Below are positions 1-35,097 of a DNA stretch of 35,097 nt, one piece after another. Position numbers and translations under genes: made by a program. The notes below the pieces were generated by a model. The model searched no databases. It had not been told where the DNA came from and worked only from the letters and a program-made list of their open reading frames with translations. The stretch's first letter is position 1; each line of letters begins with the position of its first letter. The DNA comes from a virus: the IMG/VR virus record IMGVR_UViG_3300010970_000021, positions 1-35,097 of that record; one strand, 5' to 3'.

Positions 1-42
1 TACATCAACTAAATGACTGCGATCTTCCACTTTTACGGAGGT

Positions 43-88
43 TGCAAACTCCCGCAAACTAAGTTCAAATGCGGGGGGTTAACAAAAA
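43..88. repeat. 46-bp terminal direct repeat, left copy
   Basis: This 46-bp stretch is identical to the last 46 bases of the window (35052-35097). It contains the heptamer GCAAACT twice (44-50 and 54-60) and a G-run, TGCGGGGGGTTAAC (70-83), that stands out in an AT-rich spacer. The copies imply that the contig closes on itself, or that the virion DNA has redundant or cohesive ends. The 42 bases before the left copy do not match the bases before the right copy, so this is not a simple wrap of the whole end. The place, between an HNH gene and the small terminase gene, is the usual one for cos. Confidence 0.85.
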
Positions 89-133
89 AGGTATGATTCA
101 AAAAAAGGGAATTCCCTAGACGCAAGGAAAAAA
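43..133. other. candidate cos / terminase recognition region
   Basis: This non-coding stretch in front of the small terminase gene holds the doubled GCAAACT, the G-run TGCGGGGGGTTAAC and a perfect 12-bp palindrome AGGGAATTCCCT (107-118). In lambdoid and HK97-like phages cos lies just upstream of the terminase genes, and in HK97 an HNH protein encoded next to cos is needed for cos cutting. The flanking genes here fit that layout. The cleavage position and overhang cannot be read from the sequence. A headful (pac) mechanism is the alternative. Confidence 0.45.
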
Positions 134-595
134 ATGGTTAACAGACTTCCAGCCGAACTGCATTTGGTTCATGGGACAAAATCCGCGCATAAAGGCGGTG
201 CGCTTCCAGACAATGTGCGCAAACGTGTGCCAAAAGCTGAATGGCTAGACAATCCAGACGCATGGAACAAAGATGCGTTTATTACCGAAACATCTGATTT
301 TTTGTGGGAAACCTACGGCATTGGTTCAGACCAAGATAAACACGTTTTGGCGGCTTTGGCTAACCAGATGGATATTTACATCAGGTGCATGAAAGGCGTG
401 GCTAAGGGCGGCATCATTACGCAATTTAATAATGGCGCAACTGTTGGGTTGAATCCTTTTCTGACTGCTGGCGACAAAGCGTTAAGTCGGGCAATTGTGT
501 TGATGAACGAATTGGGGTTAACGCCAAGAGGTCGATTGGCGACCAATAAGCAAGAGGGCGGGAAATACTCCAAGTTGCTTGCCGGACCACAATGA
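134..595 (+). CDS. terS: terminase small subunit (P27-like)
   Basis: A 153-residue protein, preceded by the purine-rich ribosome site AAGGAAAAAA, immediately upstream of and overlapping the large terminase gene (4-bp ATGA overlap). The N-terminal region has the basic, proline-containing stretch seen in P27-family small terminases. The middle is helical and the C-terminus carries the LGLTPRGRLA element common to that family. Small terminases bind the packaging site and hand DNA to the large subunit. Assignment rests on size, position and the C-terminal motif; no catalytic residues are expected. Confidence 0.8.
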   Translation: MVNRLPAELHLVHGTKSAHKGGALPDNVRKRVPKAEWLDNPDAWNKDAFITETSDFLWETYGIGSDQDKHVLAALANQMDIYIRCMKGVAKGGIITQFNNGATVGLNPFLTAGDKALSRAIVLMNELGLTPRGRLATNKQEGGKYSKLLAGPQ

Positions 596-2253
596 ACTAT
601 GAAGATGGCATCATGTATGCCGTGGATGTTGCTAAAGGCAGAATTCCAGTTTGCCGCAATGTTCGGTTAGCTTGTCAGCGGTTTTTAAACCAATTGGAAG
701 ATCGTGCGTGGGCGTATGAATTCCATGTTGGGTATGTTGAGCATTTTCTGGAATTTGCTTCTACGCTGATGCATACAAAGGGTCCGGACGCGGGTCGTGC
801 GCTAATTCTTGAACCATTTCAGATATTTATTATCTGCGCCATATATGGCTTCAGAAGTAAAAAAGACCCATTGTTCCGCATGGTCACAGACGTTATCGTC
901 TTCATTCCGCGCAAGGCAGGAAAGTCCACGCTGACAGCCGCAATTGCTTTGTATGAGTTGAACTGGGGCGAAGCTGGCGCAGAGGTTTACACCTTAGCAA
1001 CCACACGCGAGCAAGCATCAATTGTGTTTGATGCCGCCAAAGGCTTTGTGGAAAATATGCCGCATGATGTTGCACAGCTTTACACAGTGCATAGAAACCA
1101 GATTAACAAGACAGGCGACAGTCAAACCAAATTCAAAGCGTTAAGTCGGGACACAAAAAAGTCTGGCGATGGCATGAACCCATCTTGCGCCATCATTGAC
1201 GAAGCCGCGCAAATTGTGGACAGAAACGCCATTGAGGTTTTGCACTCAGGCATGGTTGCTCGGAAAAACCCATTGCGTATATACATCACAACGGCATCGT
1301 TTACAAAAGACACTAAGTTTTTTGAAGATATGCAAATGCTTGAAAATATGCTGACAGGCGAAGCAACAGACAATCCGCGCTGGTTTGGTTTGCTGTATAG
1401 CTTGGATGTTGGCGATGATTGGCGCGATGCAAAGACTTGGGCAAAGGCAAACCCAATGCACGGCATCAGCGTCTATGAAGAAGCTATTGCCGAACGCGCA
1501 GAACAGGCAAAGCACAAGCCAGCCGCGCTAAATGAATTTCTTTGCAAAACACTTAACATTTATGTAAGCGCAAACTCCGCTTGGCTTGATCGCGCATATT
1601 GGGATGATGACCGCGCATTAATAAAAACTGAACGCGAACCCGAATCGGTTTATATTGGTTTTGACTTGGCGGCAACTCGTGACTTGAATGCGGTCTGTAC
1701 GCTAAAGCGTTTTGCTGATGATGACTATGAAGCGGAATTTAAATTTTTCCTGCCAGAAGATGGGTTGGAACTTATACCCAAACATTACAGCGATATTTTT
1801 CGTGTGGCAGTTAACTCAGGCATTTTGCACATCACCGAGGGCAATGTGATGGATGACCGTGAAATTAGCGATTACATCATCCAGCAAGCGTCTAAATATG
1901 ATGTTAAGGAAATTGGCTTTGATGCCTACAATGCCGCAAGCCTTGTAGCTCGATTGCATGATGCTGGATTGCCTGTTAAAAAAGTCGGACAAGGTATGGC
2001 GGTGTTAAGTAACCCAAGCAAACACCTTGAAAAGTTAATTATGAATTATGGTGTTAAGCACAATGGCAATCCATTTGTTGGCTGGCAACTTGGTAATTGC
2101 GAAGTGTATACAGATGTGAATGGAAATGTTAAAGTGCGAAAAAATGAAAATGATAAAAGCGCAAAGGTTGACGGCATTGTGTCTTTAATCATTGCAATGC
2201 ACTGCTCGCTGGATAATCCGACAATGAGTGGTTTTGGTTTCCGCACTTTTTAA
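592..2253 (+). CDS. terL: terminase large subunit
   Basis: A 553-residue ATPase-nuclease that cuts concatemeric DNA and pumps it into the prohead. The N-terminal ATPase has a Walker A-like RKAGKST (about residues 107-113) and a Walker B CAIIDE with the catalytic glutamate at about residue 204. The C-terminal RNase H-like nuclease begins with YIGFDLAATRDL (about residue 355), whose aspartate is the first metal ligand, and a second acidic site lies in KEIGFDAYNAA. Length and order match Terminase_1 proteins of the HK97/lambda-like siphophages. It overlaps TerS by ATGA and is followed after 9 bases by the portal gene. Confidence is high. Confidence 0.96.
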   Translation: MNYEDGIMYAVDVAKGRIPVCRNVRLACQRFLNQLEDRAWAYEFHVGYVEHFLEFASTLMHTKGPDAGRALILEPFQIFIICAIYGFRSKKDPLFRMVTDVIVFIPRKAGKSTLTAAIALYELNWGEAGAEVYTLATTREQASIVFDAAKGFVENMPHDVAQLYTVHRNQINKTGDSQTKFKALSRDTKKSGDGMNPSCAIIDEAAQIVDRNAIEVLHSGMVARKNPLRIYITTASFTKDTKFFEDMQMLENMLTGEATDNPRWFGLLYSLDVGDDWRDAKTWAKANPMHGISVYEEAIAERAEQAKHKPAALNEFLCKTLNIYVSANSAWLDRAYWDDDRALIKTEREPESVYIGFDLAATRDLNAVCTLKRFADDDYEAEFKFFLPEDGLELIPKHYSDIFRVAVNSGILHITEGNVMDDREISDYIIQQASKYDVKEIGFDAYNAASLVARLHDAGLPVKKVGQGMAVLSNPSKHLEKLIMNYGVKHNGNPFVGWQLGNCEVYTDVNGNVKVRKNENDKSAKVDGIVSLIIAMHCSLDNPTMSGFGFRTF

Positions 2254-2262
2254 AGGTGAAGC

Positions 2263-3657
2263 ATGGGAATTTTTGATAAATTCGTAGGCAAAGGTAAGAA
2301 TTCCAAAGAATCAAATAATTTATTTGGACAAACTGCGCTTGGCAACAATATTGTTTATCAGGGAAATAATAAGAATCCGACAGTAAACACACAGATTCTT
2401 TATGTCACTACTGGCAGTACAACCAATGCTGGTCGCCCTGTTGATACGTCAATGCTTACGCGCAACAGCACTGTTATGTCGTGTGTTGCGGTTAAAGCGC
2501 GAGCAATATCGCAACTGCCAATCAAAATTATGGCGTTGGGCGAAGATGGCAAATATATCAACGCATTGACTGACCCTAATGTGGGTGCGCGTGACAAAAT
2601 CAAAGCCAAACAAGTTTATAACTTGTTGAACACACCAAACAATTTCCAAAGCCAATATGAATTTTGGTATCAGTGGATGATGTGGCATGAGTTACTTGGC
2701 GAAGCATTTACGCTGTGGTGGAGAAAAGACCAAGCCGACCCAATGCAAACGCCATTGGAAATGTATGAGTTGGACAGCACTTTGATTGCGGTCACAATTA
2801 CGCCTACACGCTACCCAAGCTATCGCCTGTCTACGCCTAGTTATGGTTTCAACAAAGACGAACCACTTGCCGCGCATCAGGTCATGCACTGCAAGGATAT
2901 GGCGTGGCAAGGTTCAGCGGGTTTTAACAAAGGCATTTTGGCGGCTGAATTGGTGGGCTTAGATCAAGACATTGACCTGTATGCCAATTACGTCATGCTG
3001 AATGGCGCAAAACCAAGCGGAATGTTTATCACTGACAATGTGATTCCTGATGCCAAATATAAAGAAATTGCCGCGCGATTAAAAGAAGCGTGGTCAAGCA
3101 TGGTTGGTAGTCAGCAAACGGACAAAAGCAAGCCCGGTCAAGGTATGTTGCTAGACCAAGGCATGAAGTACGAACCGCTGAAAATGTTAAGTTTGCAAGA
3201 CACAGATTTGGCAAATCTGAAGATGCAGACCATGAAACGCATTTGCGGTTTGTATGGCGTACCGCCAGCGATGCTACACATTGGCGACCAGAAATATAAC
3301 AATACCCAAACCATGCTGGATGAGTTTTACAAATCCACTATGTACCCGATTATTGTTAATGTCCAACAGAAATTGAAAGCATCACTGTTCAAAGGCTATC
3401 CCAATTTGTGCGTGGAATTTGACACGCAAGATTTCTTAAAAGGCGCACCGCTTGACCAGATGAATTACGTTGTGGCTGGTGTTAACGCTGGAATCATGAC
3501 ACCAAATGAGGGTCGGGAATATCTAGGCAAAGCTAATATTGAGGGTGCAGATGAATTGCAAAGCTCAAAAAAAGCAGAACCAATTAGCGGTTCAAGCCCA
3601 CAAGACACTGGCGGTGGTGGCGGCAATCAGACCAAAAAAATGAACATTGGAAAATAA
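2263..3657 (+). CDS. portal protein (HK97 family)
   Basis: A 464-residue portal protein, which forms the dodecameric ring at the head vertex through which DNA passes. It begins after AAAGGTGAAGC. The sequence has the family pattern: an early helical segment with TVMSCVAVKARAISQLP, a central wing with DKSKPGQGMLLDQGMKY, and the conserved ICGLYGVPPAMLH followed by a long C-terminal stem. The last 25 residues are low-complexity and glycine-rich (GGGGG). Position between TerL and the prohead protease is the standard HK97 order. Confidence 0.95.
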   Translation: MGIFDKFVGKGKNSKESNNLFGQTALGNNIVYQGNNKNPTVNTQILYVTTGSTTNAGRPVDTSMLTRNSTVMSCVAVKARAISQLPIKIMALGEDGKYINALTDPNVGARDKIKAKQVYNLLNTPNNFQSQYEFWYQWMMWHELLGEAFTLWWRKDQADPMQTPLEMYELDSTLIAVTITPTRYPSYRLSTPSYGFNKDEPLAAHQVMHCKDMAWQGSAGFNKGILAAELVGLDQDIDLYANYVMLNGAKPSGMFITDNVIPDAKYKEIAARLKEAWSSMVGSQQTDKSKPGQGMLLDQGMKYEPLKMLSLQDTDLANLKMQTMKRICGLYGVPPAMLHIGDQKYNNTQTMLDEFYKSTMYPIIVNVQQKLKASLFKGYPNLCVEFDTQDFLKGAPLDQMNYVVAGVNAGIMTPNEGREYLGKANIEGADELQSSKKAEPISGSSPQDTGGGGGNQTKKMNIGK

Positions 3658-3658
3658 A

Positions 3659-3871
3659 ATGACTACCATTTTTAAAAAAGTGGTAGCATATTTGCAAGAT
3701 TACAAACCGCATGGGAAACCTTTAAGAGGTAGACCGCCCAAAACAATACAAGACATTGACCGAACTAAAGTCGATGAGGTAATTCATGACAAAAAACTTG
3801 ATGATGGTTTGCGAAGCGAAACTGGTAACAGAAGCACAGGACGCAAACAAAGAACCAACTGGCAAGATTGA
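3659..3871 (+). CDS. small basic protein with AT-hook-like motif, overlapping the protease gene
   Basis: A possible 70-residue protein filling the 128-bp gap between the portal and protease genes and then overlapping the protease gene by 86 bases in another frame. It has a short AT-hook-like core RGRPPK near residue 24, followed by a charged region that ends in basic residues. The ribosome site is weak (TGGAAAATAAA). The half before 3786 is unlikely to be idle in such a compact genome, while the overlapped tail may just follow from the protease sequence. I do not recognise the family. A non-coding spacer is the alternative. Confidence 0.45.
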   Translation: MTTIFKKVVAYLQDYKPHGKPLRGRPPKTIQDIDRTKVDEVIHDKKLDDGLRSETGNRSTGRKQRTNWQD

Positions 3872-4589
3872 AGCGCGTGTAACTACTTGGGGTGCGCGTG
3901 AGGGCGCAGATGGTCGCAAGTTCAATTATCAGCCTGAGGGCTTTATGGATTGGGCAAAAACATTTAGCGCAGAGGGTAAACCACTGCCAATGTTTTTAAA
4001 TCATGCCGCTGATTCAATGCCTGTTGGTGAATGGCATAGTTTTGAGTTTGACGATGAGGGTATGACTGCATCAGGTCGCCTTTACATGAATACCAGTGCT
4101 GGTTCTGATTTATATCAAATCATGACTGAATCGCCAATGATGTTTGGCGGTGTTTCTGTTGGCGCATACGCTGAAGAATATCAATGGGTCAAAGAAGATG
4201 GCACACCAATGACTGTTGGTAGTGATGACCCTTATGAAGATGGATATTTCCAAATCACCAAAGGCGGCTTGCGTGAAGTTAGCGTGGTGATGTATCCAAA
4301 CAATCCACAAGCAGAAGTTTCTAAGCTGGAATATTTCCGTGAAGATGGTTCTGCTAATTTAAAGAATTTGGAAAAGGCTTTGCGCGAAGCAGGGATTTCC
4401 AAAAAAGATGCGGTCACTTCCGCATCTGTCTTCAAAAAGGTTTTGGAATTGCGTGAAGTAATCCAAGCCCCGATTGAAAATGCGCCACAACAGAGTGAAT
4501 CCGATGTGGATGTGACCGAAGATGCCATACTTAAAGCACTTGAAATGCGCGAGTTGGCAAAAACTCTAGATAAACGACTGAAAGGTTAA
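3786..4589 (+). CDS. prohead protease (HK97 family, S78)
   Basis: A 267-residue serine protease that cleaves the scaffold-like part of the capsid protein during head maturation. The fold signature is visible: a beta-rich N-terminus (KIEARVTTWG), the histidine in MFLNHAADSMPVG (His73), and the catalytic serine in FGGVSVGAYAE (Ser124), then LREVSVVMYPNNP. The start at 3786 has GAGGTAATTC upstream. The C-terminal 70 residues are acidic and helical and may act in scaffolding or targeting. It is followed by the first capsid gene after two bases. Confidence 0.92.
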   Translation: MTKNLMMVCEAKLVTEAQDANKEPTGKIEARVTTWGAREGADGRKFNYQPEGFMDWAKTFSAEGKPLPMFLNHAADSMPVGEWHSFEFDDEGMTASGRLYMNTSAGSDLYQIMTESPMMFGGVSVGAYAEEYQWVKEDGTPMTVGSDDPYEDGYFQITKGGLREVSVVMYPNNPQAEVSKLEYFREDGSANLKNLEKALREAGISKKDAVTSASVFKKVLELREVIQAPIENAPQQSESDVDVTEDAILKALEMRELAKTLDKRLKG

Positions 4590-4591
4590 TC

Positions 4592-5941
4592 ATGTCCAAA
4601 GAAATCATTGAGAAGCTGGACGCTATCGAAGCTAAACAAATCGAAGCAGTGTCAGCAGTAGAAGCAAAAATTCCCGAAGCAATTGCCGCTGTGCAAGCTG
4701 AGATGGCTGAGAAATTCTCTGCTTTTGAAGCTAAATTGGCGACTGTGCAAGCACCAGCAATCATTCGCGCACCCCACAAAACTGTTCGCGGTGATGTGAA
4801 TCGTGCAGTGAAAGAGCAAATTGCAAATTACTACAAAGCTGGTCGTTCAGTTGAAAAAGAACTGAAGATGTTTGAAGATGAAAGCCAGTATGACGCATAC
4901 TTGCAAGAAGCCTCTGCATTGACCGCTGGCGGTAACAATCAAGGTGGTCGTACAGGCTATGACCCTGTGTTTGTTGCTCTGCGTTTGGCTAACCCTTTGC
5001 GCGGTCTGTCACGCACTGTGGCGACTGATGGTTCTTCTTATCAGTTCAGAGTGAAAACGGGCAACGCCGGTGCCGCTTGGGGCTACACCATTCAGAACAA
5101 TGGTTCAACCACCACTGAAGACACTTCAATTTGGCAATTAGTTTTGCAAGATTTGAACGTGCAATTCCCGATTCGTACTGCGGCTTTGGATGACATTGAT
5201 GGTTTGGAAGGCAATGTGGTTGACGATATGTTGGCAGAATTCGCACAAAGCGAGGCACTTTCAGCAATCCAAAATAATGACCAAGCCGCACAATCTGGAA
5301 CTAACCCCTACGGTGGAACGAACGGACTCCGGGGTTTAGACCAGTACGCTGGTGCAAATGCTACCTACGCTGGCGGTACATCATCAACAGCGGCTTTGGG
5401 TTCAAGCGGCACAGGTTCAACAAGTGGCTTGCACAGCTTGGCTACCTATGACCAATTGACCTCTAACGCAAACACTGTTGGCGCAAACGCTATCCAGTAC
5501 AAAGACGTTATCAATTTGATGTACGCTTTGCCACAACAATACTGGACACCAAACGCCAAGTTCATGGTCAATCCAATTCTGGCTCAAGCAATTCGTGGTC
5601 TGCAAGACACCAATGGTCGCCCAATCTTCAATTCAATGGAATCATTGAACCCAGATGGCATCATCGGTCAATTGTTGGGCTTTGATGTTGTGATGAACAA
5701 ATATTTGGACAACCCATCACAAGCTACAACTGGTTCTGCTGGTACTAACAGCCTGTATCCAATGTACTTTGCTGACTGGTCACGTTTCCACACAATCGTT
5801 GATCGTTTGAACATGGTTATGCGTAGATATGACCAGACTGCGCCCGGCTTCATCACTTTCTATGGTGAGAAACGCTTGGCTACATCAGTTCGCGACCCTA
5901 ACGCTGGTGTGCGTTATCGTTCAACTGGAACAGCAACCTAA
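4592..5941 (+). CDS. major capsid protein (HK97 fold), first paralogue
   Basis: A 449-residue HK97-type capsid protein. Residues 1-50 are a charged, alanine- and glutamate-rich coiled coil (repeats of the EAKxxEA type), the usual delta domain that acts as an internal scaffold and is removed by the protease. The body begins near the shared block ASALTAGGNNQGGRTGYDP and ends with TAPGFITFYGEKRLATSVRDP, typical of the family. An intrinsic terminator follows at 5952-5981, and a second, shorter paralogue lies beyond it. This copy is the likely main shell protein because it carries the delta domain and lies before the terminator. Confidence 0.93.
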   Translation: MSKEIIEKLDAIEAKQIEAVSAVEAKIPEAIAAVQAEMAEKFSAFEAKLATVQAPAIIRAPHKTVRGDVNRAVKEQIANYYKAGRSVEKELKMFEDESQYDAYLQEASALTAGGNNQGGRTGYDPVFVALRLANPLRGLSRTVATDGSSYQFRVKTGNAGAAWGYTIQNNGSTTTEDTSIWQLVLQDLNVQFPIRTAALDDIDGLEGNVVDDMLAEFAQSEALSAIQNNDQAAQSGTNPYGGTNGLRGLDQYAGANATYAGGTSSTAALGSSGTGSTSGLHSLATYDQLTSNANTVGANAIQYKDVINLMYALPQQYWTPNAKFMVNPILAQAIRGLQDTNGRPIFNSMESLNPDGIIGQLLGFDVVMNKYLDNPSQATTGSAGTNSLYPMYFADWSRFHTIVDRLNMVMRRYDQTAPGFITFYGEKRLATSVRDPNAGVRYRSTGTAT

Positions 5942-5951
5942 TAGTTGCCTT

Positions 5952-5981
5952 GGGTGGGGGAGAAATCCTCCACCCTTTTTT
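5952..5981 (+). terminator. intrinsic terminator between the two capsid genes
   Basis: A 10-bp stem (5952-5961 with 5966-5975, one G-T wobble) closed by a GAAA tetraloop and followed directly by six T (5976-5981). It starts 10 bases after the stop of the first capsid gene. It argues that translation of the second capsid starts at the ATG at 6005 and not at the in-frame TTG at 5945, which would read through the hairpin. Partial readthrough would let the operon continue at a lower level. Confidence 0.88.
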
Positions 5982-6004
5982 CAGCAACCTTTTTTGGAAT
6001 CACC

Positions 6005-7036
6005 ATGAGCATCACTGAACGAATCCTGACAGGCATTAAACAAACACTGGAAACAGGCGATCAAGTCAAAATTGATTTGCGCGAAGCCTCTGCAATCACA
6101 GGTTCGGGCAACAATGTTGGTGGTCGTACATTATTTGATGACGCATTTGCGGCTTTGCGTTTTGCAAATCCTTTGCGTCAAGTAGCAAGACAAGTAAAAC
6201 GCGATGGACAAAGCGCGGTGCAATTCGTTGCCAAGACAGGTAACGCAACTACACAGGCAAACCCTTGGGGTTACACGTTCACGCCTGACAGCGGAACACC
6301 CAACACAAACACAAGCATTTGGCAATTGCCTACTCGCGTGATTACGGCTCAATTGCCTATCCGCAGTGCGGTGTTGTCTGATGTAAATTATTTAGATGAA
6401 ACATTGGTTCAAGATTTGTTTCAAGAATTTGGTGCTCAAGAAGCCAATTCAATGATTATCAACAATGACCAATCAGGCTCTACAACCACTACCACTGGTG
6501 GCGTAGATGGTCTGCGTGGTTTAAATATGTATACCAGCGCGGCATCTTCTGCTTTTGGCACAAGTGGCACAGCAATTACAAACGGCATTCATAGCATTGC
6601 GACTGTAAGTCAAGCTGGTGCGGCTGTTGCTTATACTGACATTACCGACATGGCAAGATTGTTTCCTGCTCAATATTGGACGTTGCCCGGCACAGCGTGG
6701 ATGATGCACCCACAGACCATTCATGAATTGCGTAACTTGGGTGGTGCAAATGCAATCAAACAATTTGCCGAAGTTGGCGATGGTGATGGCGGTGCAGTAA
6801 CGCATATCTTTGGTTTCCCTGTGATTCCTAATCCATACATGGAAACCACAGGCGCAGGAAAGTTCAACATTTATTTGGCGAACTGGACAAACTTTGTGAC
6901 CATTGCTGATGTGGAAGAAATGAACGTGCAAGCGTTTGAACAAACCACGCCCGGCTTCATTACCCTGTACGCAGAGAAACGATTGGTTTCTACTGTGCGT
7001 GATCCCTTTGCTGGCATCCGCTTGGTTGGTGTCTAA
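6005..7036 (+). CDS. second HK97-fold capsid paralogue without delta domain
   Basis: A 343-residue protein clearly related to the 449-residue capsid protein: shared blocks include EASAITGSGNNVGGRTLFDD, RFANPLRQVARQV, the IWQLP/QLPIRSAVL region, GVDGLRGLNMY and TTPGFITLYAEKRLVSTVRDP. It lacks the long N-terminal coiled coil. The ATG at 6005 is chosen because the upstream in-frame TTG lies before a strong terminator; a GGAATCACC site precedes the ATG. It could form special positions of the shell such as vertices, be a decoration or minor capsid protein, or be a duplicated spare. Expression is probably lower because of the terminator. Confidence 0.85.
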   Translation: MSITERILTGIKQTLETGDQVKIDLREASAITGSGNNVGGRTLFDDAFAALRFANPLRQVARQVKRDGQSAVQFVAKTGNATTQANPWGYTFTPDSGTPNTNTSIWQLPTRVITAQLPIRSAVLSDVNYLDETLVQDLFQEFGAQEANSMIINNDQSGSTTTTTGGVDGLRGLNMYTSAASSAFGTSGTAITNGIHSIATVSQAGAAVAYTDITDMARLFPAQYWTLPGTAWMMHPQTIHELRNLGGANAIKQFAEVGDGDGGAVTHIFGFPVIPNPYMETTGAGKFNIYLANWTNFVTIADVEEMNVQAFEQTTPGFITLYAEKRLVSTVRDPFAGIRLVGV

Positions 7037-7038
7037 CC

Positions 7039-7707
7039 ATGTCTGTTGACCAACTTGGCTATTTAAACATTGGTGCGCCAACCCGCAATCCGTTCAATTA
7101 CGAAAAGATTGAGCAGATTGCGCGGGACAACACCACCGCATGGTTAACGCTGTCTGAAATACGCCAACAGCTTAATTTGTTTGATGACACAAGTCAGGAC
7201 ACCTATCTAAGCAGTTTGGAATTGGCAACCCGCCAAGCCATTGAAGATTATTTGGGCATGAGTATTTTTGCCACAAGCTATCGCGTTTATTACAACTCTG
7301 CAAGTTTGTATGGAACGCCTTTGTCTTTGGATTTGCCAGAGGTATCGCAGAATAATTCAACACCAGCAAGTGGCGTGACCATCACAAATGTGAAGTATTG
7401 GAATGATGCAACACCGCCTGTTTTAACGACTGTTGACCCTGCGACATACTACTACGACAACTCAGGCAATAAAGTGGTCTTGCAGACGCTACCAAGTGAT
7501 TTGAACAGCAATATGACCAGCCCTGTCTATTGCGAATATGTTTCACCAGCTAACCCTGTGGCGGCATATCTTGTCATCAAACAAGCTGGATTGTTGTTGT
7601 TTACTCACCTGTATAACAATCGCAGTGATACGACCGATGGAAACTCCAAACCAATTCCTTTTGGCGTGGCGACTTTGTTGCGACCATATAAGCCATTGGT
7701 GATGTGA
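7039..7707 (+). CDS. head-tail connector (HK97 gp6-like)
   Basis: A 222-residue protein just downstream of the capsid genes. The N-terminal helical part (WLTLSEIRQQLNLFDD, then LELATRQAIEDYLGMSI) is the standard start of gp6-like connectors that dock below the portal ring. The C-terminal part (AYLVIKQAGLLLFTHLYNNR) is the conserved second helical bundle seen in these proteins. A serine- and threonine-rich beta insertion lies between. It forms the first ring of the head-tail joint. The next connector gene starts two bases later. Confidence 0.82.
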   Translation: MSVDQLGYLNIGAPTRNPFNYEKIEQIARDNTTAWLTLSEIRQQLNLFDDTSQDTYLSSLELATRQAIEDYLGMSIFATSYRVYYNSASLYGTPLSLDLPEVSQNNSTPASGVTITNVKYWNDATPPVLTTVDPATYYYDNSGNKVVLQTLPSDLNSNMTSPVYCEYVSPANPVAAYLVIKQAGLLLFTHLYNNRSDTTDGNSKPIPFGVATLLRPYKPLVM

Positions 7708-7708
7708 C

Positions 7709-8053
7709 ATGGGAATCGCACGTTTTGAAAACATTGCGGTTAACACATTGTCGTTTGGTAAAAGTGACTTTGGCGAACAAAGCACAACCCAGACACTGTG
7801 GTTTAACACTCGCGCAAGAGTTCATTCCGTGGCAAATCATGTCAAGATTGCAGACAAATATCGCGTGTATTCGGACATTGTGCAAATGACGCTTAACTAC
7901 ACGCCAAATTTGAAAACCATTATTGACAATCAAAATGCCTATTCAATAACTTGGCGCGGTTTTGATTGGCGAATTGACAATGTGCGTGAAGCAGATGACC
8001 GCATGACCGCTATGTTGATGTGTGTACGCAATGACCCTGTGGTGGCAGTCTAA
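7709..8053 (+). CDS. head-tail joining protein (head closure)
   Basis: A 114-residue, beta-rich protein in the position of SPP1 gp16 / HK97 gp7 head-closure proteins. The C-terminus, with FDWRIDNVREADDRMTAMLM, matches the usual pattern of the Phage_H_T_join family, where IDNVREAD-type motifs follow a strand-rich core. It overlaps the next gene by one base (TAATG). Two other readings in this stretch are out-of-frame shadows. Confidence 0.75.
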   Translation: MGIARFENIAVNTLSFGKSDFGEQSTTQTLWFNTRARVHSVANHVKIADKYRVYSDIVQMTLNYTPNLKTIIDNQNAYSITWRGFDWRIDNVREADDRMTAMLMCVRNDPVVAV

Positions 8054-8472
8054 TGGCAACACAACAGAATCCAGTTCAATACGCCAAGGCGATTCAGTAT
8101 CAATTGCAAAGCATTGTTACGCCTGTGCCTGTGTATGCAACTTTTAACCGAAACTTTGCCATTGAACCAAAGTTTATAACTTGGATGTTAAGAAATGTTC
8201 ACCAAGAAGTTTTTACTGGACAAAGCCAAAGCAACAAAAGCATTGATCGCCCAGTTTTTCAAATCAGTATTTTCACGCAAGTCATAGAAGATGGTTTCAC
8301 AATTTCCAATCAAATACTACAATCCTTGCATGGATACAGTGGTTTGTTTGGCGGTTCAACCAATGGCTTTTGGATTGCCAAGGCAGATGTGCAATGGCTT
8401 TACAACAGTTATGACAATGAAGACAAATTGGGTCAAGTCTTTTTAGATTGCACCCTTGACATTCCAACATGA
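8053..8472 (+). CDS. probable tail terminator / completion protein
   Basis: A 139-residue protein between the head-closure protein and the tail-tube genes, where siphophages encode the tail terminator (lambda gpU, HK97 gp10/gp17-type). It starts with a helix (NPVQYAKAIQYQLQSIV), then has strand-rich sequence with RPVFQISIFT, as in DUF3168-like terminators. It would cap the tail at its final length and bind the head connector. Assignment is mostly by position and size. Confidence 0.6.
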   Translation: MATQQNPVQYAKAIQYQLQSIVTPVPVYATFNRNFAIEPKFITWMLRNVHQEVFTGQSQSNKSIDRPVFQISIFTQVIEDGFTISNQILQSLHGYSGLFGGSTNGFWIAKADVQWLYNSYDNEDKLGQVFLDCTLDIPT

Positions 8473-8513
8473 AAAAATAATACAAGTTCAGCAATCAATC
8501 GAAAGGGAACGAA

Positions 8514-9008
8514 ATGCCTTTACCAACGAAAGTCCTACCCGGCTTTACCGCCTCGCTGTATGTGCAACCAAGCGCAACACCTACACCATTGACCACTGCA
8601 CAGCTTTCGTTGATTGCAAGCGTTTCTCCGCTTACTGTCAGCGGCAACTTGTTGCAAGTTGAAGCAGTACCCGCTTTTGGTCAAGACGATGCGGTCGCCA
8701 ACTTTATGGTCGCTGGCTCGCGTCAATCTGACAAGATTCCAACTCAAAGCGCACCTACTTCATTGACAATCACTGTGGCTTGGAATCCTAGCGATTCAGT
8801 CTTGTTGCTGGTGCGCGGTGACGCATACAGCGGCTTGATAGACCGCACTTATGTCGTACAGGCTACTGATGGCACAGGTACTGTCAATTACGCCTTTAAT
8901 GCGCGTGTAGGACAATTCCAGATTGATTCGCAACCCGGTGCAGAGGCAAAAGCAATTTTCACTTTGCATCCACGTGGCAATCAATACGGCTGGACAAACA
9001 CCGCTTAA
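8514..9008 (+). CDS. tail tube protein, first paralogue
   Basis: A 164-residue beta-rich protein preceded by AAAGGGAACGAA. It shares most of its length with the next gene: KVLPGFTASL, VEAVPAFGQDDAVANFMVAG, SRQSDKIPTQSAPTS, DAYSGLIDRTYVV and ARVGQFQIDSQPGAEAKAIF. Position between the terminator and chaperone genes fits the major tail (tube) protein, which forms hexameric rings around the tape measure. Which of the two copies makes the bulk of the tube is not clear from sequence. Confidence 0.72.
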   Translation: MPLPTKVLPGFTASLYVQPSATPTPLTTAQLSLIASVSPLTVSGNLLQVEAVPAFGQDDAVANFMVAGSRQSDKIPTQSAPTSLTITVAWNPSDSVLLLVRGDAYSGLIDRTYVVQATDGTGTVNYAFNARVGQFQIDSQPGAEAKAIFTLHPRGNQYGWTNTA

Positions 9009-9023
9009 TCAGGAGAAACAAAA

Positions 9024-9539
9024 ATGGCATTACCCTCAAAAGTCCTACCCGGCTTTACCGCATCGTTTTGGATGCAAACCACTGCCGCGCCTTTCACAAC
9101 CGCAAATTTGGCTGTCTGGACTGCTTCAGTCGCAACCATCGTTGGCACATCCGCTGGCGGTACAGGTGCATCAGGTACAGCATTGGCAACCATTGAGGCA
9201 GTACCAGCGTTTGGTCAAGATGACGCTGTGGCTAACTTCATGGTTGCTGGTTCACGCCAAAGCGACAAAATCCCAACGCAATCTGCACCTACATCCATGA
9301 CCATCACAGCGGCATGGAATCCGTCAGATGCTGGTTTGTTGTTGATTCGCGCTGACGCTTATTCTGGTCTTGTTGACCGCACTTACGTTGTGGCGGCTTA
9401 CGATGGAACAAATACTGTGGCTTATGCTTTTAATGGTCGTGTGGGTCAATTCCAGATTGACTCCCAGCCCGGTGCAGAAGCCAAATGTGTGTTCACCATC
9501 CATCCTCGCGGCAACCAGTACGGCTGGAGTAATTCCTAA
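9024..9539 (+). CDS. tail tube protein, second paralogue
   Basis: A 171-residue paralogue of the preceding gene, 15 bases downstream, with CAGGAGAAACAAAA as ribosome site. The two copies differ mainly near residues 15-55, where this one has a glycine/serine/threonine-rich stretch (GTSAGGTGASG). The C-terminal two thirds are nearly collinear, ending in HPRGNQYGWSNS. A recent tandem duplication that has since diverged is the simplest origin. The products might alternate in the tube, form its ends, or serve as tube and decoration proteins. Confidence 0.72.
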   Translation: MALPSKVLPGFTASFWMQTTAAPFTTANLAVWTASVATIVGTSAGGTGASGTALATIEAVPAFGQDDAVANFMVAGSRQSDKIPTQSAPTSMTITAAWNPSDAGLLLIRADAYSGLVDRTYVVAAYDGTNTVAYAFNGRVGQFQIDSQPGAEAKCVFTIHPRGNQYGWSNS

Positions 9540-9736
9540 TGAAAGTCGCTGACGCTGTTGAAGTGTTAGCGACCACTTACCAATCCTTAGATGCAGTGGC
9601 ACAAGGGTTGGAAGTGAAAGCTAACGAAGTCGCTACTGCGCTTGCCAAGGCAAAGCCAGACACAATTGAATTTGTTTGCTTGACTGTATTGGCAAGATAC
9701 AACCCTGTTATCACGCAAGCTGAACCAACAGAATAA
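9539..9736 (+). CDS. small tail-region protein, unknown
   Basis: A 65-residue protein whose start codon overlaps the stop of the second tube gene (TAATG). It is alanine- and valine-rich with a predicted amphipathic helix (VEVLATTYQSLDAVAQGLEVKANEVATAL written in parts: residues 8-36). No known motif. The context between tube and gp10-like genes suggests a role in tail assembly. Confidence 0.62.
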   Translation: MKVADAVEVLATTYQSLDAVAQGLEVKANEVATALAKAKPDTIEFVCLTVLARYNPVITQAEPTE

Positions 9737-9738
9737 AC

Positions 9739-9978
9739 ATGACAGACACGACAATACAAAACACGGCAGATTTATTAAGTTTTTTGGTAAATCAAGCTGA
9801 AACTCGTAAAGATTGGTTTGGTTTTACTCAACAAAAAATGACTGCGGTGAGTCTCGCGCATGAGATTGCCGCGCGTCATGCTGACAAGATGACACCAGAA
9901 GAAGTGGTGGAATACGCCAAGGAATTAAATGAAATATTGTTTCATCGCCTAATTAAGCCGGGCGCATGGAGGATATGA
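9739..9978 (+). CDS. small tail-region protein, unknown
   Basis: A 79-residue, mainly helical protein starting two bases after the previous gene. It has paired tryptophans near DWFGFTQQ and a charged middle (HEIAARHADKMTPEE). No family recognised. It is co-directional and almost abutting on both sides (the next gene starts at 9980), so it belongs to the late structural operon. Confidence 0.65.
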   Translation: MTDTTIQNTADLLSFLVNQAETRKDWFGFTQQKMTAVSLAHEIAARHADKMTPEEVVEYAKELNEILFHRLIKPGAWRI

Positions 9979-9979
9979 A

Positions 9980-10537
9980 ATGGCTAAAGTCAGTTTTAGA
10001 TTAGATGGCATGGATTCGCTGTTAGCAAAACTAGACGATATAGCTGAACAAATTGGCGACAAAAAAGCAAACAGCAAAATCCTTGTTCCTGCTTTGCGTG
10101 AAGCAATGAAGCCAGCGTTAGATGCAATTCGCGCTGAAGCACCTAAAGACACAGGCGCATTGGCTTTACATCTACGCATTGAAGCAAGGCGACCAAACAA
10201 ACGCGACAAGCGTTCTTTGTATGTGCGCCAAGGTGATACAACCATTGCAATGGTGACTACAAAGGCTTTTCCTAAAAAGCTGAAAAAAGAATGGTACGAA
10301 GCCAACAAAGATTTATCTCCGTCTGCAAAATCAAAAGCATTTAAAAAGTTTGCTTTGTCTACTGGCTTTCCTTACGATGCAAGGGCAGTTGCTCAAGAGT
10401 TTGGTTCAGCAAGAAATCCAGCGCATCCATTTATGCGAACAGGCATGGCACAAGCAAGTCCTCGCATTGTGGAAAGCCTTGGCAGTATATTGGCGTATAG
10501 AATTGACAATTACAAGATGAGATATTTGGGTTATTAA
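9980..10537 (+). CDS. HK97 gp10-like head-tail / tail completion protein
   Basis: A 185-residue, lysine-rich protein. The pattern AMKPALDAIRAEAPKDTGAL is the hallmark of HK97-gp10-like proteins, and the later AQEFGSARNPAHPFMRTGM, with the AHPFMRP-type motif, confirms it. These proteins act at the head-tail joint or in tail completion. It follows an AGGATATGAA ribosome site. The position downstream of the tube genes, rather than upstream, is less common but seen in related genomes. Confidence 0.82.
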   Translation: MAKVSFRLDGMDSLLAKLDDIAEQIGDKKANSKILVPALREAMKPALDAIRAEAPKDTGALALHLRIEARRPNKRDKRSLYVRQGDTTIAMVTTKAFPKKLKKEWYEANKDLSPSAKSKAFKKFALSTGFPYDARAVAQEFGSARNPAHPFMRTGMAQASPRIVESLGSILAYRIDNYKMRYLGY

Positions 10538-10550
10538 ACAAGGATATGAC

Positions 10551-11030
10551 ATGACAAGATTTGCAGATGCGCTTGGTGCTAAATACCAGCAAAACAGAGA
10601 AAAGATATTTACCCGAAAATTTGAATTGGGTGGTCACACATTCAAAGTCAGAATTCCTTATGTCAACGAATCTGATGAAATATATAAGCGCATTAATGAC
10701 CCTGCTGAAGAACGAATTGCGGCAACTTACAAGCAGATGGTTGAGCCAATCATGATGTTGAAAGATCAAGACGCTGGTTTTGTTTTTACTGATGACGATG
10801 TGCTAATTGAGGGTCGTTCACTTAAAGAAGCGGCAAAGCAAAAGGTACAGGTAGAGATAAAGATTACTGAATTTATTAAGTTGCTTGTGCCAGAACTTGA
10901 GGGCGCAACGCTTGATGATTTGACCTATGAAGAAATTGAAGCTGAATTTCCAATGTCGGTGCAGATGCAATTGGTAGAAAAAATCTCCGAAGCAATCAGC
11001 CCAAACTATAAGGAAACAAGGGGAAACTGA
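10551..11030 (+). CDS. tail assembly chaperone, short form (G-like)
   Basis: A 159-residue acidic, helical protein directly before the tape measure region, in the place of lambda G. It ends at a TGA (11028-11030) right after a GGGAAAC heptamer in the correct frame for -1 slippage. In this family the short form and the frameshifted long form together coat the tape measure protein and recruit tube subunits. The product sequence itself gives no recognised domain; the function rests on position and on the slip site. Confidence 0.8.
   Translation: MTRFADALGAKYQQNREKIFTRKFELGGHTFKVRIPYVNESDEIYKRINDPAEERIAATYKQMVEPIMMLKDQDAGFVFTDDDVLIEGRSLKEAAKQKVQVEIKITEFIKLLVPELEGATLDDLTYEEIEAEFPMSVQMQLVEKISEAISPNYKETRGN
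11021..11027 (+). promoter_or_regulatory. -1 ribosomal frameshift site GGGAAAC
   Basis: The heptamer GGGAAAC fits X XXY YYZ exactly, in frame as G GGA AAC and followed at once by the zero-frame TGA. A -1 slip continues as CTG ATT GGC TCA TTG into the frame of the T-like ORF, which has no ATG start of its own at this end. Lambda uses the closely similar GGGAAAG at the same place. Confidence 0.87.
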
Positions 11031-11395
11031 TTGGCTCATTGAAAAGTCAAGTCATCACCGCGATGATATTCAATGGGCATACACATGAAACAATAGCGGA
11101 ACTGGATGACATAACAATGGCTCAATTACAGACAATGTACGCTGATGGGTTAATAGGCAATCAAGGCGTTCTAAACACGCTTGGAGTGTTAACCAATGGC
11201 GTTTTTAATTACATGAGGGCGCAAAATTCACCTGTATATAAACTAGCCAACATTCTTGGGAATGCGTATGATTACCTGTACCCTCCATTGACTGAGGAAG
11301 AACAAAAACAACAAGCCAATCAACAACTTTTGGCGTTCATGAGTCAAGCACCGGGGTTTTCACAAGATAGATTCGGGGTGAAAGATGGCGAATAA
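11027..11395 (+). CDS. T domain of the frameshifted tail assembly chaperone (GT-like)
   Basis: The open frame entered by -1 slippage at 11021-11027. It adds 122 residues to the 159-residue G-like part, giving a GT product of about 281 residues. A TTG at 11039 is the only nearby start-like codon, and it lacks a good ribosome site, so fusion expression is more likely. The T part contains a helical core (DITMAQLQTMYADGLIG) and ends overlapping the tape measure start by 11 bases. T domains bind the tube protein while the G part binds the tape. Confidence 0.8.
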   Translation: MIGSLKSQVITAMIFNGHTHETIAELDDITMAQLQTMYADGLIGNQGVLNTLGVLTNGVFNYMRAQNSPVYKLANILGNAYDYLYPPLTEEEQKQQANQQLLAFMSQAPGFSQDRFGVKDGE

Positions 11396-13463
11396 TGTCG
11401 CACGTTTAGGCGTAGTCCTTGGATTAAATACAGCAGAATTTGTTGCTGGATTAGATGCGGCTGGAAAAAAATTAGAGAATTTTGCAAATACAGCGGCACA
11501 ATATTCAAAGTATGCCGCCACTGCAATGGTTGCCATGTCATTTGCGGCAATCAAATTAGCAGATGATATTTCCGATGTTGCACAAGCCAATGATGTTGCC
11601 ATTGATACAGTCGTCAAATTAAGGGCGGCATTAGACGCAAGCGGTGGTTCTGCTGACAAAGCTGGCGTATTGCTATCTTCATTTACAAAATTTATTGATA
11701 CTGCGGCAAGCGGTTCTTTTGAGGCACAAAAAGCATTTAAGTCTGTGGGTGTATCTCTAAAAGATATTGGCTCAATGACGCAAGAACAATTGCTCAATAA
11801 AGTGCTGTCTGGTCTTGAGCAAATGGACGATGCTGTTACTCGAAATGCTCGGGCAATGGATTTCTTTTCTAAAGCCGCTAAAGGCGTAGATTTTACAAAT
11901 TTAAATAAAGAAATTCAAAGCAATGCTACTTTGGCGCAAGAGCAATCAAAAGCTATTGAACAAGCCGCGCAAGCATATGACGCTTTAGCAAAAATTGGCA
12001 ATCAATTTAACGTAATGTTAGCGACTCAAATCGGACCAACATTAAAAACAACAATTGATTATTTTGAAAATTTCAAAGATGTTTTTGATTTAGTAGGCGC
12101 GGCATTTAAAGTAGTGTTCCAAACAGTTGCAATTGTTGGCGCAAATGTTATTTTTGTTGTTAAGGGAATCGCTTTAGAAATTAAAGCAATGTACGATTTC
12201 ATGAACAACATGGTCACTAAAGGACTAGCTACCGCCATTGCAAAAAATGATGAATATGTAAAGCGCACAATTCAATCACGAAAAGAATTAGATGATTTTG
12301 AACGTCGCATTATGTCTGATGGACAGCAAGGCGGTTCTGGTCGCGGTATGTTGGGCTATGAACAATATATGCCCAAGCCTAAAAAAGAACGAGGCACAAC
12401 AGAGGGCATTGATACAAAAGCCAAAGCTGAAATGGAAGCGCGGAGAAAATATACGGCTGACTTTATAAAAGAAAATGAACAAGCCGCAGAAAAGCGTTAC
12501 CAAGCATCATTAAAAGAACTAGACACGCAACGCGCTTTGTTGCAAATAGAAGAAGAAAAACAAAGAATTTATGATGACAGCGAATTAAGCAATCGTGAAA
12601 TGGAACGCTTGCAATTAAAGCAACTTGATCGTGATAGCGAAATCTTAAAGTTAAAACAAGACGGCAAATATTTAACTAGTTATGAGTTGGATTACGCGCA
12701 AAAAATTGTTGAAATTAGACAACGATTTGCTGAACAAGAATATCGTATTAATATGCAAAAAAACGAGCAAAAAATAACTGCTGAAGAAGAAAAAAGGGCA
12801 TTGCAAGAAAACAATGAATTGCGTCAAAAATCTATTGACCAAGCAAGAGAGATTTTAGAAATTCAACGCGCTGAAGTTGAAGGCACAATAACGCAAGGCG
12901 TTAAAAAAGGTTTTGATGAATATATGCGAAATATTCCAACGCAATTAGAAGTTGGAAAACAAGCATTTAATTCATTGATGGGCAGTATGGAATCTGCTGT
13001 TGAACGATTTGTTCGAACAGGCAAGTTTAATTTTAAAGATTTCACCACAAGCGTCATTCAAGACATGATGGTTATCCAAGCCAAAGCAAGCATGATGAGC
13101 ATGATGAAAGGACTTGGCGGTCTATTTGGTCTTACTGGTGTTGGCGGTGGTACACCTTTTATGGGCGTGCCTAGCGGCATGGCTATGGCTGATGGTGGTG
13201 AACCGCCTGTGGGGTTGGCTACTTTGGTTGGTGAACGTGGTCCGGAAATGTTTGTTCCGCGCACCGCTGGCACTGTTATTCCTAACAATCAACTTGCGTC
13301 TGTAATGGGTGGCGGTGGTCAAACTGTTAACTACAATGGAACTTACATTGCCAACATGAGTGCAATTGATACACAATCAGGCGTTCAATTCTTGGCAAAG
13401 AATAAGCAAACCATTTGGGCATCGTATCAATCCGCAAATCGTTCTGTGCCAGTGTCGAGGTAA
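11385..13463 (+). CDS. tape measure protein
   Basis: A 692-residue protein, the longest in the tail module before the central fibre. The N-terminus (RLGVVLGLNTAEFVAGLDAA) is typical of tape measure proteins. A hydrophobic region at about residues 235-275 could insert into the host membrane. A long charged coiled coil runs over residues 330-490. The C-terminal part contains KFNFKDFTTSVIQDMM (lambda tail-tape type) and the classic end ADGGEPPVGLATLVGERGPE, leading to FVPRTAGTVIPN. At about 1.5 A per residue the tail would be near 100 nm (inference). It overlaps the GT frame. Confidence 0.93.
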   Translation: MANNVARLGVVLGLNTAEFVAGLDAAGKKLENFANTAAQYSKYAATAMVAMSFAAIKLADDISDVAQANDVAIDTVVKLRAALDASGGSADKAGVLLSSFTKFIDTAASGSFEAQKAFKSVGVSLKDIGSMTQEQLLNKVLSGLEQMDDAVTRNARAMDFFSKAAKGVDFTNLNKEIQSNATLAQEQSKAIEQAAQAYDALAKIGNQFNVMLATQIGPTLKTTIDYFENFKDVFDLVGAAFKVVFQTVAIVGANVIFVVKGIALEIKAMYDFMNNMVTKGLATAIAKNDEYVKRTIQSRKELDDFERRIMSDGQQGGSGRGMLGYEQYMPKPKKERGTTEGIDTKAKAEMEARRKYTADFIKENEQAAEKRYQASLKELDTQRALLQIEEEKQRIYDDSELSNREMERLQLKQLDRDSEILKLKQDGKYLTSYELDYAQKIVEIRQRFAEQEYRINMQKNEQKITAEEEKRALQENNELRQKSIDQAREILEIQRAEVEGTITQGVKKGFDEYMRNIPTQLEVGKQAFNSLMGSMESAVERFVRTGKFNFKDFTTSVIQDMMVIQAKASMMSMMKGLGGLFGLTGVGGGTPFMGVPSGMAMADGGEPPVGLATLVGERGPEMFVPRTAGTVIPNNQLASVMGGGGQTVNYNGTYIANMSAIDTQSGVQFLAKNKQTIWASYQSANRSVPVSR

Positions 13464-13466
13464 AAA

Positions 13467-14147
13467 ATGAGTTTACAAAGCATCCTTGCGATTGCTGAAA
13501 GCGTCAACATTCAAGACCATAAATTTGCTGGTCAAATGTTGTCGCGCAATATGCGTATCAGCACATCGGAAATTCTGACTGTCCAGCCGTTTCAATTCAC
13601 CATCAAGCCAATGAATTATTTGCAGTACAGCACCAATCGCGGTGTACTGTCTGCGTTACGCACTGCTGACAGAATCACCGAACAATATTTAAATTTTGGA
13701 ACAACAGGCTGGTTAAATTACATTGCTTACCAAGGCGATATGACCAGCATTGAAGCTAATGCAACAACCATTGAAGTTGGCACCACAGGCAAAAACATTA
13801 TTCTTGGCACATTGCCATCAATCAGTTCCAGTGCGTATATTGTTAAGGTTGGCGACTTTATTCAAATAGACCGCTATTCTTACATTGCCACAGCAAATGT
13901 TCAGCGTGGTGGTTCAGCGACTGTGACCATTCCTGTCCATCGCACTGTTATGACCACAGTGTCATCGCAAACCCCTGCGGTGATTGGGCAATACGGCACG
14001 ACAACCAGCTTGGGCGGTTCTACATATACAGGCATAACCTTTCCTGTTGTGTTGCGCGATTACCCAACTTATACACTTGTGCCAATGACCAATGATTCAT
14101 TCATTGCTTGGGATGGCGCATTTAACGCTTATGAGGTGGTGCTGTGA
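13467..14147 (+). CDS. distal tail / minor tail protein
   Basis: A 226-residue protein after the tape measure gene, with GAGGTAAAAA before the ATG. The sequence is strand-rich and contains TNRGVLSALRTADRITEQYLN and, later, several threonine-rich strands. Position after the tape measure suggests a distal tail protein that links the tube to the tip. I recognise no diagnostic motif. The stop overlaps the GTG start of the next gene. Confidence 0.65.
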   Translation: MSLQSILAIAESVNIQDHKFAGQMLSRNMRISTSEILTVQPFQFTIKPMNYLQYSTNRGVLSALRTADRITEQYLNFGTTGWLNYIAYQGDMTSIEANATTIEVGTTGKNIILGTLPSISSSAYIVKVGDFIQIDRYSYIATANVQRGGSATVTIPVHRTVMTTVSSQTPAVIGQYGTTTSLGGSTYTGITFPVVLRDYPTYTLVPMTNDSFIAWDGAFNAYEVVL

Positions 14148-14749
14148 ATGTAATCGCACCTGTCGTTGGAACAAATGTAATTCGCTATGCCGACTTTGTG
14201 CGGATTACTACTGCGTCAGCAACTTATCTGTTTTCAACTGCGCCAACGGCAATAACGGTGTCTGCTGTTGATGCCAACCCATTTACAGGTTTGAGTCAAT
14301 TGGTCAGCATTGGCTCGGCTACCAGAGACATTAAAAGCACCGCCAATGAGACAACGCTAACGCTGGTAGGCATAGACACATCTATGCTATCGCTGGTGCT
14401 TGGCGCGGGGATTAAAGGCTCTGAGATTGAAATGTGGCATGGCTTTTTTGATTCCGCTGGCGCATTGATAACCACTGGCGGCACAGGCGGCTTATATCAA
14501 TACTTCACAGGCTTTATTAACAGTTTCAGCATCAGCGAACAATGGATGGAGGAAATCCGTGGTTATGTTGGCACTGTCACTGTCAGCGCATCTAGCATTC
14601 AGCTTATTTTGCAAAACCGCACCGCTGGTCGATATACCAACGATAATTCGTGGAAGCAATTCAATGCGGCTGACACCAGCATGAATCGTGTTAACTTTAT
14701 TCAAACAATAAATTACCAATTCGGAAAGAACGCACCAGCCAACTCATAG
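14144..14749 (+). CDS. tail tip / minor tail protein
   Basis: A 201-residue protein with a GTG start that overlaps the previous stop (GTGA), preceded by GAGGTGGTGCT. It is beta-rich and contains EIEMWHGFFDSAGALIT and a C-terminal block, SSIQLILQNRTAGRYTNDNS, similar in style to DUF2163- or DUF1833-type tail-tip proteins, where a stretch with R-Y-T-N near the end of a beta domain is common. It is probably a component of the tail hub. The exact family is uncertain. Confidence 0.62.
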   Translation: MNVIAPVVGTNVIRYADFVRITTASATYLFSTAPTAITVSAVDANPFTGLSQLVSIGSATRDIKSTANETTLTLVGIDTSMLSLVLGAGIKGSEIEMWHGFFDSAGALITTGGTGGLYQYFTGFINSFSISEQWMEEIRGYVGTVTVSASSIQLILQNRTAGRYTNDNSWKQFNAADTSMNRVNFIQTINYQFGKNAPANS

Positions 14750-14757
14750 GATAAAAC

Positions 14758-15204
14758 ATGATACGACAAGCCAACAAATTTGATATGGATTCAATTGTGC
14801 GAATGCTCAAAGCATATCGCGACAAAGCCCCAACCCAGTTCCTGCGGGATTCAAGCAATCAGGAACACATTGAAAAGCTGATTAACAACATTCTTGCTGG
14901 CGCGGGTTTTATCCTGTTGGCGATCAAAGAAGATGACCCTGTTGGCATGATTATTGGCGCACAGCATCCAAACATTTGGAATCCAGAAGTGATGCAAGTC
15001 AGCGAGATTGCGTTTTGGCTGGATGAAGAACATCGAGGCGGCAAATTGGCGCACAGATTACTTCATGCCTACATTCAACAATGTGAGGAATGGAAGCAAG
15101 AAAAGCGCATACATTTTTTTAGTCTCAGTAAAATGGTCAACAGCCCCGACTTGTCTTATGACAAGTTTGGATTTGAAAAGTTAGAGGAAACTTGGATTAA
15201 ATAA
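14758..15204 (+). CDS. GNAT acetyltransferase within the tail operon
   Basis: A 148-residue protein with the GNAT layout: an N-terminal helix region (ANKFDMDSIVRMLKAYRD), the central strand SEIAFWLDEEHRGGKLAHRL with the acetyl-CoA loop (HRGGKL, near residues 96-101), and the C-terminal DKFGFEKLE. It would transfer an acyl group from acyl-CoA to an amine of unknown identity. Its place between tail-tip genes is odd for an enzyme. It may modify a tail protein or act in the host cell while sharing late expression. It starts after AGGATAAAAC. Confidence 0.82.
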   Translation: MIRQANKFDMDSIVRMLKAYRDKAPTQFLRDSSNQEHIEKLINNILAGAGFILLAIKEDDPVGMIIGAQHPNIWNPEVMQVSEIAFWLDEEHRGGKLAHRLLHAYIQQCEEWKQEKRIHFFSLSKMVNSPDLSYDKFGFEKLEETWIK

Positions 15205-15206
15205 TT

Positions 15207-18200
15207 ATGCCCGGTTCAATAATTGTTGCGACATTTCTTCCATCTTTGACAGGCTTTGCCGCAACAGCGGCGGCATTTGCGGTCAATATGGTCGTGTCCG
15301 CAATTATTGCAAAACAATTTACGCCATCATCAAATCAAAACAATACAAATGGCGATCAAATAAACCCCGGCAGTCGCACGCAGATACCGCCAGCGGGTGA
15401 TAACAAGTTACCAGTGATTTATGGTTCTGCTTATGTTGGAGGCACAATCACTGATTTGTCAATTACCAGCGATTATCAAAATTTATATTACTGTTTGGCA
15501 TTGTGTGAAGTCACCAATACAGAAAATGGCGGCACACCAGACACCATAACTTTTGGCGATACTTATTGGGGTGGCAAGAAAGTCATTTTCCAAGCCAATG
15601 GATATGATGTTGCTTCATTGCTTGACGAATCAACTGGTCTATACGACACATCAGCTGCTAACAAATTGTCGTTTTACTTTTATCGCAATGGTTCAACAAA
15701 CCCGACTAACAGTGCTTTTTATGCTTATGGCACTCAAGTCATGGGTAATACAAATTTGGTTTATCAGTGGGACAACACCAAACTGATGAGCAATTCGGCT
15801 TTTGTAATTGTCAAAATCAGATATTCACAAAGCGCAAATTTAACAGGCATACAGCAGACCAAGTTTCAAGTTACAAATAGCCGATATGCGCCCGGCGATT
15901 GTTTTAGCGATTATTTATTTTCTACTCGATATGGTGCGGCAATTCCAACAGCCAACATTGACAGCACAAGCCTGACCGCGCTGAATGTTTATTCAGCACA
16001 ATCATTTTCTTACACAACGTATTCATCTTCTGGCGCAACACAAGCGCGATTCCGATTTGATGGCGTTATAGACACACAACAACCCATCATGACCAATTTG
16101 CAATACATGGCTACTTGCTGTGATTGCTTATTGAGATATAACGAAATCATGAATACATGGGGCGTGGTTGTACAAAGCCCGACCTATACAATTGCAATGG
16201 CTCTTGATGACAGCAACATCATTGGCGCAATCAGCATCACACCTTTAGATATTTCTTCATCTTTCAATATTGCTGAAGTTAAGTTTCCAGACAGCACAGC
16301 GCAAGATAGTTTTAACACTGCAACTTTTAATCTTGCGGTTTTAAATCCATCTTTGCTTTATCCAAACGAACCAGTTAACAAACAATCAATCAGTTTGCCA
16401 TTGGTAAATAATAATGTTCGGGCGCAACTTATTGCCAACCGATTGCTTGAGGCTTGCCGTGAAGATTTGCAAATCCAATTAAGTATTGGTTATGTTGGTT
16501 TGCAATTAGAAGCTGGCGATATTGTCAGCATTACAAATACAAATTATGGTTGGTCTGCAAAATTATTCCGTGTTGCTAAGGTAACTGAGAATTATGGAAG
16601 TGATGGAACAATCACCGCAACATTGATGCTGACTGAATACAACAGCACAGTTTATGATGATGTAAATATTACTCAATTTACGCCATCACCAAACACTGGC
16701 TTGGCATCGCCTTTGACATTTGGAACAATTCCAACACCATCAGTTGCATCAAGTTATCCAAATGATGCCAACCCTTATTTCATTGTTAACACGCAAACAT
16801 CCACGGCTGGCATTGTTGATTATGTTGAGTTGTGGTATTCGGCTTACGCAAGCCCAACAACTTCACAACGCATATTTGCTGGAACAACAGCCATTGCATC
16901 TGATGGCAATCCATACAATCCAAGCACATTATTAACTGTCACCTTATCAGACATTGCCGCTGGAAATTGGTATTTCTTCACACGCATGGTCAATGGTCTT
17001 GGCTCAAGCGTTTACAGTTCCGCATCATCCGTTTTTCAATGGCGACCAACTACATTCACTTATGCAAATCAATATTTGATTGTGGCTTATGGTGATGACC
17101 TTGTTGGCACAAACATTTCATCATCGCCAACAAGCAAAAATTATTATGGTTTGTACAACTCAACATCAACGACATATAGCGCAGTTGCATCCAATTACAC
17201 ATGGTATTTGGCACAGCCGACTTTTGGCACTGTTAACAAACTTTGCTATATAAATCGCACAGGTAGAAAATTCAGCTTTGGTACTGCGCCAGCAGTTTAT
17301 GCGGCTTCCACTGCGGCTTATGTTCCTGCGTCTACATTTGACAATTCAATTTGGTCTGCATTGCCTGATGGCACAAATTACATTGATTTGGATATTCGTA
17401 CTGGTCAATTGACACGCACAGGAACAACATCAGTTGGTTCTGGACAAATTGCTATTGCTAACAATCCTGATGGAACAATGGTTGGTGCATTGGCGCAATT
17501 CTTAGATTTTGGCGGGGCTTCAACTTATACCAGCGCGGTATCAACTTTAACTATTGATATTTATGGTCGCGTAGTTGGAATTATTCCTCCTGATAGTTTT
17601 TATTACACATCTGAAGATTTCACTGCAACGGCTAGTCAAACAGTATTTACACCAACCGCAAGACAAGCTGGATACATCACTGGACAAGATTTTGTTTTTC
17701 GTAATGGCATTTTGTTAGATACAACAGAATACACCGAAACCAGTACAACAGTCACCATGAACACCGCTTGCGTGGCTGGTGAATATGTTGCAATTGTTTC
17801 TTTCCGTTCTGTATCTGTACAAGCAACTTATGAAGATTTAGGTTTGCTGTATTCAAGCGGTACAGGAACAAATACTTTGACATATACCAATCTGCCACAT
17901 CAAATTATTAATGTTGGCGATAAATTAACTTTTGCTAATACAGGTTCGCCAACACAATACACAGTTTCCAGCATTAATTACACAACCAAGCAAATCGTGT
18001 TCTCTGGAACATTTACTGCAACTGCTGGCAATTCTATATATCGTTATCGTGCGGCATCTTCAACTTATCCATCATTCAGTCGTTGGACAGCAACTTTATC
18101 TGCCGCATCAAGTTACACACCAACCACATTCCAATTGATATCTGGTTCTGAATTGTTATTCTTGAATGGCACAGTTGTGAATGACCAAGATTATGATTTA

Positions 18201-18509
18201 GTTGGAAACACAATAAACAATTTTCCAAGCACAGCAACAGGCAATTTCACCATCATCCAATTTGCGCCAAACAATCAAGGCGTTCCAAATGGATTGCCAA
18301 CTGCGGTTTCAACATTTACTGTGGCAAGTCAATCAGTCTATGACTACTCATACACGCCAGCATATTTTGAATTGTATGGAAATGGTTGTTACTATGACCA
18401 AGGTGTAGATTACACAACGGCAACAGGTTCATACACGCTTGTTCCAACACCAACAAACAACACAACAGTTTTGGTTCAGCAAACATTCAATGGATCGGGG
18501 GCGGCATGA
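15207..18509 (+). CDS. central tail / host-recognition protein
   Basis: The largest protein of the phage, 1100 residues. It begins with a hydrophobic stretch (residues 5-35, alanine-rich) and then a conserved hub-like segment (NKLPVIYGSAYVGGTITDLS, with YYCLALCEV after it), as in tail proteins of the lambda J / T5 pb-like type. From about residue 500 on it is rich in threonine, serine, tyrosine and asparagine and probably forms repeated beta or fibronectin-like domains ending in receptor-binding sequence. It contacts the host surface. The ribosome site is weak. Stop and next start overlap (ATGA). Confidence 0.82.
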   Translation: MPGSIIVATFLPSLTGFAATAAAFAVNMVVSAIIAKQFTPSSNQNNTNGDQINPGSRTQIPPAGDNKLPVIYGSAYVGGTITDLSITSDYQNLYYCLALCEVTNTENGGTPDTITFGDTYWGGKKVIFQANGYDVASLLDESTGLYDTSAANKLSFYFYRNGSTNPTNSAFYAYGTQVMGNTNLVYQWDNTKLMSNSAFVIVKIRYSQSANLTGIQQTKFQVTNSRYAPGDCFSDYLFSTRYGAAIPTANIDSTSLTALNVYSAQSFSYTTYSSSGATQARFRFDGVIDTQQPIMTNLQYMATCCDCLLRYNEIMNTWGVVVQSPTYTIAMALDDSNIIGAISITPLDISSSFNIAEVKFPDSTAQDSFNTATFNLAVLNPSLLYPNEPVNKQSISLPLVNNNVRAQLIANRLLEACREDLQIQLSIGYVGLQLEAGDIVSITNTNYGWSAKLFRVAKVTENYGSDGTITATLMLTEYNSTVYDDVNITQFTPSPNTGLASPLTFGTIPTPSVASSYPNDANPYFIVNTQTSTAGIVDYVELWYSAYASPTTSQRIFAGTTAIASDGNPYNPSTLLTVTLSDIAAGNWYFFTRMVNGLGSSVYSSASSVFQWRPTTFTYANQYLIVAYGDDLVGTNISSSPTSKNYYGLYNSTSTTYSAVASNYTWYLAQPTFGTVNKLCYINRTGRKFSFGTAPAVYAASTAAYVPASTFDNSIWSALPDGTNYIDLDIRTGQLTRTGTTSVGSGQIAIANNPDGTMVGALAQFLDFGGASTYTSAVSTLTIDIYGRVVGIIPPDSFYYTSEDFTATASQTVFTPTARQAGYITGQDFVFRNGILLDTTEYTETSTTVTMNTACVAGEYVAIVSFRSVSVQATYEDLGLLYSSGTGTNTLTYTNLPHQIINVGDKLTFANTGSPTQYTVSSINYTTKQIVFSGTFTATAGNSIYRYRAASSTYPSFSRWTATLSAASSYTPTTFQLISGSELLFLNGTVVNDQDYDLVGNTINNFPSTATGNFTIIQFAPNNQGVPNGLPTAVSTFTVASQSVYDYSYTPAYFELYGNGCYYDQGVDYTTATGSYTLVPTPTNNTTVLVQQTFNGSGAA

Positions 18510-19363
18510 CGCAAGCATTTAATCTTTCACAACTCGCAAACAATGTAAACACAAGCGGCTTATTAAATGCCGCCGCTGGTTTATATAACCAAACACCAGT
18601 AGCCAATGGTGGCACAGGTAAATCATCTGTTACATCAGGAACGCTTTTGCTTGGTGCTGGCACTTCGGCAATGACTGAATTGACAGGTGGAACAACAGGT
18701 AATGTGGTTACTTGGAATGGTACTGCTTGGGCATCTGCCGCTGGTGCTGGCGGGGCTTTGCAGACTTTTACAATCGCAACAACGCCCGGCACATGGACAA
18801 AACCCGCAACTCTTAAAGGTGTCAAGGTCACTGTTGTTGGTGGTGGCGGTACTGCGGCAACGTGTTCAACTCCTCAAGCCGCTCATGCTGGTGGCGCTGG
18901 TGCTGGCGGTGCGGCAATTAGGTTATATCCCGCGCCATCGTTGCCCGGACCACAGCCGTACACAGTTGGAGGTGCTGGAGGTACATCATCATTTGGGGTT
19001 GCGCCAGTTACTGTTATTTCTGCTACTGGTGGTGCGGCTGGCGGTCAAGCCGTAACCGGTCAAGTTTCTGGTGGTGGCGGTGGTGGAACAGGTTCGGGAG
19101 GAACATTAAATGTTAATGGTGGTGCTGGTTCTTATAGTATTTTTGCTGGTACTTCGCCTGTTAACGTCGTAATTGCTGGAACAGGTGGAAGTAGTTTACT
19201 TGGTGAAGGTGGCACTGGGGCAATGGCTACTGGACCGGCGGCAAGTGCCGCGCCCGGTACGCCCGGTTCTGTTTATGGTGGTGGCGGTGGTGGCGGTCGA
19301 GGTCCAAACGCAACTGGCGGCACAGGCGCGGCTGGCGTAGTAATCATTGAGGAGTTTTATTGA
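18506..19363 (+). CDS. glycine-rich tail fibre protein
   Basis: A 285-residue fibre. The N-terminal third contains NGGTGKSSVTSGTLLLG, the NGGTG-type motif common in phage fibres, and then a tryptophan block (TPGTWTKPATLKGVKVTVVG). The rest is extremely glycine-rich with several runs of five to six glycines, ending in GAAGVVIIEEFY, the usual end of glycine-rich adhesin-like fibres. Such domains form polyglycine bundles whose loops bind the receptor. The start codon overlaps the stop of the central tail gene, and the stop overlaps the next start. Confidence 0.86.
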   Translation: MTQAFNLSQLANNVNTSGLLNAAAGLYNQTPVANGGTGKSSVTSGTLLLGAGTSAMTELTGGTTGNVVTWNGTAWASAAGAGGALQTFTIATTPGTWTKPATLKGVKVTVVGGGGTAATCSTPQAAHAGGAGAGGAAIRLYPAPSLPGPQPYTVGGAGGTSSFGVAPVTVISATGGAAGGQAVTGQVSGGGGGGTGSGGTLNVNGGAGSYSIFAGTSPVNVVIAGTGGSSLLGEGGTGAMATGPAASAAPGTPGSVYGGGGGGGRGPNATGGTGAAGVVIIEEFY

Positions 19364-19584
19364 TGAAAGCGTTAATTTCAACTATTGAACCAAGATTAAC
19401 TGGTTATCGTGTTGCGGACACAGCTTATGACGACCAAGTTTTTTCAGTAGCAGACGCATTGTTTTGGGTGGATTTCCCAAGTAATTTAAACACAGAATTA
19501 GTGTTTCAAGATTACTATTGGTATGACCCAAGCGATGAGACAATCAAGCCACAAAATCTATCACAAGACATTACAGAGGTTTAA
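19363..19584 (+). CDS. small fibre-associated protein
   Basis: A 73-residue protein following the fibre gene, with GAGGAG upstream and a TGATG overlap. The sequence KALISTIEPRLTGYRVADTA, then VADALFWVDFP and YWYDPSDETIKP, belongs to a type I recall downstream of fibre genes in environmental phages, but the function is not known. An in-frame TTG one codon earlier is less likely. It could be a fibre chaperone or a small attachment subunit. Confidence 0.7.
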   Translation: MKALISTIEPRLTGYRVADTAYDDQVFSVADALFWVDFPSNLNTELVFQDYYWYDPSDETIKPQNLSQDITEV

Positions 19585-19586
19585 TC

Positions 19587-20699
19587 ATGTGCGACCAACT
19601 TAGCCAATTCGTTGTTGAAAAATATGTGCATCTAAAAGATTTTTTAGCAAAAGAATCATGCGCTGAGTTAACCACAGAATTAAAGCGTCTTGTTGCTGAA
19701 AAGCAAACCACGCAAGATAGCCAATGTCCTAAATCTGAAGCCGTACATGGTGCAATGGCATTTGATAAATTGCTGGTGGATTTGTTGCCACACTTTGAAA
19801 AAGCATCTGGCAAACGACTTTACCCAACTTATTCCTATGCGCGGCTATATGCGCCAAATGATGAATTAGTTATTCACACTGACCGCGAATCGTGCGAAAT
19901 AAGCGCAACCATTACGCTTGGCTTTGAGGGCGATGTGTGGGCGATTTATATGGGCGATGAGGGCAAAGCTAACGCAAGCCGCATAGACATGGCTGTTGGC
20001 GATACTGTGCTGTATAAAGGCATGGACAAGCACCATTGGCGTGAGGTTTACACAGAGGGCAAATGGCAAGCGCAAGTGTTCCTGCATTATGTAGATGCTG
20101 ATGGCAAACACGCTGATTGGAAGTTTGATAAACGCCCTGCGCTTAACTTGCCTGTTGAAGATATGCGTTATCGTGTATTCACTGACATATTGACACCAGA
20201 GGCGTGTGATTCGTTAATTAGGCTTTACACCAAGGATGAAATACCAAAAGAAGAACCATTTATTGGAATTGGCAATTCAGCAATTAATTTAACTATTCGC
20301 AATGTTAAGCGTGTTATTTTGCCAACATATAAAGACATTGGCGGCAGATTGGCGGCAGTAGGATTGTCTGCCAATCATTTTCATTGGAAGTTTGACATTA
20401 CTCACGCCAATCAAGCTGAGTTTCTTGCCTATCCTGCTGGCGGTCGCTATACACCTCATGTAGATACTGTTATTGCACATGGGGAAGATTGCCGAAAATT
20501 GACTGTATTAGCGTTTCTCAACGATAATTTCAAGGGTGGGCGGTTCTACATTCAAGATGGTCATGAAAGGTTTTACCCTCCGCAAAGCAAAGGCACTGTG
20601 CTTGTTTTCCCATCATTCATGCTACATGGCGTGGAAGATGTAGAGGAGGGCAACCGTTACAGTGTGGTGTGTTGGATGGTTGGCAAATTCTTTAGGTAA
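19587..20699 (+). CDS. tandem-domain 2OG-Fe(II) oxygenase
   Basis: A 370-residue protein made of two 2-oxoglutarate/iron oxygenase units. The C-terminal unit (about residues 195-370) is complete: HVD (His291, Asp293), the distal histidine in FMLHGVED (His347), and the 2OG-binding RYS (Arg357, Ser359), in a prolyl-4-hydroxylase-like setting with GGRF. The N-terminal unit (about residues 10-172) has HTD (His97, Asp99) and HHW (His149/150) but no clear arginine for 2OG, so it may be divergent. It lies right after the fibre genes, where it might hydroxylate fibre proteins or act on host targets. The substrate is unknown. Confidence 0.88.
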   Translation: MCDQLSQFVVEKYVHLKDFLAKESCAELTTELKRLVAEKQTTQDSQCPKSEAVHGAMAFDKLLVDLLPHFEKASGKRLYPTYSYARLYAPNDELVIHTDRESCEISATITLGFEGDVWAIYMGDEGKANASRIDMAVGDTVLYKGMDKHHWREVYTEGKWQAQVFLHYVDADGKHADWKFDKRPALNLPVEDMRYRVFTDILTPEACDSLIRLYTKDEIPKEEPFIGIGNSAINLTIRNVKRVILPTYKDIGGRLAAVGLSANHFHWKFDITHANQAEFLAYPAGGRYTPHVDTVIAHGEDCRKLTVLAFLNDNFKGGRFYIQDGHERFYPPQSKGTVLVFPSFMLHGVEDVEEGNRYSVVCWMVGKFFR

Positions 20700-20702
20700 G
20701 TC

Positions 20703-20915
20703 ATGAACGATTTGAAAATGATTTCAGAAGTTGAATCCAATTTAATTTCACATGAAAAAGTTTGTGCCGAAAGATACACGGCAATTCAAGCGTCATTTGC
20801 TGATGGCGACAAGCGAATGACCAAGATTGAGTATTTGCTTTATGCGGTGATTGCGGCTGTGCTGTTTGGTCCGGGCGTAGCGGCTGAGTTTGTCAAAAAA
20901 ATATTGGGGCTGTAA
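20703..20915 (+). CDS. small membrane protein with C-terminal transmembrane segment
   Basis: A 70-residue protein with a polar, charged N-terminus and one C-terminal transmembrane segment (about residues 45-63, IEYLLYAVIAAVLFGPGVAA). Its shape resembles hemolysin XhlA-like or small holin-associated proteins. It is the first gene after the oxygenase, preceded by AGGTAAGTC, and leads into the lysis region. It could be a membrane anchor or holin partner; no motif settles this. Confidence 0.68.
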   Translation: MNDLKMISEVESNLISHEKVCAERYTAIQASFADGDKRMTKIEYLLYAVIAAVLFGPGVAAEFVKKILGL

Positions 20916-21623
20916 ATTGACCCGATCAGCCTCCTTTTTGCCGCAAACGCCTGTGTTGCCGCAATCAAAGAGGGCTGTGAACTTTATAAACAGGCAAAGA
21001 CTTCTATTATGGAAGTCAAAGCAATTGCTGATGAAGTGGTTGGCACATATACAGAAGTTACTGGGTTTTGGAGTAACTTTAGTAACTTTTTTAAATCCAA
21101 GAAGCCAACGCCCAAGCCTGTGGCGCAAAAGAAGAAAAAACAACAATACATTACAGTCGATGAAACCAAAGTCATGGCTGACGTTGTTAAGCACCTTACG
21201 GAATTCTTCCGTTTGCAAGAACAACTTGCCGCGCACATAAGAGCAGAAGAAGAAAAAAGTAAAAGCGTTTACGACCCAAACGCCAATCTGATGGAAGCCG
21301 CACTTAACAGGGTGATGGCACAAGACCAAATGGCGGCATTGGAAGTGACAATTCGGGAAACGATGGTGTATCAATCACCGCCAGAGATGGGTGCGCTATA
21401 CAGCAAAGTTTTTCAAATGCGAGATGTAATCAGAGAGGAACAAGAACAAGCTAGGCTCGCACAAGAGGCAAGAGAAAGACACAAGCGATGGCTACTAAGG
21501 CAAGCACAAAACAAACGACAAGAACAAATGCTGTACTTGATCGGAATGGGAATGTGTCTTATGTACCTGTACCTTTGGTTCGTGATTCTGGTTCAATGGA
21601 GGAAAGCCAAATGGGGTTTCTAA
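20916..21623 (+). CDS. helical membrane protein with apparent ATT start
   Basis: The reading frame is open and protein-like from directly after the previous stop (20913-20915), giving a 235-residue product. It would begin DPISLLFAANACVAAIKEG after an ATT codon, preceded by TTGGGGCTGTAA. Proteins of this type in other phages, as I recall, start MDP-I-. The first ATG is 93 bases further in (21009) and lacks a good ribosome site. The product has a lysine-rich middle, a long charged coiled coil (about residues 95-205) and a C-terminal transmembrane segment (LYLIGMGMCLMYLYLWFVIL). The function is unknown; lysis-associated by position. Confidence 0.75.
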   Translation: MDPISLLFAANACVAAIKEGCELYKQAKTSIMEVKAIADEVVGTYTEVTGFWSNFSNFFKSKKPTPKPVAQKKKKQQYITVDETKVMADVVKHLTEFFRLQEQLAAHIRAEEEKSKSVYDPNANLMEAALNRVMAQDQMAALEVTIRETMVYQSPPEMGALYSKVFQMRDVIREEQEQARLAQEARERHKRWLLRQAQNKRQEQMLYLIGMGMCLMYLYLWFVILVQWRKAKWGF

Positions 21624-21781
21624 TTGGATTGCTTGCAATGTCCGCTGTGTTTTGTTTAATTTTGCCCTTGATGGCATTTCTTTATATTGATATTCTTGAA
21701 ACCAAACATGAGGCACAAGCGCAAATGCAAAAAGTGGAAAAATTGCGTCAAGAATTGGAACGAAAAAAGGATGAGCAATGA
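21611..21781 (+). CDS. small membrane protein with coiled-coil tail
   Basis: A 56-residue protein with a transmembrane segment (residues 2-26) and a charged coiled-coil tail (QKVEKLRQELERKK). The ATG at 21611 is chosen because GGAGGAAAGCCAA precedes it. The same frame is open upstream to an ATG at 21488, which would give 97 residues, but that start has a weak ribosome site and overlaps the previous gene by 136 bases. Even the short form overlaps by 13 bases. It ends in an ATGA overlap with the lipoprotein gene. Confidence 0.68.
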   Translation: MGFLIGLLAMSAVFCLILPLMAFLYIDILETKHEAQAQMQKVEKLRQELERKKDEQ

Positions 21782-21957
21782 AATATTTTTTGCTTTTGAT
21801 GTTGGTGGCTTGCTCTGATTCGTACAGGTATCCTTGCCAAAATCCTGCAAATTGGGGAAAGGCAGAATGTGAACCGCCAGCGTGTGAAGCAAGCGGCACT
21901 TGTACCAAAGATTTGATTCAAAAGGATGTATATGACAAATTCAAGAAGAAGCCCTGA
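21778..21957 (+). CDS. small cysteine-rich lipoprotein
   Basis: A 59-residue protein with a signal sequence and lipobox (KYFLLLMLVACSDS, Cys12), so it is likely lipidated and exported. After the lipid cysteine it has four more cysteines in a short span (YPCQNPANWGKAECEPPACE, then GTCTKD). I recall this pattern next to lysis genes in environmental phages, but its role is not established: it could block superinfection or help lysis. It overlaps the upstream gene by ATGA and the holin candidate by 26 bases. Confidence 0.78.
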   Translation: MKYFLLLMLVACSDSYRYPCQNPANWGKAECEPPACEASGTCTKDLIQKDVYDKFKKKP

Positions 21958-22333
21958 CGATTGGCACGCCCTTGGGCAGTTTTGCACGCAAATTGCCTTT
22001 GCTATTTGTTTGGTTGGCGCAGTGTTTGGTGTGCTTTATTCTTTGGTGTTTGTCACTCAGCCTGTGACCAGTCAAGCACCCAATGATGTGGTGTTGTTTG
22101 AAATCCTAAAGCACGTTCTGACAAGCATGATTTCGGTGGTTGGCACATTGATGGCAGTTGGACATGGAAGCAATGCCACAGCAATGCCGCCCAAACCGCC
22201 TATAACGCCCGAAACATGGGTGGCAAAACCGCCTGCGCCTAGTTGGGTGGGCAGACAACCTCAACCGCCTACAAAGCCTCTTGCCAAGCCGTTAGACGAT
22301 GACGAACCAACATTCAAAGGCGCAAAAGAATGA
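21932..22333 (+). CDS. holin candidate (two transmembrane segments)
   Basis: A 133-residue protein with two hydrophobic segments (about residues 18-40 and 60-80) and a long proline-rich, charged C-terminus. It is followed immediately by Rz/Rz1 and the endolysin, so it is the best holin candidate. The ATG at 21932 has AAAGGATGTAT upstream; an ATG at 21926 adds two residues. It would make holes in the inner membrane for release of the endolysin. A member of the two-helix holin class or another membrane protein is possible. Confidence 0.65.
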   Translation: MTNSRRSPDDWHALGQFCTQIAFAICLVGAVFGVLYSLVFVTQPVTSQAPNDVVLFEILKHVLTSMISVVGTLMAVGHGSNATAMPPKPPITPETWVAKPPAPSWVGRQPQPPTKPLAKPLDDDEPTFKGAKE

Positions 22334-22800
22334 TTAACCCTTGGGCAATTTTGATTGTGATTTTGTCTGTGCTTGGCGGGTTTGGTAGCGGGTATTTCAA
22401 AGGCTCAAAAGATGAACGTCTTAAACAGCAAGCGGAAATTGCACAGCTTAACAATGAAGCAAGAATTAAAGAACAAGCATTGGTTAGCGCGGTTAACACA
22501 CAAGCAAATACATTGAGGAAACAACAAGATGAAGCCAAGACACTTATTCAGAAGCGCAATGCTGATATTTCCGCTGGTACTTTGCGGTTGCGCATTCCTA
22601 CAAAAACCGGCTGCCCCGTATCAACCGCCTCAGATGCCAGCCCTGCCAGCGGATCTGACACCAGAACAGCCGAGATTCAGCCAGAAACTGCTAGAGCTAT
22701 TCTCGCCATCGGAGACGAAGCCGACACCACAGTGAGAAAGCTGAATGCTTGCCTTGCAATCTATAACCAAACACGCGAAATGCTTAACGAAAGGAAATAA
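22330..22800 (+). CDS. i-spanin (Rz-like)
   Basis: A 156-residue protein with an N-terminal transmembrane anchor (residues 5-24, AILIVILSVLGGFGSGYF) followed by a long coiled coil rich in glutamine, glutamate and lysine. This is the Rz layout. A complete lipoprotein gene lies inside it in the +1 frame (22529-22735). The pair would span the periplasm and fuse inner and outer membranes at the last step of lysis. The start overlaps the holin stop (ATGA). Confidence 0.88.
   Translation: MINPWAILIVILSVLGGFGSGYFKGSKDERLKQQAEIAQLNNEARIKEQALVSAVNTQANTLRKQQDEAKTLIQKRNADISAGTLRLRIPTKTGCPVSTASDASPASGSDTRTAEIQPETARAILAIGDEADTTVRKLNACLAIYNQTREMLNERK
22529..22735 (+). CDS. o-spanin (Rz1-like), nested inside the Rz gene
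   Basis: A 68-residue lipoprotein in the +1 frame fully inside the i-spanin gene. It has a basic N-terminus, a hydrophobic core and a lipobox ending in LCGC (Cys21), then a proline-rich periplasmic part (PAAPYQPPQMPALPADLTP), as in Rz1. GAGGAAACAACAAG precedes the ATG. Nested Rz1 genes are well known in lambdoid phages. It shows that the host has an outer membrane. Confidence 0.87.
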   Translation: MKPRHLFRSAMLIFPLVLCGCAFLQKPAAPYQPPQMPALPADLTPEQPRFSQKLLELFSPSETKPTPQ

Positions 22801-22802
22801 TC

Positions 22803-23405
22803 TTGAACGCAGAACAATTGGCGCAAGCCGTCAACATGACACCCGCTAAAGCCGAAGAATGGATTGACGCAATTAACCAGACGTTTGAATATTTTGATAT
22901 TTCAACACCCGAACAACAGGCATCGTTTCTAGGTCAGTGCGGACATGAGAGTGCTGGCTTTACTGCGTTAACAGAAAATCTTCGATATTCTGCTGAATCA
23001 CTTTGCAAAGTCTGGCCTAAACGCTTTCCAACACTAGAGATGGCTCAACCTTACCACCGCAATCCAGAGGCTATTGCAAATCATGTTTATGCCAACCGCA
23101 TGGGTAATGGCGATGAACAGTCTGGCGATGGGTGGGCGTATCGCGGCAGAGGGCTTATCCAATTGACAGGTCGTGACAATTACCGCGCTTGCGGTGAAGC
23201 CTTGGGCGTGGATTTAGAGTCAGACCCTGACTTAGTATCAACTCCGCAATTTGCCGCCTTGTCTGCTGGCTGGTTCTGGTCTACGCATGGTTTGAACCGA
23301 ATTGCAGAAGATATTGTCGCTGTCACCAAGAAAATCAATGGCGGCACACATGGGCTGGATGACAGGGTTGCGCGTACTGAACGCGCATTAAACGCCTTGG
23401 CTTAA
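22803..23405 (+). CDS. endolysin, GH19 (chitinase-like) family
   Basis: A 200-residue lysozyme-like enzyme that cleaves the peptidoglycan glycan. GH19 features are clear: FLGQCGHESAGF with the catalytic glutamate (Glu49), WPKRFP, ANRMGNGDEQSGDGWAYRGR and GRGLIQLTGRDNY, then VTKKINGGTHGLDDR at the end. It starts at TTG (22803) after AAAGGAAATAATC; the next in-frame ATG (22836) would trim 11 residues. There is no signal peptide, so it depends on the holin. Its stop codon overlaps the stop of the converging minus-strand operon. Confidence 0.93.
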   Translation: MNAEQLAQAVNMTPAKAEEWIDAINQTFEYFDISTPEQQASFLGQCGHESAGFTALTENLRYSAESLCKVWPKRFPTLEMAQPYHRNPEAIANHVYANRMGNGDEQSGDGWAYRGRGLIQLTGRDNYRACGEALGVDLESDPDLVSTPQFAALSAGWFWSTHGLNRIAEDIVAVTKKINGGTHGLDDRVARTERALNALA

Positions 23406-23506
23406 TCTTGCAAATCAGCAATCAAATTGGCAATCCACATACAAACGCCAATCGTGATTGCACCGCCAAGAAAAAGCACAAACACAAGCACCAGAAAATC
23501 TATCAT
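23402..23506 (-). CDS. 34-residue membrane protein
   Basis: A tiny gene at the end of the minus-strand operon. The ATG at 23506 follows AAGGAAAACAAA and overlaps the previous stop (ATGA). The product is a single transmembrane segment (residues 3-29) with a short acidic tail. Its stop codon interlocks with the endolysin stop on the other strand, so the two convergent operons meet with no spacer. The function is unknown. Confidence 0.72.
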   Translation of the reverse strand: MIDFLVLVFVLFLGGAITIGVCMWIANLIADLQD

Positions 23507-23673
23507 TTTGTTTTCCTTGATAAAGCCTTGGAATAAATAAACACTTGATTTTTTTCGTGAATGCCGCGCTTGTCTTGTTTGCGCTTGGCGTATTCTTCAC
23601 CTTGCTTAAAGCGTTTTAGCTTTTCGTCTCGCGTCCAAATGCTTGCGCCTTTGTAATCAAATGCTGTGGTCAT
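23503..23673 (-). CDS. 56-residue basic protein, unknown
   Basis: A lysine- and arginine-rich soluble protein (MTTAFDYKGASIWTRDEKLK and onward). It is linked at both ends by ATGA overlaps. The charge suggests nucleic-acid or ribosome binding, but no motif is seen. It is one of a run of translationally coupled small early genes. Confidence 0.7.
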   Translation of the reverse strand: MTTAFDYKGASIWTRDEKLKRFKQGEEYAKRKQDKRGIHEKNQVFIYSKALSRKTK

Positions 23674-23837
23674 TTCTTCATACCCCTGATGTAAATGGCA
23701 AAAGAACTCAATGTGTCATTGCCAAAAACTTTCATCTTTTCAATTTCTTTGGCAACTTCTTCAATCACGCCATTTCGCAATTCGTCATAAAACTGTTGTT
23801 GAGTCTTGGGTTCGGTCGGTTTATTAAATTCACTCAT
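23670..23837 (-). CDS. 55-residue acidic-helical protein, unknown
   Basis: The ATG at 23837 is chosen because it overlaps the stop of the upstream membrane-protein gene (ATGA) with GGGG six bases before it. The product (SEFNKPTEPKTQQQFYDELR and onward) is charged and probably helical, with GVIEEVAKEIEKMKVFG in the middle. No family recognised. Confidence 0.68.
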   Translation of the reverse strand: MSEFNKPTEPKTQQQFYDELRNGVIEEVAKEIEKMKVFGNDTLSSFAIYIRGMKK

Positions 23838-23941
23838 AGCAAGCCCCATCCAAAAAGAAAAAAGAAACTGTAAATTTTGCAAATAACGCCAATCAACGTC
23901 ACCCAAAACAAGCTAGTCAATATTGTTAATGCGTGTTTCAT
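23834..23941 (-). CDS. 35-residue membrane protein
   Basis: A very small, strongly hydrophobic protein (residues 4-35, ending FFFLFGWGLL), with ATGA overlaps on both sides. It has no recognisable motif. It is one of several single-helix proteins in this operon that may act on host membrane functions or on superinfecting phages. Confidence 0.65.
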   Translation of the reverse strand: MKHALTILTSLFWVTLIGVICKIYSFFFLFGWGLL

Positions 23942-24267
23942 CGTGTTACACCATCTTTCAAAGCCCGATGCGCGGTGCGGTATTCAAACAAATCAGCAAG
24001 GCTTGGGTTAAGTATGGCAAACAATCGCGCAAGGTATGGGCTTATGTTGTTGTTGATTTTCCAGCCATCTCCACGTTCTGACAGCGCAGAATGGTGTCGC
24101 AATACATGGATGATGGTTCTTGCTGAATAGTGTTTAAAGCCAGCCCTAACCACTTTAAATGCTTCTTGTTCAAACGCCATCCAAATGTGTGCGTTCTCAG
24201 GTATCCAGCGCAAGAATTCATCGCTGAATTGTTCTTTGTGTTCGTGTGCAATATTTTCAATGTTCAT
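23938..24267 (-). CDS. 109-residue protein, possibly winged-helix-like
   Basis: The ATG at 24267 has GGAG eight bases upstream; longer in-frame starts lack a site. The product has a compact core (FEQEAFKVVRAGFKHYSART, HVLRHHSALSERG, WKINNNISPYLARLF) that looks like a conserved small domain with alternating helices. I recall similar sequences in phage early regions without a known role. A DNA-binding or host-takeover function is a guess. Confidence 0.75.
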   Translation of the reverse strand: MNIENIAHEHKEQFSDEFLRWIPENAHIWMAFEQEAFKVVRAGFKHYSARTIIHVLRHHSALSERGDGWKINNNISPYLARLFAILNPSLADLFEYRTAHRALKDGVTR

Positions 24268-24272
24268 TTCAA

Positions 24273-24635
24273 TTACTCCAAAACTTTGTAACCGCGACCA
24301 TTCAAGCAAATCTTAACAATTGCCTGTCTACGTTGATAGGCTGACCATGCGCCAGACCCACTGCCTACGATTGCCCCGCTTGCCAATCCAGAACCAGCGG
24401 CTGACTTAACGGACACGCCTGTTTTGCTTGCAATCCACGCACTGAGCAATGCAGATGCCGCACCTTGGATGGCGGCTGATTTAGCCATTTCTGTGGGGTA
24501 GTCGACTTCTTCGGAAATGCGTTCACATTCCATTTGGTCAAGGTAGATGTTGCCGGGCGTGGTGCTGGACTTTGGGTCAATGATTATTTTGCTGGCGCAC
24601 CCTGTCAACAAAACTACAAACAATATTTTTAACAT
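24273..24635 (-). CDS. lipoprotein with glycine-zipper-like region
   Basis: A 120-residue protein with a signal sequence and lipobox LTGC (Cys13), then residues to about 60 with acidic character and a small-residue-rich hydrophobic region (AAGSGLASGAIVGSGSG) like a glycine zipper. The ATG at 24635 follows AAAAAGGATTGAAA. It would sit in a membrane facing the periplasm. Similar proteins are found in host-range or exclusion contexts, but no role is shown here. Confidence 0.78.
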   Translation of the reverse strand: MLKILFVVLLTGCASKIIIDPKSSTTPGNIYLDQMECERISEEVDYPTEMAKSAAIQGAASALLSAWIASKTGVSVKSAAGSGLASGAIVGSGSGAWSAYQRRQAIVKICLNGRGYKVLE

Positions 24636-24684
24636 TTTCAATCCTTTTTAATTTGGCGGCTTACAGGTTGCCCATGCGCCTTGT

Positions 24685-24831
24685 TTAGAAACAGTTGGTG
24701 TTACATGAATTGCCATAACAGCAAGTCGTGCAAGTAATCATGCGACCTTGGTACATGATTGTTTCTGTATGGCAAGAAGCCCAAACGCTTACGCTACCAA
24801 ACACAATATAAGCGGCAATCAATTTTTTCAT
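24685..24831 (-). CDS. 48-residue secreted cysteine-rich protein
   Basis: The ATG at 24831 follows AAAGGATATGAC. The product has a clear signal peptide (KKLIAAYIVFGSVSVWAS, cleavage likely near residue 19) and a mature part of about 29 residues with six cysteines (TCTTCCYGNSCNTNCF at the end). Such disulfide-stabilised mini-proteins act in the periplasm. The function is unknown. Confidence 0.78.
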   Translation of the reverse strand: MKKLIAAYIVFGSVSVWASCHTETIMYQGRMITCTTCCYGNSCNTNCF

Positions 24832-24842
24832 GTCATATCCTT

Positions 24843-25091
24843 TCAAAATGGAATATCGTCATCGGGCATATCGCGGTTGCGATTCGGTCTAGGTTCAGCT
24901 TTTGGCTTTTCCTTGTCGTATGGTTCATTGATGTAAGCATAGCCATTCCACTCAAGCGGCATTACATCCAGCTTTAGCATCAAGCCATTTTTAGTGTCAA
25001 TGATTGCACCAATTTTTTGGTACTTCTTTTTTGTTTCGCCTTGTGCGTTTACATATTCGCCAAGGATTGCAGTCACTTCTTTATAAGCCAT
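24843..25091 (-). CDS. small ssDNA-binding-like protein with SSB-type acidic tail
   Basis: An 82-residue protein with GAGGAAAATA before the ATG at 25091. The body is strand-rich (EVTAILGEYVNAQGETKKKY, then KIGAIIDTKNGLMLKLDVMP), and the C-terminus is a basic linker followed by DMPDDDIPF. That ending matches the SSB tail that recruits partner proteins. Next to the ERF annealing protein, it probably binds ssDNA or handles recombination intermediates. It overlaps the upstream gene by 11 bases. Confidence 0.78.
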   Translation of the reverse strand: MAYKEVTAILGEYVNAQGETKKKYQKIGAIIDTKNGLMLKLDVMPLEWNGYAYINEPYDKEKPKAEPRPNRNRDMPDDDIPF

Positions 25092-25233
25092 TATTTTCCT
25101 CATTCATTTCAAGTATTTCAGCTTGTTGGTCTTCATACAAATCATTAAAGGGTACAAAATGATTTTCTGAGCAACATTGGAATTTATCGCCTTTTGGTGT
25201 TGAGCAATAACAGCAATATTCTTCATTTGTCAT
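25081..25233 (-). CDS. 50-residue cysteine-rich (zinc-ribbon-like) protein
   Basis: A small protein starting TNEEYCCYCSTPKGDKFQCC, with two CC/CxxC-like pairs that could hold a zinc ion, followed by an acidic helix. It is coupled by ATGA to the ERF gene upstream and overlaps the SSB-like gene downstream. The function is unknown; a regulatory or partner role in recombination is possible. Confidence 0.72.
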   Translation of the reverse strand: MTNEEYCCYCSTPKGDKFQCCSENHFVPFNDLYEDQQAEILEMNEENNGL

Positions 25234-25847
25234 TTTGATTCCTTTGCTAATTCAGCTTGCTTCTTTATCGCACTGCGGACTTTGCTGTCCAGCTTAGACC
25301 ACAGCGCAATCTTTTCATCGCCATCCTCAATGCCGATATATTCCTCATAAGCACCATACATATCATCAGCGGCAACCTTTTGCATGATTGCATCTAGTAC
25401 GGCTTGCACAATTGCTTGGCGGTCTGGCTTTAACCCATCCCATGCGCCTTGTGTTGCTGATATTTTCGGAACAGGCTTTGATGCCGCATTTCCATCATCA
25501 TCTTCTGGCGCAATTCCACACGATGCCATCAGCGAATAACGCCTTGCATAAGTCAACGCACTTGCGTATCCCTGCGGGTCTTTCTTAACAGCGGGGAAAT
25601 GCACAATGCCGCATTCCAACATTTCGCCTGATTCGTGAACAAAAACAGTTTCCACCATTACGCCATCTGCACAGTCATAGTTCTTTTGCAACAGATATAT
25701 GCCATTAGCGTTTAAAGCGTCTATAACGGCTTCTACGCAAGCGGATAGGTCAGCATACCTACTGCGGAAATGCGGGTTGGTGCTGGTCTTTAAAGCTGGC
25801 TGGAATTGCTTTTGTGCTTTGACCAGCGCGGTTGCTATATTTTTCAT
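25230..25847 (-). CDS. erf: ERF-family single-strand annealing protein
   Basis: A 205-residue recombinase-type protein. The N-terminal core (LVKAQKQFQPALKTSTNPHF, then RSRYADLSACVEAVIDALNANG and ASALTYARRYSLMASCGIAPEDDD) is the classic ERF pattern. These proteins anneal complementary ssDNA during phage recombination and concatemer formation. The C-terminal third is helical and more variable. AAAGGATAATTC precedes the ATG. Neighbours include the SSB-tailed protein. Confidence 0.92.
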   Translation of the reverse strand: MKNIATALVKAQKQFQPALKTSTNPHFRSRYADLSACVEAVIDALNANGIYLLQKNYDCADGVMVETVFVHESGEMLECGIVHFPAVKKDPQGYASALTYARRYSLMASCGIAPEDDDGNAASKPVPKISATQGAWDGLKPDRQAIVQAVLDAIMQKVAADDMYGAYEEYIGIEDGDEKIALWSKLDSKVRSAIKKQAELAKESK

Positions 25848-26071
25848 GAATTATCCTTTTCAATTAATTGTCTGTTTAGATTCAAAATTTCTTCTTCATC
25901 ATTTTTTTGATGTTCTTTGGCAATTGTTAATTCAGTGCCAAGCATTTTTATATAACCTTGAAGCATTCCGCGTTCAAAAGCAACACGGATTAATTTGTCT
26001 ATTGACTCATCTCCGGGATACAAACGCAATGCTTCTGTTTCTGCATGAACAATCATTTCATCTGCTGTCAT
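25844..26071 (-). CDS. 75-residue helical protein, unknown
   Basis: An acidic, mostly helical protein (TADEMIVHAETEALRLYPGD at the start, coiled-coil-like end EEEILNLNRQLIEKD). It is linked by ATGA to both neighbours and so is probably translated together with ERF. No motif recognised. Confidence 0.7.
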   Translation of the reverse strand: MTADEMIVHAETEALRLYPGDESIDKLIRVAFERGMLQGYIKMLGTELTIAKEHQKNDEEEILNLNRQLIEKDNS

Positions 26072-26382
26072 TTCATTCCAATCAAATTTTTAATTAGCAA
26101 GATTAAAGCGATGACGTACATGAACATCGGCAAATTGGACTTGGGTTTGATGCCAAGCAATATGCCTTGCCAGAACTCATCATCGTGGCTCATCCGCGCC
26201 TGTTGGGGCGGTGTGTAGTACGCGCCAATCTTTAGACCAGTGCGCGTGGTATAGGGCAAGTTATCCAATTTGACTTTCCCATCTGTCAATGTCGGCTTGT
26301 CTGCGACATTTTTCAACTTGTTGTTTGAAACGATATGCAACTTCGGTTTCGATTTTCGCGCGGTCTTTTTCGCTGATTTCAT
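26068..26382 (-). CDS. membrane-anchored basic protein with TPPQQ motif
   Basis: A 104-residue protein if started at the ATG at 26382 (GGAAATTACCG upstream). It has a basic N-terminus, then LPYTTRTGLKIGAYYTPPQQ and ARMSHDDEFWQGILLG, a motif I recall in phage proteins of unknown role, and a C-terminal transmembrane segment (residues 84-101). This start overlaps the upstream gene by 122 bases in another frame, which is unusual. A shorter start at 26193 would remove the motif. I favour the long form. Confidence 0.62.
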   Translation of the reverse strand: MKSAKKTARKSKPKLHIVSNNKLKNVADKPTLTDGKVKLDNLPYTTRTGLKIGAYYTPPQQARMSHDDEFWQGILLGIKPKSNLPMFMYVIALILLIKNLIGMK

Positions 26383-26521
26383 CGGTAATTTCCAATCCGT
26401 TGTCGTAAACATTGATTTCAAATTCTGCCTGTAAGCCAACAGTTTCATCTTCATCAATAAAGATGTAAACCACGGAAACATCTGCGCCATTGGTAAGCGT
26501 GTGTGTAAATAAGCCGTTCAT
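26261..26521 (-). CDS. 86-residue protein, unknown
   Basis: A soluble, acidic protein with a strand-rich N-terminal half (TNGADVSVVYIFIDEDETVG) and a helical C-terminal half (EISEKDRAKIETEVAYRF). It starts by ATGA overlap with the upstream gene. Its 3' part overlaps the next gene in a different frame. No family recognised. Confidence 0.68.
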   Translation of the reverse strand: MNGLFTHTLTNGADVSVVYIFIDEDETVGLQAEFEINVYDNGLEITDEISEKDRAKIETEVAYRFKQQVEKCRRQADIDRWESQIG

Positions 26522-26727
26522 GATTCTCTCGCTTTCAGCATTGCGTCTGCCATTTCATAGGTTTCTTTTGCCGTATCAATCATGATTCCTGTTGGAAAAT
26601 TTTTTCTTGCATACATCCCTTGCAAAACCATTGCCGCAAAATAGTCACGCAATGTCATGCCTCTTGAATTTGTTTCTTGGTCTTCTATGTACACGCTTTG
26701 TACTGGAAATGCTGGTGGGTTGTTCAT
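26518..26727 (-). CDS. 69-residue conserved phage-type protein
   Basis: It contains the block GMTLRDYFAAMVLQGM, which I recognise from small conserved phage proteins, followed by a helical C-terminus (KETYEMADAMLKARES). The role of these proteins is unknown. The start overlaps the stop of the 30-residue gene (ATGA). Confidence 0.76.
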   Translation of the reverse strand: MNNPPAFPVQSVYIEDQETNSRGMTLRDYFAAMVLQGMYARKNFPTGIMIDTAKETYEMADAMLKARES

Positions 26728-26816
26728 TTCAGCAACTCCTTAACAATTTCAATCAAGAACGGCACTGACAAAATCAGACCAATTGCGGTGGCTTGTAAAT
26801 ATTCATTCAGCTTCAT
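26724..26816 (-). CDS. 30-residue membrane protein
   Basis: A tiny gene with AGAGGAACAAGAAC before the ATG at 26816. The product (KLNEYLQATAIGLILSVPFL and ten more residues) is a single transmembrane helix with polar ends. It overlaps the upstream gene by 14 bases and the downstream gene by ATGA. Its good ribosome site and precise coupling support a real gene. Confidence 0.66.
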   Translation of the reverse strand: MKLNEYLQATAIGLILSVPFLIEIVKELLK

Positions 26817-27054
26817 GTTCTTGTTCCTCTAAAAAAAGCCAATCTTCAATCATGCCGCCACCATAAAGCAAGATGGTTTTGCAAGCATCCAACACGCTTT
26901 TGACTTGATATTTGTCCATCGGTTTGTCGCCATTCAAACTGGCTTGCATCATATTGATGACAGGGAACAATTCATGTATCACATTAAGACCCGCATGAAC
27001 TTCATGCCGTCTTTCGTAAATTTCCAGCATCGTAATTTTTTTATCAGTAGTCAT
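26803..27054 (-). CDS. 83-residue helical protein, unknown
   Basis: The ATG at 27054 follows AAAGGATTAAAA; an upstream in-frame start would cross the hairpin at 27074-27087. The product is helical, starting TTDKKITMLEIYERRHEVHA, with a middle stretch FPVINMMQASLNGDKPMDKY and an acidic end. No motif recognised. It follows the DUF932 gene in the same operon. Confidence 0.7.
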   Translation of the reverse strand: MTTDKKITMLEIYERRHEVHAGLNVIHELFPVINMMQASLNGDKPMDKYQVKSVLDACKTILLYGGGMIEDWLFLEEQEHEAE

Positions 27055-27073
27055 TTTTAATCCTTTTAAATTT

Positions 27074-27087
27074 GCCCCCGAAGGGGC
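27074..27087 (-). terminator. small GC hairpin, possible attenuator
   Basis: GCCCC pairs with GGGGC around a four-base loop, read as TTCG on the minus strand. A short AAATTT follows, not a real T-run. It lies between the DUF932 gene and the next gene. It may be a weak terminator, an attenuator or an mRNA-stabilising 3' end. The TTCG loop is unusually stable. Confidence 0.4.
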
Positions 27088-27094
27088 GGTTAAA

Positions 27095-28060
27095 TTAAGC
27101 AAGCAACATTTCTTCAGCTTGTGACTTCATGCGATTGCCATTGCCAAACCAAGCATTGTTCATGCGGGTATCAACATTGTGTCCACGTTCATGGTCAACG
27201 TATTGCGTGACAGCGTTCAGCAAGCCCCATTTAGTGCCGTAGACACCAAAATTATTAGCACCCATACCTGCGCCATCAAAGAGTTCTAAAACACGTTTAA
27301 ACCCGCGTGATTCTTTAAATGTATTGGTCTGGTGGTTGTAAGCGGCAGGAAATAGCGTGTTAACAAATTCATTGGCATATTGGCTTGAAACGCCTTGTCT
27401 TGCTAATTTGCGATATTTGTCCATCATGCCATCAAATCCGCTAACAACAAGCCCTAAACGATCACGCATTAACGATTGGTCAAACTGTGTGCCGTGAGTC
27501 AATACAACGCGACTTGGTGCGGTTTCTTGGTCTGCCATTGACAACGTGTTATTGCATACAACACGAATGCTGGTGAATTGACCGATAGTTGCGGCTGTAC
27601 CATCAAACGATGTGCTTAACAGCAAGTAACCGCGCACTGCATCATCTTGCAATACAACTGCTTCACGATTGACATTGGCTAATGCCCAAATGCGTTTGCC
27701 GCCTTTGATTGCACCCGCAACTTCTAAAGTAAATCCTGCTGATTGCACAAGGGTGTTAAAGAATTCAAGCACTTCGGCTGGCTGGTGAACTTTGTAACGG
27801 TCAGTAACTACGCCCAAAGGCGCGTTTGTGTCATTGCGATAAATGACGTTTTGATTAGGCATTTCAGAATAATTCTGTCCGTCCCATGTAAACATGATTG
27901 GCGACAATTTTGCTTCCCAATCTAGCCCTGCTTCTTTGCGCCACACGTCAATGGGTGCATCTTGAGTTAATTGTTGACCAAGACCATGCCAAGGTGTTGC
28001 GTTTGCGTAAGCAATTTCTGCTTTGCCTGTGATTGCGTTGTTTTCGATTAAGTGAGCCAT
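27095..28060 (-). CDS. DUF932 phage/plasmid-like protein
   Basis: A 321-residue protein with the DUF932 pattern: TPWHGLGQQLTQDAPIDVWR near the start, YRNDTNAPLGVVTDRYKVHQ, then PAEVLEFFNTLV, IRVVCNNTLSMA, a helical middle and NNFGVYGTKWGLLNAVTQYV, with DHERGH near the end. Such proteins are common in phages and plasmids and their biochemical role is not settled. AAAGGAATTGAAA precedes the ATG at 28060. The mRNA leader would start at the cleavage site of the hammerhead ribozyme just upstream. Confidence 0.9.
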   Translation of the reverse strand: MAHLIENNAITGKAEIAYANATPWHGLGQQLTQDAPIDVWRKEAGLDWEAKLSPIMFTWDGQNYSEMPNQNVIYRNDTNAPLGVVTDRYKVHQPAEVLEFFNTLVQSAGFTLEVAGAIKGGKRIWALANVNREAVVLQDDAVRGYLLLSTSFDGTAATIGQFTSIRVVCNNTLSMADQETAPSRVVLTHGTQFDQSLMRDRLGLVVSGFDGMMDKYRKLARQGVSSQYANEFVNTLFPAAYNHQTNTFKESRGFKRVLELFDGAGMGANNFGVYGTKWGLLNAVTQYVDHERGHNVDTRMNNAWFGNGNRMKSQAEEMLLA

Positions 28061-28083
28061 TTTCAATTCCTTTAAATGTTAAG

Positions 28084-28140
28084 TTACACAAGACCCTATC
28101 ACTAGGGTTTCGCCGATTAACGGCTCATCAGTTGTGTTAA
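28084..28140 (-). ncRNA. type I hammerhead ribozyme
   Basis: Read on the minus strand, all invariant elements are present in order: stem I 5' strand ACACAA (28137-28132), core CUGAUGA (28131-28125), stem II GCCG/CGGC with loop UUAAU (28124-28112), GAA (28111-28109), stem III ACCCUA/UAGGGU with loop GUGA (28108-28093), the cleavage base C (28092), and stem I 3' strand UUGUGU (28091-28086), with two more pairs beyond a bulge. Stem I is open-ended, so this is type I. Cleavage is expected between 28092 and 28091. The 5' strand overlaps the UAA stop of the upstream gene. No coding constraint explains the match. Confidence 0.92.
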
Positions 28141-28388
28141 GCGGCAAAATCCTCACCAGCATAAATGCGGTCTATATCGCGGTTGTATTTAGCAATTTGT
28201 GTGGGCGTGGCGGGTGTCATTACGCGAATGTCAATCCAATAACTTGGTGTTTGACCATTTGCTGTTTGATATGCAACAGCATAAACAGGCAATATTTCAT
28301 GTTTGGCAAGAATTTTGTAAACTTGTGCATCGGGGTTGTCGTTTAAAACAACGTGCATTCCAATGATGTTTGATTGCGTAATTTTCAT
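28137..28388 (-). CDS. 83-residue protein, first gene of the minus-strand operon
   Basis: The ATG at 28388 has AAAAGGAATTGAAA upstream. The product is compact (KITQSNIIGMHVVLNDNPDA, then KILAKHEILPVYAVAY and YWIDIRVMTPATPTQIAKYN) and looks like a small alpha/beta protein. The family is unknown. Its stop codon UAA lies inside stem I of the hammerhead ribozyme, so ribosomes finishing this gene could disturb ribozyme folding. Confidence 0.74.
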   Translation of the reverse strand: MKITQSNIIGMHVVLNDNPDAQVYKILAKHEILPVYAVAYQTANGQTPSYWIDIRVMTPATPTQIAKYNRDIDRIYAGEDFAA

Positions 28389-28592
28389 TTTCAATTCCTT
28401 TTAATTTGGTTAAGTTTTTATCAACTGTTTTTGTTGATGAACGAATCTTAACATCAAAACTTAACAAATTTTCACAGTTTTAAAAAATATTTTTATTAAT
28501 ACTTAACATTTAAAGTGTTAACTTTTCTGCAAACGCTTGTTTTCGGGCTTAACAATGCACAAATTTGTTAACTTACTGGTATCATGCTTAAC
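28389..28592. promoter_or_regulatory. divergent control region with repeated TTAAC/GTTAA sites
   Basis: The 204-bp gap between the divergent operons is AT-rich and holds GTTAAG at 28411 and CTTAAC or GTTAAC at 28447, 28460, 28502, 28517, 28548, 28567 and 28587. Two pairs form inverted repeats: TTAACA-N7-TGTTAA (28503-28521) and TTAACA-N11-TGTTAA (28549-28571). A separate dyad, ATCAAC-N7-GTTGAT, lies near 28422-28440. They are probable operators of the adjacent Cro-like protein. A minus-strand promoter must lie here too, but I could not pick one convincingly. Confidence 0.65.
28580..28585 (+). promoter_or_regulatory. extended -10 promoter of the Cro-like gene (leaderless)
   Basis: TGGTATCAT (28577-28585) is an extended -10 element with hexamer TATCAT. 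No good -35 is seen, but TTAAC sites overlap the region. The expected start point is about 28592-28593, which is the A of an in-frame ATG with no ribosome site. A leaderless transcript, as for lambda cI from its maintenance promoter, fits. Confidence 0.5.
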
Positions 28593-28805
28593 ATGAATAC
28601 ACAAACTGCAATCCAATTAGCTGGCTCTAAAGCCAAACTTGCATCATTGCTTGGCGTAAGTCGTGCGGCTGTCACGCAATACACAGAAAACTTGCCAAAA
28701 AAGCAGGTGCAAAAACTTCAGCAATCGCACCCGCATTGGTTTGATGAATTTCCACAACCTCCAGCGGAAATTGAAATCAAAGAAGCAGTGTTGACACCTG
28801 TTTGA
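28593..28805 (+). CDS. Cro-like HTH regulator
   Basis: A 70-residue protein with a helix-turn-helix (AIQLAGSKAKLASLLGVSRA, then AVTQYTENLPKKQVQKL) of the Cro/YdaS type. It faces the early minus-strand operon across a region with repeated operator-like sites, so it probably binds them and switches early transcription. No second repressor is seen. The ATG at 28593 is chosen because the promoter would start RNA there; an ATG at 28584 would add three residues. Confidence 0.84.
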   Translation: MNTQTAIQLAGSKAKLASLLGVSRAAVTQYTENLPKKQVQKLQQSHPHWFDEFPQPPAEIEIKEAVLTPV

Positions 28806-28821
28806 AAATTTGATTTAGAAT
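28791..28821 (+). promoter_or_regulatory. candidate promoter for the replication operon
   Basis: A perfect TTGACA (28791-28796) at the 3' end of the cro-like gene is followed after 19 bases by TAGAAT (28816-28821, five of six). The spacer is a little long. Transcription would begin near 28828 and give a leader of about 86 bases. Confidence 0.4.
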
Positions 28822-28913
28822 TGAGGCACGGCTACCTTTAGCGGGGGAAAAGGCGATTCGTTACCGCCCTGCCGATGACTCTTTGTAACGACAACCGACA
28901 ACGTGAGGTTTAT
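28822..28913 (+). other. GC-rich structured leader before the DUF1376 gene
   Basis: No gene is seen here. The stretch is richer in G and C than its surroundings and has a 7-bp inverted repeat TCGTTAC/GTAACGA (28858-28864 with 28885-28891) and competing GGCG/CGCC pairing (28852-28855 with 28865-28868). It ends in GAGG before a GTG start. It may be a regulatory leader RNA; no known riboswitch class was recognised. Confidence 0.4.
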
Positions 28914-29669
28914 GTGCATTACTATCAATTTAATATTGGCGACTACAAAAGCCATACAGAGCATTTATCCGAAATGGAAGATTTATGCTATCGAAGATTG
29001 CTTGATTGGTATTATCTTCATGAAGTACCGATTCCACTTGATTTAAATGAAACTGCAAGACAAATTAGGATGCGAACGCATACCGATTGCATTGCGATTG
29101 TTTTGCATGAATATTTTGAACAAACAGAAAATGGTTGGATTCATCATCGTGCAAATGCTGAAATTCTTAAAGCTGGCGATAAATCACAAAAAGCAAGTGA
29201 AAGTGCTAAAGCAAGATGGAATAAAACCAATAAAACAGATACGAATGCAATGCGAACGCATAGCGAAAGCAATGCTACACATAACACAGTACACATAACA
29301 CAAGACACAATAAATAAGAAAGCAACTATCGTTGCTACGCCTGTTGGCGTTTCACAATCAGTGTGGAATGATTTTGTTAAGCATCGCAAAACATTAAAAG
29401 CGCAAATCAGCATGACAGCAATTAAACGCATTGAACAACAAGCGACAGAAGCTGGCTGGACACTTGAACAAGCATTGACTGAATGCGTAGCACAAGGTTG
29501 GCGGGGATTTAAAGCTGAATGGGTTATTGGCAAACAAACAGCAACGCAAAAAGCGCAAGCAAACATGAATGTGTTAACAAGGGGATTGTCAGCACCTAAA
29601 CCATTTTGGGCAAAGCCTGATAACCAAACTTTGGAGGTGATTCACAATGAACCCAAACGATTGGTGTGA
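28914..29669 (+). CDS. DUF1376 replication protein
   Basis: A 251-residue protein started at GTG (28914), which has GAGGTTTAT upstream; an in-frame ATG at 28875 has no ribosome site and would add 13 residues not seen in the family. The N-terminus (YYQFNIGDYKSHTEHLSEME, then DLCYRRLLDWYYLHE) is the DUF1376 (YdaU-like) winged-helix domain found in phage replication initiators. The C-terminal part is basic and helical. The adjacent genes and internal repeats fit an origin-binding role. It overlaps the next gene by 23 bases. Confidence 0.87.
   Translation: MHYYQFNIGDYKSHTEHLSEMEDLCYRRLLDWYYLHEVPIPLDLNETARQIRMRTHTDCIAIVLHEYFEQTENGWIHHRANAEILKAGDKSQKASESAKARWNKTNKTDTNAMRTHSESNATHNTVHITQDTINKKATIVATPVGVSQSVWNDFVKHRKTLKAQISMTAIKRIEQQATEAGWTLEQALTECVAQGWRGFKAEWVIGKQTATQKAQANMNVLTRGLSAPKPFWAKPDNQTLEVIHNEPKRLV
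29070..29302 (+). repeat. iteron-like repeats inside the DUF1376 gene (possible origin)
   Basis: ATGCGAACGCATA occurs at 29070-29082 and 29250-29262; its core ATGCG-AA-CGCAT is an inverted repeat. ACACATAACACA occurs twice in tandem (29277-29288 and 29291-29302), followed by AT-rich DNA. Lambdoid phages often have the origin inside the initiator gene, with repeats. The repeats also encode MRTH twice, so coding chance cannot be excluded. Confidence 0.4.
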
Positions 29670-30012
29670 TGCTGACACTGGTTTTGATTACATTTTTGCT
29701 CGAATGAATGCAATATATGGCGCATCATTTGTCAGACATTGGGATGGGGTTGACCCAATCATTGTTCGGCAAGAATGGCAAAGACAGCTTGGCAATTTCT
29801 TAACATATCGACCAAGCATGGACTATGCGATTGATAGATGCAATTCTGATTTTCCGCCAAGCGCAATTAAGTTTCGGGAATTTTGCAATGCAGGACCGGC
29901 ATTGCCACGCGATGAATTACAAATTGCATACACACCTATGCCTGTTGACCCGCAAGTGGTCGCAGAAGCAAAACGCAAACTTGCAGAATTGAGGTCAAAA
30001 TGGACGAAATAG
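29647..30012 (+). CDS. 121-residue replication-region protein
   Basis: It starts after a near-perfect ribosome site, GGAGGTGATTCACA. The product (NPNDWCDADTGFDYIFARMN, then YGASFVRHWDGVDP, LGNFLTYRPSMDYAIDRCNS and PPSAIKFREFCNAGP) looks like a conserved protein found next to phage replication initiators. A helicase-loader-like role (lambda P position) is possible but not shown by motifs. Confidence 0.78.
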   Translation: MNPNDWCDADTGFDYIFARMNAIYGASFVRHWDGVDPIIVRQEWQRQLGNFLTYRPSMDYAIDRCNSDFPPSAIKFREFCNAGPALPRDELQIAYTPMPVDPQVVAEAKRKLAELRSKWTK

Positions 30013-30188
30013 AAAAATTGAAATGCACAGTGCCGGGTTGTAAAAATAATTGGTCAGTCAAAATTGAAGCACCCAAATGTTCATTTCATCAATGGGAAAG
30101 TGTTAAGAATTTAAACAACAAAAAAGTTAAGCAAGAAACACCGCGTTTTGACCAACCCGCAGACACTGAGGCATGGTGGCAAAAATGA
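30000..30188 (+). CDS. 62-residue zinc-finger-like protein
   Basis: It contains CTVPGCKNNW and a later CSFHQW, giving C-x4-C and C-x2-H ligands that could bind zinc, followed by a polar tail ending in WWQK. It overlaps the upstream gene by 13 bases and the downstream gene by ATGA. The function is unknown; binding of DNA or a replication partner is possible. Confidence 0.72.
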   Translation: MDEIEKLKCTVPGCKNNWSVKIEAPKCSFHQWESVKNLNNKKVKQETPRFDQPADTEAWWQK

Positions 30189-30379
30189 CAACCGAACAAG
30201 CAAACAAACTATTGGACAGCATCAAAGATGGAAACACATACGCATCAATCAGAGCAATCACCGAAGCCCTTTGGCAAACAGGCGATCTCCGATTACCAGA
30301 AAACCCTAGAGCATTTGATTTGGATGGCATCAATGAAAGGGGCGAAACAATACGCTTGGGACAGAGCAAAGAAACTTGA
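30185..30379 (+). CDS. 64-residue protein, unknown
   Basis: The ATG at 30185 overlaps the previous stop (ATGA). The product (TTEQANKLLDSIKDGNTYAS, then IRAITEALWQTGDLRLPENP) is helical at the start and ends polar. It overlaps the next gene in a different frame. No family recognised. Confidence 0.66.
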   Translation: MTTEQANKLLDSIKDGNTYASIRAITEALWQTGDLRLPENPRAFDLDGINERGETIRLGQSKET

Positions 30380-30473
30380 TGCTGACCCAACAGGGTTATG
30401 GCGTGGCATCGCTGATGACTTAACAAAGGCAATGAATGAGAAAAGCGGCAAAGACGGACAGCAACCAGACTGA
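30324..30473 (+). CDS. 49-residue conserved phage-type protein
   Basis: The frame contains ASMKGAKQYAWDRAKKLDAD followed by PTGLWRGIADDLTKAM, a pattern I recognise from small phage proteins in replication regions. The start is uncertain: 30324 and 30333 are both possible, and an ATG at 30228 would give 81 residues and overlap the upstream gene by 152 bases. GGATGG lies before 30333. The role is unknown. Confidence 0.62.
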   Translation: MASMKGAKQYAWDRAKKLDADPTGLWRGIADDLTKAMNEKSGKDGQQPD

Positions 30474-30717
30474 AATAGTAGACGCATTACGTCAAGCTGG
30501 CGCAAGCGTTCAATCATTGGCGGCAACAGGCAAAGGCTGTCCAGATTTGCTTGTGGGTTATCAAGGCATTAATTACTTGATGGAAGTCAAAGATGGCAAC
30601 AAAGTACCTAGCGCACAGAAATTAACCATTGACCAAGAGCATTGGCACAGCGTTTGGCGCGGTTCTGTTCACATTGTTAAGTCAACAAATGAAGCATTGC
30701 AAATTTTAAAAGGATAA
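30436..30717 (+). CDS. PD-(D/E)XK nuclease, VRR-NUC-like
   Basis: A 93-residue nuclease domain. The catalytic pattern is visible: GCPDLLVGYQ (the PD) followed by YLMEVKDG (ExK), then SAQKLTIDQEHWHSVW, typical of small VRR-NUC or Holliday-junction-resolvase-like phage nucleases. It starts after AAAGGCAATGA and overlaps the previous gene by 38 bases. It would process branched DNA during replication or recombination, together with NinB and the YbcO-like protein. Confidence 0.86.
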   Translation: MRKAAKTDSNQTEIVDALRQAGASVQSLAATGKGCPDLLVGYQGINYLMEVKDGNKVPSAQKLTIDQEHWHSVWRGSVHIVKSTNEALQILKG

Positions 30718-30720
30718 AAA

Positions 30721-31125
30721 ATGATTTACAGATTGGAAAACAGCAAACAAGCGCACACATTAATTTTGACTTTGTGGGAATCAATCAAAATTGTGCTTGC
30801 GTCTGGTCAATGTTTAACATTAGAAATAAAAAGAGAAAGCAAAACTCGCGAACAAGAGGAAAAATATCACGCCATGATTGGTGACATTGCCAAACAAGCA
30901 CAGCATCAGGGTGCGCGATGGAATGCTGAAGATTGGAAACGCTTGTTATTGCATGAATTTGCCAAGCAAGCGAATTTGCCGCAGGGCAGAATTGTTGCAA
31001 GTCTTGATGGCACTGGCATTGTTCAACTTGGTTTGCAAAGCAGAAAATTAACAAAAGAGCAGGGCAGTGAATTTATTGAATTTTTGTTTGCTTGGGCGGC
31101 ACAAAATGGAGTGGAATTGACATGA
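30721..31125 (+). CDS. ninB: NinB-like recombination protein
   Basis: A 134-residue protein with the NinB pattern: KRESKTREQEEKYHAMIGDI, ARWNAEDWKRLLLHEF, and near the end SRKLTKEQGSEFIEFLFAWA. NinB proteins bind ssDNA and belong to the recombination set of lambdoid phages. AAAGGATAAAAA precedes the ATG. It overlaps the next gene by ATGA. Confidence 0.92.
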   Translation: MIYRLENSKQAHTLILTLWESIKIVLASGQCLTLEIKRESKTREQEEKYHAMIGDIAKQAQHQGARWNAEDWKRLLLHEFAKQANLPQGRIVASLDGTGIVQLGLQSRKLTKEQGSEFIEFLFAWAAQNGVELT

Positions 31126-31580
31126 GAAAGCAATGCCGCAGAAAGATTTGGGCAAAAGTTAACCCCATTGAATACGCCATTATTGGTGCGGGTATAACCA
31201 CTGATGCTTTGTTGGACAAGGTGCGGCTGATTGAACTTAGCGCAATTGAAAGCATGACAAAAGGGCATGGCACGATTGCTGATTGGCGGTCGCTGGTTGA
31301 TATGATGAACATTGCAGAGACAATGGCAACCAATGGAATTGGCATTGAAGTGCTGGAGGTTTGTCAAATTGTTCAAGAAGAAATGCAAAATGCGGCACAC
31401 AGATATGAAAAAACCCGCAAAATGGGCTTAACAGGCACAGGCATAAAATACATCAAGGAACTTTACCAATTGCATGATTTACAACGAACAAGCATTAGTA
31501 GGTCAGAATATGAACGAATGTTGCAAAAGACTTCTAACTACATTCGATCAAATCACCATAAGGTTGTACACATTACATGA
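31122..31580 (+). CDS. 152-residue protein, unknown
   Basis: The ATG at 31122 overlaps the NinB stop (ATGA). The product starts with a basic segment (RKQCRRKIWAKVNPIEYAII) and continues as a helical protein (IELSAIESMTKGHGTIADWR, EMQNAAHRYEKT). Proteins of this kind sit beside NinB in other phages, but I know no function. The end overlaps the YbcO-like gene by ATGA. Confidence 0.78.
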   Translation: MRKQCRRKIWAKVNPIEYAIIGAGITTDALLDKVRLIELSAIESMTKGHGTIADWRSLVDMMNIAETMATNGIGIEVLEVCQIVQEEMQNAAHRYEKTRKMGLTGTGIKYIKELYQLHDLQRTSISRSEYERMLQKTSNYIRSNHHKVVHIT

Positions 31581-31903
31581 GAGCAAAATTTAAATACTGG
31601 CGTAGTAAAAAGCATTTGCAAAATGTGGCATCCCTGCCATGTCAACATTGCGGTTTAGAGGGGCAAACGCAAGCCGCGCATAGCAACATGGCAACTCATG
31701 GAAAAGGGCGGTCTATACGCAGTTCTGATGAATATACAGCGGCTTTATGCTTTGCTTGCCATTACGATTTGGACGCTGGTCACGGCTTAACAAAAGATGA
31801 AAAGCAATTGATGTTTATGAATGCGTTAAGAAAAACATGGGCAGAATTGCAAGCGCGGGATTTGATTTTGATTGACGCACCAGACCCGCTATTGGATAAT
31901 TAA
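31577..31903 (+). CDS. YbcO/DUF1364-like nuclease
   Basis: A 108-residue protein with a treble-clef HNH-like motif: CQHCG, then AAHSNMATHGKGRS and ALCFACHYDLDAG. This is the layout of YbcO-type phage nucleases (CxxC, AH, CxxCH). It stands where lambda has NinG/Rap-like nucleases and probably cuts recombination or replication intermediates. It is the last gene before a 162-bp non-coding spacer. Confidence 0.84.
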   Translation: MRAKFKYWRSKKHLQNVASLPCQHCGLEGQTQAAHSNMATHGKGRSIRSSDEYTAALCFACHYDLDAGHGLTKDEKQLMFMNALRKTWAELQARDLILIDAPDPLLDN

Positions 31904-32065
31904 CAAAACATCAAGACGCATGGGGATTGTTCCTAGGTACTATTTGGAATAGTCACCAGCCGTGTTGGTGAAAGCGGATGCCGCCCGAAACAGTGTTGAA
32001 TTGCGGACAAGTAGCGCAGTATCTGTGGATGTAGCGAGTAGCCAACAACCTTTTAAAGGAACATC
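31904..32065 (+). other. structured intergenic spacer, possible ncRNA or 5' leader
   Basis: No convincing gene lies in these 162 bases. There is a hairpin GGT-ACTATT/AATAGT-ACC (31936-31957), a competing one CACCA/TGGTG (31954-31970), a tight GCGG/CCGC (31974-31984) and a repeated GTAGCG (32011, 32031). TGTTCCT (31928-31934) is complementary to AGGAACA (32057-32063), which includes the ribosome site of the next gene. TGTTGG (31963-31968) is also complementary to CCAACA (32042-32047). This could be a regulatory leader or a stable RNA. No known class was recognised. Confidence 0.5.
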
Positions 32066-32467
32066 ATGGTCAAATTCACCGCAAGCATTGAGCAAAAAGC
32101 CGACCCAGTAATGGATTTCACAATGTGTTTGCTTAACAGCGTGACCACTGGACACATATTGCATTTGCAAAGCCGCAGTTACAGTCAACACATGGCATTA
32201 GGCGCGTTTTATGACGGCATTGGCGACCTTGTGGACAGTTTTGTTGAGGCATTTCAAGGCAAATATGGCTTGCTGACCAAGTACCCTGCAACGGCTGAAT
32301 TGATGCCAGACATGAACCCAATTGACTATTTGGAATATTTGAAAACCGATGTGGAAACATTACGCAGAGCAAGCGGATTTCCGCAAGACAGCGAATTGCA
32401 AAACGAGGTCGATAATATTGCCAACCTGATTAACAGCACACTTTATAAGTTAAGATTCTTGGCTTAA
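32066..32467 (+). CDS. DUF5856-like helical protein
   Basis: A 133-residue all-helical protein. The segment HILHLQSRSYSQHMALGAFY, followed by DGIGDLVDSFVEAFQGKYG, matches the pattern of phage DUF5856 proteins, which look like small four-helix (ferritin- or Dps-like) bundles. The histidines and glutamates in the first helices could bind metal, but no function is established. AAAGGAACATC precedes the ATG and may be masked by pairing with the spacer upstream. Confidence 0.75.
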   Translation: MVKFTASIEQKADPVMDFTMCLLNSVTTGHILHLQSRSYSQHMALGAFYDGIGDLVDSFVEAFQGKYGLLTKYPATAELMPDMNPIDYLEYLKTDVETLRRASGFPQDSELQNEVDNIANLINSTLYKLRFLA

Positions 32468-32481
32468 CAAAAGGACATTAC

Positions 32482-33030
32482 ATGACAACACAGCTAAAGA
32501 TTGTTTACAAAAAAACAGAAGATTTAATTCCTTATGCAAGAAACAGCCGCACACACGATGAAAGTCAAGTCGCGCAAATAGCGGCAAGCATCAAAGAATT
32601 TGGCTGGACAAATCCAATCTTGCTTGATGGTGAAAACGGCATTATTGCTGGTCATGGTCGCGTATTAGCGGCACAAAAACTGGGGGAAATTAAAGTTCCA
32701 ACAATTGAATTAACGCATTTGTCTGAGGGACAAAAACGTGCCTATGTTATTGCTGATAACAAACTTGCGTTAAATGCTGGTTGGGACATGGAAGTTTTAA
32801 AGTTTGAAATATCAGAATTAACACCCGGAGAATTGGCGTTAACAGGTTTTTCTGTTGGAGAATTAAAAAGTTGGTTTGGCGATAAAGATGATGAAGAAAC
32901 AGATTCTGAACAAATGGATTTAAATGTTGGGTATGAAATTATTGTTGAATGTAATACTGAACACGATCAAAGAAAATTATTGGAAAAGTTAACAGAAGAA
33001 GGTTTCAAATGCAAATCAATGCTTCGTTGA
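32482..33030 (+). CDS. ParB-like N-terminal domain protein
   Basis: A 182-residue protein. Residues 5-100 form a ParB/sulfiredoxin-fold domain: LIPYARNSRTHDESQVAQIA, then GWTNPILLD, GHGRVLAAQKLG (residues 57-68) and VIADNKLAL, the type also found fused to phage DNA methylases. An acidic linker (DKDDEETDSEQ) leads to a small C-terminal domain (YEIIVECNTEHDQRKLLEKL). AAAGGACATTAC precedes the ATG. It overlaps the ABC-GNAT gene by 22 bases. A role in DNA modification or nicking is possible; plasmid-type partition is unlikely because no ParA is present. Confidence 0.87.
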   Translation: MTTQLKIVYKKTEDLIPYARNSRTHDESQVAQIAASIKEFGWTNPILLDGENGIIAGHGRVLAAQKLGEIKVPTIELTHLSEGQKRAYVIADNKLALNAGWDMEVLKFEISELTPGELALTGFSVGELKSWFGDKDDEETDSEQMDLNVGYEIIVECNTEHDQRKLLEKLTEEGFKCKSMLR

Positions 33031-34148
33031 AATCTAAGATTGTTCGCCAATCGCCAATCATTCGCACAGGTCGCGTTTTACAACTTGAAGGAATGTTCGA
33101 TGTTTCGCCAGCAGACGCAAGCAAGTTAACTTGGGATGTTAATTTGCCGCTACATGAACATGATTGGAATGTTGGGCTAATAGTCGGACCATCTGGCTGT
33201 GGTAAATCAACAATTGCAAAAGAATTGTTTGCTGATTCATATGTTCATGGTTTTGCATGGGATGATTCCAAAGCATTAATAGATGGTTTCCCAGACAAGT
33301 TAAGCGTTAAGGAAATAACCTTGATGCTTTCAAGCGTTGGATTTAGTTCACCGCCAAGTTGGTTGCGACCTTTTGGTGTTTTGTCTAATGGCGAACAATT
33401 TAGAGCAACAATTGCCAGAGCATTGGTAGAAAAACCTGATTTGTGTGTGATTGATGAATTTACATCTGTCATTGATAGAACAGTTGCCAAAATTGGTTCA
33501 ACTGCAATTTCTAAAACTGTTAGACGCAACAAAGGTAAATTTGTAGCCGTAAGTTGTCATTACGACATTGAGGAATGGTTAGACCCTGATTGGATTTATG
33601 AGCCAGCGTTAAATAAATTCCAATGGAGGTTGGTTCGGCAACGACCACCAATCACAATCCAAATCTGTCGTATCCCGCATCAAACTTGGCAGTTATTTTC
33701 AAAGCATCACTATTTAACAGCTTCATTAAATCATTCTGCTTGTTGTTTTGGGGCTTTTGTTGATGGTCAACTTGTCGCCTTTGATGCTTGGCTACCTTTT
33801 GTTGGCAGACTTGCACACGGCAAAGCAAGGCGAGGGCATCGCACAGTATGTTTGCCAGATTTTCAAGGTGTAGGCATTGGCAATGCTTTGTTTGAAAGAG
33901 TGGCATCTATGTGGCGCGGTTTAGGCTATCGCGCATTCTCAGGCACAGGTCATCCCGCTGAAATTGCTAAACGCATCAAATCACCAAATTGGAAGATGAC
34001 AAAAGCACCCGCAAGACACGCAAAAGGTAACCATAATGTAGACAAAACGCGAGCAACAAACAGAATGGTTGCTTCTTTTGAACATATTGGAAAACCAATG
34101 GATAGAACAGAAGCCCAAAAAATGCTTGAATCATGGGCAAGCATATAA
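33009..34148 (+). CDS. ABC-type ATPase fused to a GNAT domain (COG2401-like)
   Basis: A 379-residue fusion. The N-terminal part is a full ABC ATPase: Walker A GPSGCGKS (60-67), signature LSNGEQ (125-130), Walker B LCVIDE (145-150) and H-loop His184. It has no membrane segments, so it is not a transporter. Residues 220-340 form a GNAT-like domain with HHYLTASLN, then RTVCLPDFQGVGIG (278-291), which contains the acyl-CoA loop, and SPNWKM. The fusion resembles COG2401. GNAT-fold Mom of phage Mu modifies adenine in DNA, so DNA modification is a plausible role here (inference). It follows the ParB-like gene by overlap. Confidence 0.85.
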   Translation: MQINASLKSKIVRQSPIIRTGRVLQLEGMFDVSPADASKLTWDVNLPLHEHDWNVGLIVGPSGCGKSTIAKELFADSYVHGFAWDDSKALIDGFPDKLSVKEITLMLSSVGFSSPPSWLRPFGVLSNGEQFRATIARALVEKPDLCVIDEFTSVIDRTVAKIGSTAISKTVRRNKGKFVAVSCHYDIEEWLDPDWIYEPALNKFQWRLVRQRPPITIQICRIPHQTWQLFSKHHYLTASLNHSACCFGAFVDGQLVAFDAWLPFVGRLAHGKARRGHRTVCLPDFQGVGIGNALFERVASMWRGLGYRAFSGTGHPAEIAKRIKSPNWKMTKAPARHAKGNHNVDKTRATNRMVASFEHIGKPMDRTEAQKMLESWASI

Positions 34149-34534
34149 ATCCAGTTTGGTTGTCTCAGTATTTTGGTTTCGATTTAATTGATTACAAACG
34201 TATTGGAGATGGCGTGTTAATTGCATCTGGTTGTGGAATCATGATGAGCATTATGGATGCTGTGCCACGCTTTCAATATTGCATTGACGTTGATTCATTT
34301 CGGCATAATCATTCACGTTTACCCCAATTGTTAAGTGCATTAGATAAAAATTGTCATTTCAAATTAATTGCTATCGCTGGTTGGTTTAGTCTTGATAAAC
34401 CTGATGCGTTAAGAGATGGACAACAACGCATAACAAATGCTCAATGCGTTACATACTCTGGCGGCTATTCTGCATTTGCTAATGAAGCAAACACATTGCA
34501 AGATTTCATACAACAAGCGTTAACTGTTAAGTAA
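34133..34534 (+). CDS. 133-residue protein linked to the ABC-GNAT gene
   Basis: The gene overlaps the end of the ABC-GNAT gene by 16 bases and the start of the HNH gene by one base. The product mixes strands and helices (NPVWLSQYFGFDLIDYKRIG, then SGCGIMMSIMDAVPRF and FKLIAIAGWFSLDKPDAL). I recognise no family. The tight coupling suggests it belongs to the same functional set as the ParB-like and ABC-GNAT proteins, but this is inference. Confidence 0.7.
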   Translation: MGKHINPVWLSQYFGFDLIDYKRIGDGVLIASGCGIMMSIMDAVPRFQYCIDVDSFRHNHSRLPQLLSALDKNCHFKLIAIAGWFSLDKPDALRDGQQRITNAQCVTYSGGYSAFANEANTLQDFIQQALTVK

Positions 34535-34962
34535 TGCCATACGCCCCATATAACAGCGTATGCCGTGAACTTGGATGCAAGAACCCTAGAAGCAAACTTA
34601 ACGGCTTTTGTTTAGATCATGGTGGACTACAACACACCAACGATGGCAAAGATAACGCTTATAGCAACCCAGCATGGCGCACAATCAGACGCGCACAGTT
34701 AAGTAAACAACCGTTATGCCAATCCTGCTTAACAAAAGGAATGGTTAACAGCGCAAAGCATATAGACCACGTATTCCCTTGGAAGCAAATAGGCGAACAC
34801 GCATTCCTGCACAACATCTTCCAATCCTTATGCCATGAATGCCATAGCTACAAGACAGGGCAAGAACGCAAAGGAATCTTTGAGCACTACACGCAGGATG
34901 GCACACAAGCCTTAACGCAAGCAGACTATGGTTATGCCATGACAAAATTAAATAGCGATTGA
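34534..34962 (+). CDS. HNH endonuclease adjacent to the packaging site
   Basis: A 142-residue nuclease with a full HNH motif: CQSC, then AKHIDHVFPWKQ, NIFQSLCHECHSYKT, giving the zinc cysteines and the H-N-H catalytic set. An extra CRELGCKN...GFCLDHGG zinc-like motif is at the N-terminus. It is the last gene before the terminal repeat and, on the circle, lies just before the small terminase gene. HK97-type HNH proteins in this place work with terminase in cos cleavage. The start overlaps the previous stop (TAATG). Confidence 0.92.
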   Translation: MPYAPYNSVCRELGCKNPRSKLNGFCLDHGGLQHTNDGKDNAYSNPAWRTIRRAQLSKQPLCQSCLTKGMVNSAKHIDHVFPWKQIGEHAFLHNIFQSLCHECHSYKTGQERKGIFEHYTQDGTQALTQADYGYAMTKLNSD

Positions 34963-35051
34963 CCACCAAGCAAGCGCAACGCGCACACGCAAATTTATTT
35001 TTTTTCTTTAGAAACTTAAATATTCAGCATCTACTGGAGAGCAAGCGCGCA
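34963..35051. other. non-coding end region before the terminal repeat
   Basis: These 89 bases hold no gene. A T-rich run (TTATTTTTTTTCTTT, from about 34993) without a clear stem lies at its centre, and short GC-rich words (CAAGCGC) occur on both sides (34970 and 35042). It may contain a terminator for the HNH gene and part of the packaging site. Confidence 0.4.
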
Positions 35052-35097
35052 TGCAAACTCCCGCAAACTAAGTTCAAATGCGGGGGGTTAACAAAAA
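35052..35097. repeat. 46-bp terminal direct repeat, right copy
   Basis: Right copy of the repeat at 43-88. It ends exactly at the window edge, as expected where an assembler ran around a circular or concatemeric template and stopped within the overlap. Joining the copies would put the HNH nuclease gene (34534-34962) about 180 bp upstream of the small terminase gene. Confidence 0.85.

Follow-up and report, generated by a model that had tools for sequence, protein, structure and literature searches.

Hammerhead ribozymes flanking phage-derived genes have been described before. According to Perreault et al. 2011 (PMC3088659), multiple hammerheads flank single prophage genes, and a processing of the transcript into gene-length mRNAs was proposed; the same paper reports the in vitro cleavage of three hammerhead clusters and the existence of three hammerheads around ardA in Agrobacterium. 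The role of prokaryotic hammerheads has, in turn, been called an open question (PMC6155905). These prophage clusters resemble the locus of the window (i.e., the whole stretch of 35,097 nucleotides analysed here) in that hammerheads flank single small genes in phage-derived operons; however, a stop/start layout, an exchange of promoter and hammerhead leaders and the clade of the window are not described in the portion of that paper available to us. In the haloviruses HF1/HF2, the 5' end of an early transcript was mapped within three nucleotides of the hammerhead cut (PMC3088659). This hammerhead lies, like that of the window, just upstream of an early gene, but it has a variant core, is located 13 nt before the start codon and belongs to an archaeal virus. 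The hammerhead of the cultured Pseudomonas phage PaP3 is there listed as phage intergenic (PMC3088659). Like the population to which the window belongs, it is of type I, the stop of orf67 abuts its stem I and an in-frame GTG is located 28 nt past the cut, whereas longer stem II and stem III loops and an imperfect stem III are features of its own; its score with model R1 is 31.8 bits. In the same phage (L243, 44012), orf66 probably starts at this GTG, which has a ribosome-binding sequence and is located 12 codons before the annotated ATG. A different solution is represented by the RNase III sites of the T7 early region, where the polycistronic early message is cut between genes and the resulting ends are protected by hairpins. 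The element of the window might be likened to these sites in giving cistrons defined ends; in T7 it is a host protein that cuts, while here the RNA would cut itself.

The record of the window is an uncultured viral contig of 35 kb harboring terminase and portal genes, and its hammerhead sits between co-directional phage genes, as the other members of the population do. From stem I to stem I, the type I hammerhead ribozyme spans positions 28086–28137 of the minus strand, where sequence, fold, covariance models and covariation all point to it. In the order of that strand, it comprises the 5' strand of stem I (ACACAA, 28137–28132), the core CUGAUGA (28131–28125), stem II (GCCG/CGGC, with the loop UUAAU, between CUGAUGA and GAA), the core GAA (28111–28109), stem III (ACCCUA/UAGGGU, with the loop GUGA), the C17 of a GUC triplet (28092) and the 3' strand of stem I (UUGUGU, 28091–28086), so that the predicted cut site is the C28092/U28091 junction. 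The features that define hammerheads, that is CUGANGA, GAA, the A15.1-U16.1 pair and H17, are all present in the element and invariant among its relatives. Both the sequence and the fold correspond to the type I topology, with an open stem I and a loop at the end of each of stems II and III; the minimum free energy fold is exactly the hammerhead structure (-18 kcal/mol, z -2.05). The claim of the earlier note, that a complete type I hammerhead with its core, stems, spacing and cleavage base C28092 exists on the minus strand, is confirmed.

Rfam covers this population poorly. At the gathering threshold of release 15, no hammerhead was found in the window, in L003, L006, L020, L023, L126 and L149, or in three phage records including that of PaP3, so that a sub-threshold search and a model of our own were needed. 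The comparison with Rfam models suggested in the earlier note gave a divided answer: the element matches Hammerhead_HH9 with 27.8 bits (E 6.9e-5), whereas a gathering score of 52 is required, and nothing in the window reaches that threshold. A search of the record of the window with RF02275 returned no match above the limit, the controls being unmatched too. A covariance model built on 59 diverse phage hammerheads, the sequence of the window being one of them, assigned to the element 70 bits (E 2.9e-24), the next-best match in the window having 13.4 bits; hammerheads of the DUF932 clade outside the 59 sequences scored 58–74 bits. The same model disclosed no second hammerhead in the window, which carries a single element only. 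Bcep176, named as carrying a core variant in PMC3088659, was not matched by model R1, which therefore misses variant hammerheads. As for DNA similarity to GenBank phages, none was found for the region, and that found for the element was at chance level.

Covariation in related phages, which had been proposed as a check, was found in all three stems together with an intact core. In the clade of the window (set A1, 27 distinct hammerheads), 100% of the cells are paired, every pair is standard and 9 of the 16 pairs are changed on both sides, against 30–46% of paired cells in slid controls; in a more diverse set (A2, 59 hammerheads), the corresponding values are 99.8%, 13/16 and, for the controls, 32–36%, and all these counts refer to viral sequences related by descent rather than to independent events. 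When a core pattern demanding no pairing was used, all three stems were present in 138 of 140 viral matches, which indicates that the pairing is not simply an artefact of the way sequences were picked. The same pattern retrieved 26 matches, 5 of them with stems, from 257 Gb of cellular genomes; this hammerhead is thus mainly a phage feature. The search with the DUF932 protein yielded 80 viral loci, 16 of which harbor a perfect-core hammerhead 29–34 nt before the DUF932 ATG, all 16 being among those at least 86% identical. Several close relatives lack it (as an example, L004, at 95% identity), so the DUF932 gene does not need the element, and on the DUF932 tree the presence of the hammerhead requires at least seven changes, three of which are forced by well-supported branches. 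In the isolated phage DSL-LC04, whose DUF932 protein is 45% identical, no hammerhead was found within 9 kb around the gene.

The bases flanking the ribozyme are conserved as well. In the earlier note, stem I continued with two pairs beyond a bulge; the six base pairs of stem I stand, while the putative bulge corresponds to a conserved A·A flank, formed by the A-A located 3' of stem I (28084–28085, minus strand) and by A28138 on its 5' side. According to the base counts of 226 hammerheads, an A occupies position -1 in 219/226, position +1 in 212/226 and position +2 in 184/226. In loop II, the first base is a U in 150 of 152 cases and the third an A in 136 of 152. The conservation of both the A flanks and the loop II bases suggests a tertiary contact of loop II with the region of stem I, of which the A-A flank is probably an element.

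The two genes adjoining the ribozyme, an 83-residue ORF and a DUF932 gene, are those originally indicated. The former (family A, 28137–28388, minus strand), which belongs to no known family, starts with the ATG at 28388 and is the first gene of a leftward early operon; L001 has a homologue of 86% identity, followed by the same junction. Its UAA stop (28139–28137) does overlap the ribozyme, as reported in the earlier note, but only the last A falls within the continuous 6-bp stem I. The latter (27095–28060, minus strand) belongs to PF06067 (E 7e-53; phrog_1221) and starts at 28060, that is 31 nt past the predicted cut, in agreement with the leader length previously proposed. The leader of the predicted 3' cleavage product (28061–28091, minus strand), which would begin with a 5'-OH, contains the ribosome-binding sequence AAAGGA. 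Farther down the DUF932 operon, an Erf-type ssDNA annealing protein is encoded (25230–25847, minus strand). The 83-residue gene is in turn preceded by a promoter-plus-hairpin leader (28389–28470, minus strand), composed of GTTAAGTTTT..TTAAGATTC, the hairpin ATCAAC..GTTGAT and then AACTTAACC..AAAAGGAATTGAAA, where the promoter was assigned by conservation and not by a sigma-70 scan; the AACTTAACC..AAAAGGAATTGAAA module is the same as that found in the hammerhead leader.

The analysis of 226 distinct hammerheads from uncultured phage contigs revealed one common layout, whose uniform geometry is in part due to selection, the viral set having been fetched with a fixed-spacing pattern. In 215/226, the interval from -60 to +30 contains the end of an upstream ORF no shorter than 40 codons. 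The stop shares bases with stem I or the core in 127/226 and abuts them (-7 to -3) in another 55, for a total of 182/226; hence, the stop-codon overlap first noticed at a single locus is real and general in this population. In 45/226, the stop codon is the U4-G5-A6 of the core itself. The next start codon is found at a median distance of 27 nt past the cut (IQR 25–31). Both gene neighbours are present in 199/226 (88%), against 18% at random positions, and an ORF ending at the hammerhead occurs on the same strand in 216/227 versus 68/227 on the other one.

In the lineage of the window, the small early genes are organized in arrays of the type [ORF-hammerhead]n-DUF932, in which eight ORF families are interchangeable. 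The window and L001 show the simplest arrangement, A-HH-DUF932; L003 and L009 harbor B-HH-C-HH-DUF932, L010 A-HH-D-HH-DUF932 and L020 E-HH-A-HH-A-HH-DUF932, and two or three hammerheads are present in L003, L006, L009, L010, L014, L020 and L023. The first ORF of an array is usually preceded by a conserved leader (GTTAAGTTTT..CATAATTC or TTAAGATTC, a hairpin and then AACTTAACC..AAAGGAATTGAAAATG), whereas the internal ones are preceded by a hammerhead to which a similar ribosome-binding module is attached. The 53 gene starts of this lineage comprise 23 with a hammerhead, 22 with the promoter leader, none with both and 8 with neither (Fisher p 1.4e-8), where the regular expression for the promoter was composed after the leaders had been inspected and at least two of the eight are misplaced start codons. 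Hammerhead and promoter leaders are thus mutually exclusive before these gene starts, and families A, C and D, as well as DUF932, are found with either leader. A generic sigma-70 scan was also tried as a classifier of leaders and was dropped as too weak, convincing promoters being detected in only 11/50 non-hammerhead leaders against 0/15. The literature searched yielded no earlier account of either the stop/start layout or the leader exchange, which is not a proof of absence; both appear to be new.

Some further features of these contigs can be mentioned. A short 5' hairpin (CCCUAGCAAUUUCGCAUAAGGGU and its variants) is conserved in the hammerhead-free DUF932 leaders of L016, L042, L044, L048, L054, L071 and L076; this recurrent leader element is located directly after a TACAAT/TATAAT box. 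An int-alpA RNA (RF02996) was found above the Rfam threshold on the opposite strand in L003 (3916–3983, minus) and L006 (3032–3097, minus). L126, L127, L156 and L173 harbor five to seven hammerheads per contig, some of them with large stem III insertions.

On the whole, the early transcript running leftward in this tailed phage is probably punctuated by the element, acting as a self-cleaving hammerhead of type I. The reading that best fits the data is that of an intercistronic processing element, whose cut would create both the 3' end of the upstream mRNA and the 5' end of the downstream one. Once transcribed, the RNA would fold and cut itself between C28092 and U28091; the message of the 83-residue gene would terminate with a 2',3'-cyclic phosphate behind the hairpins of stems II and III, while the message extending from DUF932 to Erf would begin with a 5'-OH, 31 nt ahead of its ATG. 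In this way, neighbouring cistrons might acquire defined 3' and 5' ends without a terminator, a promoter or a host RNase. We infer that the RNA is cleaved intracellularly and that both messages gain stability from their new ends. A 5'-OH and a hairpin-backed cyclic phosphate would be expected to resist RNase E and 3' exonucleases, respectively. Since the hammerhead occupies the position that in first genes is taken by the promoter and the 5' hairpin, it is most simply read as the maker of two message ends, the 5' end of the internal message and the 3' end of the preceding one. Covariation, the layout and the exchange of leaders give good support to the intercistronic processing claimed in the earlier note; as an idea it is not new, processing by clustered phage hammerheads having been published in 2011 (PMC3088659).

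The position of the stop codons might suggest something more, i.e., that translation gates the ribozyme: a ribosome terminating in or beside stem I would cover CUGAUGA, and the cut would take place only when such termination does not occur. The coverage of the core by a terminating ribosome rests on the size of the ribosome footprint. The stops located between 7 nt ahead of stem I and the interior of the core in the majority of the population, and those formed by U4-G5-A6 itself, are in keeping with this mechanism; on the other hand, compact phage genomes place stops beside any intergenic element, and the core always holds a UGA in one frame, so that the geometry alone is no proof of selection for gating. 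That a ribosome positioned on the overlapping stop gates the cut is plausible, even if we consider it rather unlikely. The same low expectation applies to its broader version, according to which the hammerhead would be a general self-cleaving punctuation mark with the stop codon within the ribozyme and the cut gated by the terminating ribosome, and gene plus hammerhead a plug-in cassette that may be placed anywhere in an operon, replacing promoter and 5' hairpin.

The shuffling of eight ORF families among hammerheads, the unrelated sequences found upstream of the element in close relatives and the stems that are more similar within than between contigs could also be read at the DNA level, with hammerheads persisting mainly as short repeats where small early-gene cassettes recombine; but compensatory changes keep the RNA pairing while breaking DNA identity, and the elements have a single orientation, on the same strand as the genes, which makes this role improbable. 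Even less credit can be given to the idea that gene-length RNAs are excised between two hammerheads and ligated, by RtcB or by the reverse hammerhead reaction, into circular messages. Neighbouring hammerheads in L126, L156 and L165 do share stem I and differ in stems II and III, so that the released ends could pair; the window, however, has one hammerhead only, stems I differ in many arrays, and Perreault et al. (PMC3088659), who searched for circular products, detected none. The sharing of stem I (33% within contigs versus 3% between contigs) was dropped as a support for circularisation, stems II and III being enriched within contigs too, so that shared descent explains much of it. Finally, a chance match or a decayed, functionless relic, for which the missing Rfam match at gathering level might speak, appears contradicted already by the E value of the phage model, by the perfect core in relatives and by the covariation of all stems, and is hardly credible.

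Intercistronic punctuation is thus the reading retained, and the swap of leaders before the same genes, together with the regular stop-cut-start spacing, makes it directly testable. If gating were also true, the cut would couple both downstream expression and the separation of messages to the translation of the upstream gene. More generally, a widespread population of phage hammerheads lies below the Rfam thresholds.
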